A DNA stretch of 64,000 nt. Origin: Sphingomonas natans. GTDB taxonomy: Bacteria; Pseudomonadota; Alphaproteobacteria; Sphingomonadales; Sphingomonadaceae. Below are positions 1 through 64,000 of this stretch, in pieces. The first letter of the stretch is position 1. The number at the start of each line of letters is the position of its first letter. The DNA lies in contig NZ_JAUOTP010000007.1 of NCBI RefSeq assembly GCF_030546695.1, forward strand, positions 62,001 through 126,000, given 5' to 3'. The notes under the pieces are model-generated. The model ran no database searches and was not told the DNA's origin. It saw only the letters and a list, made by a program, of their open reading frames with translations. Both the position numbers and the translations under genes were made by a program.

Positions 1-752
1 TCGGCGCGGTCTATGCCGATCGTCTGGCGAAGCGCGGCTACGATCTGATCCTCGTCGCGCGCGACGGCGCCCGTCTCGCCGCGCTCGCCGAGAGGCTCGG
101 CGAGGAGACCGGCCGCACGGTCGAGGTGCTCCGCGCCGATCTGACCGATCCGATCGATCTTGCGACCGTCGCCGATCGCCTCGCCACCGATGCGTCGATC
201 ACCTTGCTCGTCAACAATGCCGGCATGTCGCTCAACGGCGGCCTGATCGACAATGATGCGTCCGCGCTCCAGCGGATCATCGCGCTCAACATCACCGCGC
301 CGACCCTACTCGCTTCCGCCGCGGGCAAGGTCTTCGTCGAACGCGGCGGCGCGATCATCAACATCGCCTCGGTCCTCGCGCTCGCGCCGGAGCTGTTCGA
401 CGGCGTCTATAGCGGCAGCAAGGCCTATATCCTCAATCTCACGCTCGGCCTCGCCAAGGCCTATGCCGAGAGCAAGCTGCGCGTGCAGGCAGTGCTGCCG
501 GGCGCCACGCGCACCGAGATTTGGGAGCGATCGGGCAAGGACGTCGATGCCTTCCCGGCGGAGATGGTGATGGAGGTCGACGATCTCGTCGATGCCGCGC
601 TCGCCGGCTTCGATTCCGGCGAGACGGTCACGATCCCGCCGCTCGCGGACGAAGGCCAATATCTGGCCTATGACGCCGCCCGCAAGGCGCTCGCCCCAGG
701 CCTCTCCCGCCGCGACGTCGCGGCCCGCTATCGCGTGGCCGTGCCCGCCTGA
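1..752 (+). CDS. SDR family NAD(P)-dependent oxidoreductase (5' truncated)
   Basis: A short-chain dehydrogenase/reductase whose first codons lie outside the window; the frame is already open at base 3. The visible part begins just after the glycine-rich nucleotide loop, shows the NNAG element at about base 210-224, and keeps the catalytic YSGSK pair (Tyr at 408, Lys at 420). About 250 residues are present, close to the full family length. It is expected to be a cytoplasmic oxidoreductase; substrate cannot be read from the sequence. It converges on argC, with a GC-rich hairpin between the two stop codons. Confidence 0.9.
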   Translation, partial: GAVYADRLAKRGYDLILVARDGARLAALAERLGEETGRTVEVLRADLTDPIDLATVADRLATDASITLLVNNAGMSLNGGLIDNDASALQRIIALNITAPTLLASAAGKVFVERGGAIINIASVLALAPELFDGVYSGSKAYILNLTLGLAKAYAESKLRVQAVLPGATRTEIWERSGKDVDAFPAEMVMEVDDLVDAALAGFDSGETVTIPPLADEGQYLAYDAARKALAPGLSRRDVAARYRVAVPA

Positions 753-762
753 GCACCTCTGG

Positions 763-783
763 CCCCCTCCCTTGGGGAGGGGG
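763..783. terminator. GC-rich hairpin between convergent SDR and argC
   Basis: Nine base pairs of CCCCCTCCC and its complement close over a three-base loop, lying between the SDR stop codon (750-752) and the argC stop codon (790). There is no T tract, so it may act as a bidirectional stop only weakly. It resembles the short CCCTCCC-type palindromes seen elsewhere in the window. Confidence 0.4.
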
Positions 784-789
784 CAGTCC

Positions 790-1725
790 CTAGAGCTGCA
801 GCCCCGCCGTCTCGGGTAGTCCCGCCATCAGATTCATGTTCTGCACCGCGGCACCAGCCGCGCCCTTGCCGAGATTGTCGAGCGCGGCCACCAGCCGCGC
901 CTGGCCGGCTTTCTCGTCGCCATAGACGAACAGGTCGATCCGGTCGGTCCCCGCCAATTGCTCGATCGTCATCACCGGCGGGGCGTTGTCGACGACGCGC
1001 ACCAGGGCACTCCCCGCATAATGATCGGCCAGCGCCGCGCGCAGATCCGCCAAGGTCACCGTGCCGGGCAAGGCATGCAGATGCAGCGGCACCTCCACGA
1101 TCATGCCGCGATAGGTCTTCGCCACCGCCGGCTGGAAGATCGGCGCATGCGTGAGGCCGGCATGGACGGTCATTTCGGGCGCATGCTTGTGCGCGAGGTT
1201 CATCGCATAGGTCCGGAAGGCCGTGTCGGTCGCGGCCGGATCGGCGGGATCCTCGAACGAGGCGATCATCGATTTGCCGCCGCCCGAATAGCCCGAGGTC
1301 GCATTGACCGACAGCAAAGCATCCGCCGGCAACAGCCCGGCGCGCACGAGCGGTCGCACGAGCGCAAGGAAGCCGGTCGGATAGCAGCCCGGATTGGCGA
1401 CATAGTCCGCCGCGCCGATCGCCTCGCGGCAACCCGGCTCCAGCTCGGGAAAGCCGTACGCCCAGCCCGGCGCGATCCGGTGCGCGGTCGACGCGTCGAT
1501 GATCCGCGTCGAGGATCCCTCCAGCAAGGCCACCGCTTCGCGCGCCGCATCGTCGGGCAGGCACAGGATGACGATGTCGGCGGCGTTGAGCGCGTCGCCG
1601 CGCGCGCTCGCGTCCTTCCGCAGCGCTTCGCTCAGCGTCAGCAATTCGATTTCGGGGCGGCCGGCGAGCCGCTCGCCGATCTCCAGCCCGGTCGTGCCGA
1701 CCGCACCGTCGACGAATATCTTCAT
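790..1725 (-). CDS. argC: N-acetyl-gamma-glutamyl-phosphate reductase (type 2)
   Basis: This cytoplasmic enzyme reduces N-acetylglutamyl phosphate with NADPH in the third step of arginine synthesis. At 311 residues it matches the short type 2 family. The nucleotide-binding GAVGTTG lies at residues 7-13 and the catalytic cysteine at residue 114 in NPGCYPTG. Its ATG overlaps the stop codon of the upstream NlpC/P60 gene by four bases (ATGA), so the two are translated together. argD and argF lie about 40 kb away, so arginine genes are dispersed here. Confidence 0.96.
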   Translation of the reverse strand: MKIFVDGAVGTTGLEIGERLAGRPEIELLTLSEALRKDASARGDALNAADIVILCLPDDAAREAVALLEGSSTRIIDASTAHRIAPGWAYGFPELEPGCREAIGAADYVANPGCYPTGFLALVRPLVRAGLLPADALLSVNATSGYSGGGKSMIASFEDPADPAATDTAFRTYAMNLAHKHAPEMTVHAGLTHAPIFQPAVAKTYRGMIVEVPLHLHALPGTVTLADLRAALADHYAGSALVRVVDNAPPVMTIEQLAGTDRIDLFVYGDEKAGQARLVAALDNLGKGAAGAAVQNMNLMAGLPETAGLQL

Positions 1726-2651
1726 GCGATCCTCCGCCGCTTCAATATGGGAGCGGGCTCCTGATGTAGGCGCGCGACCACGTCAACCAAGGGCTCCACC
1801 GCCACCGCCATCGCAAAGGCATTGGCGTGGATCAGGCGCGTTTCGTCGAGCATCAGCCCGACATGGCCGGGGAAGAAGACGAGGTCGCCGGGCAAGGCCG
1901 GCGCATCGGGGTCCAGCTTTGTGCCCAGTCCCTCGCGCTGCATGTCGCTGTCGCGCGGCGCGGCGATGCCGGCGAAATCGCAGGCGACCTGCACGAGCCC
2001 CGAACAGTCGATGCCGCCGCCGCCGCGCCCGCCCCAAAGATAAGGCTGGCCGATCAGCGCGGTCGCGGTGGCGAGCAGGTCGCGCCGGGCATCGAGGGGA
2101 AGCGCATGGCGCATGTGGACAAAGCCCGCCTCGGTCTCCAGGAACGCGCCGTTTTCCGTGCCGGCGAAGCGCGCGCCGATCGGCCAGTGCGCAAGCACCG
2201 GCGCCTTGATGTCCGGGCTTGCGAAGACGAGCGCGCTGGGGACGGCGATCCGGTGGCTCGCGTCGGCGATCGGGCCGAGCCGCGCGACGGGCAAATAGCC
2301 GACATAATCGTCATGCGCGCACCGCCCCCATGCCCAGCCGGCGACGACATCGAATATGTCGAACCCCTCGCCGAGGACGAGCTGAGAGACGGCGCGTGCG
2401 GTGGAAGATGGCTCGGCGAAGATCGGGCAGGAAGCCGCCGTCACATGGCAGCGCGTGGCGGCGGCATAATGCGGGGCGAAGAGATGCTGGGCGAGCGCGA
2501 TGTCGGCCACGTCCTTCCGATAGGCATGGACGCGCGGGTCCAGCCGCCGCGAGGGGCCGTCGAGGAAGACGCGTTCAGGCGGGCGCGTGGCGCAGCTGGC
2601 GGGCGAGGAGCTTCTCCGCGTCGCTGTCGATGAGACCTCCGAAGCCTTCAA
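1722..2651 (-). CDS. NlpC/P60 (C40) peptidase with SH3-like N-terminal part
   Basis: This is a probable peptidoglycan endopeptidase. The catalytic cysteine sits in DCSGLVQ (Cys 216), followed by the conserved His in GHVGLM (263) and HANA (His 275). Residues 70-190 carry the two SH3-like strands usual for this family. The ATG at 2651 lies inside the end of the upstream winged-helix gene (77-base overlap), and no other ATG, GTG or TTG occurs before residue 37, so the start is uncertain; alignable homology probably begins near residue 38 (LDPRVHAYR). No clear signal peptide is seen. It is ATGA-coupled to argC. Confidence 0.88.
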   Translation of the reverse strand: MKASEVSSTATRRSSSPASCATRPPERVFLDGPSRRLDPRVHAYRKDVADIALAQHLFAPHYAAATRCHVTAASCPIFAEPSSTARAVSQLVLGEGFDIFDVVAGWAWGRCAHDDYVGYLPVARLGPIADASHRIAVPSALVFASPDIKAPVLAHWPIGARFAGTENGAFLETEAGFVHMRHALPLDARRDLLATATALIGQPYLWGGRGGGGIDCSGLVQVACDFAGIAAPRDSDMQREGLGTKLDPDAPALPGDLVFFPGHVGLMLDETRLIHANAFAMAVAVEPLVDVVARLHQEPAPILKRRRIA

Positions 2652-2937
2652 GGAAATGTGCCCCCACGTCGGTATGCGCGATGAAGATGTTGCGCCGGTC
2701 GGCTTCGTCGCGTTCGCGGCGCAGATAGCCGAGCGCGCCGAGCGTGTTCAAGGCGCGGGTGACGACGGGCTTCGAGACGCCGAGCGACTTGGCAAGGCCG
2801 CGCACCGTGTGCGGGCCGGGGGTCAGATAGACGAGCAAAAGCAGCGCCATCTGGCGGTTCGTGAGATCGGGCTGGCCCGAGCGCACATAGCCGACCAGCG
2901 TCTGCATCCACTCCGCAAGAATATTGTCATGCATCAT
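2575..2937 (-). CDS. winged helix-turn-helix (MarR-type) regulator
   Basis: A protein of about 120 residues with a MarR-like winged helix. The recognition region is readable as LTNRQMALLLL, then GLAKSLGVSKPVVTRAL and the wing YLRRERDEADRR. The frame stays open to a GTG at 2982, but tandem ATG codons at 2937 and 2934 give the usual length and are preferred. It lies between pepA and the NlpC/P60 peptidase and overlaps the latter. The ligand and targets are unknown; the location suggests autoregulation of the peptidase-argC transcript, which is inference only. Confidence 0.75.
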   Translation of the reverse strand: MMHDNILAEWMQTLVGYVRSGQPDLTNRQMALLLLVYLTPGPHTVRGLAKSLGVSKPVVTRALNTLGALGYLRRERDEADRRNIFIAHTDVGAHFLEGFGGLIDSDAEKLLARQLRHAPA

Positions 2938-3031
2938 AAGCACGGCCTCTCGTCCGAAACATCCTCCCGGCTGAGTTAACACTCCAGCAGCGGGATTCGT
3001 TTCATGGCCGGGACATTCCCGGTGGACGGGT

Positions 3032-4429
3032 TCAGCGGACCGTGCCGAACCGCTCCTTCAGCATCGCCCAGGCCGCGCGCAGCCCCAGTGCCTCTCCACC
3101 TTTGGGCCGGCCCGGTTTGCCGGCCGGACTCCACGCAAACGTGTCGAGATGCGCCCACGCCACGCCCTTCGCGACGAAGCGTTCGAGGAACAGAGCCGCG
3201 GTGATCGAACCCGCAAATCCCCCCGAGCCCGCATTGTTGATGTCGGCGAGGTCGGACTTGAGCATGTCGTTGTAAGCGGGCCAGAGCGGCAGCCGCCACA
3301 TCGGGTCCTGCACCGTGCGTCCGGCGGCAAGCAGGTCCTCAGCCAGAGCATCGTCGTTGGCGAACAGAGCGGGCAGGTCCGGCCCGAGCGCGACGCGCGC
3401 CGCGCCGGTGAGTGTCGCGAAATCGATCAGCAGCGCAGGCGGCGTCTCCTCGCAGGCCAAGGTCAGCGCGTCGGCCAGCACCAGCCGCCCCTCGGCGTCG
3501 GTATTACCGATCTCGACATGCAGCCCCTGTCGGCTCTTCAGCACGTCGCCGGGGCGGAAGGCGTCGGCCGAAATCGCATTTTCGACAGCCGGCACGAGCA
3601 TGTGGAGCCGCACCGGCAGCCGCATCTCCATCACGAGCCGGGCGAGCGCCAGCGCGTGCGCCGCCCCGCCCATATCCTTCTTCATCAGCAGCATGCCGCT
3701 CGCCGGCTTAATGTCGAGCCCGCCCGAATCGAAGCACACGCCCTTGCCGACGATGGCGATACGCGGATGCGAAGGCTCGCCCCATTCGATCTCGATCAGC
3801 CGCGGCTCGCGGTGGCGCGCGGCGGCGCGGCCCACCGCGTGGATCATCGGAAAGCCCTTGAGCAAGGCCTCGCCGCGCGTGACCCGGCACGTTCCGTCAT
3901 GCGCGGCGGCCAGCGCCTCGGCCGCCGCCTGCAGCTCGGCCGGCCCCATGTCGGCGCTCGGCGTGTCGACCAGTTCGCGCACCAGCGCCACCGCGCCCGC
4001 CAGCGCCACGGTCTCGTCGATCGCCGCGACGTCGCTGGTCAGGAGGGTCCGCATCGGCTCGGGCTTGGGGCTGCTGCGATAGGCATCGAAGCGGTGCTGC
4101 GCGAGCAGCCATCCGAGCGCGGCCTCGTTTGGCTGGCGCCCCGCCGCGAGCCGATACAGGCCCTCGGGCAATTTCTGCGCGGCGGCTGCCAGATCCCACG
4201 GGCTCCCGTCCTCGCTCACGCCGGCGGCCGCGTTCCACTCGTCGATCTTGTCGCCAGGCAGGATCACGACGCTTCCCACCTCGCCTTTGAACCGCGCGAC
4301 CGAGACGGCGGTGCGCGCACGCTGCGGCAGGTCCTTCAGCCAGGCCTCGAAGCCGGACTTGGTCACCGTATAGAGGATGGTCGCGAGTTGCTGGCGATCG
4401 GCGATGAAAAGCGGTGCGAAATCGGTCAT
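3032..4429 (-). CDS. pepA: leucyl aminopeptidase family M17
   Basis: A cytoplasmic dimetal exopeptidase that removes N-terminal residues from peptides. The M17 signature NTDAEGRLVLAD is at residues 309-320, and the metal-binding lysine region GKGVCFDSGG is at 228-237. Length is 465 residues, usual for the family. The frame remains open for another 600 bases upstream, up to 5032, but ATG at 4429 begins a sequence typical of sphingomonad homologues (MTDFAPLF), and the extension crosses a repeat and another gene. The start at 4429 is therefore chosen. Confidence 0.93.
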   Translation of the reverse strand: MTDFAPLFIADRQQLATILYTVTKSGFEAWLKDLPQRARTAVSVARFKGEVGSVVILPGDKIDEWNAAAGVSEDGSPWDLAAAAQKLPEGLYRLAAGRQPNEAALGWLLAQHRFDAYRSSPKPEPMRTLLTSDVAAIDETVALAGAVALVRELVDTPSADMGPAELQAAAEALAAAHDGTCRVTRGEALLKGFPMIHAVGRAAARHREPRLIEIEWGEPSHPRIAIVGKGVCFDSGGLDIKPASGMLLMKKDMGGAAHALALARLVMEMRLPVRLHMLVPAVENAISADAFRPGDVLKSRQGLHVEIGNTDAEGRLVLADALTLACEETPPALLIDFATLTGAARVALGPDLPALFANDDALAEDLLAAGRTVQDPMWRLPLWPAYNDMLKSDLADINNAGSGGFAGSITAALFLERFVAKGVAWAHLDTFAWSPAGKPGRPKGGEALGLRAAWAMLKERFGTVR

Positions 4430-4468
4430 TGCCTTAGTGTAAGCGCGCGCGTCCGCGAGCGCACCCCT

Positions 4469-4486
4469 CTCCCGCTTTCGCGGGAG
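4469..4486. repeat. palindromic GC-rich hairpin upstream of pepA
   Basis: CTCCCGC and GCGGGAG form a seven-base stem over TTTC, embedded in a longer run of CCCCTC/GAGGG sequence. It lies between pepA and a divergent small gene. It looks like a short member of the intergenic CCCTCCC palindromes rather than a terminator, because both neighbours start here. Confidence 0.4.
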
Positions 4487-4550
4487 CGGGAGGGCGAGGC
4501 CCGCCAATGCCGGATTGACCCGAACCCGCATCCGCGCGAACGACCATGCG

Positions 4551-4754
4551 ATGAAGAGCAACGGCCGCACCGGCGCGCACGCCCGCGCCAATCTCAAGCC
4601 CCCGCCGACCCCGGCCGAGCTGGACACGGCCCGGCGGGAAGTCGCCCAGATCCAAGGACGCCTCGCGCAGCTCGCCGCGGGCCATCCGTCCGTGAAGACC
4701 TGGAAGGCCCGCCTGCGCGCTGCCGAAGCGGTCATCGCCCGCGCGCCCGGCTGA
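4551..4754 (+). CDS. small hypothetical protein
   Basis: A 67-residue product starting MKSNGRTGAHARANL. Residues 20-65 are mostly helical and alternate charged and small residues (ELDTARREVAQIQGRLAQL), suggesting a short amphipathic or coiled helix. No signal peptide or membrane segment is seen. The ATG at 4551 is preferred over upstream in-frame starts at 4515, which read through the arginine-rich leader. It is divergent from pepA. I do not recognise a family. Confidence 0.4.
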   Translation: MKSNGRTGAHARANLKPPPTPAELDTARREVAQIQGRLAQLAAGHPSVKTWKARLRAAEAVIARAPG

Positions 4755-4844
4755 ACCCGTCCATAAGCCGACATGAAGCTGGCAATGGGCGGAATACGGC
4801 GACTGCTCAGAAAGTCGTAACGGGTCCGGCTTATCGCTGGTGCT

Positions 4845-5309
4845 TTGACAATCCCGTCGGGACCGGAGCTGCACGTGCGAAGCATCAGGCGTCTCGAAGC
4901 AAGATGGATCGGCGCGGTGCCGCTGGCGCTTTGGCTCGTGTCGCTCGTCACGCCCGCCGCGGGCTGGGGCAAGGATCCGTCGCCGGAGCCGGGCTGGATG
5001 ATCCTGCTGATCGGATGGGCGGGTATCGGCAATGGCCAGTTCGGATGGTTCGCGAACCTCGTCTTCTTTGCCTCCGTGCCGATCGGTTTCGGTTCACGGA
5101 CACTCTGGCGCTGGGTCGGCCTCGCCTTCAGCGTGCTCCTCGTCGCGACGTCGTCGCAGGCGCTCCATTGGCGGGAGGTTCATACCCCCGATGGCCATTT
5201 TCCAGTGGTGCTCGGGCCGGGCTATCACATCTGGTTGGCGGCGATGTTCGGGCAGGCGATCTGGCTCGTCGCAAATGCGCGTCCGTGGCGCCTCTCCGGG
5301 AGCCGCTGA
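4845..5309 (+). CDS. hypothetical inner-membrane protein
   Basis: Up to 154 residues with about four hydrophobic segments: WIGAVPLALWLVSLVTPAAG, WMILLIGWAGIG, LVFFASVPIGFG and VGLAFSVLLVATSS, plus a last hydrophobic stretch near the C-terminus. A GTG at 4875 (VRSIRRLEARW) is an alternative start. The pattern of an aromatic-rich small membrane protein is clear, but I recognise no functional motif. It is convergent with the cupin gene. Confidence 0.5.
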   Translation: MTIPSGPELHVRSIRRLEARWIGAVPLALWLVSLVTPAAGWGKDPSPEPGWMILLIGWAGIGNGQFGWFANLVFFASVPIGFGSRTLWRWVGLAFSVLLVATSSQALHWREVHTPDGHFPVVLGPGYHIWLAAMFGQAIWLVANARPWRLSGSR

Positions 5310-5329
5310 TAGGACGAAGCGGGCCTCGT

Positions 5330-5758
5330 CTAAGCCTCCGGCGCCCAGCCCGGCGGCGCGAGCGTGAAACCTGCGAATTCGAAGCCGGGGCTTACCACGC
5401 ACGATACGAGCACCCAGCCGTCGCGCGCCTCGGCCGCCTGCCACCAGCCGGTCGGGATCAAGCCCTGGAGCGACTGCCCCGCCGCGACATCAGGCCCCAG
5501 CGTGATCGTCTCGATCGCGCCACCGTCGCCGTCCGCGCGCAGCAAGGCCAGCGGAGCGCCTTGATGCCAGAACCACAGTTCCGCACTATCCACTGTATGC
5601 CAATGCGATCGCTCGCCCGCCTCCAGCAGGAACAGGATCGCCGTCGCGGACGCGCGCTCGCCCTCGGCCGCGTCGGCGCGCCACGTCTCCTTGTACCACC
5701 CGCCCTCGGGATGGCGGGCGAGGCCCAGCGCGTCGATCAGCGCCGCTGCCTCGCCCAT
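5330..5758 (-). CDS. DUF985-type cupin protein
   Basis: A 142-residue single-domain cupin beginning MGEAAALIDALGLARHPEGG; the HPEGGWYKETW opening and the paired strands with SHWHTVDSAELWFWHQG are typical of the DUF985 family. Function in this family is unsettled (proposals include sugar or nucleotide ligands). An in-frame ATG at 5791 exists but would overlap the upstream peroxiredoxin stop, so 5758 is chosen, six bases below that stop codon. The pair is probably co-transcribed. Confidence 0.8.
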   Translation of the reverse strand: MGEAAALIDALGLARHPEGGWYKETWRADAAEGERASATAILFLLEAGERSHWHTVDSAELWFWHQGAPLALLRADGDGGAIETITLGPDVAAGQSLQGLIPTGWWQAAEARDGWVLVSCVVSPGFEFAGFTLAPPGWAPEA

Positions 5759-5763
5759 GGGAT

Positions 5764-6303
5764 TTACGCCTTCGGGTGCTTGGCGCGCCACGCCTTCACG
5801 GCGTCCATCGTCCCCGTCACATGGCCAACCGGCGACAGCGCCGAGAAGGCGAAGATCACCGTGCCGTCGGGCGCGATCACGTAGGAGGTGCGGTTCGACT
5901 TGTCGGGCTTGACCGGCAGGACGACGTCATAGGCCTTGATCGTCGCCGGCGCGGCGGCGCCGACCGCGAACTTGTTGCGGCATTCCTCGACCGAGAATTT
6001 GTTGAGCGTCGTGATGTCGTCGGCGGACATGCCGATCACGGTCGCGCCCATCTTGTTGAAGTCGTCGGTCGCCTCGGCGAAGTCATGCGCCTCGATCGTG
6101 CAGCCCTTGGTGAAGGCGGCGGGATAGAAATAGAGCACGACCGGGCCCTTCTTCAGCGCTGCCTTCAGATTGAACGGCATCGGCTTGCCCGCCAGGCTGA
6201 CCTGCGTCGAGAAATCGGGTGCCTTGGTGCCCACCGCGAGCGAGGCGAGGCCCGGCGTGGCGACGAGCAGGGCGGAAGCGGCAGCGGCGATCAGGCGTTT
6301 CAT
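5764..6303 (-). CDS. exported peroxiredoxin (AhpC/TSA, BCP-like)
   Basis: A thiol peroxidase reducing peroxides, likely periplasmic: residues 1-20 form a signal peptide (MKRLIAAAASALLVATPGLA). The peroxidatic Cys is residue 68 in YPAAFTKGCT. BCP/PrxQ proteins often carry a resolving Cys five residues later; here that place is His (GCTIEAHDF), and the only other Cys is residue 108 in EECRNKF, which may take the role. A GGAG lies upstream of the ATG at 6303; longer starts would spoil the signal peptide. Confidence 0.88.
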   Translation of the reverse strand: MKRLIAAAASALLVATPGLASLAVGTKAPDFSTQVSLAGKPMPFNLKAALKKGPVVLYFYPAAFTKGCTIEAHDFAEATDDFNKMGATVIGMSADDITTLNKFSVEECRNKFAVGAAAPATIKAYDVVLPVKPDKSNRTSYVIAPDGTVIFAFSALSPVGHVTGTMDAVKAWRAKHPKA

Positions 6304-6528
6304 GAACATCACTCTCCTCAGGGGATATGTGATCATATCGGGTCAGCGGAGCGAGCGATACGGGCTTTGGGAGGCCCGCGACACCACCGGACGCTGGCGT
6401 GGGGCACTCGCGGCGCGTCCGCGCTCCGACAGCCGCGTAGATCGAAGGCAAGAACATCGTAAGAACATTTGCAATTCTGATCGAACAGCGGCTACATTGC
6501 CCAAGCAATATGGGGGTCAGGAGCGGTC

Positions 6529-6777
6529 GTGCCGCGCTATTTCTTTTCGACTGCAAACGGGGAACGACATCCGGACGATGAAGGGCTGGATTTGCCCAAT
6601 CATGCGGCCGCGCGCGTTGCCGCGATCAAATATGCAGGCGCGATCATGGAGAATGAGCCTGACGTGCTGTGGGATGGCCAGTCCTTCCAGGTCGAGGTCA
6701 CCGATGATCGGGGACTGATCCTCTTCACGATCGTTTCGATCGCGATCAATGCGCCCGGGGGTGGCGACGGCGGCTGA
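6529..6777 (+). CDS. DUF6894 family small protein
   Basis: An 82-residue protein starting with GTG, preceded by a good AGGAG. It opens with PRYFFSTANGERHPDDEG and has the block GLDLPNHAAARVAAIKYAG, which fits the DUF6894 family of short alphaproteobacterial proteins often next to sensory kinases. Function is unknown. It lies 150 bases upstream of the hybrid histidine kinase on the same strand, so shared transcription is possible. Confidence 0.65.
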   Translation: MPRYFFSTANGERHPDDEGLDLPNHAAARVAAIKYAGAIMENEPDVLWDGQSFQVEVTDDRGLILFTIVSIAINAPGGGDGG

Positions 6778-6926
6778 CGGTGCCGCCGCGTTTCCGCAGC
6801 GGATGGCGCTCCTTCCCGCGCGTGCTGTCCGGGGCGCCGGATCCAAGTCGGCAGGGCGCGCATTGATGGGGACCGGACGGGCGTGGGGCGGTATCACGGC
6901 CAGGCGCGACGACCGAGGGAATCCAG

Positions 6927-8651
6927 ATGCAGCGATATGCGGACGAGCGCGATTTCCTGATCGAGCTGGCGCGCCGGCATCGCGCCGCATCTGACATGCG
7001 GCAGGTGATGGAGATCACGGCGAAGGCGCTCGGCGAGCGGCTCGTGGTCCAGCGCGTCGGCTTCTTCGTCGTGCGCGACGATTCGGCGCTCGATTTCACA
7101 ACGGGCGCGAGCTGGGTGGCAGAGGGCATCGCGCCACTGGACGGCATCGTCCCCGGCTCGGCCTTCGGGGACGTGCTGAACCGCGCCGTGCGCGACGGGC
7201 GGACGATCGTCTTCGCGGACAGCCGCCTAGATCCCGATTATGCGGGCACGATCTTTCCCGAGATGGGCGTCGTCGCCTCGATCGGCGTGCCGCTGTCGCG
7301 GGGCGGGATCTTCGAAGCGGGGCTCTATGTCCACGCCGGCGAAGCGCGCATCTGGACGCAGGACCAGATTTCGCTGGTCGAGACCGTCGCCGAATTCTCC
7401 TGGGACGCGGTCAAGCGTCTCCAGGCGGTCGCCGATCTTATCGCCGCTAATGCCGCGCTCGAGGACAGTATCCAGGCGCGCGACGCGATCGAGAGCCAGC
7501 TGCGCCAGTCGCAGAAGATGGAGGCGGTCGGCCAGCTGACCGGCGGCATTGCGCATGATTTCAACAATCTGATCACCGGCCTGCTCGGCAATCTCGAATT
7601 CCTCCAGAAGCGCGTCGCCGCCGGCCGCATCGACGATCTCGGCCGCTTCCTGTTGGCCGCACGCGGCGCGGGCGAGCGCGCTGCCTCGCTCACCCAGCGG
7701 CTGCTCGCTTTCTCGCGCCGCCAGACGCTCGATCCCAAGCCGACCGACATCAATCGCCTGATCGCCGGGATGGAGGAGCTGCTGCGCCGCACCGTCGGCC
7801 CCGCCAACCGGATCGAGATCGTCGGCGCGGCGGGTCTGTGGCCCGCCTCGATCGACGCGGGCCAGCTTGAAAGCGCGCTGCTCAACCTGTGCATCAACGG
7901 CCGCGATGCGATGCCCGATGGTGGGCGGCTGACGATCGAGACCGCGAACAAGTGGATCGACGATCGCACCGGCCGCGAACGCGGCCTCGCGCCCGGCCAA
8001 TATCTGTCGGTGTGCGTGACCGATACGGGCACCGGCATGAGCGCCGACACGATCGAACATGCGTTCGAGCCCTTCTTCACGACCAAGCCGATCGGGCAAG
8101 GCACCGGCCTGGGCCTGTCGATGGTCTATGGCTTCGCGCGCCAGTCCGGCGGGCAGGTCCGCCTCTATTCCGAGCTCGGCCAGGGCACGACCGTCTGCCT
8201 CTATCTGCCGCGCCATCTGGGCGCGGATGACAGGCCGGAAGAGGAGATCGTCGTCCCGCCCGCCGGCCCGGCGCACGGCGAGACGATCCTCGTCATCGAG
8301 GACGAAGCCACGATCCGTCATGTGATCGATGAGGAACTGCAGGATGCGGGCTACACCGTCATCGGCGCGGCGGATGGCGCGGCCGGGCTCAAGGTGCTGC
8401 AATCGGGCGCGCGAATCGAGCTGCTGATCACCGATGTCGGCCTGCCGAACGGGCTGAACGGCCGCCAGGTCGCCGATGCCGGGCGCGCGCTGCGGCCGGC
8501 GCTGAAAGTGCTGTTCATCACCGGCTATGCCGAAAATGCGGTGCTCGCCAACGGCCATCTCCAGCCGGGTATGGCGCTGCTCACCAAGCCCTTCTCGATG
8601 GACGCACTCGCCGCCAAAGTCGCTGAGATGATGACGCCGGCGGCGGGGTAG
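6927..8651 (+). CDS. hybrid GAF-histidine kinase-receiver
   Basis: A 574-residue soluble sensor kinase. Residues 1-165 form a GAF-like domain, 165-200 a coiled helix, and 200-430 the kinase: phosphoacceptor His 210 in GGIAHDFNNL, N box in LNLCINGRDAMPDGG (319-333), then DTGTGM and GTGLGLSMVYG. Residues 452-570 are a receiver with acidic residues at 459-460, phosphorylated Asp 503 (ITDVGLP) and Lys 554. No membrane segments are present, so the signal is cytoplasmic. No separate response regulator lies next to it; the attached receiver may be output or may pass phosphate on. Confidence 0.92.
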   Translation: MQRYADERDFLIELARRHRAASDMRQVMEITAKALGERLVVQRVGFFVVRDDSALDFTTGASWVAEGIAPLDGIVPGSAFGDVLNRAVRDGRTIVFADSRLDPDYAGTIFPEMGVVASIGVPLSRGGIFEAGLYVHAGEARIWTQDQISLVETVAEFSWDAVKRLQAVADLIAANAALEDSIQARDAIESQLRQSQKMEAVGQLTGGIAHDFNNLITGLLGNLEFLQKRVAAGRIDDLGRFLLAARGAGERAASLTQRLLAFSRRQTLDPKPTDINRLIAGMEELLRRTVGPANRIEIVGAAGLWPASIDAGQLESALLNLCINGRDAMPDGGRLTIETANKWIDDRTGRERGLAPGQYLSVCVTDTGTGMSADTIEHAFEPFFTTKPIGQGTGLGLSMVYGFARQSGGQVRLYSELGQGTTVCLYLPRHLGADDRPEEEIVVPPAGPAHGETILVIEDEATIRHVIDEELQDAGYTVIGAADGAAGLKVLQSGARIELLITDVGLPNGLNGRQVADAGRALRPALKVLFITGYAENAVLANGHLQPGMALLTKPFSMDALAAKVAEMMTPAAG

Positions 8652-8663
8652 CCACCCTTCGGA

Positions 8664-9287
8664 TCACGCGCTCCGGCTGAACAGCATCCCGCGTGGCGCC
8701 TGGGCGAGATAGTCCTTCGCCAGCTTCGCCGCGTCGTCGGCCCGCGCAGCATCCCCCGCGACCGCTTCCTTGCCATATCGCCGTTCGTCGGAAGTGCTTG
8801 CCGTCCCGGTTTCGGTCGCGGTGCTCGCATCGCTATAGGTGATGACGGTCGTCTTGGTCTGGCCGCTTACCGTCGTGATCCGCGAGACTTCGGTCTTCTC
8901 GGACGCCCCGCCGCCACCGCCGCCGCCTTTGCCGCCGCCGGCCGGGCCCGCAGCGCCGGCCTCTACCGCCGTGTCGTCCGCTGCCTCTTCGGTCCCGTCC
9001 GTGGCCGACGTGCCCGACTGCTCGCCGAGCCATGTCTTGATCGTGTCGGCATCGTCCTGGCTCAGCGTGCCGCTGGCGACGTCCTCGTCGATCCGCTTTG
9101 TCAGCGCCGCCGCGAAATCGCCGTCGCTCTCAGCAGGATCGGCCGCAAGGCTTTCCCGCGCGGCATCGACCAGATCGCTCGCCGCAGTCTGTGCCTTGGC
9201 CGCCGAGAGGCCCGCGGAATCGAGCTTCCGGGCCAGCCAGGCCGTGGCGTTGCCGGCGCTGGTCGCGGACATCAGGCTAACGGTCAT
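8664..9287 (-). CDS. hypothetical low-complexity protein
   Basis: A 207-residue protein beginning MTVSLMSATSAGNATAWLAR. The first 100 residues are helical and alanine/aspartate-rich, with a segment like an EF-hand-free dimer (RIDEDVASGTLSQDDADTIK). The middle carries a polyglycine run (GGGKGGGGGGG) and the end a Ser/Thr/Ala-rich stretch. ATG at 9287 is chosen because upstream codons to 9365 have no plausible start context. I do not recognise the family. It is convergent with the kinase gene. Confidence 0.55.
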   Translation of the reverse strand: MTVSLMSATSAGNATAWLARKLDSAGLSAAKAQTAASDLVDAARESLAADPAESDGDFAAALTKRIDEDVASGTLSQDDADTIKTWLGEQSGTSATDGTEEAADDTAVEAGAAGPAGGGKGGGGGGGASEKTEVSRITTVSGQTKTTVITYSDASTATETGTASTSDERRYGKEAVAGDAARADDAAKLAKDYLAQAPRGMLFSRSA

Positions 9288-9421
9288 CGCGATCCCTTCT
9301 TCGAGGGAAGCAACGGCGCGTCGCCCACGAAGCTTAGAAATTTGCGGCGAACCGAGCCCCTTCATCCCGTTCAGCCGCGATCCATCGCGCCGGGGCTATC
9401 CCCGGCGCATCAGCGAGGACA

Positions 9422-9835
9422 ATGATGAAACACATTTATCTGTTCGCATGCTTGCTCCTGGGAGCCAGCGGCGCCGCTGGGGCGCAGACCATCCCCAACC
9501 GTCCGATTCAGCGAAACGAGATTGTCGCCGCCGCCAAGCGCCAGTTTGCGGCGATCGACGCCAATCATGATGGGGTCGTCACGCTCGACGAATATGGCCG
9601 CTTCCGCGCGACCGCTGCGGGCCGCGCCGCCGCGGCGTCTGACAATCCCTTCCAGCATGTCGGCAGCCATTGGTTCGAGCATGCCGATCCGAACGGGACG
9701 GGCCGCGTCACGCTCGACATGGCGGCGCAGCGCCCGCTTCAGATGTTCGACCAGTTCGATCTCAACCATGATGGCACGCTCGGTCTCGACGAACTCAAGC
9801 TCGCGCGGACGATGATGGCGTTCACGTCGCGGTGA
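9422..9835 (+). CDS. exported EF-hand calcium-binding protein
   Basis: A 137-residue protein with a signal peptide (MMKHIYLFACLLLGASGAAG, cleavage near AGA-Q). Three EF-hand loops are visible: DANHDGVVTLDE at about 46-57, a shorter DPNGTGRVTLD at about 90-100, and DLNHDGTLGLDE at about 114-125. It should bind calcium in the periplasm or outside. Its role is unknown; such proteins are common in sphingomonads. Confidence 0.82.
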   Translation: MMKHIYLFACLLLGASGAAGAQTIPNRPIQRNEIVAAAKRQFAAIDANHDGVVTLDEYGRFRATAAGRAAAASDNPFQHVGSHWFEHADPNGTGRVTLDMAAQRPLQMFDQFDLNHDGTLGLDELKLARTMMAFTSR

Positions 9836-9916
9836 TCGGCGTGGCGGCCGGCTTCCGTTAAAAGGAAGCGCGCGTTGGACGGGAGTCTCGGACCCGGTTT
9901 GCCGCGTTCCTCTCCA

Positions 9917-10267
9917 ATGCTGCGCCGCCTCTATCACTGGATCGGATCGCTCTCGGCCGCGATCGCCGACATAGCGGGGCATGCGGTCGTCCAGCTCGGC
10001 GTGCTGATCGCCTCGGTCACATGGCTGGTCGTTGGCGGATCCGAAGCCGCGCTCGCCTCGACGATGACGATCGGCGGCTTCATCCTGACGCAGATGGTGC
10101 TCAATCAGCAGCGCCGCCGCGAAAATGCGCTCCACCTCAAGATCGATGAGCTGCTGCTGGCGATGAAGGGCGCGCGCGACGAACTCGCCGGCAGCGAACA
10201 CGCCCCAGACGACGAGATCGAGCGCCTCCGCGAGGACCGCCCCGCGCCGACGCCCTCGCACTCCTGA
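9917..10267 (+). CDS. small membrane protein of the low-affinity iron permease type
   Basis: About 116 residues from MLRRLYHWIGSLSAAIADIAG. Two membrane segments (VVQLGVLIASVTWLVVGG and ASTMTIGGFILTQMVLN) are followed by NQQRRRENALHLKIDELLLA and an acidic tail, the arrangement seen in bacterial proteins annotated as low-affinity iron permease (Fet4-like). Transport has rarely been shown for these short proteins, so the name is a family label. A start at 9875 is also open. Confidence 0.6.
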   Translation: MLRRLYHWIGSLSAAIADIAGHAVVQLGVLIASVTWLVVGGSEAALASTMTIGGFILTQMVLNQQRRRENALHLKIDELLLAMKGARDELAGSEHAPDDEIERLREDRPAPTPSHS

Positions 10268-10275
10268 TCGCCGCG

Positions 10276-11358
10276 CTAGCGACTATCTCCCGTCCCGCCC
10301 GGGGGCGAGGGGAAAGGCTCGGGGCTCGGGCCGATCACCGCGCGGCATCTGTTCCATTCCTTGGCGGTCCATGCTCCCGTCTGGTTGATCGTCAGCATCG
10401 AAAGATATGTGCGCGCAGCATCGACGTCCTGCGCCCAGCAGCTCAGCTGCGCGAGATGGATATAGGTCCAGTCGACCGGATAGCGTTTCGCCCACTCCGC
10501 CATTGCCGGTATCATGATCGCGCCGTCTACGGCCTGCAGATCGGAGGTGCAGCGGCAATAGAGGACGTTCCAGTAGAAGCGCGCATAAGCGCTCGTGCCG
10601 TCGCTCGCGCGCGTCTTGTCGATCATGTACTGCGCCAGCGCATCGATCTCGGCGAGGCTGCCATACCATTGCGGCTGATTGTAGCGGTACGCTGCGAAGT
10701 AGATTTCGTAATGATAAGGGAAGCGCGCCGTCGCCGCGTCGAGCAGAGCCATAAACGCCTCGCGCGGCGCGCCCACAGCGATGTAGAGCTCGATCAGCCC
10801 GACATAATAATGCGGGTCCACCGCCGCGATCGCCTCGCTTTTCTCCAGAAGCGCCAGTGCCGCGGCGACATTATCATGATATGGGCGCCACGCCTCCGCT
10901 TTGACGCTGTCCGCATGTCCCGGCCCACGATGGCACCAGCCGCGCTGTTCGAGCAGCGCCGCCTTGGCGATTATCGGCGCGGGCGATCGGGGCGCGCGCT
11001 TGCTCCACGCATCGAGGAAGGCGGCGCCATCGGCCTCGCACGGCGCCGTCTCCAGTGACCGGCGCAGCTCGTAGCCGAGCACCTCATAGTAGAATTCGAG
11101 CAGCGAACTTCCGGAGATGGTCGTGCCGGCGGGGCCGCGATAGGCGAGCTCCAGCGCATCCAGCGCGGCGAAGTCGCGTGCCGTCACCGCCTGGTGCACC
11201 GCGTCCATCGCCGCGCGGCGCGCCTCCGCATCGGGCGTATCGCCCCAATGCCAATGCTCGCCATGACTCTCGGGGCGCGCCTGCGCCGAGCAGGCCGAGC
11301 CCGCGAGCGCGTCGATCACCAGCGCCGCTACCGTCACGATCCGCCGCATCATGCCCAT
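10276..11358 (-). CDS. exported DUF4034-like / TPR-like protein
   Basis: About 360 residues from MGMMRRIVTVAALVIDALAG, a likely signal peptide with a Cys (GSACSAQ) that could be a lipoprotein site. The body is helical: repeated helix pairs such as FAALDALELAYRGPAG, LLEFYYEVLGYELRRSLE, and FPYHYEIYFAAYRYNQPQWYGS resemble DUF4034/tetratricopeptide proteins. Cysteines are frequent (SCWAQ, YCRCTS). Function is unknown. The frame is open to 11445, but that leader lacks a signal sequence. Confidence 0.55.
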   Translation of the reverse strand: MGMMRRIVTVAALVIDALAGSACSAQARPESHGEHWHWGDTPDAEARRAAMDAVHQAVTARDFAALDALELAYRGPAGTTISGSSLLEFYYEVLGYELRRSLETAPCEADGAAFLDAWSKRAPRSPAPIIAKAALLEQRGWCHRGPGHADSVKAEAWRPYHDNVAAALALLEKSEAIAAVDPHYYVGLIELYIAVGAPREAFMALLDAATARFPYHYEIYFAAYRYNQPQWYGSLAEIDALAQYMIDKTRASDGTSAYARFYWNVLYCRCTSDLQAVDGAIMIPAMAEWAKRYPVDWTYIHLAQLSCWAQDVDAARTYLSMLTINQTGAWTAKEWNRCRAVIGPSPEPFPSPPGGTGDSR

Positions 11359-11470
11359 GACGATCTCCCGTCCATTGGCGGTTTTAAGCCCCAAACGTAT
11401 CGAATTGGTTGCCGCTCGGAGGTGCGCCGCGCCGCTTGTTGCCACGCCGCCGCGCGCTTAGGTTCGGCCG

Positions 11471-11926
11471 ATGGGCCTGCACTATCGCGACGCCACCGAG
11501 GCCGATCTGCCGGCGATCGTCGCCTTGCTGGCGGACGATCCGCTCGGGGCGTTGCGCGAGGATCCGAGCCTCCCGCTCGCTGCGAGCTATGGCACCGCCT
11601 TCGCCGCGATCGCGAGTGCGCCCCATCAGCGGCTGATCGTGGCGGAGGAGGAGGGCCGCGTCGTCGGCACGCTGCAACTCCTGCTCATCCCCGCAATCTC
11701 TCGCCGCGGCAGCTGGCGCGGGCAGATCGAGGGCGTCCGCATCGCCGCCGATCGGCGCGGCAATGGTCATGGCGAGGCGTTCGTCCGCTGGGCCGCCGAT
11801 CAATGCCGGTCGGCGGGCTGCGTCTCGGTCCAGTTGACCTCGGATGCCTCGCGCGAGGCGGCGCACCGCTTCTGGCGTCGGCTCGGCTTCGAGGCCACGC
11901 ATGTCGGCTTCAAGATGAGCCTGTAG
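11471..11926 (+). CDS. GNAT family N-acetyltransferase
   Basis: A 151-residue acetyl-CoA-dependent acetyltransferase. It begins LHYRDATEADLPAIVALLAD and has the acetyl-CoA site GVRIAADRRGNGHGEAFVRW (the R-G-N-G-H-G loop), then a C-terminal strand and helix EAAHRFWRRLGFEATHVGFK. Substrate cannot be inferred. It is convergent with the winged-helix gene downstream. Confidence 0.85.
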   Translation: MGLHYRDATEADLPAIVALLADDPLGALREDPSLPLAASYGTAFAAIASAPHQRLIVAEEEGRVVGTLQLLLIPAISRRGSWRGQIEGVRIAADRRGNGHGEAFVRWAADQCRSAGCVSVQLTSDASREAAHRFWRRLGFEATHVGFKMSL

Positions 11927-11957
11927 CCCCGCCTGCCATCCGCCCGACGTTTGCGGA

Positions 11958-12497
11958 TCAGCCGCCCGTCTTCAGCATCGACAGGAGCTCTTCCATCCGC
12001 TCCGGCATGTGCGGCGCAAGACGCACCATCGTCCGGCGCTGGTCGGACGGATGATCCTCGCACAGCAGCGCCCCCGCCTCGACCAGCTTGTACACGTAGC
12101 GCAGGGCGGTCGTCGGCGGCACGCGCGCCGAATGGCACAGTGACGATATCATCATCGCGCCGCCCTGCTCGGTATTGCCGTAGAGATCGAGCACCATGTC
12201 CCACGCCGGATCGCGGAACAGGTCGGTCCCGAGCAGCTTGGCCCGCTGCGAGCGCGCGCGCAGCAAGGCGCGCGCGGCGGCGCGCAGATCGGAGCGCGTA
12301 TCTTCCGCCGGCGTATACCATGCCTCCAGCGCCCCTTCGACATGATCGACGATCTCGCCAAAACCGGCCCGGAAGCGGCCTGCGATCGAGCCGAGGATCG
12401 TCACCAGCCGCACGACCTCACCGAAGGGCACTTCGGGGTTCATCCGGGGCGCACGCGACGGAGACGCGCCGTCATTTTCGGATGGAGGCTCAAGCAT
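11958..12497 (-). CDS. winged helix regulator (MarR-like)
   Basis: A 179-residue protein whose C-terminal half is a winged helix: ISSLCHSARVPPTTALRYVYKLVEAG is the helix-turn-helix and LCEDHPSDQRRTMVRLAP the wing. The N-terminal half is helical and arginine-rich (RSDLRAAARALLRARSQRAK). It probably acts as a DNA-binding regulator; targets are unknown. The 200 bases upstream, between it and the acyltransferase 3 gene stop, are AT-richer than the rest. Confidence 0.7.
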   Translation of the reverse strand: MLEPPSENDGASPSRAPRMNPEVPFGEVVRLVTILGSIAGRFRAGFGEIVDHVEGALEAWYTPAEDTRSDLRAAARALLRARSQRAKLLGTDLFRDPAWDMVLDLYGNTEQGGAMMISSLCHSARVPPTTALRYVYKLVEAGALLCEDHPSDQRRTMVRLAPHMPERMEELLSMLKTGG

Positions 12498-12696
12498 TTA
12501 CCACGACGTCTTACATATACTTAACATGGATCAGCATGAAAAGCGGAATATCGGTGCTCTTCCGCTCCGAAACGGAAACTTCGCATTGTCCGGGTAGCGG
12601 CTATCCCCGCCGTAGCCGCACCGTCACTGCAGGGCCGGTCGAGACGATGCAGACAGTGCGCACATAGCGGTCGCGCGGCCTTGCGTTGTCGCGTCT

Positions 12697-13833
12697 TTAG
12701 GGCGCCGATTGGAGACCATGGCGCGGTTGCCGGTGGAGAAGCAGCTTCGACAGCCGCTCTCGAATGGGCACGTCGATCAACGTTCCGGCCAGACCGCTGA
12801 CAAGCGCAATGATCGGCATGGCGAGCCACGGCGCCGCCTCGCGCGGCAGGCCCAAGCGCAGGAACGCCGGCAAGATCAGGATGTAGAGCGGAAGATGCAG
12901 CAGATAGAGCGGATAGGAAATCTCGCCTAGCCAATTAGCGATCTTCGCCGATCGCCATGTCAGCCGCGTGAAGCAGCTGGCGATCAATATAAGCGGCATC
13001 GCCACGCAGACGGACACGATGGAAAAAACATCCTCGATAGCGGAGCCGATTGGCGCCGCCAGCATCAGAACGAGCGCCGCCACGATCACACCGACCGGCA
13101 GTCGTATCCGCACGAGCCGGTTCGCGACGTAGAGCCGGCCGATCAAGACGCCCGCGGCGAACGACAGGGAGAGACGACCGCACGAAACCAGCACGCCGGG
13201 ATCGTGAAGCGACCAGCGGGGATCGAGCATCGCCAAGCCAACGACCGAGCCTACCATGATAATTATCAACACCGCGGTGGTCAGCCAACGCAGGACGCCA
13301 GCGTAGATCATGTTGATTGCCATCTCGTAGAACAGGGACCAGCGCGGCGGCAGGATGGCGAAGTATCGCGCGGGCGGGCTCGATAGGTCGGGCAGGTTGA
13401 GTAAGGCGAATCCCAATGACGGGATCAGCGATCCGCTGACGATGCCTGCTCCATGGCCGAACGACCGAGCGAGCATCACCAGCACGGAAAGCGACAGGCC
13501 CAACCACAACATCGGACCCAGCCGGATGGCGCGGATAATAGCGAAACGGCCTCGGCTCATCCCTTTGAGCAGCTTCGCCTCATAAGCGCGGCAGATCACG
13601 AAGCCGCTGAGCAGGAAGAAAAAATCGACCGCCAGCCGACCGTGCGCCATCTCAAACCAGGTTTGGCCGCGCGCAAAAAGAAGGTGAAAGCCCATAACGC
13701 TGATCGCGGCGATCCCGCGCAGGCCATCGAGCAAAACCAGACGATCGGATGACCATTTCGAGCCGTTTGCGGGCAGTACCACTACGGCACGCGCCGACCG
13801 GCAAACGGAAAGGTCGAAGGGTCCAATTCGCAC
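12697..13833 (-). CDS. acyltransferase 3 (OafA/YrhL-type) membrane protein
   Basis: A 378-residue integral membrane enzyme that O-acetylates surface sugars or similar. The family opening LDGLRGIAAISVMGFHLLF carries the essential His, followed by LAVDFFFLLSGFVICRAYEAK; about ten hydrophobic segments follow. The start is a GTG at 13833 with AGGGAG directly before it, so a later GTG in the VVVLPANG region is possible. Base use looks AT-richer than flanking core genes, hinting at horizontal acquisition. Substrate is unknown; no polysaccharide cluster is adjacent. Confidence 0.88.
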   Translation of the reverse strand: MRIGPFDLSVCRSARAVVVLPANGSKWSSDRLVLLDGLRGIAAISVMGFHLLFARGQTWFEMAHGRLAVDFFFLLSGFVICRAYEAKLLKGMSRGRFAIIRAIRLGPMLWLGLSLSVLVMLARSFGHGAGIVSGSLIPSLGFALLNLPDLSSPPARYFAILPPRWSLFYEMAINMIYAGVLRWLTTAVLIIIMVGSVVGLAMLDPRWSLHDPGVLVSCGRLSLSFAAGVLIGRLYVANRLVRIRLPVGVIVAALVLMLAAPIGSAIEDVFSIVSVCVAMPLILIASCFTRLTWRSAKIANWLGEISYPLYLLHLPLYILILPAFLRLGLPREAAPWLAMPIIALVSGLAGTLIDVPIRERLSKLLLHRQPRHGLQSAP

Positions 13834-13847
13834 TCCCTGTTCACCGC

Positions 13848-13885
13848 AAAGTCTGTGCGATAAGTGAAAGTCTGTGCGATAAGTG
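13848..13885. repeat. perfect 19-base tandem duplication
   Basis: The 19-mer AAAGTCTGTGCGATAAGTG occurs twice without a gap, at 13848-13866 and 13867-13885, in the divergent spacer between the acyltransferase gene and the broken GNAT gene. Exact identity implies a recent duplication or an operator-like doublet. No known regulator motif is recognised. Confidence 0.8.
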
Positions 13886-14073
13886 CGCGAAGTGTCAAGT
13901 TGATCGGCGATCTATGCATGTTCCCCCCCAGTTTATGGGAGCATAGCCAGTCGCTAAGGGCGATGACGGGCCGCAAATGCCCGCCGCGGAGGAGCAATTC
14001 GTCCGACCTGCTGACGGCTGAAAAGGGCGGATGCTCATCGCCAAGATCGGGGTGCAGGCCTAAGGAGCCCCGC

Positions 14074-14612
14074 ATGCACGCAGACGTGACAATCCGGGCG
14101 GAGCGCGCCGATGATGGCGCGACCATTTCGGGCATCGTCCTTCGCGCTTATGCCGATATCGCTTATAGCGACCACCGCGAGCAGTTGATGATCGAACGGC
14201 TCCGCGGGACGGACGCCTATATCCCCGCGCTGTCGCTTCTGGCCGAGATCGCGGGGGAAGCGGTCGGTCATGTCCTGCTGACCAGGGCCTCCATCGTCGG
14301 TGCCGGCCCGTCCGTGGCGACGCTGGCGCTCGCGCCCCTATCGGTGGTCGCCGAATATCAATCGCGCGGTGTCGGCAAGCGGCTCGTGGAAGCGGCGCAC
14401 CGGCAGGCGATCGATCTCGGCTTTGGCAGCATCGTGCTGGTCGGCATACCGTCTTATTACCGCAATTCGGCTACGAACCGCTGAGCCTCTATTCGATCAC
14501 GCTGCCGTTCGATGCGCCGGACGAAAACTGCATGATCCTGCCGCTGGCTCCGCACGCGCTCGATGGCGTGGCGGGGGAGGTGCACTATGCGGCCGGGTGG
14601 CTCGATCACTGA
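14074..14612 (+). pseudogene. GNAT N-acetyltransferase broken by a single-base frameshift
   Basis: An acetyltransferase beginning MHADVTIRAERADDGATISG after a clear AAGGAG. The acetyl-CoA loop is SVVAEYQSRGVGKRLVEAAH. The frame ends early at 14484 after PSYYRNSATNR, but one base over, FGYEPLSLYSITLPFDAPDE continues without a stop to 14612, exactly as in intact GNAT relatives (YYxxFGYEP). One base is missing near 14461. It is either a true frameshift mutation or a sequencing error; everything else is intact. Confidence 0.8.
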
Positions 14613-14778
14613 ACCGCAGCGTCCGGGATCGCCGCGCTCGACGGCACGGCCGGAAGGCTCGCTCGCTGTTCGCATCCTCTCCAACCGGCGTCCGCGGACC
14701 CGGCTTCTGGCGCCACCGCTGGCCGCCGAAGGGCGCAAGTAGAGAACATCCAGGCTTTTTTTGGGCACCCGCCATGGA

Positions 14779-15192
14779 TCAGCTTCCGTTACGGGTCCGT
14801 GTGAGGCGAGGCCCTTGCCATTCGTCGAGCGGAGCATCGCAGACGAGGCTCATACCGATGCCGTCCGTCGCCCGCACGGGCAGCGATGCCGCGTCGAACC
14901 CATCCAGACAGAAGACATTGACGCCGAAATGATCGGGGGCGGCGCGCTTCCGATGAAACAGATAGATTCCGCACCGGCGACAGAAATGATGCTTCGCCGT
15001 TCGGCTGTTCCACTCGTATGTCGCGAGCAGATCGTGGCCCTCGTGGACCGACAGAGCAGCCTCCGGCACCTTCGCCATCAGCGCGTTGCGCTTCACGCAA
15101 AGCGAGCAGTCGCAGGTCGTCAGTTCGACCGGATCGTATTGGACGCTGAAGCGAATGCCGCCACAATGGCAGGAACCGGAATGCCGGTTCAT
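14779..15192 (-). CDS. GFA family protein (glutathione-dependent formaldehyde-activating type)
   Basis: A 137-residue zinc protein starting MNRHSGSCHCGGIRFSVQ. The zinc ligands are the CHCG pair, CDCSLC and CRRCGIY, as in the GFA/CENP-V fold. Most members have no proven reaction, so formaldehyde activation should not be assumed. ATG 15192 is chosen because the CHCGG motif follows directly. Only four bases separate it from the upstream VOC gene, so they form an operon. Confidence 0.88.
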   Translation of the reverse strand: MNRHSGSCHCGGIRFSVQYDPVELTTCDCSLCVKRNALMAKVPEAALSVHEGHDLLATYEWNSRTAKHHFCRRCGIYLFHRKRAAPDHFGVNVFCLDGFDAASLPVRATDGIGMSLVCDAPLDEWQGPRLTRTRNGS

Positions 15193-15196
15193 GGTC

Positions 15197-15583
15197 TCAC
15201 TCGCCGGCATGGCAGCAGACGCACAGCTTGTTGCCATCCAGATCCCGAAAATAGGCGCCATAATAATCGGCATGATAGTCCGGTCGCAGGCCCGGTCGGC
15301 CCTCATCGGTGCCGCCGTGATCGAGCGCCAGCGCATGGCATTCGTCCACCAGCGCGCGCGACGCTGCCAGAAGCGCGATCATATGGCCGTTGCCTACCGC
15401 CGCTGCTCCGCCATCGAACGGGCGCGTGATGATGAACAAGGGCCGTTCGGCCCGAGGGTGCTTCCAACCGGCCCATATCGTGTCGGCGAACTTCAGCTCC
15501 AATCCGAGCCGCGCCATCAACGGGTCGTACAGGCGTCGCGCCGCTTGCACGTCGGAGACCCCCAAAGTGGTGTGTGACAGCAT
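15197..15583 (-). CDS. VOC family protein (glyoxalase/bleomycin resistance fold)
   Basis: A 128-residue protein of one vicinal-oxygen-chelate domain: MLSHTTLGVSDVQAARRLYD opens the first beta-alpha-beta module and GAYFRDLDGNKLCVCCH closes the second, with metal-ligand positions His 4 and the region near Asp-Gly-Asn. Substrate unknown. It heads a two-gene unit with the GFA gene; both are divergent from acnA. Confidence 0.85.
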   Translation of the reverse strand: MLSHTTLGVSDVQAARRLYDPLMARLGLELKFADTIWAGWKHPRAERPLFIITRPFDGGAAAVGNGHMIALLAASRALVDECHALALDHGGTDEGRPGLRPDYHADYYGAYFRDLDGNKLCVCCHAGE

Positions 15584-15832
15584 ACAACAGCTCCCGTCCT
15601 CGGCGATCGCCCTATGGCCGCTGACGGAGCGTCACGACAAGCTGCCTCGGGACCGACATGGACGGGCTAGCGGACCGTCCCGCTTCGCCGGGCGGAGGCG
15701 ACACCCTGTCGGGCAACGATCCGGCCGTCCCAATCATGCGCTCCGCAACCAGCCTTGCCCTTTCCCCCGTGGCACCCCCTTGCTAAGGCGCCGCCAAATC
15801 GCAACGCCGCATCGCAAAGGAAGCCCCGCCCC

Positions 15833-18517
<2,685 letters not shown>

Positions 18518-18564
18518 TCCGGCCGATCCGCCGCCAATCGGCGGATCGATCTAAGACGAAGAAA

Positions 18565-18594
18565 GGGCGGCCCCGTGAGGTCGCCTTTTTTTTG
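18565..18594 (+). terminator. rho-independent terminator of acnA
   Basis: A seven-pair stem, GGCGGCC with GGTCGCC (one G-U pair), loop CCGTGA, followed by eight Ts. It lies about 50 bases after the acnA stop codon. Confidence 0.85.
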
Positions 18595-18621
18595 TTGCCG
18601 GTGCCGAGCCGGAGAGCGGAC

Positions 18622-18655
18622 AAAAAAAGGGCGACCCCGCAGGATCGCCCTTTTC
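18622..18655. terminator. bidirectional terminator between acnA and PEP-CTERM gene
   Basis: GGGCGACCC pairs with GGATCGCCC over CGCA (one mismatch), flanked by seven As on the left and TTTT on the right. On the minus strand the A run becomes a T run, so it mainly serves the PEP-CTERM-type gene ending at 18675. Confidence 0.8.
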
Positions 18656-18674
18656 TATCGGATGAGGCCGAGGA

Positions 18675-19457
18675 TCAGCCGAAAGTGACCTTCGTCTCGC
18701 CCGGAGCCCGGCGCTTGCGCATCGCGGCGCCGAGCGCGCCGAAGCCGACGACCATCATCGCCCAGGTCGACGTCTCGGGGACTGCCGACGGGGTATAATT
18801 GACCGTCAGCGACGAGATCTTGAAGCCGTCGTTACGGGTCGCGAGGAAGCTCGCGCCGACCAGCCAGACCGAGGCGGTCGGCACCGTGCCGGTCAGCACG
18901 CCGTTGCCGGGCGAGGCGGGAATTTCGGTCCAGAGCTTCTCGGAAATGTCGTAGCTGGCGAGCGGAGCCACGCTGCCCCAAGGGACGGTGAGCGCGCCGG
19001 TCGTGTCCGCCCAGTAAGCCGCGTCGCTGTCGGTCGAGCCATTCAGCCCGTAGACGTTGCGCGAGATGCTCGAAAGCGACACGGCCTGGTCGAACTGCAG
19101 CATGATGAAATCGACGTTGCCGACATTGTCGATCTGATGCTGGTTGGTCGCCGTGCTCTCGCTGGAGCCGGAGCTGCCGCTGAGATAACCGGTCACGCCG
19201 AGGCCGCCGTCCCACAGTCCGAGGGTGGCGGACTGGATATCGTCGATATCGGTGCTGTTCGAGCGATCGACCGCCTGCCAGGCGCTGACGCGCATGTTGA
19301 GGGTCGTGCCCGATACGGTCGAGCTGAACAGCTTGGACGTCACGGTCGTGTTGTTGCCCGTGGTGTTGAACGTGAAGGACGTTGCCGAAGCAGGGGTCGC
19401 CATGGCGACGGCAGTGGCGGTCGCGGCGATCGCCAGACCCTTGATACGAAACGTCAT
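18675..19457 (-). CDS. PEP-CTERM-type sorted extracellular protein
   Basis: A 260-residue exported protein. The signal peptide is MTFRIKGLAIAATATAVAMA with cleavage near ASA-T. The body is rich in Ser, Thr, Gly and Asn, as in beta-sandwich surface proteins. The tail AVPETSTWAMMVVGFGALG then AAMRKRR is the sphingomonad PEPxxWA-CTERM signal for exosortase processing, here with PETSTWA in place of PEPATWA. No exosortase gene is in the window. Likely a secreted or matrix-linked protein; specific role unknown. Confidence 0.85.
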   Translation of the reverse strand: MTFRIKGLAIAATATAVAMATPASATSFTFNTTGNNTTVTSKLFSSTVSGTTLNMRVSAWQAVDRSNSTDIDDIQSATLGLWDGGLGVTGYLSGSSGSSESTATNQHQIDNVGNVDFIMLQFDQAVSLSSISRNVYGLNGSTDSDAAYWADTTGALTVPWGSVAPLASYDISEKLWTEIPASPGNGVLTGTVPTASVWLVGASFLATRNDGFKISSLTVNYTPSAVPETSTWAMMVVGFGALGAAMRKRRAPGETKVTFG

Positions 19458-19618
19458 CTCTTCTTCACCCTTGTCATAGCACTATCCCGGTGGTCGTCGC
19501 CGGAACCTCGCGTCGATCGCGCTTCCGCGGATCCACTAACACCCCGTAAACACCCCTCCTGCTGCGATGCAAAAGAAAATGTGGTTAACGATCGGTGTTG
19601 ATTGAAATTTACAATTGT

Positions 19619-19643
19619 GCGGCCGCAGCAAAGGACGCGGCCG
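19619..19643. terminator. inverted repeat downstream of second PEP-CTERM gene
   Basis: Two copies of GCGGCCGC (19621-19628 and 19640-19647 region) in inverted arrangement enclose about ten bases just after the stop of the PEP-CTERM gene on the minus strand. The following minus-strand bases are AT-rich (ACAATTGTAAATTT) but not a pure T tract, so it is a moderate terminator candidate. Confidence 0.45.
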
Positions 19644-19649
19644 CCTGCA

Positions 19650-20378
19650 CTAGCGGACCGAGACCAGCCCATTCGCGGTTCCGCGACGGCGCAAGGTCGC
19701 GCCGATCGCGCCGAAACCGCCGATCATCATCGCCCAGGTCGCGGGCTCGGGAACTGCGCCGAGCACCTTGTTCGCGCTCGTGCCCCAGACGAGTTGGGTC
19801 TGGTTGTTGGGGGCCTGCAGCACGGCGAGCGACAGCGTCGGATCGGCCGTCCATGTCTCGCTCGTGATGTTCGACAGATAGGTATTGGCGAGCGACACGG
19901 CGCTGCTGCTGATGTTCGAGACCTTCAGGTCGCCGGCGGTGAGATTGTAGGTGCCGCTGCCCTCGTTGACGATCTCCCAGATGGCGAGCTGCTCGGCGGC
20001 CGAATGGTTGGCGTCGGTGACGAGCGCCTCGCCATTGCTCAGCAAGGCGCTCAGCCGCGCGATCTTGGTCGACGAGAGCGACGTGCTCGTGATCGTGGCC
20101 GGCGTGAAGCTGGCCGCGGTCAGCGAATGGAAGATGTCGATGCAGTAGCTGAGCAGGGTATCGCCCGTGTCGGTCGTCAGCTTCAGGCGGCCGATGCCGG
20201 CGTTCACGACATAATCGGGGGTGGTCGGCGTATAGGTGATCGTGCCGCTGACGCCGCCCGGCGTGTCGAGCGCGATGCTGCTGATCGTCACCGCCGCATT
20301 CGCGCCGCTCGCCAGCGTCAGCGCGCCGAGGAGACCGGAGGCGATGACGCCAAACCTGCTAACCGCCGAAAATCCCAT
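19650..20378 (-). CDS. PEPxxWA-CTERM protein with thioester-like Cys/Gln pattern
   Basis: A 242-residue exported protein starting MGFSAVSRFGVIASGLLGAL with signal peptide ending ANA-A. The tail AVPEPATWAMMIGGFGAIG plus RRRG is the canonical PEPxxWA-CTERM signal. Inside, SYCIDIFHSL and, about 55 residues on, AAEQLAIWEIVNEG match the Cys...Gln-LAIWE pattern found in many PEP-CTERM proteins and related to thioester domains that can form a Cys-Gln crosslink. Covalent surface attachment is therefore possible but unproved. ATG 20378 gives the best signal peptide. Confidence 0.85.
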   Translation of the reverse strand: MGFSAVSRFGVIASGLLGALTLASGANAAVTISSIALDTPGGVSGTITYTPTTPDYVVNAGIGRLKLTTDTGDTLLSYCIDIFHSLTAASFTPATITSTSLSSTKIARLSALLSNGEALVTDANHSAAEQLAIWEIVNEGSGTYNLTAGDLKVSNISSSAVSLANTYLSNITSETWTADPTLSLAVLQAPNNQTQLVWGTSANKVLGAVPEPATWAMMIGGFGAIGATLRRRGTANGLVSVR

Positions 20379-20462
20379 GCTACGCTCCGCAACTGAAACC
20401 GCGGAGAACACCCGCGATGCAGCGGGGCGTTAACAGTAGGTTAGCCAGCCGCCAAACATATT

Positions 20463-20494
20463 GAAGGTTAACAACATTTTGTTAACCTTCTTTT
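20463..20494. terminator. perfect AT-rich hairpin across the ygfZ stop codon
   Basis: GAAGGTTAACAA and its exact complement form a 12-pair stem over CATT, with TTTT on the plus side. The minus-strand arm contains the last ygfZ codons and its TAA. It separates ygfZ from the PEP-CTERM gene in the same direction; on the minus strand the tail (AATATGTTT) is only partly T-rich. Confidence 0.6.
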
Positions 20495-21234
20495 ACAGAC
20501 GCGTCCTCGGCGGGCGTCGTCGCGCGATCGAGCCAGGCCGGCCGCAGCGTGCCGGGATCGGCGGCGATGTCGGCGATCCGCATGAGGCGCACGGCGATGC
20601 CGAGCTCCGGATACCAGGCGCGCGCCGCCTCGCCCGGATCGGCCTCGGCTCGCACCGCCACGAGCCGGCGGTTGACCTTCTGCCGCCAGTTCATCCGCGC
20701 CGTATTTTCCTGCCCGACATAACAGCCCTTGGTGAAGCTGACGCCGCCCAGCTCGGCGGCATTGGCCTCCAGCCAGAGCGTCTTGTCCTGCCCCAGCTCG
20801 GCAAGCCCCTCGGCCACGCCGAGGCCCAGACGATGCGCGCGCCAGGCCGCGTCCGCAGGCTCGTCGGGCGCTGCGTCGACCCAGCGGCGGCCGAGTTCGG
20901 GCAGGCGCGGATCGGGTACGCCCGCATCCCCGTCCGGCGACCAGTGGACCGCCAGCGCGGACTCGCGCGCGATCTCGATCTTGCGCCGCAGCCGATAGAG
21001 CGTCAGCCGGCGCGCGAGCGAGTCGGCCTGCGCCGCCTCGCAATCGATCAGCAGATCTTCTCCGTCGGCCCAGACGAGAAAATCGAACAGGGCCTTGCCC
21101 TGCGCGCTGAGCAGCCCCGCCCATACCGGCAGCGCGCCCGTTACGTCGTTGGTCACGAGCCCCTGCAGGAAGCCGCGGACGTCGTCGCCCGACAGACGGA
21201 GCAGGGCGCGGTCGGTAAGGGTGGTGGCGGTCAT
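20482..21234 (-). CDS. ygfZ: YgfZ/GcvT-like folate-binding protein
   Basis: A 250-residue folate-dependent protein that supports assembly or repair of certain iron-sulfur enzymes (for example radical-SAM MiaB in E. coli). The diagnostic KGCYVGQE is at residues 169-176, with Cys 171. The frame is open to 21750, but ATG at 21234 begins MTATTLTDRALLRLSGDD, the usual N-terminus; the upstream part is translated repeat. Divergent from the dihydroorotase gene. Confidence 0.92.
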   Translation of the reverse strand: MTATTLTDRALLRLSGDDVRGFLQGLVTNDVTGALPVWAGLLSAQGKALFDFLVWADGEDLLIDCEAAQADSLARRLTLYRLRRKIEIARESALAVHWSPDGDAGVPDPRLPELGRRWVDAAPDEPADAAWRAHRLGLGVAEGLAELGQDKTLWLEANAAELGGVSFTKGCYVGQENTARMNWRQKVNRRLVAVRAEADPGEAARAWYPELGIAVRLMRIADIAADPGTLRPAWLDRATTPAEDASVKEG

Positions 21235-21282
21235 AGGGATCAAATAGGCCCGAACGATCGTCTTTTCACCGTCCGTGCGCAG

Positions 21283-21446
21283 CCCTTCGACTGCCCGCCC
21301 GGGCGGCGCTCGGGACAAGCTGGCATGCAGCCGGGCGAAGCACGTGCTACGGGCGAGGCGCCTGGAGCCCGTCCTTCGACTGGCCGCAGGCCAGCCTGCC
21401 CTGAGCGACTGCCTTGGCAGGCAGTCGAAGGGCTCAGGACGAACGG
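21283..21446. repeat. family A palindromic repeat, ygfZ-pyrC spacer
   Basis: Compound imperfect palindrome built from CCCTTCGACT / AGTCGAAGGG and GTCCTTCGACT / CTCAGGACGAACGG arms. It is the longest of four family A copies here (others at 57756, 61531 and 63251). It fills nearly all of the divergent spacer, so promoters of both genes must lie in or beside it. Confidence 0.75.
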
Positions 21447-21448
21447 AG

Positions 21449-22783
21449 ATGATCGTGGCCGGAAAGACATATGACCTGCTGCTCAAGAACGGCACCGCCT
21501 GGACACCGGGTGGCCCGGTCCAAACCGATCTCGGCATCACCGACGGCCGCTTTGCCGGGCTCGGCACGGGCGCCGATGCGGGCGAGACGATCGACTGTAC
21601 GGGGCTGACGATCCTGCCCGGCGTCATCGACAGCCAGGTCCATTTCCGCGAGCCGGGGCTTGAAGAGAAAGAGGACCTCGAAAGCGGCAGCCGCGCCGCG
21701 GTGCTCGGCGGCGTCACGGCCGTGTTCGAGATGCCGAATACCAAGCCCAATACCGATTCGGCCGAGGCGATCGCCTACAAGCTGAGCCGCGCGCGCGATC
21801 GGATGTGGTGCGATCACGCTTTCTATGTCGGCGCGACCGCCGCCAATGCCGAAAGCCTGGGCGAGCTGGAGCGGCTTCCCGGCACGGCCGGCGTCAAGAT
21901 CTTCATGGGTGCGTCGACCGGCGATCTGCTCGTGTCCGACGACGGCGCGCTCGCGCGCGTGCTCGCGCATGGCCGCCGCCGCGTCGCGATCCATGCCGAG
22001 GACGAGCCGCGCATGCAGGCGCGAATGGGCGAGCGGATCGAGGGCGATCCTTCCAGCCACCCCGTCTGGCGCGACGACGAGAGCGCGATCCTCGCCACGC
22101 GCCGCATCCTCGCGCTCGCCCGCGCCGCGCGCCGCCCGATCCACGTGCTCCACATCACGACCCCCGCCGAGCTGGATCTGCTCTCGCAGAACAAGGACAT
22201 CGCCACCTGCGAGGTGACGCCGCAGCATCTGACGCTGGCTGGCGAGGAAGCCTATCCGCGCCTCGGCAGCTATGCGCAGATGAACCCGCCGATCCGCTCC
22301 GGCGCGCATCGCGACGGGCTGTGGCACTGGCTCAATCAGGGCGTGGCCGACGTGCTCGGCTCCGATCATGCGCCGCACACGATCGCCGAGAAGGCCAAGC
22401 CCTATCCGGCCAGCCCGAGCGGCATGCCCGGCGTGCAGACCTTGCTGCCGCTGATGCTCAACCATGTTGCCGAAGGGCGGCTCTCGCTCCAGCGCCTGAT
22501 CGAGCTGACCTCGTCGGGCCCGCAGCGCGTCTTCGGCCTGACCGCCAAGGGCCGGATCGCGGTGGGCTATGATGCCGACGTCACGATCGTCGACCTGAAG
22601 GCGCAGTGGACGATCGAGGACAGCTGGCTCGCCTCGCGCTGCGGCTGGTCGCCCTTCACCGGCATGAAGATCACCGGCAAGCCCGTCGCGACGATCATCC
22701 GCGGCCGACAGGTGATGCGCGAGGGCCAGCTCGCCGATGAGGCGAAGGGCCGGCCGATCCGGTTCGACAGCGCAGACTGGTGA
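21449..22783 (+). CDS. pyrC: dihydroorotase (class I)
   Basis: Catalyses ring closure of carbamoyl aspartate in pyrimidine synthesis. 444 residues. Metal-site features: VIDSQVHFREPG at 59-70 (His 65; the first His of the usual HxH is Gln 63), likely carboxylated Lys 150 (VKIFMGASTG), His 182 (HAED), His 235 (HVLHITT) and Asp 306 (GSDHAPH). A GTG at 21455 has better spacing from GGAG than the ATG at 21449, so the start may be two codons later. The Gln substitution appears typical of rhizobial/sphingomonad relatives, from memory. Confidence 0.88.
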   Translation: MIVAGKTYDLLLKNGTAWTPGGPVQTDLGITDGRFAGLGTGADAGETIDCTGLTILPGVIDSQVHFREPGLEEKEDLESGSRAAVLGGVTAVFEMPNTKPNTDSAEAIAYKLSRARDRMWCDHAFYVGATAANAESLGELERLPGTAGVKIFMGASTGDLLVSDDGALARVLAHGRRRVAIHAEDEPRMQARMGERIEGDPSSHPVWRDDESAILATRRILALARAARRPIHVLHITTPAELDLLSQNKDIATCEVTPQHLTLAGEEAYPRLGSYAQMNPPIRSGAHRDGLWHWLNQGVADVLGSDHAPHTIAEKAKPYPASPSGMPGVQTLLPLMLNHVAEGRLSLQRLIELTSSGPQRVFGLTAKGRIAVGYDADVTIVDLKAQWTIEDSWLASRCGWSPFTGMKITGKPVATIIRGRQVMREGQLADEAKGRPIRFDSADW

Positions 22784-23042
22784 ACGCCGGGCCGCCTGCG
22801 TGGCCGAGCGAAGTTGAGGAAGTTGAGGGTGTCGTGCGACTTTTGGCGATCCTGCGGTGTCAGGGACAGTCATTGCGAGACGCACGTCTCTGGGAGCGCG
22901 CACGAGTAGTGCGCGAAGCGGGAGCGTGCGGGGCAGGGTGAAGAGCATCGTGTCCAGCCTTCCGAATCAGGCAGCGGACAGACCAGATCTCACAGCAAAT
23001 CCTACATTGCAAAGTGGGGCGGTCAGGTGTCCCCGCCCTCTT

Positions 23043-23125
23043 CTCTGCGCCTCCGGGGCTGCGCGTAAGAATGCGGAATCAGGAAGAAAAAGGGGTGGTT
23101 CACGCGGAGACGCGGAGACGCGAAG
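23043..23125. repeat. diverging pair of ACGCRGAG triple-octamer repeats
   Basis: Right unit (23102-23125): ACGCGGAG, ACGCGGAG, ACGCGAAG after TTC. Left unit (23043-23066) is a decayed reverse copy: CTCTGCGC, CTCCGGGG, CTGCGCGT then AA. They point outward around a 32-base spacer. The same triple octamers bound the GxxExxY gene at 30783 and 31195, but there they face inward. Confidence 0.75.
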
Positions 23126-23193
23126 AAGAAGAGGGCTTTCGATCCAGCGCGCTGGCCGGAATGGCGGCTTTCGCCCCATTTGCCGCCGTTACC

Positions 23194-23297
23194 TCCCCTC
23201 CCTGAAAGGGAGGGGATTGAGGGGTGGGTTGCTGTCCAGCCGGGCGCATCGGTGGATGGCGACCCACCCCCAGCCCCTCCCTTCCAGGGAGGGGAGC
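23194..23297. repeat. family C palindromic repeat
   Basis: Begins CCCTCCCTGAAAGGGAGGGG and ends CCCTCCCTTCCAGGGAGGGG, with GGGGTGGGT and its reverse complement ACCCACCCC inside, so a long interrupted inverted repeat of about 104 bases with a small hairpin at each end. Related copies: 34735, 45423, and a decayed one at 36230. Confidence 0.8.
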
Positions 23298-23404
23298 TTT
23301 ACGGTCGCTCCCGCTGGCACTGATTCGCTCCTTGGGCCGCCTCGCGTCATCGCCCTGCGAAGGTTCGGGATGACGGCCCGCGCGGGCCCGGCTAAAGGGC
23401 GGCG

Positions 23405-23692
23405 ATGAGCAACGATACGCCCCCCGACCGCCTGTCCACCGATCCGCGCAGCGATTATTACGATGCCGATGCGCTCCAGCGCGGCGTCGGCATCGTCTTC
23501 AAGGGTGCCGAGAAGACCAATATCGAGGAATATTGCGTCTCCGAAGGCTGGGTGAAGATGGCCGTCGGCAAGTCGCGCGATCGCTTCGGCCAGCCGATGA
23601 CGATGAAGATGTCGGGCGATGTCGCGCCTTATTATCGCGATATCGCGGCCAAGGGCGACGAAGCCGATGAAGCGGCGGAACAGGCCGACTGA
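23405..23692 (+). CDS. DUF3297 family protein
   Basis: A 95-residue protein with the family pattern PPDRLSTDPRSDYYDADALQ, GVGIVFKGAEKTNIEEYCVS and EGWVKMAVGKSRDRFGQP. DUF3297 members are small, conserved in proteobacteria, sometimes mislabelled glutathione peroxidase; no reaction is established. The C-terminus is acidic (GDEADEAAEQAD). It is followed by a micro-ORF and a cystathionine gamma-synthase-type gene on the same strand. Confidence 0.85.
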   Translation: MSNDTPPDRLSTDPRSDYYDADALQRGVGIVFKGAEKTNIEEYCVSEGWVKMAVGKSRDRFGQPMTMKMSGDVAPYYRDIAAKGDEADEAAEQAD

Positions 23693-23744
23693 GCTTTCGT
23701 TACACCTGCGACACGCTCATCCACGAGCGTTCGCGGAGGTGATG

Positions 23745-23825
23745 ATGGGTAAGGCATTGATCTTGTGGCTGCTCGGTGTGCCGGGCATCATCGTTCTCCT
23801 CCTGTATTTCTTCGTCTTCCGGTAA
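23745..23825 (+). CDS. 26-residue hydrophobic micro-protein
   Basis: A short frame coding for MGKALILWLLGVPGIIVLLL followed by YFFVFR: one membrane helix with a Lys near the start and Arg at the end. A consensus GGAGG (23735-23739) stands five bases before the ATG at 23745 (two bases before a tandem ATG at 23742). Its TAA is six bases before the next gene, suggesting coupling. Similar one-helix small proteins occur in proteobacteria; function unknown. Confidence 0.6.
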   Translation: MGKALILWLLGVPGIIVLLLYFFVFR

Positions 23826-23831
23826 ACAGAT

Positions 23832-25148
23832 ATGGCCGGCGGCGACGAGACCGAAGCCGATCTGAGCGGAGGGTCTCAGCGCCGCCGGCCGCGCCACCAG
23901 CCCAAGCATATCGGCGGGCGCAGGCTGAGCCCCGCGACGCTGATGATGGGGCACGGTTATGATCCGGCGCTGTCCGAAGGCGCGCTGAAGCCGCCCATCT
24001 TCCTGACCTCGACCTTCGTGTTCGAGAGCGCGGCCGCAGGGAAGCGCCACTTCGAACAGGTCACGGGCAAGCGCGCGGGCGCCGCCGAGGGGCTCGTCTA
24101 TTCGCGCTTCAACGGCCCCAACCAGGAGATCCTCGAGGATCGCCTCGCCATCTGGGAGGATGCCGAGGAGGCTTTGACCTTCTCCAGCGGCATGGCCGCG
24201 ATCGCGACGCTGCTGCTGGCCTATGTGAAGCCCGGCGACGTCATCGTCCATTCGGCGCCGCTCTACGCCGCGACCGAGACTTTGATCGGCAAAATCCTCG
24301 GCCGCTTCGGGGTGACCTGGCTCGATTTTCCGGCCGGCGCGACGCGCGCCCAGATCGATGCCGTGCTAGAGCAGGCCAAGGCGCAGGGCCGCGTCTCGCT
24401 GATCTATCTGGAAAGCCCCGCCAATCCGACCAATGCGCTGGTCGATGTCGAGGCGGTCGTCGCCGCGCGCGATGCGGCGTTCGCCGAAAGCCCCCCGCCG
24501 ATCGCGATCGACAATACCTTCCTCGGCCCGATGTGGGCGCAGCCCTTGCGGCAGGGCGCCGACATCGTCGTCTACAGCCTCACGAAATATGCGGGCGGGC
24601 ATAGCGATCTCGTCGCGGGATCGGCGGTGGGGGCGAAGGCGATGATCGATCCGATCCGGGCGATGCGTAACACGATCGGCACGATCACCGATCCGCACAC
24701 CGCCTGGATGCTGCTGCGCAGCCTCGAGACGCTCGAGCTGCGCATGACGCGCGCGAGCGAGAATGCGGCGAAGGTCTGCGCGTATCTGCGCGATCATCCG
24801 AAGGTGGAGCAGGTCGGCTATCTCGGCTTCCTGGCCGAGGATAGCCGCCAGGCCGATATCTACCGGCGCCATTGCACGGGCGCGGGATCGACCTTCTCGC
24901 TCTACCTGAAGGGCGGCGAGCGCGAGGCCTTCGCCTTTCTCGACGCGCTCAAGATCGCCAAGCTCGCGGTCAGCCTCGGCGGGACCGAGACGCTCGCGAG
25001 CGCGCCCGCGGCGATGACGCATCTGTCGGTGCCCGACGATCGCAAGGCGGCGCTCGGCATCACCGACAATCTCGTCCGCATCTCGATCGGCGTCGAGGAT
25101 GCGGGCGATCTCGTCGCCGACATGGAGCAGGCGCTGGCGGCGGTGTGA
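23832..25148 (+). CDS. Cys/Met metabolism PLP enzyme (cystathionine gamma-synthase family)
   Basis: A 438-residue PLP enzyme of transsulfuration type. The cofactor lysine is residue 252 in YSLTKYAGGHSD; EALTFSSGMAAIATLLLAY and IYLESPANPTNALVD are family blocks. The first 35 residues are basic and poorly conserved, so a later start at MMGHGYDPALS is possible. Sequence cannot separate cystathionine gamma-synthase, methionine gamma-lyase and O-acylhomoserine sulfhydrylase; sphingomonad homologues of this length are called cystathionine gamma-synthase family. Confidence 0.85.
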   Translation: MAGGDETEADLSGGSQRRRPRHQPKHIGGRRLSPATLMMGHGYDPALSEGALKPPIFLTSTFVFESAAAGKRHFEQVTGKRAGAAEGLVYSRFNGPNQEILEDRLAIWEDAEEALTFSSGMAAIATLLLAYVKPGDVIVHSAPLYAATETLIGKILGRFGVTWLDFPAGATRAQIDAVLEQAKAQGRVSLIYLESPANPTNALVDVEAVVAARDAAFAESPPPIAIDNTFLGPMWAQPLRQGADIVVYSLTKYAGGHSDLVAGSAVGAKAMIDPIRAMRNTIGTITDPHTAWMLLRSLETLELRMTRASENAAKVCAYLRDHPKVEQVGYLGFLAEDSRQADIYRRHCTGAGSTFSLYLKGGEREAFAFLDALKIAKLAVSLGGTETLASAPAAMTHLSVPDDRKAALGITDNLVRISIGVEDAGDLVADMEQALAAV

Positions 25149-25149
25149 G

Positions 25150-26685
25150 CTACTTCCTGTCGAGCGCGATGATGTCGATCGGGCCATCGACGAAACGCGC
25201 GGTCATCCGCCGGTCGCGCCGCAGCGCCGTCAGGAACATGTCGCCCGGATCGTAGGTCGTATTGCCGAGCCGCAGCAGCCAGATGCGGCGCGGGGCGGCG
25301 ATGCGGGGGGAGCGCGCGATCGCCTCCAGCCGGGCCTTCGGCAGCGAGACGACGCCGCGGCTGCCGGTCGGATGCCAGCCGCCCTGATCGAGCGCGGGCA
25401 CCGCGACGGGCACGGGCATCACCCGCCATGCCAGCGCCTTGTCCTGCAGAGCGCGCTCCAGCGGCAGCGCGCCCTCGTTCGGATAAGCGAGGATTAGATC
25501 GTCGGGCCGGTGGCGCGGCTGCAGCCAGCGAAGCGCGCCGTACCAGTTCTGGATCGGCGGGCTGCCGCGCATCTGGACATCGACGGCGAGCATGTTCGCG
25601 GCCAGCATCAGCGCTGCCCCCGCGCCGAGCCAAGCGGCCTTGCCGCGCTGCCCCGCCGCGCCGATCGCGAGCAGCACCAGCCAGGGCACCGCCACGGGCG
25701 TCAGCGTGCGCGTGATGAAGACGGGCGCGATCGTGATCGACAGCAGGATCGACAGCATAGTGGGGAGAATCGCGAGGATCAGGAGCATGGTTAGCAGGCG
25801 CTGCGCGCGCGCCTGCCGCACCAGGATCATGATGGCGAGCACCAGCAGCACCGCCGCCGCCAGACCCTGCCAGCCGGGCACCGCGTAGAGGACGGGCAGG
25901 TGATCGGCGAGGCCCTGGGCGCCGAACGACAACCAGGTCGACCGGACCCAGGTCGGCGCCTGATCGATCAGCATCGCGAGTGCGGGCAGGTACAGGATCG
26001 CGACCGCCGCATGACCGCCGACGAACCAGCCCCAGTCCGTCCAGCTGGCTCTGTGCGCCTGGAAGGCGATCAGGCAGGCGAGGCCCAGCGCCGCCGCCCA
26101 CAGCGGCCCCAGATTGTGGAGCCAGAGCATGGATTCGAGCCCGACCAGATAGACGGCGAAGGCGGGACCCGCGAGCGGCCGGCCCGCTTCCCGCTGGCGC
26201 GCGATCGCGATCAGCGCGCGCGTCGTCAGCGCGAAAACGAGGATCATGACCGGATAGGGCCGCACCTCGCGCGCCATCTCGACGAGCGGGATCGCCAGGC
26301 AGGCCAAGGCGAAGGCGACGAAGACGAGCGCGCGTCGCCGCGGAACGTCCCAGTCCAGCCAGGCGCCCGCCGCGGCCGCGATCCAGGCGATCGCGAACGG
26401 CGTCGCCAGCCCGGCGGCGAGGCCGAGCGCGCGTTCCGCGACCAGCCCGTCGCCGAACGCCAGCGTCCAGAGCCGCAACAGGCTGTAATAGAAAGGCGGG
26501 TGCGTCTCGTAGCGTGGCACCACCTGCCAGAGGAAGGCGAAGCCCTTGCCGGCGGCATAGGCGCTATAGGCCTCGTCGAGCCACATCGGCGTCGACGCGA
26601 TGTGCCAGAGCCGCAGCACGGCGCCGATCGCCGCGACCAGCAAGGCACCTGCGATCAATGTCTTCGTCTGGCTGCGCGCGGTCAT
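25150..26685 (-). CDS. GT-C / ArnT-like membrane glycosyltransferase family 39 protein
   Basis: A 511-residue protein with about eleven membrane helices. The first periplasmic loop carries the GT-C acidic motif in TPMWLDEAYSAYAAGKG, followed by ETHPPFYYSLLRLWTLAFG, the classic opening of GT39-type dolichyl/undecaprenyl-phosphate-sugar transferases. The acceptor (lipid A, protein or glycan) is unknown. ATG 26685 overlaps the stop of the upstream gene by four bases. It is convergent with the PLP enzyme gene, one base apart. Confidence 0.85.
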   Translation of the reverse strand: MTARSQTKTLIAGALLVAAIGAVLRLWHIASTPMWLDEAYSAYAAGKGFAFLWQVVPRYETHPPFYYSLLRLWTLAFGDGLVAERALGLAAGLATPFAIAWIAAAAGAWLDWDVPRRRALVFVAFALACLAIPLVEMAREVRPYPVMILVFALTTRALIAIARQREAGRPLAGPAFAVYLVGLESMLWLHNLGPLWAAALGLACLIAFQAHRASWTDWGWFVGGHAAVAILYLPALAMLIDQAPTWVRSTWLSFGAQGLADHLPVLYAVPGWQGLAAAVLLVLAIMILVRQARAQRLLTMLLILAILPTMLSILLSITIAPVFITRTLTPVAVPWLVLLAIGAAGQRGKAAWLGAGAALMLAANMLAVDVQMRGSPPIQNWYGALRWLQPRHRPDDLILAYPNEGALPLERALQDKALAWRVMPVPVAVPALDQGGWHPTGSRGVVSLPKARLEAIARSPRIAAPRRIWLLRLGNTTYDPGDMFLTALRRDRRMTARFVDGPIDIIALDRK

Positions 26686-27095
26686 CGGCGCAGCCAGTTC
26701 CCGCTCGGGATCAGGCGCAGTCCGGTGGTCGGCGCGGGCCAGACATAGCCGATCGCGACGACCGTCCGCTCGCGGTGACGGACGGGTGCCACGACGCGCG
26801 CATAAGGATGCGGCGTGGGGCTGTCCGGCGCGCACCCTTCATAGGCGTCGAGCCATGCAAGCGTGCGCTCGGGCCGGCGCAGCAGCAGGAGATCGCCGGC
26901 CACGCCCTGCCGCCGTCCGCCGTTTGCGACCAGCCCCGGAAAATGGCGGACGCGAAAGAGGCGGGCGTGGGGCAGGCGGGCAGGGCCGATCCGTCGCGCC
27001 TCGCGCAGCAGCCGGCGGGCCTGGCGGTGGCGCGATGCCGGGCGGAGCGTTCCGTACACGAAGAGTAGGGCCGGACGTCGCCTCGCGCCGGCCAC
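26682..27095 (-). CDS. gamma-glutamylcyclotransferase-like protein
   Basis: A 137-residue protein with LLFVYGTLRPASRHR near the N-terminus, the YGTL signature of the AIG2/GGCT fold, and a conserved acidic residue in LAWLDAYEG. Members act on gamma-glutamyl compounds, but many are uncharacterised. It lies three bases from mltG and is ATGA-coupled to the glycosyltransferase gene below, so mltG, this gene and the glycosyltransferase look like one transcript. Confidence 0.82.
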   Translation of the reverse strand: MAGARRRPALLFVYGTLRPASRHRQARRLLREARRIGPARLPHARLFRVRHFPGLVANGGRRQGVAGDLLLLRRPERTLAWLDAYEGCAPDSPTPHPYARVVAPVRHRERTVVAIGYVWPAPTTGLRLIPSGNWLRR

Positions 27096-27098
27096 GTC

Positions 27099-28091
27099 CT
27101 AGCGCGTGCCCTGCGCTCGGCGGAGCCGGTAATAACGCTGCACATTGGCGTTATGCTCGGCCAGCGTATCCGCGAAGACGTGCCCGCCCTTGCCGTCGGC
27201 GACGAAGTACAAGGCCTGCGTCGTCGCGGGCGCGAGCACGGCGGCGATCGCGTCGCGGCCCGGATTGGTGATCGGGCCCTTGGGCAGGCCGGTCATCGCA
27301 TAGGTGTTGTAATCGTTGACCGCGCGCACTTCGGACCGCTTGATCCGGCGGCCGAGCGGCTTGCCCTTGGTCAGCGGGTAGATGATCGTCGGATCGGCCT
27401 GCAGGCGCATCCCCTGGCGCAGGCGATTCGAATAGACGCCCGCCACCATCGGCCGCTCGACGGGCACGCCCGTCTCCTTTTCGACGATCGCGGCGAGGGT
27501 GACCGCCTCTTGCTTCGAGTTAACGACCGTGTTCGCCTTCCGGCGCATCCACAATTGATCGATCGTCGCGGTCATCGCGTCCTGCATTCGCGTCAGCACC
27601 GCCTTGCGCGGCTCTCCGCGCTGAAAGCTGTACGTGCCCGGCAGGACCGAACCCTCGGGCGGGATCGGCAGCTTGCCGATCAGCACCTTTTCCTTCGCCA
27701 GCCGCTCGAACACGAGGATCGAGGGCATGCCCTCGGGAATCGTGATCAGGCGCTGGACGGTCTTGCCGCTCTGAAGCAGCGCGAGAATGTCCTTCGCGCT
27801 CATATGCGGCGCGATCTCATATTCGCCGGCGCGGATCGGCGCCGAATCGCCGAAGCGGCGCGCGAAGCGGAGGAAACCGGTCGTCGAGCGGACCGCACCC
27901 GTCCGCTCCAGCTCGCGCGCGGCGGCAGCGAGCGTCGATCCCTGCGGGACGATCAACGTCGTATGGTGCGTGGCCGGGCCGGGGCCGATCCAGTTGCGGT
28001 GGACGTACAGCCAGCCGGCGCCGCCCACGACCAATGCGAGGATCAGCAGGATGCCGAGGCAGCCGAAGTTGCGGGACTTACGCTTGGGCAT
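27099..28091 (-). CDS. mltG: endolytic murein transglycosylase
   Basis: Cuts nascent glycan strands and so sets glycan length. 330 residues, with one N-terminal membrane anchor (CLGILLILALVVGGAGWLYV), a LysM-like region (VPQGSTLAAAARELERTG) and the YceG catalytic domain with Glu 204 in AIVEKETG, then ADPTIIYPLT and YNTYAMTGLPKGPITNPG. It acts in the periplasm. It follows fabF in the common fab-mltG order, with a family B repeat in between. Confidence 0.95.
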   Translation of the reverse strand: MPKRKSRNFGCLGILLILALVVGGAGWLYVHRNWIGPGPATHHTTLIVPQGSTLAAAARELERTGAVRSTTGFLRFARRFGDSAPIRAGEYEIAPHMSAKDILALLQSGKTVQRLITIPEGMPSILVFERLAKEKVLIGKLPIPPEGSVLPGTYSFQRGEPRKAVLTRMQDAMTATIDQLWMRRKANTVVNSKQEAVTLAAIVEKETGVPVERPMVAGVYSNRLRQGMRLQADPTIIYPLTKGKPLGRRIKRSEVRAVNDYNTYAMTGLPKGPITNPGRDAIAAVLAPATTQALYFVADGKGGHVFADTLAEHNANVQRYYRLRRAQGTR

Positions 28092-28113
28092 AAGGCCGTC
28101 TTAGCGCTTACGC

Positions 28114-28213
28114 CCGTTCGGTTCGAGCAGCTTCGAGCGAAGTCGAGAAGCGTCTGTCGAGAACATCTCGACTACGATCTCGACAAGCTCGATCTCCGCT
28201 CGAAGCAAACGGG
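28114..28213. repeat. family B palindromic repeat (fabF-mltG spacer)
   Basis: Starts CCGTTCGGTTCGAGC and ends GCTCGAAGCAAACGGG, with internal TCGAGAAG / CTTCTCGA and GATCTCGAC units, about 100 bases. Three more copies are at 43184, 46974 and 58979. It fills almost the entire gap between fabF and mltG. Confidence 0.8.
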
Positions 28214-28234
28214 AGGGGAGCGCGGCCACTCCGC

Positions 28235-29494
28235 TCAGATCGCGCGCATCACGAGGCTGGCGTTGGTGCCGCCGAAGCCGAAGCTGTTGTTGAGCACCGC
28301 GCGCACCGGCCGCTTCTTGGCGACGTGCGGCACGAGATCGACGCCGATGCAATTGTCGCTTGGATTGTCGAGATTGATCGTCGGCGGGACGATCTGGTCG
28401 CGCAAAGCGAGGATGCAGAAGATCGATTCGACCGCGCCGGCGCCGCCCAGCAGATGGCCGATCATCGATTTGGTCGACGACATCGAGACCGTGTCCATCG
28501 CATCGCCGAACAGGCGGCGCACCGCGCCCAGCTCCAGCTCGTCGCCGAGCGGCGTCGAGGTGCCGTGCGCGTTGATATAATCGATGTCCTTGGGCTCTAG
28601 GCCCGCCTTCTTCAGCGCCATCTGCATCGAGCGGAACGCGCCCGAGCCTTCGGGGTGCGGCGCGGTCACGTGATAGGCATCGCCCGACAGGCCGTAGCCG
28701 ACGACCTCGCAATAGATTTTCGCGCCGCGCGCCTTGGCATGCTCATATTCCTCGAGCACGACGACGCCCGCGCCCTCACCCATGACGAAGCCGTCGCGAT
28801 CCTTGTCATAGGGGCGGCTGGCCTTTTCGGGCTGATCGTTGAAATTGGTCGATAGCGCACGCGCCTGGGCGAAGCCGGCGATGCCGAGCGGGCAGATCGC
28901 GCCCTCGGCGCCGCCCGCGAGCATGACGTCGGCATCGTCCATCGCGATCATCCGCGCGGCATCGCCGATCGCATGCGCGCCGGTGGAGCAGGCGGTGACG
29001 ACCGCATGGTTAGGCCCGCGCAGGCCATATTTGATCGAGACCTGACCCGAGATCAGATTGATCAGTCGGCCGTGGACGAAGTGCGGCGAGACGCGCGTCG
29101 GCCCCTTATTCTCGCAGACGAGCGATTCGCTGGCGATGCCGGGCAGGCCGCCGATGCCGGAGCCGATCGAGAGGCCGGCGCGATAGCTTTCCTCTTCGGT
29201 CATCTCGAGCAGGCCGGCATCTTCCAGCGCCTGGCCGGCGGCATCGATGCCATAGATGATGAACGGATCGACCTGGCGCTGGACCTTGTGATCGACGCGC
29301 TTGTTCGGATCGAAGCCATATTCATGGTCGGCGGGCTTAACCTCGCACGCGATCGTGCACTTCTGCCCCTCGGGATCGAAGCGGGTGATCGTGGCGGCGC
29401 CCGATTTGCCGGCGAGGATGTTCGCCCACGCGGTTTCGACGTCGGCGCCCACCGGCGTCACGAGCCCCAGTCCGGTTACGACCACGCGGCGCAT
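28235..29494 (-). CDS. fabF: 3-oxoacyl-[ACP] synthase II
   Basis: Elongating condensing enzyme of type II fatty acid synthesis. 419 residues with the Cys-His-His triad at Cys 169 (VVTACSTGAHAIG), His 310 (YINAHGTST) and His 347 (MIGHLLGGAG). It follows acpP after a hairpin that could lower read-through, and precedes mltG. Confidence 0.97.
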   Translation of the reverse strand: MRRVVVTGLGLVTPVGADVETAWANILAGKSGAATITRFDPEGQKCTIACEVKPADHEYGFDPNKRVDHKVQRQVDPFIIYGIDAAGQALEDAGLLEMTEEESYRAGLSIGSGIGGLPGIASESLVCENKGPTRVSPHFVHGRLINLISGQVSIKYGLRGPNHAVVTACSTGAHAIGDAARMIAMDDADVMLAGGAEGAICPLGIAGFAQARALSTNFNDQPEKASRPYDKDRDGFVMGEGAGVVVLEEYEHAKARGAKIYCEVVGYGLSGDAYHVTAPHPEGSGAFRSMQMALKKAGLEPKDIDYINAHGTSTPLGDELELGAVRRLFGDAMDTVSMSSTKSMIGHLLGGAGAVESIFCILALRDQIVPPTINLDNPSDNCIGVDLVPHVAKKRPVRAVLNNSFGFGGTNASLVMRAI

Positions 29495-29615
29495 ATTCTC
29501 ATCCTCTCGCTTCGATCGTCCCTCCGGTTGGGTCCATGTCCTTCAATCCACCGCCCGAGCGGGGGGACGGACAGAGGCCGCGGGCTATGCCGGGGACGGA
29601 TATTCCCAAACCGAA

Positions 29616-29651
29616 AGCGGCTCCCCGACACCATCGGGTCGGAGAGCCGCT
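29616..29651 (-). terminator. hairpin between acpP and fabF
   Basis: AGCGGCTC[T/C]CCGAC arms form a 14-pair stem with one mismatch over eight bases, then TTCGGTTT on the minus strand. It lies between acpP (upstream) and fabF (downstream). It probably acts as a partial terminator or mRNA stabiliser that lets acpP message exceed fabF message. Confidence 0.6.
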
Positions 29652-29674
29652 CGGGCTTTCACTGGCTGATCGGA

Positions 29675-29911
29675 TCAGCCCTTGTTGGCATCGATATAGC
29701 TGATCGCGTCCTTGACGGTCGTGATCTTCTCGGCGGCATCGTCCGGAATCTCGACGCCGAACTCTTCCTCGAAAGCCATGACCAGCTCGACGATGTCGAG
29801 GCTGTCCGCGCCGAGATCATCGATGAAGCTCGCTTCTTCGGTGACCTTCTCGGGCTCGACGCCGAGATGCTCGACGACGATCTTCTTCACGCGCTCGGCG
29901 GTCTCGCTCAT
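29675..29911 (-). CDS. acpP: acyl carrier protein
   Basis: A 78-residue acidic four-helix protein that carries acyl groups on phosphopantetheine attached to Ser 37 in [10 protein letters not shown]. Highly conserved. It lies between fabG and fabF. Confidence 0.98.
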
Positions 29912-30010
29912 GGGGCACTGCCTTCCTTAGGATCTGATTGGGCGCCGCCCTAGCCGCGCGCCTTGCGGCCTGCAAGCCTGACGACGTTGACGTGGATCAG
30001 CGAGCCCTGC

Positions 30011-30751
30011 TCACGGCATCGCCATCCCGCCATTAACGTGGATCGTCTGGCCCGTGACATAGCCCGCCTCGCGGCTGGAAAGATAGGCGACCGCCGCAGC
30101 GACGTCCGTGCCCTCGCCGAGCGCGCCCGCGGGGATTCGCCCGAGGATCGCGCCTTTCTGCGTCTCGTTGAGCGTGTCGGTCATCGCGCTCGCGATGAAG
30201 CCGGGCGCGACGCAATTGACGGTGATGCCGCGCGTCGCCAGCTCCTGCCCGAGCGCTTTCGACATGGCGGTGAGCCCGCCCTTGGACGCGGCATAATTGG
30301 CCTGCCCCGGATTGCCGGTCGTGCCGACGACCGAGGTGATCGTCACGATCCGGCCGAAGCGCGCCTTCATCATCGGCCGGGCGGCGGCGCGGATCAGGCG
30401 GAAGGCGGCTTCGAGATTGACCGAGATCACCTGATCCCATTCGTCGTCCTTCATCCGCATGACGAGATTGTCGCGCGTGATGCCGGCATTGTTGACGAGG
30501 ATGTCGAGCCTGCCGCCCAGTGCTTCGAGCGCGGCCGGAATCAGCGCCTCGACGGAGGCCGTGTCGGCGAGATTGGCGGGGACGGGCAGCGCGCCGCCGC
30601 CAATCTCCTGCGCGAGCGCGGTCAGCGCCTCGGCGCGCGTCCCGGACAGCGCCACCTTGGCGCCCTGCGCGGCGAGCGCCTTGGCGATCGCCGAACCGAT
30701 CCCCCCCGAAGCGCCCGTCACCAGCGCGGTCATACCTGTCAGATCGAACAT
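30011..30751 (-). CDS. fabG: 3-oxoacyl-[ACP] reductase
   Basis: NADPH-dependent reductase of fatty acid elongation; 246 residues. Cofactor loop TGASGGIG at 12-19, NNAG at 87-90, catalytic Ser 140, Tyr 153 and Lys 157 (QANYAASKGG). The start MFDLTGMTALVTG at 30751 is chosen over 30784: a GAGGGA lies just upstream, and longer starts run into the neighbour's frame. Its start codon is two bases below the stop of the inserted GxxExxY gene. Confidence 0.96.
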   Translation of the reverse strand: MFDLTGMTALVTGASGGIGSAIAKALAAQGAKVALSGTRAEALTALAQEIGGGALPVPANLADTASVEALIPAALEALGGRLDILVNNAGITRDNLVMRMKDDEWDQVISVNLEAAFRLIRAAARPMMKARFGRIVTITSVVGTTGNPGQANYAASKGGLTAMSKALGQELATRGITVNCVAPGFIASAMTDTLNETQKGAILGRIPAGALGEGTDVAAAVAYLSSREAGYVTGQTIHVNGGMAMP

Positions 30752-30752
30752 C

Positions 30753-31190
30753 TCAGTCCCTCGGTTCAGAAGAAGGTGATTCACGCAGAGACGCAGAGAC
30801 GCGGAGGGGGCGATGATCGTTCACGACCCGTCGGATCCCTTCCCGCAGCGTCGCGCCGGCAAAATTTATAAGCAGCCCCACGGGCTGCTTCGTCAATCGC
30901 AGATAGGTCAGCAGTTGCTTGGAGTGGACGGGCATCAACCTTTCGATCGACTTTATCTCGACGATCAGACGTTCGTCGACAAGCAGGTCGATCCGGAACG
31001 CGGCTTCGAACCGGATGCCATCATGCACGATATCGACTGGGCTCTGGCGCCTGACATCATAGCCCATACGCTGGAGTTTAGCCGCGAGAAGCACCTCGTA
31101 AACGCTTTCCAGCAAGCCCGGGCCAAGGTCTCGATGAATGCCTAAAGCCGCGTCGACGACATCCCCGCTGACCTCGTCAATCTCGCGCAT
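30753..31190 (-). CDS. GxxExxY protein (PD-(D/E)XK nuclease-like, PDDEXK_3)
   Basis: A 145-residue protein with the name motif G25-LL-E28-SV-Y31 in GPGLLESVYEVLL and a PD-(D/E)XK-like core: Asp 68 (FRIDLLVDERL) and Glu 78-x-Lys 80 (IVEIKS). This suggests a nuclease fold; activity is unknown. It sits inside the fab operon, splitting fabD from fabG, and is bounded by inverted ACGCRGAG triple octamers. Its last residues (LRVSASLRESPSSEPRD) are translated from the repeat, so the frame ends by chance near fabG. Probably an inserted cassette. Confidence 0.85.
   Translation of the reverse strand: MREIDEVSGDVVDAALGIHRDLGPGLLESVYEVLLAAKLQRMGYDVRRQSPVDIVHDGIRFEAAFRIDLLVDERLIVEIKSIERLMPVHSKQLLTYLRLTKQPVGLLINFAGATLREGIRRVVNDHRPLRVSASLRESPSSEPRD
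30780..30806. repeat. inward triple-octamer repeat, fabG side of the GxxExxY gene
   Basis: TTC then ACGCAGAG, ACGCAGAG, ACGCGGAG. With the unit at 31195-31221 it forms an inverted pair of about 27 bases flanking the GxxExxY gene. The outside flanks also match (AGAAGAAGG versus AGAAGAGGG in inverted sense), so the real repeat is longer than the octamers. Confidence 0.85.
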
Positions 31191-31194
31191 CGGT

Positions 31195-31221
31195 CTCTGC
31201 GTCTCCGCGTCTCTGCGTGAA
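31195..31221. repeat. inward triple-octamer repeat, fabD side of the GxxExxY gene
   Basis: On the plus strand CTCTGCGT, CTCCGCGT, CTCTGCGT, GAA; read on the minus strand TTC then ACGCAGAG, ACGCGGAG, ACGCAGAG. It starts ten bases after the fabD stop and ends four bases before the GxxExxY start codon. Confidence 0.85.
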
Positions 31222-31230
31222 CCCTCTTCT

Positions 31231-32166
31231 CTACAGCCGTCCCGCCAGAGCCTCGATGTCTGCCATCGTCATCACGCTCGTCACCGTCGCATCGGGGGCG
31301 ATGCGTTTGATCATCGGGGCGAGGACTTTGGCGCCGAATTCGACGAAATCGGTCACGCCTGCGGTCCACATCGCCTCGACGCTTTCGCGCCAGCGCACCG
31401 TGCCGGTGACCTGCTCGACGAGCAGGCTGCGGATCGCGTCGGGATCGGCGGCGGGTGCTGCGGTGACGTTGGCATAAACGGGGACGAGCGGCGGCCGGAT
31501 CGCGGCGGCGCCAAGCGCTGTGGCCATCGCGTCGGCGGCGGGTTGCATCAGGGCGCAGTGGAAGGGCGCGGAGACGGGGAGGAGCAGAGCGCGCTTCACG
31601 CCCTTTTCCTTGGACAGTGCCATCGCCCGCTCGACGGCGTCCTTGTGGCCGGAGATCACGACCTGCCCGCCGCCATTGTCGTTCGCCGCCTGGCAGACCT
31701 CGCCTTGCGCGGCCTCGGCGCAGATCGCCTCGGCGAGCGCCATGTCCGCGCCGAGCAGGGCCGCCATCGCGCCCTCGCCGACGGGCACCGCCGCCTGCAT
31801 CGCCTGCCCGCGCAGCTTCAGCAGTCGCGCCGTCGTTGCCAGATCGAACGCGCCCGCCGCGCAGAGCGCGCTATATTCGCCCAGGCTGTGGCCGGCGACA
31901 AAATCGGCCTTGTCGGAGAGCGCGATCCCGCCCTCTACCTCCAGCACGCGCAAAGTCGCGATTGCATTGGCCATGATCGCGGGCTGGGCATTTTCGGTCA
32001 GCGTCAGATCGGCGGCGGGCCCTTCGGCCATCAGCCGCGCGAGATGCTGGCCGAGCGCCTCGTCCACTTCCTGCAGGACGGCGCGGGCGGCGGGCGAGGC
32101 GGCGGCGAGATCGGCGCCCATGCCGACGGCCTGGCTGCCTTGGCCGGGAAAAACGAATGCACGCAT
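31231..32166 (-). CDS. fabD: malonyl-CoA:ACP transacylase
   Basis: Loads malonyl groups onto ACP. 311 residues, with the acyl-enzyme Ser 94 in GHSLGEYSA, His 203 in VSAPFHCALM, and the PGQGSQ opening at 7-12. It heads the fab cluster; the normal next gene, fabG, is displaced by the GxxExxY cassette. Confidence 0.97.
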   Translation of the reverse strand: MRAFVFPGQGSQAVGMGADLAAASPAARAVLQEVDEALGQHLARLMAEGPAADLTLTENAQPAIMANAIATLRVLEVEGGIALSDKADFVAGHSLGEYSALCAAGAFDLATTARLLKLRGQAMQAAVPVGEGAMAALLGADMALAEAICAEAAQGEVCQAANDNGGGQVVISGHKDAVERAMALSKEKGVKRALLLPVSAPFHCALMQPAADAMATALGAAAIRPPLVPVYANVTAAPAADPDAIRSLLVEQVTGTVRWRESVEAMWTAGVTDFVEFGAKVLAPMIKRIAPDATVTSVMTMADIEALAGRL

Positions 32167-32247
32167 GATCAGGCTCCTTCAGCGGGAGCCCGGTTAGGAA
32201 GACGGGCCGGCCGGCGCAAGCGTATCGCGCGGCCGGCCCGTCCGGGA

Positions 32248-33081
32248 TCAGAAGCGGAAGTTCGCCGTCGCGCTCACATTGTTCGTCACGAAGCGCGAAT
32301 GGCTACGCGCGAAATCGGTGCCGTTGGCATTGACGAGGATGAACGGGTTGGTGACCGGCTGGGCACCACGCGAGACGCGCAGGCGCGCGCCATCGTCCTT
32401 CAGGCTCGTGTGCAGGAACTGCAGTCCGATCGACAGATTCTTGTGGACCCGCTGCTCGACGCCGCCGCCGGCGCGCCAGCCCATGACCTTGTCATCCGAC
32501 AGATCCTGATAGGCATTGGCGCGATTGGACGAGCGGAAGCTGTTGTCCATCTTGGCCCACACGACGCCGCCAGTGCCGTAGACGAGCGTGTTGCGCTCGG
32601 CGCCGAACGCATAGCCGGCGCGGGCGCGCAGACCGTAATTTTCGGCCATGCGCCGCGTCCAGGTGTAGTTGGCCGGCGTCGTCGAGAATGCGGTCACGCT
32701 ATCCTCGGCATAGCCCATGCCGATTTCGGCGAGGCCGCCGACGACGAAGCCGCCGAGATCGAAATCATAGCCGGCGTGGAGCGCGAATTCGAGATTGTCA
32801 TTGTCCTTGGTGCAGCCGTTCGCCGCCACGGCGGAGCGGGCGCCGCCGCCGCAGAAGCCCGGCGAGAAGGCGTTGGCGCCCGTGGTGGTGCGCACCGTGT
32901 CGCCGAAATTGCCGTCGAGATTGTTGTCGAACAGCACGGTCTCGTCGCCGTCGCCCGGCTGGAAGCTGTAGCCGGCGCGGCCGCCGACATAGAAACCCGT
33001 CCAGCTCGAAGGATCGGCGGACTGGGCGAAGGCGGGGGTCGCGGTCGCCAGAAGGGCGGCGGCGAGGATCAACTTGGACAT
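32248..33081 (-). CDS. outer-membrane beta-barrel protein
   Basis: A 277-residue outer membrane protein. Signal peptide MSKLILAAALLATATPAFA, then SWTGFYVGGRAGYSFQ, the usual start of OmpA-like/porin-like barrels, repeated amphipathic strands (LEFALHAGYDFDLGGFVVGG), and a final Phe (SATANFRF), the assembly signal for BAM. Close relatives are called outer membrane beta-barrel or opacity proteins. Ligand unknown. ATG 33081 is chosen for the signal peptide. Confidence 0.85.
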   Translation of the reverse strand: MSKLILAAALLATATPAFAQSADPSSWTGFYVGGRAGYSFQPGDGDETVLFDNNLDGNFGDTVRTTTGANAFSPGFCGGGARSAVAANGCTKDNDNLEFALHAGYDFDLGGFVVGGLAEIGMGYAEDSVTAFSTTPANYTWTRRMAENYGLRARAGYAFGAERNTLVYGTGGVVWAKMDNSFRSSNRANAYQDLSDDKVMGWRAGGGVEQRVHKNLSIGLQFLHTSLKDDGARLRVSRGAQPVTNPFILVNANGTDFARSHSRFVTNNVSATANFRF

Positions 33082-33272
33082 GGGTAGGCTCCCTGAAACC
33101 CGCAGCTTTTCGCGCGGTCGCAATCAGATACGTATGAAGGGCCGGTTCGGACTAACCGGCAACAAAATGAAATATACTGTGCCTTTGGGGACGAGGCCGT
33201 CGCCGCGCCGCCTCGCGGCCGGATCCGCCGAGACTTGCCTCCGCAGCCCTTTTCGGCCATAGGCCCGCTCGT

Positions 33273-33300
33273 CCGGCGGAGGCTCTTGGCTTTCCGCCGG
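33273..33300 (+). promoter_or_regulatory. stem-loop in the rpsF leader region
   Basis: CCGGCGGA pairs with TCCGCCGG over 12 bases, 75 bases before rpsF, followed by ATTTTA. Many bacterial rpsF mRNAs carry an S6:S18-binding hairpin here; this stem is a candidate, but I cannot confirm the conserved bulge pattern. Confidence 0.3.
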
Positions 33301-33374
33301 ATTTTACGTTGCACGACAGGCCGGAGGGGCGTCCGCATGGGGCGGCGTCAGCGATCGGCATGGAGATATGAAAC

Positions 33375-33815
33375 ATGGCTCTCTACGAGCACGTGTTCCT
33401 TGCGCGCCAGGATCTGGCACAGGCGCAGGTGGACGCACTGGCCGAGATGGTCAGCAAGATCGTGACGGACGGACAGGGTAAGGTCGTCAAGACCGAGACC
33501 TGGGGCCTCCGCAGCCTCGCTTACCGGATCGCGAAGAACCGCAAGGCGCATTATGTGATGCTCGACATCGACGCGCCCGGCGCCGTCGTCGCCGAGATCG
33601 AGCGCCAGCTCGGCATCAACGAAGACATCATCCGCTACATGACCGTCCGCGTCGACGAGCTGGAGCAGGGTCCGTCGGCGATGATGCGCCGCAACGACCG
33701 TGACCGCGCGCGTGGTGATCGGGGCGACCGTGGTGATCGCGGCGATCGTGGTCCCCGCGAAGATCGTGGTCCCCGCGAGGATCGTCCCCGCCGCGACGAC
33801 CGCGACGCAGCGTAA
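33375..33815 (+). CDS. rpsF: 30S ribosomal protein S6
   Basis: Small-subunit protein pairing with S18. The core ([20 protein letters not shown] to [11 protein letters not shown], residues 1-95) is standard. The last 50 residues are an unusual low-complexity tail: [18 protein letters not shown] then repeated GPRED units. The underlying DNA is a tandem array of similar short units, so length likely varies between strains. First gene of rpsF-rpsR-rplI. Confidence 0.97.
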
Positions 33816-33830
33816 GGAAGGAACAGACTT

Positions 33831-34055
33831 ATGGCCCGTGCCTTTTTCCGCCGTCGCAAGAGCTGCCCCTTCTCCGCGAAGGACGCGCCCCGGATCGACT
33901 ATAAGGATGTGCGTCTGCTGCAGGGCTTCGTGTCCGAGCGCGGCAAGATCGTGCCGTCCCGTATCACGGCGGTCTCCGCCAAGAAGCAGCGCGAGCTGGC
34001 CCAGGCGATCAAGCGCGCCCGCCATCTCGGCCTGCTCCCCTACCTCGTTAAGTAA
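33831..34055 (+). CDS. rpsR: 30S ribosomal protein S18
   Basis: A 74-residue basic protein with the family opening [19 protein letters not shown] and the [20 protein letters not shown] helix. It binds S6 on the platform of the small subunit. It lies 15 bases after rpsF and 12 before rplI, in one operon. Confidence 0.98.
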
Positions 34056-34067
34056 GGAGCGGACGCC

Positions 34068-34664
34068 ATGGACGTGATCCTGCTGGAGCGTGTCGAAAAG
34101 CTCGGACAGATCGGTGACGTCGTCACCGTGAAGAACGGCTTCGCACGCAATTTCCTCCTTCCCCGCAAGAAGGCGCTCCGCGCCAACGAAGCGAACAAGA
34201 AGGTCTTCGAGGCGAACAAGACGACGATCGTCGCCGAGAACGCCAACCGTCGCGCCGAGGCCGAGACCGCCTCGAAGGATATCGACGGCAAGACCCTCAC
34301 CCTGATCCGTCAGGCATCGAACACCGGCCAGCTTTATGGTTCGGTCTCGGCGCGTGACCTTGCTGACCTGCTCGCCGAAGACGGCGCGAAGGTCCTCAAG
34401 AACCAGATCGTCCTCGACAAGCCGATCAAGGCGATCGGGATCAACACGGTCAAGATCGTGCTGCACCCGGAAGTCTCGGTGTCGATCAAGGTCAACGTCG
34501 CGCGCTCGCCCGAAGAGGCCGAGATGCAGGCGCAGGGCGTCGACGTCATGGCATCGATGTTCGAGCGTGACGAAGCCGGTTTCGTCGAAGCCTATGATCC
34601 GAATGCGGAGCCCGGCGCCACCGCCGACGTCCGTCCGGACGCAGAGGACGAAGCCGAGGGCTGA
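34068..34664 (+). CDS. rplI: 50S ribosomal protein L9
   Basis: Large-subunit protein with the N-terminal 23S-binding domain (MDVILLERVEKLGQIGDVVT), the long central helix and a C-terminal domain. At 198 residues it is longer than the usual about 150, with an acidic Ala/Asp/Glu-rich tail after residue 165, common in alphaproteobacteria. A strong terminator follows. Confidence 0.97.
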   Translation: MDVILLERVEKLGQIGDVVTVKNGFARNFLLPRKKALRANEANKKVFEANKTTIVAENANRRAEAETASKDIDGKTLTLIRQASNTGQLYGSVSARDLADLLAEDGAKVLKNQIVLDKPIKAIGINTVKIVLHPEVSVSIKVNVARSPEEAEMQAQGVDVMASMFERDEAGFVEAYDPNAEPGATADVRPDAEDEAEG

Positions 34665-34689
34665 GCCCTTCGCTGACGCCGACAAGAAA

Positions 34690-34727
34690 GAGGCCGTCCG
34701 GAGCGATCCGGGCGGCCTTTTCTTTTT
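34690..34727 (+). terminator. rho-independent terminator of the rpsF operon
   Basis: AGGCCGTCCGG pairs with CCGGGCGGCCT over AGCGAT, followed by TTTTCTTTTT. Confidence 0.9.
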
Positions 34728-34734
34728 GTGCGCT

Positions 34735-34838
34735 TCCCCTCCCTGGAAGGGAGGGGTTGAGGGGTGGGTCGCTATCAGTCGGGCGCCCCGTCTGGCTTCG
34801 GCCGACCCACCTCCAGCCCTCCCTTGCAGGGAGGGGGG
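34735..34838. repeat. family C palindromic repeat (rplI-rimO spacer)
   Basis: CCCTCCCTGGAAGGGAGGGG, TTGAGGGGTGGGTCGC, then the reverse set ACCCACCTCCAGCCCTCCCT and GCAGGGAGGGG. About 104 bases, between the convergent rplI terminator and the rimO stop. Confidence 0.8.
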
Positions 34839-34842
34839 ACGG

Positions 34843-36171
34843 CTAAGCCGGCACGCCGAACAGGTCGTGCTCGTCGGCATCCTCGATCTCGACCTGGACG
34901 ATGTCGCCGGGCGCGAGGTGGCCCGCGTCGCGCAGGTGGACCTGGCCGTCTATCTCGGGCGCGTCGGCCTGGGAGCGGCCCGTCGCGCCGTCGCCGCCGA
35001 CCTCGTCGATGATGACGGGGAGGATCCGGCCGACCTTGGCGTCGAGCTTTTCGGCCGAGATGCGCGCCGTGAGCTCCATCAGGCGCGCATAGCGCTCTTC
35101 CTTGATCTCCTCGGGCACGTGGTTGGGCAGATCGTTGGCGGCGGCGCCCTCGACGGGCTCGAAGCGGAACGCGCCGACGCGATCGAGCCGGGCCTCTTCC
35201 AGCCACTGGAGGAGATAATCGAAATCGGCCTCGGTCTCGCCCGGAAAGCCGACGACGAAGGTCGAGCGGATCGCGATGTCGGGGGCGATGTCGCGCCAGC
35301 GGGCGATCCGCTCGAGCACCTTGGCTTCGTTGGCGGGGCGCTTCATCGCCTTCAGCACGCTGGGCGCGGCATGCTGGAACGGGATATCGAGATAGGGGAG
35401 GACCAGCCCCTCGGCCATCAGCGGGATCACCCGATCGACGTGCGGGTAAGGATAGACGTAGTGGAGCCGGACCCACGCACCGAGCTGGCCCAAGTGGCGG
35501 GCGAGATCGGTCATGTCGGAGCGGATCTCGCCACCGCCTTTCAGCGGATAGGAAGCGTGGCGCAGATCGAGCCCGTAGGCGGATGTGTCCTGGCTGATGA
35601 CGAGCAATTCGCGCGTGCCCGCGGCGACGAGCTTCTCGGCCTCGCGCAGGATCGCATCGGGGCGGCGGCTGACGAGATCGCCGCGGAGCGCCGGGATGAT
35701 GCAGAAGCTGCAGCGATGATTGCAGCCCTCGGAAATCTTCAGATAGCTGTAATGGCGCGGCGTGAGCTTCAGATCGCGCTCGGGCACCAGATCGAGATAG
35801 GCCGAGGGCGCGATCGGGGCAGCCTCGTGGACCGCGCCGACGACCTGCTCATACTGGTGCGCGCCGGTGACGGCGAGGACGCTCGGGAAGCGCGCGCGGA
35901 TCGTCTCGGCTTCCTTGCCCATGCAGCCGGTGACGATGACGCGGCCATTCTCGGCGATCGCCTCGCCGATCGCGTCGAGGCTCTCCTCCTTGGCGGAATC
36001 GAGGAAGCCGCAGGTGTTGACGAGCACGATGTCGGCGCCGGCATAGTCGGGCGACATGGCATAGCCGTCGGCGCGCAGCTTGGTCAGGATCCGCTCGCTA
36101 TCGACGAGGTTCTTCGGACAGCCGAGCGAGACCATGCCCACTTTCGGGCGCTCTGGAAGTATCGTTGCCAT
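34843..36171 (-). CDS. rimO: ribosomal protein S12 methylthiotransferase
   Basis: Radical SAM enzyme that adds a methylthio group to Asp of S12. 442 residues: the N-terminal MTTase domain has Cys 18, Cys 54 and Cys 83 for the auxiliary cluster; the radical SAM cluster is CNHRCSFC at 150-157; a TRAM domain ends the protein. RimO rather than MiaB is indicated by the [15 protein letters not shown] opening. Confidence 0.95.
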
Positions 36172-36229
36172 GGGAGGCAGGCCACATAGGCGATCGCACC
36201 CGATTTTGCGAGGGCGGGATTCGGGCGGT

Positions 36230-36320
36230 TGCTATCGGGTGAGCGCCTCGTTGGATGGCGACCACCCCCAACCAGCGCGGGCGCTGTTCACCTAATGCTC
36301 TTTCAGGGAGGGCGGAAGAA
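36230..36320. repeat. decayed family C repeat (rimO-NlpD spacer)
   Basis: Contains GATGGCGACCACCCCCAACC and TTTCAGGGAGGG, fragments matching family C, but lacks the left arm. It lies between the NlpD-like stop and rimO start. Confidence 0.45.
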
Positions 36321-36339
36321 AGGCGGCTCTCTCCCGCGT

Positions 36340-37311
36340 CTAGCTCCTCCCCGGCAGCCAGCTCAGCGGGTTGACGGGTTTTCTCCCGTCGCGGATCTCG
36401 AAGTGGAGCTGGGGTTCGCGGGCCGAGCCGGTCGCGCCGGCCTTCGCGATCGGCTGGCCCTGCTTGACCGCCTGGCCGCGCGTCACGAGCAGCGAATCGG
36501 CGTGGCCATAAGCGGTGAGCCAGCCATTGCCGTGGCGGATCAGGACGAGCTTGCCGAAGGCGGCGAGATCGCCGGCATACGCGACGACGCCGTCGGCCGC
36601 GGCGCGGACCGTCTCGCCCATCCTCGCGCGGATGTTGACGCCGTCGTTGCGCGCGCCGCTCGCCTGCAGGCCGTAGCGGCGCAGGATGTCGCCCGTCAGC
36701 GGCCAGGCGAAGCGGCCGGAGAAAGCGGCGGCGGGTTCGGCCACGGCGACGCTCGCGGGCACCGGGCGGGCGGCGGTCTTCACCGGCGCTGCCGGCTTTG
36801 CTTTGGGGGCGAGCGCAGGTTCGTTGCCGGTGACGAGATCGTCGATGTCGATGCGGAACGCCTTCGCGCGCTCCTCCATCGACATGCCCGCCACTTCGCG
36901 CGTGCTCGGGATCAGCAAGCGCTCGCCCGCGCGCAGGGTGAAGGGCTCTTCCAGATGGTTGAGCTCGGCAATGCGGTTCCAGTCGACGCCGTAGGCGCGG
37001 CCGATGGCGATGCCGCGCTCGCCCTTCTGGACGAGATGGTAGCGGCCGGCGGGGATCTTGAGCTTCTGGCCGGGGCGGACGACGAAAGGCGCCTCCAGCC
37101 GGTTGGCTTGCGCGATCGCGTCGCTGCCCGCGCCCGTCTTCGCGATGATCCGCGAGAGCGTGTCGCCCGGCTGGACGACATAGGTCTGCGCCTTGACCTC
37201 GATCGCGCCGGGGATGGCGGGCGGGGTCGCGTCCGCAGGCGGAGAGGGAGGCGGGGCGGGGGCGGCAGCCGTCAGCAGCAGGAGTGCGACGAAGGCGGCC
37301 GCGCCCCTCAC
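36340..37311 (-). CDS. NlpD/DipM-like protein: two LysM domains and a degenerate LytM (M23) domain
   Basis: A 323-residue periplasmic protein with signal-like segment AAAFVALLLLTAAAPAPP, LysM repeats (TYVVQPGDTLSRIIAKTG and YHLVQKGERGIAIGRAYG), and a C-terminal LytM fold. The metal ligands are lost: NDGVNIRAR replaces HxxxD and PQLHFEIR replaces HxH, as in NlpD/EnvC, which activate amidases instead of cutting. Starts with GTG that overlaps the surE stop (GTGA). The surE-nlpD order is also known from enterobacteria. Likely a cell-division amidase activator. Confidence 0.85.
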   Translation of the reverse strand: MRGAAAFVALLLLTAAAPAPPPSPPADATPPAIPGAIEVKAQTYVVQPGDTLSRIIAKTGAGSDAIAQANRLEAPFVVRPGQKLKIPAGRYHLVQKGERGIAIGRAYGVDWNRIAELNHLEEPFTLRAGERLLIPSTREVAGMSMEERAKAFRIDIDDLVTGNEPALAPKAKPAAPVKTAARPVPASVAVAEPAAAFSGRFAWPLTGDILRRYGLQASGARNDGVNIRARMGETVRAAADGVVAYAGDLAAFGKLVLIRHGNGWLTAYGHADSLLVTRGQAVKQGQPIAKAGATGSAREPQLHFEIRDGRKPVNPLSWLPGRS

Positions 37312-38072
37312 CCGAAGCGCGCTTCCAGCGCCGCCTTGGACGGATCGTGCGTCATGTCGAGGTGGAGCGGGGTCACCGTCACATAGTTTTGCGCCGAGGC
37401 TTCGAGATCGGTGTCGGCATCGACCGTCTTGGGCACACTGCCATGGTGCATCCACCAATAAGGATAGCCGCGCGGGTCCACGCCATGCTCGAGCTTCGGG
37501 CTCGACCAGTCGCGCAAGCCCTGGCGGACGACCTTGATGCCCCGGACCTCGTCCGACGGCGCGGGCGGGAAATTGACGTTGATCAGCGTGCGCGGCGCCC
37601 AGTCCATGCCGATCAGTTTTTCGAGCACCTTGGCGCACCAGCCCTCGGCCGCCTCGAACGTGACCGAATCGCCCATGCCACGGCGCGGATAGATCTGGCT
37701 GAGCGCGATCGCCGGGATGCCGGCGAGCGCGGCCTCCTGCGCAGCGGCAACGGTGCCCGAATAGCTGACGTCCTCGGCGAGATTGGCGCCGCGGTTGATG
37801 CCGGAGAGGACGAGATCGGGAGGTGAGTCTTTCATCACCTCGCCCAGCGCCATGATCACCGCATCGGTCGGCGTGCCGACGACGGCGTGGTGGCGCGCAT
37901 CGTAGCTGCGCATCCGTAGCGGCGCGGTAATCGTCAGCGAGCGGCCCTTGCCCGATTGCTCCTCGGCGGGGGCGACGACGGTGACGTCGCTCGTGAAGCT
38001 CAGGGCGATCCGCTCGAGCAACAGGATGCCGTTCGCGCCCAATCCGTCGTCATTGGTGACGAGGATCCGCAT
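37308..38072 (-). CDS. surE: 5'-nucleotidase SurE
   Basis: Metal-dependent nucleoside monophosphate phosphatase of survival and stationary-phase fame; 254 residues. [15 protein letters not shown] holds the DD metal pair, and VLSGINRGANLAEDVSYSGTV the other site residues. The ATG overlaps the serS stop by one base (TGATG). Middle gene of serS-surE-NlpD-like. Confidence 0.96.
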   Translation of the reverse strand: MRILVTNDDGLGANGILLLERIALSFTSDVTVVAPAEEQSGKGRSLTITAPLRMRSYDARHHAVVGTPTDAVIMALGEVMKDSPPDLVLSGINRGANLAEDVSYSGTVAAAQEAALAGIPAIALSQIYPRRGMGDSVTFEAAEGWCAKVLEKLIGMDWAPRTLINVNFPPAPSDEVRGIKVVRQGLRDWSSPKLEHGVDPRGYPYWWMHHGSVPKTVDADTDLEASAQNYVTVTPLHLDMTHDPSKAALEARFG

Positions 38073-39349
38073 CAGGCTGGGGTCAGCCGCTCGACGCCCG
38101 CCATATAGGGACGCAGCACGGCAGGGACGGTGACCGAACCGTCCGCCTCCTGGTAATTTTCCAGCACCGCGACGAGCGTGCGGCCGACGGCGAGGCCCGA
38201 GCCGTTGAGCGTGTGGACGAAAGCCGTATTCTTCTCGCCCTCGGGGCGGAAGCGCGCGTCCATGCGGCGGCCCTGGAAATCGCCGCAATTCGAGCAACTG
38301 GAGATCTCGCGATAGCATTGCTGGCCGGGCAGCCAGACTTCGAGATCGTAGGTCTTGCGCGCGCCGAAACCCATGTCGCCCGCGCAGAGCAGCATCCGCC
38401 GATAGGGCAGCTCCAGCGCCTCGAGGATGCCCTCGGCGGCGCGGGTCATGCGCTCATGTTCGGTCTCGGATTCGTCGGGGCGCGCGATCGTGACCAGTTC
38501 GACCTTCTCGAACTGGTGCTGACGGATGAAGCCGCGCGTGTCGCGTCCAGCGGAGCCCGCCTCCGAGCGGAAGCAGGCGGTGAGCGCGGTCAGACGCATC
38601 GGCAGCGCGCCGGCGGCGAGGATCTGCTCGCGCACCAGGCTCGTCAGGCTGACCTCGGCGGTGGGGATCAGCCAGCGCCCGTCGCTGGTGCGAAAACTGT
38701 CCTCCGCGAATTTCGGCAGCTTGTCGGTGCCGTACATCGCTTCGTCGCGGACGAGCAGCGGCGGCCACGTCTCGGAATAGCCGTTTCGCTCGGTCTGCGT
38801 GTCGAGCATGAACTGGCCGAGCGCGCGATGGAGGCGCGCCATATGTCCGCGCAACACGGTGAACCGTGCGCCGGCGATGAGCGCGCCGGCCTCGAAATCC
38901 ACGCCAAGCGGCGGGCCGAGATCGGCATGGTCTTTGGCCGCGAAATTGAACGCGCGCGGCGTGCCCCAGCGTTTCTGCTCGACGTTACCATGCTCGTCCT
39001 CGCCCTCCGGCACGTCGGCGGCGGGCAGGTTCGGCAGCACGGCGAGCGCCGCGTCGAGCTCGGCCTGCGCGTGGCCGCTCTCGTGATCGAGCGCGGCGGT
39101 GCGGTCCTTGATCTTGGCGACCTCGGCCATGAGCGCGGCGGCGGTGGCCTCGTCCTTCTGCGCCTTCGCCTGGCCGATCGCCTTGGAGGCTTCGTTGCGG
39201 CGCGCCTGGAGCGTCTGGACCTCGGTCAGCAGCGCACGGCGGCGCTCGTCGAGGAGGAGGAGGCCGGCCGCGGTCGGGCCGATGCCACGGCGCGCCAGGC
39301 CGTGATCGAAGGCCGCCGGATCGTCGCGAATGGCGCGTATGTCGTGCAT
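38072..39349 (-). CDS. serS: seryl-tRNA synthetase
   Basis: Class II synthetase that charges tRNA-Ser; 425 residues. Residues 1-110 form the tRNA-binding coiled coil ([17 protein letters not shown]...); motif 2 is [20 protein letters not shown] and motif 3 [18 protein letters not shown]. The frame is open to 39595 but [18 protein letters not shown] at 39349 is the normal start. Confidence 0.97.
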
Positions 39350-39674
39350 CGCGCGGCTATGGCCGGGGGAGGGGGTGTCACGCAAGCCTCGGACCGGCGC
39401 GCGCGCTCGCGGGTGCGCCGGCCGGCCCCGTCCGCGGGCCCGTCGCCTCGTCCGGAAGGTCGCGGCAGGTTGATCGTTGGTCAGGAGAGGCGGCAGACAG
39501 ACGCGACGTCGGCAGAATGAACGAAATACGGCCGACAGAAGAGCAACATAGCATTGCCGACCGACGAATTCAGGGCTTGGTCCTCCCGTCGACACGGTTC
39601 GTCGTGGTCAGACTCTCGGGAACCGTCGCGCGACCTTATCTGTTGCTCTGACGAAATCATCAGGAGACCCAGCC
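39350..39674. other. divergent spacer serS / exported protein
   Basis: 325 bases without a supported gene. It contains a GTCGGC...GCCGAC inverted pair at about 39509-39534 and a long GC-rich half near serS. No convincing sigma-70 promoter could be placed on either strand by eye; regulatory sites of both genes must lie here. Confidence 0.5.
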
Positions 39675-40238
39675 ATGTTCCGCAAGCTTATATTGATGTC
39701 GGGTGCCGCGCTCCTCGCCGCGCCGGCGCTCGCCCAGACCGCGGCCCCGGCCGATGCGACCGCGGCGCCCGCCGCAGCCGCGACTCCGGGTGCGGGCGTC
39801 GTCGCCGGCGCCAAGGTCGTCGATACGGCCGGCGCCGATGTCGGCACGATCGAATCGATCGCCAACGGCACTGCCGTGCTCTCGACCGGCGCCGCCAAGG
39901 TTTCGGTCCCCGCGACCTCGTTCGCCAAGGGGCCGACCGCGCTCGTGTTCGGCATGACGAAGGCCGATATCGAGGCGAAGGTCGCGCAGGCGACCTCGGC
40001 GCCGGTGGAGATCACGGTCGGCGCGGTCGTCAGCGATCCGTCGGGCGCCAAGGTCGGCACGGTCAAGGAAGTCGCGGCCGATGGCGTGACGGTCGCGTCC
40101 GAGACGGCGATGGCCAAGCTGCCCAAGGCGAGCTTCGCCAAGGGCGCCAGCGGCCTCGTCATCGCGATGACGCCGGCACAGTTCGATGCGGCGGCCAAGG
40201 CGGCCGGCGGCACCAAGCCGACGCCCAGCGCTTCCTGA
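39675..40238 (+). CDS. exported protein with two internal repeats (PRC-barrel-like)
   Basis: A 187-residue protein with signal peptide MFRKLILMSGAALLAAPALA. After an Ala/Pro linker come two related units, one at about 45-105 (GAKVVDTAGADVGTIESI...TSFAKGPTALVFGMTKADIE) and one at about 118-175 (GAVVSDPSGAKVGTVKEV...ASFAKGASGLVIAMTPAQFD). Each looks like a small PRC-barrel-type beta domain. Common in sphingomonads; role unknown. Confidence 0.7.
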   Translation: MFRKLILMSGAALLAAPALAQTAAPADATAAPAAAATPGAGVVAGAKVVDTAGADVGTIESIANGTAVLSTGAAKVSVPATSFAKGPTALVFGMTKADIEAKVAQATSAPVEITVGAVVSDPSGAKVGTVKEVAADGVTVASETAMAKLPKASFAKGASGLVIAMTPAQFDAAAKAAGGTKPTPSAS

Positions 40239-40259
40239 TCCAGACCCGACCAAAAGGCA

Positions 40260-40287
40260 GGGGCGTCGCAGGAAACTGCGGCGCCCC
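40260..40287 (+). terminator. strong GNRA hairpin after the exported repeat protein
   Basis: A 12-pair stem (GGGGCGTCGCAG with CTGCGGCGCCCC, one G-U) closed by a GAAA tetraloop, 22 bases after the stop codon. There is no T tract, so it may stabilise the mRNA or end transcription with help. Confidence 0.55.
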
Positions 40288-40303
40288 GCTCGATTCACGC
40301 CGC

Positions 40304-40332
40304 TTGTCGGCCCGCGAGCCGATGTCTATAGG
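40304..40332 (+). promoter_or_regulatory. sigma-70-type promoter for dksA
   Basis: TTGTCG (40304-40309), 17-base spacer, TATAGG (40327-40332), followed by CGCCG. The argD promoter at 41860 has the same -10 region and spacing. The dksA start codon is 61 bases downstream. Confidence 0.55.
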
Positions 40333-40393
40333 CGCCGCTCGGGGACGGGGGACAGGCCGGGTTTACCCCGGTGTGTCGGTTTGGAAGAGCGGC

Positions 40394-40852
40394 ATGGCGA
40401 GTGTAGCGGGCGACGTGGACGGCCGGAACTCCGGCAACGATATCGATCTTCCGCGAGACTATCGGCCGTCGGCCGACGAGCCTTTCATGAATCCCCGACA
40501 GCAGGCCTATTTCCGCGCCAAGCTGCTCGACTGGAAGGAAGCGATCCTGCGCGAATCGCGCGAGACGCTCAACCAGCTGCAGGTGGAGCCGCTGCGCGAA
40601 CCCGACGTCACCGATCGCGCCTCGAGCGAGACCGACTGGTCGATCGAGCTGCGCACGCGCGATCGCCAGCGCAAGCTCATCTCGAAGATCGATGCCGCGC
40701 TGCGCCGGATCGACGAGGGCGAATATGGCTATTGCGAAGTGAGCGGCGAGCCGATCTCGCTCGCCCGGCTCGAGGCGCGGCCCGTCGCGACGATGACGGT
40801 GGAGGCGCAGGAGCGCCACGAGCGCCAGGAAAAGGTCTCGCGCGACGATTGA
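40394..40852 (+). CDS. dksA: RNA polymerase-binding transcription factor DksA
   Basis: Binds RNA polymerase in the secondary channel and works with ppGpp in stress control. 152 residues with the coiled coil and its tip DVTDRASSE, where Asp 74 and Ala 76 are conserved. The zinc-finger region keeps a single Cys (Cys 114, GYGYCEVSGEP-like context) instead of four, a pattern seen in alphaproteobacterial DksA. The frame is open back to 39554, but ATG 40394 is the family start. Confidence 0.93.
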   Translation: MASVAGDVDGRNSGNDIDLPRDYRPSADEPFMNPRQQAYFRAKLLDWKEAILRESRETLNQLQVEPLREPDVTDRASSETDWSIELRTRDRQRKLISKIDAALRRIDEGEYGYCEVSGEPISLARLEARPVATMTVEAQERHERQEKVSRDD

Positions 40853-40954
40853 ATCGCGTCGACTGATCGCGCGGGCGGATTCGTCGCCGCGACGTTAACC
40901 GGATTTCAGTTCCCTTGCCCTAACCCTCCCCAGACGTGGATCGAAGGGCATGAT

Positions 40955-41344
40955 GTGGACGCGCCAGTGAGTGGAGCAGACGCCGGAGGAGACGAGGAGG
41001 AGCGCTTCGCGCACCTTCGCGCCGCGCCGCGCGACAGCATGTTCCTGCTCGCGTCGATCCGGCGCGCCGGCGGGGCCGAGGTGCCGATCAAGGTCCGCAA
41101 TCTTTCGCAGGGCGGGATGATGGCCGAATGCGCGATCAGCTTCTCGCGCGAGGAGGCGATCCTGATCGAGCTGCGCGGGATCGGCGAGGTCAGCGGCCGC
41201 GTCGCCTGGACGGCGGGCGGCAAGATCGGCGTCGCCTTCGATCGCGAGATCGATCCCAAGCTTGCGCGCAAGCCCGTCACGGGCAATCCCCAGCCGCAGT
41301 TGGTCAAGGCCTCCAAATCGATGTGGCGGCCCGGCCTGCGCTGA
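40955..41344 (+). CDS. PilZ domain protein
   Basis: A 129-residue protein with a PilZ-type core: RDSMFLLASIRRAGG, then VRNLSQGGMMAECAI and GRVAWTAGGKIGVAFD. PilZ domains bind cyclic-di-GMP, but the usual RxxxR start is only partly present (RAAPRDSM), so binding is uncertain. It starts with GTG at 40955. No partner domain. Confidence 0.8.
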   Translation: MDAPVSGADAGGDEEERFAHLRAAPRDSMFLLASIRRAGGAEVPIKVRNLSQGGMMAECAISFSREEAILIELRGIGEVSGRVAWTAGGKIGVAFDREIDPKLARKPVTGNPQPQLVKASKSMWRPGLR

Positions 41345-41385
41345 GCGGGGCGGAACGCTCGCGCGGTTCGCGCGCTTGGGGGGGC

Positions 41386-41847
41386 ATGGAAAAGACAGAT
41401 TTCTCGCGCGCCGCCGGTCTTGCCGGCCTCGGTCTTGCCGCCGGCCTTGCCGGGGCACTGCTCATGTCGCTCAGCCAAAGGGCCGAAATGGCGATCACCG
41501 ATCGCGCGCCCTCGGCGACGCCGACAAAGGCGGTCGAGACGCTCGCGAGCATCGATTTGCCCGAATCGGACGAGCAGGCGCTGTCGACTCCCGTGCACCT
41601 CGCTTTCGGGACCGCGCTGGGCCTCGGCCTCGCGGCGATGGCGAAGCTGCCCGAGCCGGCGCGCGGCGGTTTGTTCTTCGCAGGCGCGTGGAGCGCGGGC
41701 AATGCGCTCGTCACCGGGCTCGGTCTGTCCGATCCGCCGACCAAGTGGGACGCGAAGAAGCTCGCGATCGATCTCGGCCATCACGCCGTCTATGCCGCGG
41801 GCGCGGCGGCGGCCTTCTTCGGGCTGCGTCGGCTGGCGCGACTCTAG
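41386..41847 (+). CDS. hypothetical membrane protein
   Basis: 153 residues, starting MEKTDFSRAAGLAGLGLAAG. Hydrophobic segments near 8-28, 68-85, 93-112 and 135-150 suggest four helices, with a polar insert (LASIDLPESDEQALSTP). Upstream in-frame codons belong to the shifted PilZ region. No family recognised. A terminator-like hairpin follows. Confidence 0.6.
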   Translation: MEKTDFSRAAGLAGLGLAAGLAGALLMSLSQRAEMAITDRAPSATPTKAVETLASIDLPESDEQALSTPVHLAFGTALGLGLAAMAKLPEPARGGLFFAGAWSAGNALVTGLGLSDPPTKWDAKKLAIDLGHHAVYAAGAAAAFFGLRRLARL

Positions 41848-41859
41848 CCATAGCAATGA

Positions 41860-41888
41860 TTGCGTGACGGCGCGGCGCTCTTTATAGG
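41860..41888 (+). promoter_or_regulatory. sigma-70-type promoter for argD
   Basis: TTGCGT (41860-41865), 17-base spacer, TATAGG (41883-41888). The transcript would begin near 41895, inside the terminator-like hairpin next listed, about 75 bases before argD. Confidence 0.55.
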
Positions 41889-41891
41889 CGC

Positions 41892-41937
41892 CGGCTCCGG
41901 CGGCCCGATGGGCCGCCTTTTGTCGTTTCCGGAGCCG
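41892..41937 (+). promoter_or_regulatory. argD leader: terminator-like hairpin inside an outer stem
   Basis: The inner stem GGCGGCCC/GGGCCGCC (41899-41917) is followed by TTTTG. An outer stem CGGCTCCGG (41892-41900) pairs perfectly with CCGGAGCCG (41929-41937) and shares two bases with the inner one. It could be the terminator of the gene upstream or an attenuator on argD. Confidence 0.45.
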
Positions 41938-41969
41938 TTTCCGCCTTTTCGCTGTCAGGAGTAACCGTC

Positions 41970-43166
41970 ATGCCGATCACGCCGCTGATGCCCGTCTACC
42001 CGCGGTGCGACGTGCGTCCGGTGCGCGGCGAAGGCGCCTATCTGTATGGCGAGCGCGGCGAGCGCTATCTCGACATGGCGGCGGGCATCGCGGTCAACGT
42101 CCTCGGGCACGGCCATCCGGCGGTGGTCAAGGCGATCAGCGAGCAGGCGGCGACGCTGATGCACGTCTCGAACATCTACGGCATGCCGCTCGGCGAGACA
42201 TTCGCGGCGGCCCTGCTCGCCAAGACGTTCGCCGACACGCTGTTCTTCACCAATTCGGGCGCCGAGGCGGTCGAATGCGCGATCAAGACCGCGCGCCGCT
42301 ATCATTATGCCAACGGCAATCCCGAGCGGCACCGGATTATCACCTTCTCGAACGCCTTTCACGGGCGGACGCTGGGCGCGATCTCGGCGACCGACCAGCC
42401 GAAGATGCGCGACGGGTTCGAGCCGCTGCTGCCCGGCTTCACCGTGCTCAAGTTCAACGATCTCGAAGGCGCGAAGGCGGCGATCGGGCCGGATGCGGCC
42501 GGCTTCATGCTGGAGACGATCCAGGGCGAGGGCGGGATTCTTGCCGCCACGCCCGAATTCCTCACCGGACTGCGCGCTCTGTGCGACGAGCATGGCTTGC
42601 TGCTGATTCTCGACGAGGTCCAGTGCGGCTATGCGCGCACCGGCCGCTTCTTCGCCTACGAGCAATATGGGATCACGCCCGACATCATGGCGGTCGCCAA
42701 GGGCATCGGCGCGGGCTTCCCGCTCGGCGCCTGCCTCGCCACCGAGGAAGCCGCCAAGGGCATGACCTTCGGTACGCACGGCTCCACCTATGGCGGCAAT
42801 CCGCTGGCGATGGCGGTGGGGCAGGCGGTGCTCGACATCGTCGGCACCGACGAATTCCTCGCGCAGGTGCGGGCGACGGGCGATCGTCTGCGCGGCGCGC
42901 TCGAGCAATTGCTCCCGAACCATGATCATGTCTTCCAGGAGGTGCGTGGGATCGGGCTGATGCTGGGCATCAAGCTGAAGCCGGGCGCCGAGGCGCGCAG
43001 CTTCGTCGCGCATCTGCGCGACGAACATGGCCTGCTGACGGTGGCGGGCGGCGACAATGTCGTCCGCATCCTGCCGCCGCTCAACATCGACGACAGCCAT
43101 ATCGCCGAATGTATCGAGAAGCTTTCCGCGGCCGCGCGGAGCTTCGCGGTGGCGGAGGCGGCGTAG
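41970..43166 (+). CDS. argD: acetylornithine aminotransferase
   Basis: PLP enzyme of arginine synthesis; 398 residues. FFTNSGAEAVECAIKTARRY binds the cofactor phosphate, LILDEVQCGYARTG contains the ring Asp, and the Schiff-base lysine is residue 244 in VAKGIGAGFPLGA. SD AGGAG precedes the ATG. It lies upstream of argF with a family B repeat between them. Confidence 0.95.
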   Translation: MPITPLMPVYPRCDVRPVRGEGAYLYGERGERYLDMAAGIAVNVLGHGHPAVVKAISEQAATLMHVSNIYGMPLGETFAAALLAKTFADTLFFTNSGAEAVECAIKTARRYHYANGNPERHRIITFSNAFHGRTLGAISATDQPKMRDGFEPLLPGFTVLKFNDLEGAKAAIGPDAAGFMLETIQGEGGILAATPEFLTGLRALCDEHGLLLILDEVQCGYARTGRFFAYEQYGITPDIMAVAKGIGAGFPLGACLATEEAAKGMTFGTHGSTYGGNPLAMAVGQAVLDIVGTDEFLAQVRATGDRLRGALEQLLPNHDHVFQEVRGIGLMLGIKLKPGAEARSFVAHLRDEHGLLTVAGGDNVVRILPPLNIDDSHIAECIEKLSAAARSFAVAEAA

Positions 43167-43183
43167 CAACAAGGCCATTCACT

Positions 43184-43284
43184 CCGTTCGGTTCGAGCAG
43201 CTTCGAGCCTGCCGAGAAGCGACCGTCGAGAACTCTTCTCGACGGCGATCTCGACAAGCTCGATCTCTGCTCGAAGCAAACGGG
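43184..43284. repeat. family B palindromic repeat (argD-argF spacer)
   Basis: CCGTTCGGTTCGAGCAGCTT at the left and GCTCGAAGCAAACGGGG at the right; very similar to the copy at 28114. It fills nearly all of the argD-argF gap and lies within the presumed transcript. Confidence 0.8.
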
Positions 43285-43301
43285 GAGGGGAAAGTGAGAG
43301 C

Positions 43302-44231
43302 ATGACCCGTTCCTTCCTCGATCTTGCCGATGCCGGCCCGGATGGCCTGCGCGCGATGCTGGCCGAGGCGCAGCGGCGCAAGGAGGCGCGCGTCGGCTGG
43401 CCGAAGGGGAAGGTCGATGCGGATGCGCCGCTCGCGGGCCACACGCTGGCGATGATCTTCGAGAAGAACAGCACGCGCACGCGCGTCTCGTTCGACATGG
43501 CGATGCGCCAGCTGGGTGGCTCGACGATCATCATGGAGGCGGGATCGACCCAGCTCGGCCGCGGCGAGACCGTGTCCGACACCGCCAAGGTGCTGTCGCG
43601 CTATATCGACGCGATCATGATCCGCACCGACGATCATGCCAAGGCGGTGGAACTCGCCGCCGAGGCGAGCGTGCCCGTCATCAACGGCCTGACCGACCGG
43701 AGCCATCCCTGCCAGATCATGGCCGATCTGCTGACCTTCATCGAGCGGCGCGGGCCGGTCGAGGGGAGCCGCTGGGCGTGGCTGGGCGACGGCAACAATG
43801 TGCTCCATTCGATCATCGAGGCGGGCAGCCTGCTCGGCTTCGACGTCGCCGCGGCGACGCCCGAGGGCTATGATCCCGATCCCGAGATCGTCGAGGCCGC
43901 GCGCCGCGTGGGCAACCGGCCGCCGATCCTGACCCGCGATCCGGACGAGGCGGTGGCGGGCGCAGATATCGTCGTCACCGATACGTGGATCTCGATGGGG
44001 CAGGACCATGCCGATCAGAAGCTGGCGGCGATGGGCCCCTATCAGGTGACCGAGCAGCTGATGCAGGGCGCCAAGGCGGACGGGCTGTTCCTCCACTGCC
44101 TGCCCGCGCATCGCGGCGAGGAGGTGGCCGACAGCGTCATCGACGGGCCGCGCTCGGCGATCTGGGACGAAGCGGAGAACCGGCTGCACGCGCAGAAGGC
44201 GATCCTGTTGTGGTGCTTCGGGAAGATCTGA
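43302..44231 (+). CDS. argF: ornithine carbamoyltransferase
   Basis: Makes citrulline from ornithine and carbamoyl phosphate. 309 residues: carbamoyl phosphate site STRTR at 57-61 ([18 protein letters not shown]), ornithine site near [13 protein letters not shown]. Trimeric and cytoplasmic. Confidence 0.97.
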
Positions 44232-44241
44232 GGGTGGCGGC

Positions 44242-44357
44242 ATCCTCCCCTGAAAGGGGAGGTGGCGCGTCGAAGACGTGACGGAGGGGTCGCCGTCTCG
44301 CGCGGATCTACCCCTCCACCATCCTGGATGGTCCCCCTCCTTCCAGGGGAGGATGAT
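44242..44357. repeat. palindromic repeat (argF-hslO spacer)
   Basis: Starts CATCCTCCCCTGAAAGGGGA and ends TTCCAGGGGAGGATG, with ACGGAGGGGT and ACCCCTCC inside. Related in plan to family C but with its own internal sequence (GGTGGCGCG, GTCGCC). Confidence 0.75.
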
Positions 44358-44396
44358 GGGGTAGAAATTCCGCCCCTCCGCCCCGACATTCGCGCC

Positions 44397-45287
44397 ATGT
44401 CCTCGTATCTCGATTCCGCCCTCGGCTTCACCTTGCCCGGCCGCCACGCGCGCGGCCGCGTCGCGCGGCTCGGCACCGTGCTCGACGAGGTGCTCGGCGC
44501 GCACGGCTATCCGGCCGCGATCGAGCGCGTGCTCGCCGAGGCGCTCGTGCTCGCCGCCTTGTTCGGATCGACGCTGAAGGATGCGACCGGGCAACTGACG
44601 CTGCAGGCGCAGACGCAGGGCGGGGTGATCGACCTGCTCGTCTGCGATTATCGCGGTGGGGTGATGCGCGGTTACATCCGCCACGATCCCGAGCGGCTGG
44701 GCGAGCTGCCCGCCGATCCCTCGCTCTTCGCCCTGTTCGGCAAGGGCTATCTGGCGATCACCTTCGATCAGACGATGACGAAGGAGCGCTATCAGGGGAT
44801 CGTGCCGCTGGAAGGCGGATCACTGGCGCAGGCCGCCGAAAGCTATTTCGCGCAGTCGGAGCAGATACCGAGCCTCGTCCGCATCGGCGTCGCGCGCCTG
44901 CCCGACGGGCGCCACGTCGCGGGCGGGCTGCTGCTCCAGCATCTGCCCGAGGGCGAGGAAGGGCGCGACCGGATCCATACGCGGCTCGATCATCCCGAAT
45001 GGGAACATGTCGCCGCGCTTGGCGGGACGGTGCAGGGCGAGGAGCTGACCGATCCGGCGCTGCCGCTCGAGACCTTGCTGTGGCGGCTGTTCAACGAGGA
45101 CGAGGTGCGCGTGCTGCCGCCGGTGGCGCTGGCGCAGGGCTGCCGCTGCGATCCCGACCATATCCGTTCGGTGATCGAACGCTTCCCCGCCGACGAGCGC
45201 GCGGAGATGGCGGACGAGGCCGGGCTGATCCATGTCGACTGCGAATTCTGCGCGAGCCGCTACTCGATCGAGGCGGCGCTCGGCTGA
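44397..45287 (+). CDS. hslO: redox-regulated chaperone Hsp33
   Basis: Holding chaperone activated by oxidation of its zinc cysteines. 296 residues; ligands Cys 249 and Cys 251 (CRCDPDH) and Cys 282 and Cys 285 (CEFC), the standard CxC...CxxC pattern. The frame opens at 44262 inside the repeat; MSSYLDSALGFTLPGRHARG at 44397 is the natural start. Confidence 0.95.
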   Translation: MSSYLDSALGFTLPGRHARGRVARLGTVLDEVLGAHGYPAAIERVLAEALVLAALFGSTLKDATGQLTLQAQTQGGVIDLLVCDYRGGVMRGYIRHDPERLGELPADPSLFALFGKGYLAITFDQTMTKERYQGIVPLEGGSLAQAAESYFAQSEQIPSLVRIGVARLPDGRHVAGGLLLQHLPEGEEGRDRIHTRLDHPEWEHVAALGGTVQGEELTDPALPLETLLWRLFNEDEVRVLPPVALAQGCRCDPDHIRSVIERFPADERAEMADEAGLIHVDCEFCASRYSIEAALG

Positions 45288-45302
45288 GCGCATTCACGCA
45301 TC

Positions 45303-45414
45303 ATTTACCTTGTTGGGGGTAAGGACTGTTCCAGTGCCCCGGCACTGTCCTCCCTAGCGGGCGCAAGCCCGATACTGGGCCGCCCCGTCCCCCGGAGCGG
45401 CCCTTTTCTTTTTG
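45303..45414 (+). ncRNA. candidate structured RNA downstream of hslO
   Basis: Between hslO and queC: stem AGGAC...GTCCT enclosing AGTG(CCCCGG)CACT with a six-base bulge (45322-45351); then CGGGC(GCAA)GCCCG with a GNRA loop (45358-45371); then a terminator stem GGGCCGC/GCGGCCC with TTTTCTTTTT. The first and second stems are joined by TCCTCCCTAG, an anti-Shine-Dalgarno-like CU motif such as occurs in some alphaproteobacterial sRNAs. It could be an hslO 3'-UTR-derived or independent sRNA. No promoter is certain. Confidence 0.4.
45377..45413 (+). terminator. rho-independent terminator after hslO / sRNA candidate
   Basis: GGGCCGC (45377-45383) pairs with GCGGCCC (45397-45403), with a possible inner CCG/CGG stem, then TTTTCTTTTT. 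Confidence 0.85.
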
Positions 45415-45422
45415 GGGGATGC

Positions 45423-45529
45423 TCCCCTCCCTGGAAGGGAGGGTCGGGGGTGGGTCGGCCGGTGTGGCGCGAGCCGCTCCATGGTGACGCACCCACCCCT
45501 CAATCCCCTCCCTGCGTGCAGGGAGGGGA
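45423..45529. repeat. family C palindromic repeat (upstream of queC)
   Basis: CCCCTCCCTGGAAGGGAGGG, GGGGGTGGGTCGGCC, then ACCCACCCCTCAATCCCCTC and CCTGCGTGCAGGGAGGGG. It lies between the terminator at 45377 and queC. Confidence 0.8.
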
Positions 45530-45580
45530 AGTGCTTCCTGCCACCTTTCCCGCCGCGCGCGGCGCCCCTATGTGGCGCGC

Positions 45581-46309
45581 ATGAGCAGCCAATTCTCCCA
45601 GCCCGCAGAGAAAGCGGTCGTTCTTCTGTCCGGCGGCCTCGATTCGATGGTCGTCGCCGCGCTCGCGCGCGAGGCGGGGCGGTCGGTCTGCGCGCTGACG
45701 ATCGACTATAACCAGCGCCACCGGGTCGAGCTGGACGCGGCCGCGCGCGTCGCGGCGATGATCGGGGTCGAGCGGCATATCGTCCTGCCCCTCGATTTGA
45801 CCCGCTTCGGCGGATCGGCGCTGACCGCGGATATCGACGTGCCCAAGGACGGCGTCGGCAGCGACGGTGCGGGCGGCATCCCCGTTACCTATGTGCCCGC
45901 GCGCAACACGATCTTCCTGAGCCTGGCGCTGGGTTTCGCCGAATCGTGCGGTGCGCGCAGCATCTGGATCGGGGTCAATGCGCTCGATTATTCGGGCTAT
46001 CCCGATTGCCGCCCCGAATTCGTCCGCGCCTTCCAGGATCTCGCCAATCTCGCAACCAAGGCGGGGGTCGAGGGCGATCGCTTCCGCGTCGAGACGCCTT
46101 TGCTGCACATGACCAAGGCCGATATCGCGAGCGAGGCGGCGCGGCTGGGGCTCGATGCCGCGATCAGCTGGTCCTGCTACGATCCGGTGCCGACGCCTGA
46201 GGGCGCGAAGGCGTGCGGGACGTGCGACGCGTGCCGGCTACGCGCCAAGGGCTTCGCGGAGGCCGGCCTGCCCGATCCGACGCTCTATGCAGGCGCGCCG
46301 CCGGCATGA
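45581..46309 (+). CDS. queC: 7-cyano-7-deazaguanine synthase
   Basis: ATP-dependent step of queuosine precursor synthesis (CDG to preQ0). 242 residues; PP-loop SGGLDS at 17-22; zinc cysteines in WSCYDP and CGTCDACRLR near the end. ATGA overlap with queE shows translational coupling. queD and queF are not in the window. Confidence 0.95.
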   Translation: MSSQFSQPAEKAVVLLSGGLDSMVVAALAREAGRSVCALTIDYNQRHRVELDAAARVAAMIGVERHIVLPLDLTRFGGSALTADIDVPKDGVGSDGAGGIPVTYVPARNTIFLSLALGFAESCGARSIWIGVNALDYSGYPDCRPEFVRAFQDLANLATKAGVEGDRFRVETPLLHMTKADIASEAARLGLDAAISWSCYDPVPTPEGAKACGTCDACRLRAKGFAEAGLPDPTLYAGAPPA

Positions 46310-46950
46310 GCTATGCGGTCAAGGAGATGTTCCTGACGCTGCAGGGCGAGGGACTGCAGGCGGGGCGGCGCGCGGTGTTCATCCGCTTCGCCGGCTGCAA
46401 TCTGTGGTCGGGGCGCGAGGTGGATCGCGCCGACGCGCAATGCCGCTTCTGCGACACCGATTTCGTCGGCGTGGACGGCGAGGGCGGTGGCCGCTTCGCC
46501 GATGCCGACGCGCTGGCCGACCGCGCGGCGGCATTCTGGGCCGAGGGGCTGACGGCGCCCGAGGCGCGGCCCTTCGCGGTCATCACCGGCGGCGAGCCGA
46601 CCTTGCAGCTCGATGGCGAGGCGATCGCCGCGCTGAAGGCGCGCGGCTTCGAGATCGCGATCGAGACGAACGGGACAAACCCGGTGCCGGAGGGCGTCGA
46701 CTGGATCTGCGTCAGCCCGAAGGCGGGCACGGTGATCGTCCAGACTGCGGGCGACGAACTCAAGCTCGTCTGGCCGCAGGCGGATGTCGACCTGCGCGCG
46801 CTGGAGGGCTGGGACTTCACGCATCGGCTCGTCCAGCCGATGGATGGCGTGGGGCTCGGCGATACGCAGGCGGCATGCATCGATTTCGTGCTCGCCAATC
46901 CGCGCTGGCGGCTCTCGCTGCAGAACCACAAGATGATCGGGGTGCGCTGA
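46306..46950 (+). CDS. queE: 7-carboxy-7-deazaguanine synthase
   Basis: Radical SAM enzyme that makes CDG, the QueC substrate. 214 residues. Cluster cysteines are residues 31, 46 and 49 with spacing C-x14-C-x2-C, the expanded form known from many proteobacterial QueE proteins, and FAGCNLWSG / QCRFCDTDF are family blocks. Starts at ATG 46306 within the queC stop. Confidence 0.94.
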   Translation: MSYAVKEMFLTLQGEGLQAGRRAVFIRFAGCNLWSGREVDRADAQCRFCDTDFVGVDGEGGGRFADADALADRAAAFWAEGLTAPEARPFAVITGGEPTLQLDGEAIAALKARGFEIAIETNGTNPVPEGVDWICVSPKAGTVIVQTAGDELKLVWPQADVDLRALEGWDFTHRLVQPMDGVGLGDTQAACIDFVLANPRWRLSLQNHKMIGVR

Positions 46951-46973
46951 CGATAGCGCGATACATACTCTCT

Positions 46974-47074
46974 CCGTTCGCTTCGAGCGAAGATCGAGCC
47001 CGGTCGAGATCGAAGTCGAGAAGTCCTCGACGGACGCTTCTCGACTTCGCTCGAAGCTGCTCGAACCGAACGAG
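46974..47074. repeat. family B palindromic repeat (downstream of queE)
   Basis: CCGTTCGCTTCGAGCGAAGA at the left and CTCGAAGCTGCTCGAACCGA at the right, a more symmetric variant of the copies at 28114 and 43184. It lies between the convergent stops of queE and the exported protein gene. Confidence 0.8.
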
Positions 47075-47086
47075 GTTAGATACGCC

Positions 47087-47731
47087 TCAGCAGGCGATCG
47101 CCTTGCCCTTCTTGTTGACGCAGCCGAGCGAGGGCATCGGCATGACGATGCTGTTCGTCCCGTAAGCGAAGACCATGTCGCCCGCGGGCGAGAGGCTGTT
47201 GCGGAATTCGCGCATCCGCGCGGTCGCCAGCGACATCAGCTCGCCGCGCTTGAGCGCGAGCGCCTCGCGGCCGATCGACGAGGCGGTCTCGCAGAATTCG
47301 AGTTGGCCGTGGAAGGTCGAGAAGCCATTATAGGTGCGCGTCGAGAACTGATCGATCCCGGTCTGCCACGCCTTTGGGCTGGTGCGTTTGAAATAGCCGA
47401 GCAGGATCGCATAATTGCTGGCGAGCTCGGTCACGTGATTGCGGAGCAAGGCGTTGTAATTGCTGACCGTGAGCAGCGAGGGCTGGAACTGGCACTGGAG
47501 CGCGGCCACGTTCAGCCCGGCGCGCAGGCCCCAGAGCAGATTGGCCTTCACCTCCTTGGGCGTCGCCCCCGGCAGCGCGACCAGCAGGCCCGGCTCGTCG
47601 CCATTGACCGGCTCGCCCTTCAGCTGCGGCGATCGCCAGAACAGATAGGCCGAGGCCGGCTGCGCGACCGAGACCGTGACGAGACAGGCCGTCATCACAG
47701 CCGGAATCGCGCTTTTCCAAACCCTTGCCAT
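47087..47731 (-). CDS. exported hypothetical protein
   Basis: A 214-residue protein with signal peptide (MARVWKSAIPAVMTACLVTV, cleavage near ASA-Y). Mature part is helical (NYNALLRNHVTELASNYAILLG) with three cysteines, including a Cys four from the C-terminus (GCVNKKGKAIAC) that may pair with another. Family not recognised. ATG at 47731 gives the signal peptide; longer starts do not. Confidence 0.6.
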   Translation of the reverse strand: MARVWKSAIPAVMTACLVTVSVAQPASAYLFWRSPQLKGEPVNGDEPGLLVALPGATPKEVKANLLWGLRAGLNVAALQCQFQPSLLTVSNYNALLRNHVTELASNYAILLGYFKRTSPKAWQTGIDQFSTRTYNGFSTFHGQLEFCETASSIGREALALKRGELMSLATARMREFRNSLSPAGDMVFAYGTNSIVMPMPSLGCVNKKGKAIAC

Positions 47732-47856
47732 CAAGCCTTCTCCCAAACGCGACTTAAACAGGGTTGCGGTGCGCGCGGCAAGCGTCCCGTGCGGGGCTGC
47801 CTGCGCGCGGGCGGCGAGACGTGTCGTCCGTCCGCCCGAAAATCCGGAGCCGGAAT

Positions 47857-47886
47857 CAAAAGGGCTGCCGGTGTGACCCGACAGCC
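47857..47886 (-). terminator. rho-independent terminator of the small lipoprotein gene
   Basis: On the minus strand GGGCTGTCGG, loop GTCACA, CCGGCAGCCC, then TTTT. It is 27 bases after the lipoprotein stop. Confidence 0.8.
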
Positions 47887-47912
47887 CGATCAATCTTGGT
47901 CCGAGAACGGAC

Positions 47913-48113
47913 TTACATCATGTTCGAGCCGTTGCCCATTTCCATGCCCGACATGTCGTTCATCGTGCCCTCTTCAGGCGCCATGGTGTTCATGTCGGTC
48001 ACGGTCGTGTTCTCGGTGATGTTCGTGTTCTCGGTCTTGCCGCAGGCCGAAACGGCCAGCGCGGCGCCGGCGATCAGGGCGACAGCCGTGGTCTTCTTGA
48101 TGATCGTGCGCAT
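47913..48113 (-). CDS. small lipoprotein
   Basis: A 66-residue protein with a lipobox: signal MRTIIKKTTAVALIAGAALA followed by VSACGKT, so Cys 24 is probably lipidated. The mature part is a short Asn/Thr/Met-rich tail ending MGNGSNMM, possibly unstructured. Methionine-rich tails can bind copper, but this is only a suggestion. Confidence 0.7.
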   Translation of the reverse strand: MRTIIKKTTAVALIAGAALAVSACGKTENTNITENTTVTDMNTMAPEEGTMNDMSGMEMGNGSNMM

Positions 48114-48207
48114 AGTCCAGACTCCCTAGTGTGATTTGGCCCGGGCTTAGGCTGCCATTTTCCAAATCGGTCGTGATCCTAGCAGAAAGCCCCGTCGTCT
48201 CAAGAGT

Positions 48208-48903
48208 CTACCGCACCTGCGATAAACTCCACAGAAAGTTGGGGAATTCGGCCTGGAGAGCGTTATCGAGGCTTTTCATGTCCGTGGCCACACCCAGACG
48301 TTCGAGGCTCGTCACGCCATGTTCGGCGATGCCGCATGGCACGATCGCGCCGAAATGTGCCAGATCCGGCGCGACGTTGATCGAGAAACCGTGGAGCGTC
48401 ACCCAGCGGCGGACGCGCACGCCGATCGCCGCGACCTTCGCCTCGCCTCCGGTCGGCTCATCGACCCAGATGCCGATCCGTCCCTCGGCGGTGCGCGCCG
48501 CAACGCCGAGCCGGCCGAGCGCGGCGATGATCCATTGCTCGAGCTTGGCGACATAGCAGCGCACGTCGCGGCCGCGCGCATCGAGATCCAGCATCACATA
48601 GCCGACGCGCTGGCCGGGCCCGTGATAGGTGTGGCGCCCGCCCCGGCCCGAGCGGTGGACCGGGAAGAGATCGGGCGAGAGCAGCTCCTCGGGCGGGGCG
48701 CTGGTGCCGGCGGTGATGAGCGGGGGATGTTCGAGCAGCCAGACGAGTTCGGCAGCGCCGCCTTCGCGGATTGCCGCCGCGCGCGCCTCCATCTCGGCGA
48801 CCGCGCCCGCATAATCGGTCAGACCGGGGCTGATCCGCCAATCGACGGCGGCGCCGGGGGGCGGGCCGGACGGGTGCGGGGCGGGGGAGGCGCAGGCTAG
48901 CAT
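48208..48903 (-). CDS. lipB: lipoyl(octanoyl) transferase
   Basis: Transfers octanoyl groups from ACP to lipoyl domains. 231 residues; [12 protein letters not shown] at 88-99 is the substrate loop, Lys 156 and Cys 190 (AIVPCGI) the catalytic pair. The start at 48903 is the one giving family length; a start at 49014 is possible but unlikely. Confidence 0.95.
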
Positions 48904-49004
48904 CTCGCCGATGTGTGGCGCCGGATCGCGGCTGGCAAGCCGCGGGGTGCGACGGCATCGTGCAAATGCTCGCTTTTCGATGCGAATCGCGGCAGGAGCG
49001 GCGC

Positions 49005-49796
49005 GTGCAGACAATTTCGATCGAGCAGGGCTTGCGCGCGCTCCAGCGCTTCGTCCTCGCAGAATGGCGGCTGGCGTTGCCCGTCGCGCTGGCGTTTCTC
49101 GCCTTGCCGCCGTTTATCGTCGGGCTGATCGTCGCGCCCCTGCTGCGCGACGTGCCCGCGACGATGAGCGCGATGCGCGCGCTCGGCCAGTCGATGCCCG
49201 CCTGGGTGACGCCGCTGATGCTCGCCGCGGTGCTGATCGCGGTCGTCGGCGCGCTGGCGCTGATGGCGCTGATGCTGCTTCCGCGGATCAGCGTCGGCGA
49301 GGCGATCGCGACCGCGGTCCGGCGCCTGCCGGCGTGGATCGGCGCGAGCCTGATCGCCTTCGCCATATTGTTCGCGGTGCTGATCGTGATCGGCCTGCTC
49401 GTCGGCTCGCTGCAATCGGGGCCGTGGCTGCTGATCGTGGCGACGCTCGTCGGAATGGTGTTGACCGGCCTGTATCTCGTTCTGATCATGCCGCTGCTTA
49501 TCGACAAGGCGCTCGGGCCGATCGCGGCCCTCCAGCAGGGCTTCTTCCTGTATCGCGGGCAGCTCGTGCGGCTGCTGGGCGGGCTGGTGATGTTCCTCGT
49601 CGGCGCGTGGATCGTGGCGACCGCGATCCAGGTCGCGCTCGGTTCGGTGCTGTTGCTGATCGGTCGCATGGCCGGGCAGATCGAGCTGGCGGCGACGCTC
49701 GTCACCCTGCTCGGCGCGCTCGTTTCCGCGCTCGAATGGGGCGCCTTCTACCTGCTCGTCGCCTGCTTCTATCGTCAGCGCGTCGGCCGCGGCTGA
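49005..49796 (+). CDS. hypothetical inner-membrane protein
   Basis: 263 residues with six hydrophobic segments, including [38 protein letters not shown] and [20 protein letters not shown]. It resembles a class of uncharacterised sphingomonad integral membrane proteins. GTG 49005 follows AGGAG by seven bases, better than upstream starts. It is divergent from lipB; its last 22 bases overlap the convergent GNAT gene. Confidence 0.7.
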
Positions 49797-50377
49797 TCCA
49801 GCACCGGCGCGTGCGGCCCCGCCTCGCGCGGGAGCACGCCCAGCAGGCGCGGATCGGCGAAGATCTCCACCGCCCGCGCGAAAGCGACAAAGCCCTGACG
49901 TTGATAGAAATTCAGCGCGGACGGATGATCGAGCGTGCAGGTATGGACCCAGACGCGGCCGATCCCCGGCCGCCACGCGCGCGCCAGCGTCTCGGCCATC
50001 AGCCAGCGGCCATGGCCCTTGCCCGAAAGCTCGGTGATCAGCCCGAAGAAGCCGATCTCGCATTCGCCCGCGACGCGGAAGTCGAGCTCCAGTATGCCGA
50101 TCTCGATCCCCGCGCGATCGGTGACGGCATAGACCTCCACGGCCGGGTCATCGATGATCGCGGTGAGCGCTGCATCGTCGAGCAACAGCCGCGAGAACCA
50201 CAGCCAGGGTGTGCCGATACGGGTGAAGAGCGTCCGGTAGCGCTCCGGCGGCGGGCTCGCCCAGCGAACGAGCCGGAAGGGCGAAGCGGGGAGCGGCCTG
50301 GGCTTCGGCCGCTCGCGCATCTCCAGCGAGGTCACGATCGCGGCGAGTTCGCCGTCGGCGACCGGGGTCAGCGCCAC
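49775..50377 (-). CDS. GNAT family N-acetyltransferase
   Basis: A 200-residue acetyltransferase. Residues 95-150 form the acetyl-CoA fold: CEIGFFGLITELSGKGHGRW (G-K-G-H-G loop) and LDHPSALNFYQRQGFVAF, the last strand. The N-terminal 90 residues are atypical (RLVRWASPPPERYRTLF). Substrate unknown. It is followed by hemF upstream with only four bases between, so they share a transcript. Confidence 0.8.
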   Translation of the reverse strand: MALTPVADGELAAIVTSLEMRERPKPRPLPASPFRLVRWASPPPERYRTLFTRIGTPWLWFSRLLLDDAALTAIIDDPAVEVYAVTDRAGIEIGILELDFRVAGECEIGFFGLITELSGKGHGRWLMAETLARAWRPGIGRVWVHTCTLDHPSALNFYQRQGFVAFARAVEIFADPRLLGVLPREAGPHAPVLDQPRPTR

Positions 50378-50381
50378 GGGG

Positions 50382-51239
50382 CTATTCCCACGTTGCGACA
50401 GGGGGCAGGCTCATCAGGATCGCGTCGATATTGCCGCCGGTCTTGAGCCCGAACAACGTGCCCCGATCATAGACGAGATTGAACTCGGCATAGCGGCCCC
50501 GATAGGCGAGCAACGCCGCGCGATCGGCTTCGCTCGGCGCCTCGTCCATCCGCCGGCGCACGATTCGCGGGAAGGCGTCGAGGAACGCTTCGCCGACCGC
50601 GCGGACGAAGGCGAAGTTGGTCTCGAAATCGCCTTCGAGATGATCGAAGAAGATGCCGCCGACGCCGCGATGCACCTTGCGATGCGGGATCCAGAAATAA
50701 TCCTCGGCCCATTTGGCGAAGCGCGGATAGTCGCCCGGCTCCGGATGCGCCTCGCAGGCGGCGCGCAGGGTCGCGTGGAAATCCTCGGTATCCTCGGCGC
50801 GGGGCAGCGGCGGATTGAGATCGGCGCCGCCGCCGAACCAGCGTTTGGTCGTGTTAAGGAAGCGGCAGTTCATGTGCACCGCGGGCACGTGCGGGTTGGC
50901 CATATGCGCGACGAGGCTGATGCCGGTCGCGAAGAAGCGCGGATCGTCGGCGGCGCCGTGGATCGTCTTGCCGAACTCGCCTTCCAGATGGCCGCCGACG
51001 GTGGAGACGTTGACGCCGACCTTCTCGAACACGCGTCCCTTCATCACGCCGCGCACGCCGCCGCCGCCGGGGCTGCCGTCGGGCTCGATCCGGTCCCACG
51101 GCACATAATCGAAGGCGGCGTCGCTGCCCGCCTCGCGCTCGATCGCCTCGAAGGCGGCGCAGATCCGGTCGCGAAGCGCCTCGAACCAGTCGCGCGCGCT
51201 TTGCTGTTCGGGGTCGAGCGGCGAGGATGTGTTTTGCAT
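50382..51239 (-). CDS. hemF: oxygen-dependent coproporphyrinogen III oxidase
   Basis: Aerobic haem synthesis step to protoporphyrinogen. 285 residues, with family signatures GGGVRGVMKGRVFEKVGVNV, MNCRFLNTTKRWFGGGADLN and GGIFFDHLEGDFE. Together with hemW at 57.7 kb the region covers both O2-dependent and radical-SAM haem-related enzymes. Confidence 0.96.
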   Translation of the reverse strand: MQNTSSPLDPEQQSARDWFEALRDRICAAFEAIEREAGSDAAFDYVPWDRIEPDGSPGGGGVRGVMKGRVFEKVGVNVSTVGGHLEGEFGKTIHGAADDPRFFATGISLVAHMANPHVPAVHMNCRFLNTTKRWFGGGADLNPPLPRAEDTEDFHATLRAACEAHPEPGDYPRFAKWAEDYFWIPHRKVHRGVGGIFFDHLEGDFETNFAFVRAVGEAFLDAFPRIVRRRMDEAPSEADRAALLAYRGRYAEFNLVYDRGTLFGLKTGGNIDAILMSLPPVATWE

Positions 51240-51319
51240 GAAACGAGCGCTTGGCGTGCGTCTTTACGCCACGCAAGCGTTCGAATAGTTGCGAACCGCT
51301 CGCAATAGCGGGAAGGCGG

Positions 51320-51347
51320 TTGGCAAACCGGCAATCGCGCGTCTAGA
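51320..51347 (+). promoter_or_regulatory. putative promoter of petABC
   Basis: TTGGCA (51320-51325), 16-base spacer, TCTAGA (51342-51347). The leader then carries GCCCT(TATCAAT)AGGGC near 51362-51378 before the petA start. Confidence 0.4.
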
Positions 51348-51411
51348 GCGGGCACAACCGCGCCCTTATCAATAGGGCTGCGAGGGGGTTTAGCGCAGAG
51401 GTTTTCCGCGA

Positions 51412-52005
51412 ATGGCGATGTCGCAAACGTCAGACGATCCGAACCAGCGTCCGCCGGTCATCGGCGAAGCGGAGGAAGCAGGCGTCGGCCCGCGTCGTCG
51501 CGATTTCCTCAATATCGCCGCGGTCAGCTTCGCCGGCGTCGGCGCGGTCGCGGTGGTTTATCCGCTGATCAACCAGATGAACCCGAGCGCGGACGTGCTG
51601 GCGCTCGCTGCGATCGAGATCGACATCTCGTCGATCGCGACCGGCCAGGCGATCAAGACGATGTGGCGCAAGCAGCCCGTCTTCATCCGCAACCTCACGC
51701 CGAAGGAAATCCAGGAGGCCGATGCGGTCCCGGTCGCCAGCCTCCGCGATCCGGCGACGCTCGCCGAGCGGACGAAGGAAGGCCACAAGAACTGGCTGAT
51801 CACGCTCGGCGTGTGCACCCATCTCGGCTGCGTGCCGCTGGGCGCGGGCGAGGGCGAGACGCGCGGTGAATATGGCGGCTATTTCTGCCCGTGCCACGGC
51901 TCGGTCTACGATACCGCGGCGCGCATCCGCAAAGGGCCGGCTCCGCTGAACCTGCAGGTTCCCGAGTACAGCTTCAAATCCGACACCGTCGTCCAGATCG
52001 GCTGA
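51412..52005 (+). CDS. petA: ubiquinol-cytochrome c reductase Rieske iron-sulfur subunit
   Basis: The 2Fe-2S subunit of complex III. 197 residues with an uncleaved Tat-type N-terminus ([20 protein letters not shown]) and cluster ligands CTHLGC (Cys 135, His 137) and CPCHGS (Cys 159, His 162), plus disulphide Cys 140 and 161. First gene of petABC. Confidence 0.98.
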
Positions 52006-52016
52006 GGTTAGACACG

Positions 52017-53327
52017 ATGAGCTTTCCCTGGGCTGCCCAATACGAGCCGAAGAACCCGCTGATGAAGTGGGTCGACAGCCGCCTGCCGCTGCCGCGCCTG
52101 GTCTATAATGCGGTCGGCGCCGGCTATCCGGTGCCGCGCAACCTCAATTATTTCTGGAATTTCGGCGTCCTCGCCGGGCTCGCGCTCGCGATCCAGATCG
52201 TCACCGGCATCGTGCTGGCGATGCATTACGCGGCCAATGCCGACATCGCCTTCAACAGCGTCGAGAGCATCATGCGCGACGTCAATCAGGGCTGGCTGCT
52301 CCGCTACGCGCATATGAACGGCGCATCGATGTTCTTCATCGTCGTCTACATCCACATCTTCCGCGGCCTCTATTACGGATCGTACAAGGCCCCGCGCGAG
52401 ATGGTGTGGCTGCTCGGCGTGGTCATCTTCCTGCTGATGATGGCGACCGCCTTCATGGGTTATGTGCTGCCGTGGGGCCAGATGAGCTTCTGGGGCGCGC
52501 AGGTCATCACCGGCTTCTTCTCGGCATTGCCGCTCGTCGGCGCGCCGATCCACACGTGGCTGCTGGGCGGCTTCGCGCCGGACAATGCCGCGCTCAACCG
52601 CTTCTTCTCGCTCCATTATCTGCTGCCGTTCGTGATCGCGGGCGTAATCATCCTCCACATCTGGGCGCTGCACATTCCGGGCTCGAACAACCCGACCGGC
52701 GTCGACGTGAAGGGGCCGCAGGATACGGTGCCGTTCCATCCTTATTACACCGCCAAGGACGGCTTCGGCGCGGGCGTGTTCTTCCTGCTGTTCGCCGCGC
52801 TCACCTTCTTCGCGCCGAACATGCTGGGCCATCCGGACAATTATATCCCGGCCAACCCGCTCTCGACGCCGGCGCACATCGTGCCCGAATGGTATTTCTG
52901 GCCTTTCTACGCGATCCTGCGCGCCTTCACGGTGAACTGGTTCTGGGTGCCGGCGAAGCTCTGGGGCGTCATCGCGATGTTCGGGGCGATCGCGCTCCTG
53001 TTCTTCCTGCCCTGGCTCGACAAGTCGCCGGTGCGCTCGGCCAATTACCGGCCGATGTACAAGGTCGCCTTCTGGATCCTCGTGGCCGACGTGCTCGTGC
53101 TCGGCTATATCGGCAAGAGCCCGGCGGAAGAGCCCTATGTCCGCATCGGTCAGTTCACCGCGGCCTATTATTTCGCGCACTTCCTGATCATCGTTCCGAT
53201 CATCAACCTGTTCGAGGTGCCCAAGCCGCTGCCGAATTCCATCACGGAAGCCGTGCTGAAGGGCGAGACCGAAGAAGGCGCGCCGTATGGCGCCGAGACG
53301 CTGGCATCCGCCAGCGGCGCGCACTGA
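52017..53327 (+). CDS. petB: cytochrome b
   Basis: Core of the bc1 complex; 436 residues with eight membrane helices and the four haem histidines in [20 protein letters not shown] and the second helix set ([20 protein letters not shown]). The Qo PEWY motif is in [13 protein letters not shown] 52017 comes 11 bases after petA. Confidence 0.98.
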
Positions 53328-53346
53328 GCCAAGGGGGAATACGAAC

Positions 53347-54201
53347 GTGATCGTCCGCATCGGCGGTTTCCTCGCCGGCCTCGCCTTCGTCTCGGCGCTG
53401 CTCGTCGCCTTCCTCATGCCGCGCGATGCCGCGGTCGTGACGGCGGCGCACGAATTCCATCGCGAGCCGAAGGAGATCAGCTACTCCTTCGACAATCCGG
53501 TGTGGGGCAAATATGATCGCCAGCAGCTCCAGCGCGGCTTCCAAGTCTATAAGGAAGTCTGCTCGGCCTGCCATTCGATGAAGCTCGTCGCGTTCCGCGA
53601 TCTGGAGGAGATCGGCTTCACCAAGCCCGAGGTGAAGGCGATCGCCAAGCAGTGGTCGACCGAGGTCCCCACGATCAACGACAAGACCGGCGAGCCGACG
53701 ACGCGCAAGGCGCTGCCGAGCGACTATTTCCCGTCGCCCTTCGCCAACGAGACCGCGGCGCGCGCGGGCAACAACAATGCGCTGCCGCCGGATCTCTCGA
53801 CGATCGCCAAGTCGCGGGAGGGCGGCGCGCATTACATCCATTCGCTCGTGACGGGCTATGCGGATCAGGCGGGCTACAAGAACGAGGAAGGCGAGGAGCT
53901 GCTCAAGAAGTTCCCCGACGCCAAGACGCCTCCGGGGCTGCACTTCAATCCCTATTTCGCGAACCTCAACATCGCGATGCCGCCTCCGCTCGCTGCCGAG
54001 GGTCAGGTCACCTATGCCGACGGCACGAAGGCGACGATCGACCAGATGGGAACCGACGTCGCGGCCTTCCTGATGTGGGCGGCCGAGCCGAAGCTGGAGA
54101 ATCGTCACCGCACGGGTATCGCGGTGTTCCTCTTCCTGCTGATCGCGACGATGCTGGCCTACGGCTCGTACCAGACGATCTGGCGCGACAAGAAGCACTG
54201 A
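53347..54201 (+). CDS. petC: cytochrome c1
   Basis: Membrane-anchored c-type haem subunit of complex III. 284 residues from GTG 53347 after GGGGG. Haem site CSACH (Cys 72, Cys 75, His 76); axial Met in NIAMPPPL; C-terminal anchor GIAVFLFLLIATMLAYGSY. The upstream frame overlaps petB and is not used. Confidence 0.97.
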   Translation: MIVRIGGFLAGLAFVSALLVAFLMPRDAAVVTAAHEFHREPKEISYSFDNPVWGKYDRQQLQRGFQVYKEVCSACHSMKLVAFRDLEEIGFTKPEVKAIAKQWSTEVPTINDKTGEPTTRKALPSDYFPSPFANETAARAGNNNALPPDLSTIAKSREGGAHYIHSLVTGYADQAGYKNEEGEELLKKFPDAKTPPGLHFNPYFANLNIAMPPPLAAEGQVTYADGTKATIDQMGTDVAAFLMWAAEPKLENRHRTGIAVFLFLLIATMLAYGSYQTIWRDKKH

Positions 54202-54231
54202 GACCGGTCGAGAGGCTGGGGTGAGGATCGA

Positions 54232-54264
54232 GGGCTCGGCGGAAACGCCGGGCCCTTTTCTTTT
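54232..54264 (+). terminator. rho-independent terminator of petABC
   Basis: GGGCTCGGCG, loop GAAA, CGCCGGGCCC, then TTTTCTTTT, 30 bases after the petC stop. Confidence 0.9.
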
Positions 54265-54406
54265 GCGCTCTGCAACGTGCAGGCAGGGCGAGGCGCGGCT
54301 CTCGCTGCTGAGCTTTGCAGGCCCGGGGCATCGCCCGCGCCCGACACGCCTGCTCTCACAGAGCGTACCGCTTTTCCCGTAAGCCCTGTCGCTCTAATCG
54401 ACGTCC

Positions 54407-54580
54407 ATGATCTCCGGCGCCGTCGCTTATTCCATCGCCATGCTGGCCTGTTTCACGCTCGTTTGGGGCGGGATCTGGCTGATCGCGAAGCGGCGGGACC
54501 GCAAGCGCGGCATTCTGATGCTCGTCGCAGCGGTCGTGCTGCTGGGCAACGTGCTCGTCTGGGTGATGCCCGTCGGATGA
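54407..54580 (+). CDS. 57-residue membrane protein coupled to the APH gene
   Basis: A short gene with two membrane helices: MISGAVAYSIAMLACFTLVW into GGIWLIAKRRDRKR, then GILMLVAAVVLLGNVLVWVM. Its stop overlaps the APH start (ATGATCC: ATG at 54577, TGA at 54578), so the two are translationally coupled. Function unknown; the pairing suggests an anchoring or accessory role, which is speculation. Confidence 0.6.
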   Translation: MISGAVAYSIAMLACFTLVWGGIWLIAKRRDRKRGILMLVAAVVLLGNVLVWVMPVG

Positions 54581-55383
54581 TCCGCGAAGAGCCCTGTGCG
54601 CCGATCGCGCTGCCACCCGCTCTGGCCGGACCGCTCGCCGGCTATCGCTGGGCACGGGATCTGGTTGGCGAATCGGGCGGCGCGACATTTCGCCTGCATG
54701 CCAAGTCCGGCGCGCCGGATCTGTTCCTGAAGATGGGACAGAGACAGGCGGCAGCGGACGTCACCGATGAGATGGTCCGATTGCGCTGGCTGGCCGGACG
54801 CCTGCCCGTTCCTGCGGTCGTCCATTTCTGGAGCTCGGCTGAAGAAGCCTGGCTCGTGACCACGGCGTTACGCGGCCAGACCGCTTACCAATTGCTGACG
54901 GGCGATCCGGCCGAGAGCAGCGCGATCGTGGATGCGCTGGCCGATTTCATCCGGCACATCCATGCCATCCCGGTCGCCGATTGCCCGTTCATGGCCGACC
55001 ACGGCTTCCGTCTCGCCCGGGCCCGGGAACGGCTCGAGTCCGGACTCGTCCCTCTCGATCATTTCGACGAGGCGCGCGCCGGCTGGAGCGCCGAGCGGGT
55101 TTGGGACGCCGCTATCGGACTGCTGCCGCTGGCATTCGACATGGTCGTCACGCACGGCGATTTCTCGCTCGACAATATCCTGTTCGCGGATGGAGCGGTG
55201 ACGGGCTGCATCGATGTGGGCCGCGTCGGCCTCGCCGATCCCTATCAGGACCTCGCCATCCTCTGGCATTCTCTGGGCGAGTTCGGCAGTGGTCTGCAGG
55301 ACCGCCTGTTCGCAAGCTATGGCATCACCGTGCCCGACCGCGACCGCATCGACTTCCATCTGATGCTCGATGAATTCTTCTGA
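54577..55383 (+). CDS. APH(3')-type aminoglycoside phosphotransferase-like kinase
   Basis: 268 residues, the length of APH(3') enzymes. Lys 52 (LFLKMG) binds ATP, the catalytic HGD is at 193-195 in VVTHGDFSLDN with Asn 200, and Asp 213 in CIDVGRVGLADPYQDLAIL coordinates magnesium; the end DRIDFHLMLDEFF resembles the APH(3')-II C-terminus. It may phosphorylate kanamycin-type drugs or another hydroxyl. It is chromosomal and not on a visible mobile element. Confidence 0.85.
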   Translation: MIREEPCAPIALPPALAGPLAGYRWARDLVGESGGATFRLHAKSGAPDLFLKMGQRQAAADVTDEMVRLRWLAGRLPVPAVVHFWSSAEEAWLVTTALRGQTAYQLLTGDPAESSAIVDALADFIRHIHAIPVADCPFMADHGFRLARARERLESGLVPLDHFDEARAGWSAERVWDAAIGLLPLAFDMVVTHGDFSLDNILFADGAVTGCIDVGRVGLADPYQDLAILWHSLGEFGSGLQDRLFASYGITVPDRDRIDFHLMLDEFF

Positions 55384-55393
55384 AGCGATGCCG

Positions 55394-56242
55394 TCATTCG
55401 AACCCTAGCAGGGCCTTCGCCGTCCCGTAGCGAATTTGCGCCTTCTCCGCCTCGGTCAGCCCCAGCGTCTCGAACGCCGCCAGCGTCTGCGGCAGCGTAT
55501 ATTGCGGATAGTCCGAGCCGAGCAGGATATGGTCGATGCCGACGTTGCGCATCGTCCAGACGAACTCATCCCGGATCGGCGAGCCGGCGACGATCATCAC
55601 CGTCGCCGAAATGTCGAAATAGATATTGTCGGCGAACAACCCTTTGGCGCGCTTGGCCGGCATCAGGATATTCCAGAAGCGGAAGTTCATGCCGCCCATA
55701 TGCGCGAAGATGAACCTGGTCTTCGGGCAGGCGAGCGCGAGATTGAAGAGCTTCTCGCTATCGCCGGGCAGAATGTTCGCATTGTCCATCAGCACGACCA
55801 GGCCGAGCGCGCCCGCCCTCGTGACAAGCGTCTTCACGCGCGGATCGGCCGGATCGAATTCCTGCGTGTGCGGGTGGATCTTGAGCACCCTAACCCCGCG
55901 TGCCGCGACCCGATCCAGCTCGGCGAGCGCGGCGTCGCCATCATAAGGGTGTACGGTCGCGATCGGCAGCAGATCGGGATTGTTCGCGGCGAGAGCGAGG
56001 ATCGAATCATTGCCGCGCCGGATCGAGGCGGGGTCGCCCGCCAGCGCCTGGTTGGGCCCGCCGAACCACATCGCGCCGATTCTGGTGAGCGAGACGCCCG
56101 CCCTGGCGAGATCAGCGCGATAGGCGGCGAGCGAGGCGGCGCCGTCATGGAGATGGACGTGATCGTCGAACAGGGGGGCTTCGGCCGCAGCCGGCGCGAC
56201 CGGCAACAGGAGCAGGGCGGCGACCGCCAGCAGACGCTTCAT
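55394..56242 (-). CDS. exported amidohydrolase (PF04909-like)
   Basis: A 282-residue TIM-barrel metal enzyme with signal peptide MKRLLAVAALLLLPVAPAAA. Metal ligands HVH in FDDHVHLHDG, His in KIHPHTQEF, His in IFAHMGGMN and Asp in LLGSDYPQYT. Substrate not inferable. It is divergent from rph. Confidence 0.8.
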   Translation of the reverse strand: MKRLLAVAALLLLPVAPAAAEAPLFDDHVHLHDGAASLAAYRADLARAGVSLTRIGAMWFGGPNQALAGDPASIRRGNDSILALAANNPDLLPIATVHPYDGDAALAELDRVAARGVRVLKIHPHTQEFDPADPRVKTLVTRAGALGLVVLMDNANILPGDSEKLFNLALACPKTRFIFAHMGGMNFRFWNILMPAKRAKGLFADNIYFDISATVMIVAGSPIRDEFVWTMRNVGIDHILLGSDYPQYTLPQTLAAFETLGLTEAEKAQIRYGTAKALLGFE

Positions 56243-56359
56243 ACATGTCTCCGTTCGAACCGCTGCTGAGTGCCACGGGCATGGCAGCGTCGCATAGCCT
56301 CCCGCTTCCTTCGGCTCTTCCGAAGGGCTAGGGCGACGACGAACATAAAAGGAGCTTCC

Positions 56360-57076
56360 ATGCGCCCCAGCGGCCGCGCCCCCGATCAGATGCGGGCGAT
56401 CACGATCCAGCCAGGCTATACCGTCCATGCCGAGGGCAGCGTCCTCATCGGTTTCGGCGATACCAAGGTGCTCGTCACCGCTTCGGTGGAAGAGCGCGTG
56501 CCGCCGTTCCTGCGCGGCAAGGGCCAGGGCTGGATCACCGCCGAATATGGCATGCTGCCGCGCGCGACGCACACGCGGGGCAATCGCGAGGCGGCCAAGG
56601 GCAAGCAGTCCGGCCGCACGCAGGAGATCCAGCGGCTGATCGGGCGCTCGCTGCGCTCGGTCTGCGACATGGGCCTGCTCGGAGAGCGCCAGATCACGCT
56701 CGATTGCGACGTGATCCAGGCCGATGGCGGCACGCGCACCGCCTCGATCTCGGGCGCGTGGGTCGCGCTGCGGATCGCGGTCGACAAGCTGCTGGCGGCG
56801 GGCATTCTGCTCCAGGATCCGATCCGGGCGCAGGTCGCCGCGGTCTCGTGCGGCATCTACGAAGGCACGCCGGTGCTCGATCTCGATTATATCGAGGATT
56901 CGAACGCGCATGCCGACGGCAATTTCGTGCTCCTGTCCGACGGCAATATCGCCGAGGCGCAGGCCACCGCCGAAGGCGCGACCTATGACGAGGAGGCGTT
57001 GCTCCGCCTGCTGCGCCTGGCGCGCATCGGCTGTGGCGAAATCTTCGCCGCCCAGCGTCAGGCGGTCGGGAAATGA
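56360..57076 (+). CDS. rph: ribonuclease PH
   Basis: Phosphorolytic 3'-5' exonuclease that trims tRNA ends. 238 residues; [20 protein letters not shown] and [17 protein letters not shown] are family blocks; the acidic catalytic [20 protein letters not shown] is complete. SD AAAAGGAG precedes the ATG at 56360. rdgB overlaps by four bases. Confidence 0.97.
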
Positions 57077-57723
57077 GCATCGAGCTGATCGACGACGAGC
57101 CCATGCCCGTGCCGCACCGCAAGCTGCAGCCTGGCAAGCTCGTCATCGCCAGCCACAATGAGGGCAAGGTGCGCGAAATCCGCGCCTTGCTCGCGCCCTA
57201 CGGGATCGAGCCCGTCTCGGCGGCGTCGCTCGGCATTCCCGAGCCGGACGAGACGGGCACGACCTTCTTCGCCAATGCCGAGCTGAAGGCGCGCTTCTCG
57301 GCCGACCTATCAGGGCTGGTCGCGCTCGCCGACGATAGCGGGCTGTGCGTGGATGCGCTCGGCGGCGATCCGGGCGTCTATACCGCCAATTGGGCCGAGA
57401 CGCCCGAGGGCACGCGCGACTGGAACCTCGCGATGCGCAAGGTCGAGGAGGCGCTTGCCGCAAAGGGGCCGGAAGCGGGCCGCGACGCGCATTTCGTCTG
57501 CGTGCTGTCGCTGTGCTGGCCGGACGGGCATGTCGAGAGCTTCGAGGGGCGCGCCGAAGGCACGCTGACCTGGCCGCCGCGCGGCACGATCGGCTTCGGC
57601 TACGATCCGATGTTCGTTCCGCTGGGCCGCGAGCAGAGCTTCGCCGAGCTCGATCCGGCCGAGAAGCAGGCGATCAGCCACCGCGCGGATGCGTTCAAGA
57701 AATTGGTCGCGGCGGTTCTCTGA
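57073..57723 (+). CDS. rdgB: XTP/dITP diphosphatase (non-canonical purine NTP)
   Basis: Cleans the nucleotide pool of dITP and XTP. 216 residues, with [19 protein letters not shown] and [13 protein letters not shown] as signature. ATGA overlap with rph, then 13 bases to the hemW start: one operon. Confidence 0.95.
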
Positions 57724-57736
57724 TCGCGCCGATATT

Positions 57737-58957
57737 ATGCCGACGTCCTTAGATACCGTTCGTCCTGAGCCTGTCGAAGGACGTGCTGCGCGTGCGGCCC
57801 GTGCTTCGACTTCGCTCAGCACGAACGGGGTAGGGGAACAGCCATCGTCCGCGCTCGCGCTCTACGTCCACTGGCCGTTCTGCGTCTCGAAATGCCCCTA
57901 TTGCGACTTCAACAGCCATGTCCGCGACGGCGTCGATCAGGATCGCTGGCGCGAGGCCTTGCTCACCGATCTCGCATTCGAGGCGGAGGCCGGGCCGCAG
58001 CGGCGGCTGAGCTCGATCTTCTTCGGCGGCGGGACGCCCTCGCTGATGCCGCCCGCCACGGTCGCCGCGATCCTCGCCGAGGCCGAGCGCCGCTGGGGCT
58101 TCGCGCCGGGCATCGAGATCACGCTGGAAGCGAATCCTTCCTCGGTCGAGGCGGCGCGCTTCGCCGATCTGGCGGCGGCCGGCGTCAACCGCGTCAGCCT
58201 GGGACTGCAGGCGCTCGATGACGAGGTGCTCCGCTTCCTCGGCCGCGCGCATGGCGTGAGCGAAGGTCTCGCGGCGCTCGATGTCGCGCAGGCCTGTTTC
58301 GATCGGGTGAGCTTCGACCTCATCTATGCGCGGCCCGGCCAGAGCGAGGCGGAGTGGGCGGCCGAGCTAGCGCGCGCGCTAAGCTTCGGCACCGGCCATT
58401 TGTCGCTCTACCAGCTGACGATCGAGCCGGGCACGCGCTTCGCGACGCTCGCCGCGCAGGGCAAATTGCCGCCGGTCGATCCCGATCATGGCGCGACCCT
58501 GTTCGAGCTGACGCGCGACATGACCGCAGGTGCGGGGGTGCCCGCCTACGAGGTCTCGAATCACGCGCGGCCCGGCGAGGAGAGCCGGCACAACCTGACC
58601 TATTGGCGCTATGGCGACTATCTCGGCGTCGGCCCCGGCGCGCATGGCCGGCGTGCGGGCGTGGCGACGGTGCGCGCGAAGAAGCCGGAGAATTGGCTCG
58701 CGCGGATCGACGGGCAGGCGAACGGCATCGCCGAGCTGGCGACGCTCGATCCCGCGACGCAGGCGATCGAGGCTTTGTTGATGGGGCTGCGGCTGGAAGA
58801 GGGCGTTTCGCTCGCGCGCTGCGCACCCGCGATCGATGCGGACCGGATGGCGCGGCTGATCGCGCAGGGAATGCTGGTGCGCGAGGGCGACCGGCTGCGG
58901 GTCACCGAGGGGAATATGCTCGTGCTGGATGCGATCTTGCGGGAATTGGCGGCTTAA
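57737..58957 (+). CDS. hemW: radical SAM protein HemW (with repeat-encoded N-terminal extension)
   Basis: Haem-chaperone/radical SAM protein of the HemN-like family; 406 residues. Cluster Cys 49, 53 and 56 (CVSKCPYC) after ALALYVHWPFC. No ATG, GTG or TTG in frame lies between 57737 and this motif, so the product must begin at MPTSLDTVRPEPVEG and read in frame through a family A palindrome (residues about 7-31). The normal family start is near residue 39. Either the extension is tolerated or an unusual start is used. Confidence 0.85.
   Translation: MPTSLDTVRPEPVEGRAARAARASTSLSTNGVGEQPSSALALYVHWPFCVSKCPYCDFNSHVRDGVDQDRWREALLTDLAFEAEAGPQRRLSSIFFGGGTPSLMPPATVAAILAEAERRWGFAPGIEITLEANPSSVEAARFADLAAAGVNRVSLGLQALDDEVLRFLGRAHGVSEGLAALDVAQACFDRVSFDLIYARPGQSEAEWAAELARALSFGTGHLSLYQLTIEPGTRFATLAAQGKLPPVDPDHGATLFELTRDMTAGAGVPAYEVSNHARPGEESRHNLTYWRYGDYLGVGPGAHGRRAGVATVRAKKPENWLARIDGQANGIAELATLDPATQAIEALLMGLRLEEGVSLARCAPAIDADRMARLIAQGMLVREGDRLRVTEGNMLVLDAILRELAA
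57756..57830. repeat. family A palindromic repeat, translated in hemW
   Basis: CCGTTCGTCCTGAGCCTGTC at the left and GCTCAGCACGAACGGGG at the right with GTCGAAGGACG / GCTTCGAC inside. Its full length is free of stops in the hemW frame. Confidence 0.85.
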
Positions 58958-58978
58958 GCGCACCCGTTAACCCCTCTC

Positions 58979-59093
58979 CCGTTCGTTTCGAGCGGAGATC
59001 GAGCGAAGTCGAGATCGCAGTCGAGAAGTCTCGCGTGGGAGTTCTCGACGGACGCTTCTCGACTACGCTCGAAGCTGCTCGAACCGAACGGGG
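58979..59093. repeat. family B palindromic repeat (hemW-LpoA spacer)
   Basis: CCGTTCGTTTCGAGCGGAGA at the left, CTCGAAGCTGCTCGAACCGA at the right. It fills the space between convergent hemW and the LpoA-like gene. Confidence 0.8.
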
Positions 59094-59098
59094 TGAGT

Positions 59099-60292
59099 TC
59101 AGAAGCCCGTGGGGGGGGGCGAGACGACGCTGCGGCCGCCCGCGCCCAATTGGTGGACGGCGAGCGATCGTTCGGCGATGCGGCTGCGATTGAAGCGGAA
59201 CGCGCCGTCGACGCCGGCAAAGCCGCCCGCGTCGCCGAGCCGGTCGCTCGGGAAGGGGGCGTCGGCCTTCCAGTCGCGCGCGATGCGGACGGCGAGCAGC
59301 ACCGCATCATAACCTAGACTGGCGAGGCGATAGGGCGTCTTGCCGTAACGCGCGCGATAGCGGGTCGAAAGCTGGCCGAACATCGCATCGTCGACGCTGG
59401 CGAACCAGGCGCCGTTCAGCGAGGCGACCGAGGACAGGCCCGGCTCGGCATTCCACAATTCGGTGCCGAGCACCTGCGCGGTCACCGCCTTCTTGCGCAA
59501 AAGCGGCACGGCGACGACGGTCACCCGGCCGCTGTCGGCGATCAGCACGGCATCGAACTTCTGCTTGGAAAGCGCGGTCACCGCCGCCGTGATCGCGGCG
59601 GGCGAGCGATCATAGGTCTGCATCGCGACGACGCTGCCGCCCGCCGATTCGGCGACGCGGATCAGCGTGCCCGACGCGGTGCGGCCATAAGCGCCCTGCG
59701 GCACGAGCCCCGCGAACCGCGTCAGTCCCTTCGAGCGCGCGAAGCGGACGACGCGCTCGATCGACTGCGCCGGCTGGAAGCCGAGCAGCCAGACATTGTC
59801 GGCCGACGCGCTCGTATCGTTGGAGAAGGACACGACCGGCACGCCGCGCGCGGCGGCCAGCCCGGCAACCGCGCGGACATCGTCGCCGAGCAACGGCCCG
59901 AGAATCAGAGCATTGCCCTCGGCCAGCGCCTTCGTCGCGGCGACGGCAGCGCCGGGGCCGGTGTCGTAGGTCGTGACCCGCAGCGAGCGATCCTTGGTGT
60001 CGGCCAGAGCGAGCACGGCCGCGTTGGCGATCGACTGGCCGACGCCGGCATTGGGCCCGGTGATCGGCACAAGCAGAGCGACGCGGTGCCGATCCGTATC
60101 CTCGGGCAGGCCCTGCTGGGGTTTCGGCGCGGTGGCGGTCGGCGGTGCCTTGATCGGCGCGGGCGCGGACGTGCGCGGGCCGCCGGCGCAGGCCGAGAGC
60201 CACATCGCGACGAGCAGCGCGACGATCGTAAGCAGGATCTTGCGCGCGCCGATTTGCCCCGGCTGCCCGGGGTCTGCCATGGTTGCATTCAT
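59099..60292 (-). CDS. penicillin-binding protein activator (LpoA-like lipoprotein)
   Basis: Periplasmic-binding-fold protein that is likely an outer-membrane lipoprotein: ILLTIVALLVAMWLSACAGG contains the lipobox Cys. Two halves of a type I binding fold follow (HRVALLVPITGPNAGVGQSI and QVLGTELWNAEPG). Homologous to the C-terminal half of LpoA, which stimulates PBP1A in E. coli; activity here is inferred. Start ATG 60292 or 60280. Its start codon overlaps that of divergent rsmI (CATG), the same gene pair as in E. coli. Confidence 0.85.
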   Translation of the reverse strand: MNATMADPGQPGQIGARKILLTIVALLVAMWLSACAGGPRTSAPAPIKAPPTATAPKPQQGLPEDTDRHRVALLVPITGPNAGVGQSIANAAVLALADTKDRSLRVTTYDTGPGAAVAATKALAEGNALILGPLLGDDVRAVAGLAAARGVPVVSFSNDTSASADNVWLLGFQPAQSIERVVRFARSKGLTRFAGLVPQGAYGRTASGTLIRVAESAGGSVVAMQTYDRSPAAITAAVTALSKQKFDAVLIADSGRVTVVAVPLLRKKAVTAQVLGTELWNAEPGLSSVASLNGAWFASVDDAMFGQLSTRYRARYGKTPYRLASLGYDAVLLAVRIARDWKADAPFPSDRLGDAGGFAGVDGAFRFNRSRIAERSLAVHQLGAGGRSVVSPPPTGF

Positions 60293-61142
60293 GCTGTCAG
60301 CTGATCCCGAACCTCTCAAGCCCGGCCTCTACATCGTTGCGACACCCATCGGCAACTTGAAGGATTTGTCGCCACGCGCCGCCGATGTGCTGTCCCGCGC
60401 CGATGCGATCGCGGTGGAGGACAGCCGGGTGACCGGCGGGCTGCTCCACCATATCGGCGTCAAGCGGCCGATGATCCCCTATCACGATCATTCGACCGAG
60501 CGGGTGCGCGACGATCTGGTCGCGCGGATGGGATCCCAGGCGATCGCGCTCGTCTCCGACGCGGGCACGCCGCTCATCTCCGATCCGGGCTTCAAGCTGG
60601 TCCGCGCCGCGCGCGCCGCGGGCCATGCGGTGACGACCTTGCCTGGCCCCTGCGCGGCGGTCGCGGCGCTGACCTTGGCGGGACTGCCGACCGATCGCTT
60701 CCTGTTCGCGGGCTTCCTGCCTTCCAAGGCCAAAGCGCGCGACGAGGCGATCGACGAGGTCGCCACGATCCGCGCGACCTTGCTTTTCTACGAATCGGGG
60801 CCGCGGCTCGGCGCCGCGCTCGCGGCATTGGCGGCGCGGCTGGGCGATCGCGAGGCGGCGGTCGCGCGCGAGATCAGCAAGATGTTCGAGGAATGCGTGA
60901 CCGGCACGCTCGGCGAACTGGCCGCACGCTATGCCGAGGCGACGCCCAAGGGCGAGATCGTCATCGTCGTCGCGCCGCCGGGCGAGGCGCCGCCCGCGAC
61001 CGAGGCGGATGCGGATGTGCTGCTGGCCGCGGCGTTGCAGCGGCTGTCGGTCGGCAAGGCGGCGTCCGAAGTCGCCGATGCGACCGGCCTGCCGCGCCGC
61101 GATCTCTATGCGCGCGCGCTCGCGATCAAGGGCGAGGGGTGA
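60291..61142 (+). CDS. rsmI: 16S rRNA (cytidine-2'-O) methyltransferase RsmI
   Basis: Methylates C1402 of 16S rRNA. 283 residues: LKPGLYIVATPIGNLKDLSP, ALVSDAGTPLISDPGF and TLPGPCAAVAALTLAGLP are SAM-binding blocks of the tetrapyrrole-methylase fold. Start at ATG 60291 (or 60279, in frame). Followed by yraN via a GTGA overlap. Confidence 0.95.
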   Translation: MLSADPEPLKPGLYIVATPIGNLKDLSPRAADVLSRADAIAVEDSRVTGGLLHHIGVKRPMIPYHDHSTERVRDDLVARMGSQAIALVSDAGTPLISDPGFKLVRAARAAGHAVTTLPGPCAAVAALTLAGLPTDRFLFAGFLPSKAKARDEAIDEVATIRATLLFYESGPRLGAALAALAARLGDREAAVAREISKMFEECVTGTLGELAARYAEATPKGEIVIVVAPPGEAPPATEADADVLLAAALQRLSVGKAASEVADATGLPRRDLYARALAIKGEG

Positions 61143-61492
61143 GGGACCGCGCACGGTCCGAGCGGAGCGGCCGGATCGCGGAGACGGCCGCGGCGTGGTG
61201 GCTGCGGCTGAAGGGCTGGCGGATCCTCGCGCGGCGGGTGCGCACGCCGGTCGGCGAGGTGGATCTCGTCGCCGCGCGCGGCGGGCTCGTCGCCTTCGTC
61301 GAGGTCAAGCGCCGCGCGACCGCGGCCGAACTGGATTTCGCGATCGACGAACGGCGGCTCGCGCGCGTCGCCGCGGCGGCGGGCTATCTCCAGTCGCGCT
61401 TCGCCGGCGAGGGCCAGGATATCCGCATCGACGTGATCCTGATCGCGCCAGGCCGGGCGCTGCGCCATATCGAAAATGCGTGGATCGGGTGA
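61139..61492 (+). CDS. yraN: YraN family (UPF0102) endonuclease-like protein
   Basis: A 117-residue PD-(D/E)XK-fold protein: WWLRLKGWRILARRVRTPVG, then EVDLVAARGGLVAFVEVKRR (Asp, Glu-x-Lys core). No proven role; it is nearly always next to rsmI. The start is a GTG overlapping the rsmI stop. Confidence 0.9.
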   Translation: MRDRARSERSGRIAETAAAWWLRLKGWRILARRVRTPVGEVDLVAARGGLVAFVEVKRRATAAELDFAIDERRLARVAAAAGYLQSRFAGEGQDIRIDVILIAPGRALRHIENAWIG

Positions 61493-61530
61493 ATCTTCTC
61501 GCCGAACGCAAAGGCGAGCTTCCTTGTTAC

Positions 61531-61600
61531 CCGTTCGACCTGAGCGTAGTCGAAGCACGTGCCTGGTAGCCCGTCCTTCGACTTCGCTCAGGACGAACGG
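61531..61600. repeat. family A palindromic repeat (yraN-gshB spacer)
   Basis: CCGTTCGACCTGAGCGTAGT at the left and TTCGCTCAGGACGAACGG at the right, with CGAAGCACG / CGTCCTTCG inside. It fills most of the yraN-gshB gap, 14 bases before the gshB start. Confidence 0.8.
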
Positions 61601-61614
61601 AGGATTGATTTCGC

Positions 61615-62565
61615 ATGTCCCTGACCGTCGCCGTCCAGATGGACCCGCTGGAATCGATCAATATTGCGGGTGATTCGACCTTTGCGATCATGCTTGGCGC
61701 GCAGGCGCGCGGGCATAAGCTGTGGCATTATGCGGCGGGCGAGCTCTCCTATCGCGAGGGGCGGCTGACCGCGCCGGCCAAGGCGATCACGGTCCAGCGC
61801 GTCGCGGGCGATCATTTCGCGGTGATCGAGGAGAAAATGCTCGATCTCGGCGAGGACGTCGACGTGGTCCTGATGCGGCAGGATCCGCCCTTCGATCTGG
61901 CCTACATTACCGCGACGCACCTGCTGGAGCGGATCCAGCACCAGACGCTCGTGGTCAACGATCCCGCCGCGGTGCGCAACGCGCCCGAGAAACTGTTCGT
62001 GCTGGATTATGCCCAGTTCATGCCGCCGACGCTGATCACGCGCGGGCTGGAGGAGGCGCGCGCCTTCCATGCCGAGCATAAGGAAGTCGTGATCAAGCCG
62101 CTCTACGGCAATGCCGGATCAGCCGTGTTCTTCGTCAGCAAGGGCGACGCCAATCTCGCCGCGCTGACCGAATTGTTCGGGCAGGTGTGGCGCGAGCCGT
62201 TCATGGTCCAGGCCTTCCTTCCCGACGTCTCGAAGGGCGACAAGAGGATCATCCTGATCGACGGCAAGCCGGCTGGCGCTGTCAATCGCCTGCCCAAGCC
62301 GGGCGAGATCCGCTCGAACCTCGCGGTCGGCGGCACGGGCGCGCAAAGCGAGCTGACGGAGCGCGAGCTGGAGATCTGCGAGGCGCTCGGGCCGGAACTG
62401 GCGAAGCGCGGGCTGCTGTTCGTCGGCATCGACGTGATCGCGGGCCATCTCACCGAGATCAACGTGACCTCGCCGACCGGGATCGTCGCAATCGACCGCT
62501 TCAACGGCACGGATACGCCAGCGCTGATCTGGGATGCGATCGAGGCGCGATTGGCGCGCCGCTGA
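61615..62565 (+). CDS. gshB: glutathione synthetase
   Basis: ATP-grasp ligase joining gamma-glutamylcysteine and glycine. 316 residues; VVLMRQDPPFDLAYITATH, EVVIKPLYGNAGSAVF and GIDVIAGHLTEINVTSPTG are the family blocks. Cytoplasmic. Fourth gene of the rsmI cluster, with a repeat between it and yraN. Confidence 0.96.
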   Translation: MSLTVAVQMDPLESINIAGDSTFAIMLGAQARGHKLWHYAAGELSYREGRLTAPAKAITVQRVAGDHFAVIEEKMLDLGEDVDVVLMRQDPPFDLAYITATHLLERIQHQTLVVNDPAAVRNAPEKLFVLDYAQFMPPTLITRGLEEARAFHAEHKEVVIKPLYGNAGSAVFFVSKGDANLAALTELFGQVWREPFMVQAFLPDVSKGDKRIILIDGKPAGAVNRLPKPGEIRSNLAVGGTGAQSELTERELEICEALGPELAKRGLLFVGIDVIAGHLTEINVTSPTGIVAIDRFNGTDTPALIWDAIEARLARR

Positions 62566-62583
62566 GCCGCCCGGGACCCGCGC

Positions 62584-62781
62584 TTGCGAGAATGGATTGC
62601 GCGCCGATTGCCTCCTGAACCGTATAGACGCGGCAGGATCGTGGTAAACGAAGTCGTAAAGGACTGGAACCGGGCGCAGGTGCCGAAGCAACGCTACTGG
62701 TACAGGTCTACGCTACGCTATTGCACATCAAGGTTACGCTCACGCGCTTTTCAAAACCTTGCGCGCACCGAACGCTCTTAA
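62584..62781 (+). CDS. questionable small ORF after gshB
   Basis: A 65-residue frame from TTG 62584, arginine-rich, with KDWNRAQVPKQRYWYRSTLR. The DNA is less GC-rich than its neighbours and lacks a clear ribosome-binding site. It may be the remains of a transferred gene or noncoding. No family recognised. Confidence 0.2.
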   Translation: MREWIARRLPPEPYRRGRIVVNEVVKDWNRAQVPKQRYWYRSTLRYCTSRLRSRAFQNLARTERS

Positions 62782-62845
62782 AACTGCGAAGTTTCATGAA
62801 CCGAAAATCTACGGGCGGGGCCTTGATCCGCGCCGCGCAGGCGGT

Positions 62846-63205
62846 TCATTCGGTGCGGATGAGCGCGCCGCCTTCGAGTCTCCTGTAGAAGCAGCTCGCT
62901 GCATTGGTGTGACAGGCGGGCCCGTGCGGATCGGCGCGCAGCCAGATCGCGTCCTGGTCGCAATCCATGCGCAGCTCGACGACCTTCATCACATGGCCGG
63001 ACGTCTCGCCCTTCTTCCACAGCCGCTGGCGCGAGCGCGACCAGAACCAGGCCTCGCCGCTCTCGATCGTGCGGGCGAGCGCCTCGTCGTTCATATGCGC
63101 GACCATCAGCGGCTCGCCGGTGGCGGCATGCGTCACGACCGCCGTGATCAGCCCGGCCGCATCCCAGCGCGGCATCAACGTAGTTCCGGTTTCGCGATCG
63201 TCCAT
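62846..63205 (-). CDS. hisI: phosphoribosyl-AMP cyclohydrolase
   Basis: Third step of histidine synthesis; 119 residues as a separate (non-fused) HisI. Magnesium and zinc site residues are in [14 protein letters not shown] and [11 protein letters not shown]. The N-terminal [13 protein letters not shown] block is standard. Other his genes are not nearby. Confidence 0.95.
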
Positions 63206-63250
63206 GCGGGCGCTTTAGAACGGATCATGGTTTACGGAAATCGCTCTCGA

Positions 63251-63334
63251 CCGTTGGTGCTGAGCTTGTCGAAGCACCGTCCTTCTTCGGCGCTGAAGAA
63301 AAGGACAGCCCTTCGACAAGCTCAGGGCAAACGG
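63251..63334. repeat. family A palindromic repeat (hisI-purF spacer)
   Basis: CCGTTGGTGCTGAGCTTGTC at the left and CGACAAGCTCAGGGCAAACG at the right, with GAAGCACCGTCCTTCTTC-type inner arms. It occupies the divergent hisI-purF spacer. Confidence 0.75.
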
Positions 63335-63448
63335 GAACGGAGTGCGGTCTGTCACGCCGGAAAACAGGAAATCGGCAGTCGGAGCGGCCAGCGGGGCGAC
63401 AAGCCGGGAATCATCCCCTATGGGCAGGCTGCAGCCGCGGGATGAACG

Positions 63449-64000
63449 ATGCTGACCACCAATCCATTCGAGACTGAAGACGGCGACAAGCTGCGCGAAG
63501 AGTGCGGCGTCTTCGGAGTCTATGACGCCGAATCGGCCAGCGCGATCGTCGCGCTCGGCCTTCACGCGCTCCAGCATCGCGGGCAGGAAGCTGCCGGCGT
63601 CACCAGCTGGGACGGCCACAATTTCCACACGCATCGCGCGATGGGGCATGTCGCGGGCAATTTTGACCGCGACGAGATCATCCGCCAGCTGCCCGGCCGC
63701 GTCGCCTGCGGCCATGTCCGCTATTCGACGACGGGCGAGACCGCGCTGCGCAACGTCCAGCCGCTCTTCGCGGAGCTCGCCAGCGGCGGCTTCGCGATCG
63801 CGCATAACGGCAATATCTCGAACGCGATGAAGCTGCGGCGTGATCTGATCCGCTCAGGGTCCATCTTCCAGTCGACGAGCGACACCGAGACGATCATCCA
63901 TCTCGTCGCGACCTCGACCTACCGCACCCTGATCGATCGCTTCATCGATGCGCTGCGCAAGATCGAGGGCGCTTACTCGCTCGTCTGCATGACGCCCGAG
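63449..64000 (+). CDS. purF: amidophosphoribosyltransferase (3' truncated)
   Basis: First committed step of purine synthesis. 184 residues are visible: the nucleophilic Cys is in EECGVFGVYD, after a short propeptide-like leader (MLTTNPFETEDGDKLR), and the glutaminase fold continues with LHALQHRGQEAAGV and HVRYSTTGE. The window ends inside the gene. Confidence 0.95.
   Translation, partial: MLTTNPFETEDGDKLREECGVFGVYDAESASAIVALGLHALQHRGQEAAGVTSWDGHNFHTHRAMGHVAGNFDRDEIIRQLPGRVACGHVRYSTTGETALRNVQPLFAELASGGFAIAHNGNISNAMKLRRDLIRSGSIFQSTSDTETIIHLVATSTYRTLIDRFIDALRKIEGAYSLVCMTPE

Follow-up and report, generated by a model that had tools for sequence, protein, structure and literature searches.

A GxxExxY gene bounded by inverted repeat arrays between fabD and fabG of Sphingomonas natans, and a candidate REPIN-RAYT-like repeat system associated with its family

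The closest described arrangement is the REPIN-RAYT system (REPtron; TnpA_REP with REP/BIME), in which, according to two papers (PMC3116915, PMC8266576), a repeat-flanked gene coexists with dispersed, gene-less inverted pairs, the abundance of the repeats tracks the gene, and the repeats vary with the protein; all of these features are shared by the genes considered here. In the same papers the RAYT gene itself is mostly single copy and flanked by repeats, and no evidence is given for a mobility of its own (PMC3116915, PMC8266576). MITEs also share some traits with the present elements, being short, non-autonomous and bounded by terminal inverted repeats, possibly with an enzyme-bearing partner of full length. 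Free-standing PD-(D/E)XK homing endonuclease genes are small, lie at a conserved site and are patchily distributed; the gene described below has the same core, size, kind of site and patchiness, and its content differs between sister species as well. As for GxxExxY itself, a search of open-access PMC by title and abstract start retrieved no paper on this family together with repeats; PMC8934634 names a GxxExxY gene next to a reverse transcriptase, and PMC12085832 and PMC9756366 name the family.

The window, i.e., the whole stretch of 64,000 nucleotides analysed in this work, belongs to contig NZ_JAUOTP010000007.1 of S. natans (positions 62,001 to 126,000). It contains the following features:

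30753-31190, minus strand: GxxExxY / PDDEXK_3 gene (145 aa), assigned by profile matches and catalytic residues
31195-31221, minus strand: upstream arm, TTC plus three ACGCRGAG octamers, pointing into the gene
30780-30806, plus strand: downstream arm, TTC plus three ACGCRGAG octamers, inverted, in the 3' end of the ORF
31222-31230, minus strand: outer flank AGAAGAGGG, purine-rich, adjoining the fabD stop codon
30768-30776, plus strand: outer flank AGAAGAAGG, purine-rich
31231-32166, minus strand: fabD, upstream neighbour of the cassette
30011-30751, minus strand: fabG, downstream neighbour of the cassette
23099-23125, plus strand: lone gene-less array of the same family, with one mismatch and without a counterpart at the syntenic place of the relative G001

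The first-pass annotation had placed a GxxExxY gene between fabD and fabG, and the profile search agrees with it, since the ORF scores 124.7 bits against TIGR04256 (GxxExxY; cut-off 35) and 123.2 bits against PF13366 (PDDEXK_3; cut-off 22). The inward-facing arms, each with TTC and a triple ACGCRGAG, and the matching outer flanks that it described are likewise present, at the positions listed above. Moreover, the repeat does supply codons close to the end of the protein, much as had been claimed: the downstream arm lies within the ORF and encodes the near-terminal residues LRVSASLRE, and the TIGR04256 match ends at residue 123, ahead of this arm-encoded tail. Single ACGCRGAG octamers are no more frequent in the window than expected (10 vs. 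10.2); the whole 27-mer arm has three window matches at no more than two mismatches, vs. none in 100 shuffles of the window. The third of these matches, the array at 23099-23125, is missing from the first-pass annotation; further short inverted repeats lie beside it, and the intergenic stretch that holds it exceeds its G001 counterpart by about 420 bp.

GxxExxY loci were collected from a search of relatives, from 397 Pseudomonadota genomes (part of the matches) and from GTDB contigs (the best 80 of 580 confirmed places); six of the 136 gene hits (five loci and one of the two hits of locus L045) were left out for short flanks, which gave 130 hits in 129 loci. An inverted flank score of at least 14 was obtained for 112 of these 130 genes, vs. 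4 of 388 windows of equal size taken from other parts of these loci (the GTDB part being the best 80 of 580 places); flanks with swapped partners reached it in 60 of 389 cases, and 18 of the 130 genes scored less than 14. The gene and its inverted repeats thus form a real unit, which recurs in many phyla. When the flanks were scanned singly, a strict inward array was detected upstream of 83, downstream of 92 and on both sides of 67 of the 130 genes, with outward arrays at 14 and 13 of the 130 flanks, respectively, and in 25 of 777 control windows; 22 of the 130 genes have no strict array at either flank.

Ten of the 112 loci lacked a clean unit chain and were set aside, so that 102 were used for the analysis of arm flavours. 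The core of the arm is approximately CRCNRAG, repeated mostly at 8-10 bp spacing with the units pointing inward, although the initial CRC and the spacing are partly imposed by the unit scan, which demands a starting CRC and 8-11 bp between units. Three units are the mode (155 of 204 arms), and the lead is frequently TTC, CTC or ACC. The flavours include CGCRGAG, CGCRAAG, CACRAAG, CRCAGAT, CACGGAA, CACGAAT and CGCAACG, and the clean-arm loci span eleven phyla by record label (many being MAGs, with a doubtful Arthrobacter record omitted and the GTDB part being the best 80 of 580 places).

Array DNA is also translated as the start or tail of GxxExxY ORFs in loci L043, L051, L053 and L066-L068, as well as at 30753-30830 of the window. 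Annotators should accordingly treat peptides such as PQRTQGTQR, HEGHEG and LRVSASLRE as element sequence and not as protein domains, and comparable spurious array-derived peptides are likely in other annotations. In locus L061 (genome G174) the GxxExxY frame runs on into a protein that we take to be similar to precorrin-8X methylmutase, giving 377 aa, an apparent fusion or frame run-on.

The analysis of the amino acid sequences revealed that the catalytic set E28, D68, E78, K80, Q92 and Y96 is complete in 124 of 131 full-length proteins. The order of the motifs (E, D, ExK, QxxxY) is that of RecB/Cas4-type nucleases. On the basis of its conserved D...ExK core, the window protein can be assigned to the PD-(D/E)XK superfamily, with a predicted activity. 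The similarity with Cas4 across the motif stretch is weak (best E 0.0018 with PADLOC and 0.03 with Pfam), and one of six proteins scores better against PADLOC PDC-M36A (E 0.00021) than against Cas4; a sequence search of the PDB for a relative of GxxExxY gave none (best E 0.19).

The two arms have the same flavour in 63 of the 67 loci in which both were independently detected (shuffled mean 18, maximum 30). The tree of 102 proteins implies 31 changes of flavour, vs. a mean of 58 and a minimum of 48 in 300 shuffles, and a deep clade of ten tree rows has unit endings GAT, GAA, AAT or GAC only; genome G083 harbors three GxxExxY genes with three different flavours. Arms and gene, then, travel together, a linkage for which recognition specificity is one explanation and common descent another. 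Among the arrays listed, the dispersed ones are mostly unlike the resident flavour in G203 and partly like it in G250 and G285. We also considered the agreement in flavour between nearest proteins of different phyla and discarded it: it was above every shuffle (29 of 56) because locus L093 was counted in, and without this locus it fell to 19 of 55 (shuffled 14.8, p 0.21). The record in question (QDFQ01000005.1) is labelled Arthrobacter sp. TPD3018; its fabD/fabG and GxxExxY sequences are sphingomonad-like, which suggests that it is probably mislabelled.

A profile search of the S. natans genome (G000; 4.56 Mb in 13 contigs) retrieved one GxxExxY match, whereas arrays are present at 17 places, cassette included, a place being counted if at least one arm lay within one mismatch. 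The other 16 comprise 11 gene-less inward pairs, four divergent pairs, whose TTC ends are separated by 8-11 bp, and one single array (that at 23099 of the window). The sequences were compared for all places but the C2 pair; the arms have 2-5 units and the interiors are, by eye, unlike one another. Dispersal mainly concerns the arrays in the form of gene-less pairs, which had escaped the first-pass annotation. No transposase was found between the arms of the cassettes and mini-elements examined. A known RNA family at the elements was ruled out by a gathering-score search of 12 loci against Rfam, in which only a tRNA matched. An interior hairpin as the conserved part was rejected after six mini-elements had been folded, with z values of -0.05 to -2.0 and no consistent excess over shuffles.

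The gene itself, in turn, is largely resident. In 23 loci fabG lies on the same strand, 50-82 bp past the profile match, and in 22 of them fabD is upstream, within 102 bp in 20 cases, at 246 bp in G033, because a gene-less pair intervenes, and at 856 in L101. The annotation of S. parapaucimobilis gives the same order, fabD-GxxExxY-fabG; its record proved useless for the annotated context of the arrays (15 two-unit matches vs. 11 with the reversed pattern). Some sphingomonad cassettes occupy other sites, e.g., proS|rnr in G240. An empty site in relatives, anticipated by the first-pass annotation, was found in G003, where the fabD|fabG junction measures 9 bp; the junctions of G002 and G004 are longer, of unrelated sequence and devoid of a cassette. 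Residence in the 23 sphingomonad loci goes some way towards a gene carried by all relatives in the same place, but in the relatives search GxxExxY exceeds the cut-off in only 4 of 59 genomes (own included), 55 being without it; a sphingomonad array within one mismatch occurs in 4 of the 59, together with the gene in three.

Furthermore, the content of the site is not constant. When S. phyllosphaerae (L099) is compared with S. endophytica (L103), identity reaches 90.5% for fabD and 92.8% for fabG, with 93.3% over the 150 bp that end fabD and 91.3% over the 150 bp that begin fabG, vs. 64.2% for the gene that the arms enclose. The corresponding values of the control pair, L104/L105, are 92.8% (fabD), 86.8% (gene) and 92.8% (fabG), and in four further pairs the genes are 67.6-73.9% identical vs. 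83.7-93.9% for the flanks. At one and the same site, therefore, the cassettes have strikingly different contents, and the arms mark where the difference begins. An AU test on the GxxExxY data rejected the five-species FabD+FabG clade (p 0.014) but not a GxxExxY clade made up of L099+L103 (p 0.285), so that the 64% identity may also stem from a gene that evolves very fast. The distances of GxxExxY and FabD correlate with a Mantel r of 0.54 (maximum of 2000 permutations, 0.58). Given these Mantel and AU values, congruence with FabD is partial, and strict vertical descent at fabD|fabG was rejected. Phage or plasmid cargo was also ruled out: GxxExxY is found in 0 of 50,697 phage records and in 8 of 72,556 from plasmids, where the top match is an 880-kb replicon bearing fabD and fabG.

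The small mobile cassette proposed at the outset thus stands in part: the layout is recurrent and patchy and the content of the site differs, but the gene is mostly resident and it is the gene-less pairs that disperse.

The turnover of these pairs was followed in the congeneric genomes G437 and G240, in which 21 gene-less pairs were read; 18 of them measure 112-154 bp. The arms mostly resemble those of the cassette in the same genome. The CGCNGAG type accounts for 40 of the 57 arrays in the loci fetched from G437, and the CACNAAG type is the commonest in the 1.2 Mb fetched from G240 (17 of 35, counted with a less strict pattern, which catches hits ending in GCG as well). All 31 array loci of G437 were compared by rule, and 12 had both flanks collinear in the sequence fetched from G240 or L091. 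At these 12 sites G240 has no array in seven cases, an array in four and a full cassette in one. The last is proS|rnr, where the cassette of G240 corresponds to a 141-bp mini-element with different arms in G437, whose interior shares 75% identity over 85 bp with that of a G240 element located elsewhere and bounded by other arms. In L192, L193, L197, L199, L200, L202 and L210 (G437 and G240), array pairs of different flavours are interleaved, or one pair encloses the other. No target-site duplication is visible, the intergenic sequence of the compared species being too diverged to define the insertion ends.

These comparisons bear on the likeliest of the alternatives. In it, the arrays would stay in place as sites of binding or processing, with a role in chromosome upkeep, mRNA structure or regulation; a domesticated nuclease would serve them, recombination alone would spread them, slowly, and mobility would be incidental. 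The seven of 12 sites lacking an array in one congener, the nesting and interleaving of flavours and the different cassette content of sister species all argue against it, even though four of the 12 sites are arrayed in both genomes and G000 and G001 have an array pair at one common site, albeit with unequal unit numbers. The gene, for its part, behaves as this alternative has it, being single copy in S. natans, rare in the plasmid and absent from the phage records searched, and faithful to fabD|fabG in its sphingomonad clade. All in all, we regard stationary sites as an unlikely explanation.

The distribution of arrays across genomes speaks to the role of the gene. At least five three-unit arrays, the arms of the cassette itself being counted, occur in 32 of 43 Pseudomonadota genomes with a GxxExxY match above the cut-off vs. 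22 of 354 without one (Fisher p 1.5e-23 over 397 genomes, which are not phylogenetically independent, families f1 and f46 supplying most positives); in the reversed-pattern control the figures are 1 of 43 and 5 of 354. The association of ACGCRGAG-like arrays with GxxExxY genes, suggested from the window, accordingly holds, and this result, together with the flank controls, rules out octamers that flank unrelated genes at random. Fewer than five arrays were counted in 11 of the 43 gene-bearing genomes. The search pattern detects only flavours with a RAG ending. The gene-less genomes with at least five arrays include relatives of the f1 and f46 positives, and some of the hits are probably coding repeats, judging from one-strand counts. 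In the other groups, where the counts cover gene-bearing genomes only, 35 of 40 genomes behind GxxExxY loci (40 of the 80 loci) have at least 10 arrays, vs. 2 in the reversed control. Two array-rich genomes, G195 (140 arrays) and G246 (37), have no detected GxxExxY gene, which may reflect a lost gene, an incomplete assembly or another mover.

Such genomes would suit a second alternative, according to which GxxExxY is a passenger captured between arms that are moved by a RAYT/IS200-type or a DDE transposase; the excess of mini-elements over the cassette in S. natans points the same way. Against this, one and the same gene family occupies such arms across many phyla and has retained its catalytic residues, and the presence of the gene predicts that of the arrays. 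Furthermore, a search for the Y1 transposase (PF01797) found it in eight of 16 array-bearing genomes and not in the other eight, S. natans among them, so that RAYT as the mover of the arrays was rejected. The passenger reading as a whole appears very unlikely. Highly improbable, finally, is a homing-like nuclease that cuts cassette-free operon junctions into which repair copies the cassette, with the gene-less arrays as deletion remnants: a fixed site with differing content, the cassette of G240 facing a mini-element in G437 at proS|rnr and the empty junction of G003 would agree with it, but the cassette-free fabD|fabG junctions are unlike in sequence and gene-less pairs lie at many sites, some with interiors alike within a genome and between congeners, a pattern not expected of deletion remnants of one homing site.

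The reading that we prefer, and that we hold to be moderately probable, is that of a REPIN-RAYT-like two-part repeat system, selfish or domesticated, run by a Cas4-like PD-(D/E)XK protein. Its resident part would be the PD-(D/E)XK gene nested between two inward arrays of about three 8-10-bp units each, and its dispersed part would consist of the same arms without the gene, i.e., miniature intergenic elements in which an arm and its inverted partner enclose mostly about 20-110 bp. The octamers may be the recognition sites of the GxxExxY protein, which would recognise its own arm flavour either as repeated units or as a hairpin of single-stranded DNA; the simplest substrate would be the hairpin that the inverted pair could form when single-stranded. 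The protein might then nick or process the arm DNA, and repair or replication would re-insert arm-bounded copies at intergenic sites. We know of no transposition chemistry for the PD-(D/E)XK-type family to which GxxExxY belongs.

In its broader form, this system would represent a new class of mobile DNA found in about eleven phyla, in which miniature elements with inward triplets are spread by a stand-alone, flavour-specific, Cas4-like nuclease and cassettes are exchanged at fixed operon junctions; we consider the case for and against such a class to be evenly balanced. If true, it would also account for the CACAGAGACACAGAG / CGCAAAGGCGCAAAG / CAGATGAACACAGAT type repeats of many bacterial genomes and would represent a second, independent way for tiny repeats to colonise bacterial intergenic space. 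Moreover, GxxExxY, a large orphan family, gains a hypothesis on its function and a concrete substrate, both of which can be tested in vitro.

In principle, the system can be compared with four known kinds. MITEs differ in that the arms here are made of tandem units; moreover, no target duplication was seen, at a divergence too high to define the insertion ends, and the cassettes and mini-elements examined have no transposase between their arms. Homing endonuclease genes are unlike the present gene, which is bounded by arrays and accompanied by many gene-less pairs elsewhere in the genome. Cas4 and RecB-type nucleases share the motif order and, for Cas4, a weak similarity, but GxxExxY proteins have about 120 residues and fall below the curated Pfam cut-off for Cas4. 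The REPIN-RAYT system is the nearest: a REPtron is recognised by dispersed inverted doublets whose occurrence follows that of the gene, and the GxxExxY arrays show such doublets too. However, its enzyme is of the HuH/Y1 type and the one considered here PD-(D/E)XK (PDDEXK_3); its repeats are palindromes, usually after GTAG, whereas these are tandem 8-10-mers with, by eye, no GTAG lead; and GxxExxY can be multicopy, with up to five matches in one genome, compared to the mostly single-copy RAYT of the papers cited above. Because membership of the REPIN-RAYT group fails on both enzyme and repeat type, we rate the GxxExxY-array system as lying outside the known kinds compared, with a layout that is still that of a resident enzyme and its miniature elements.
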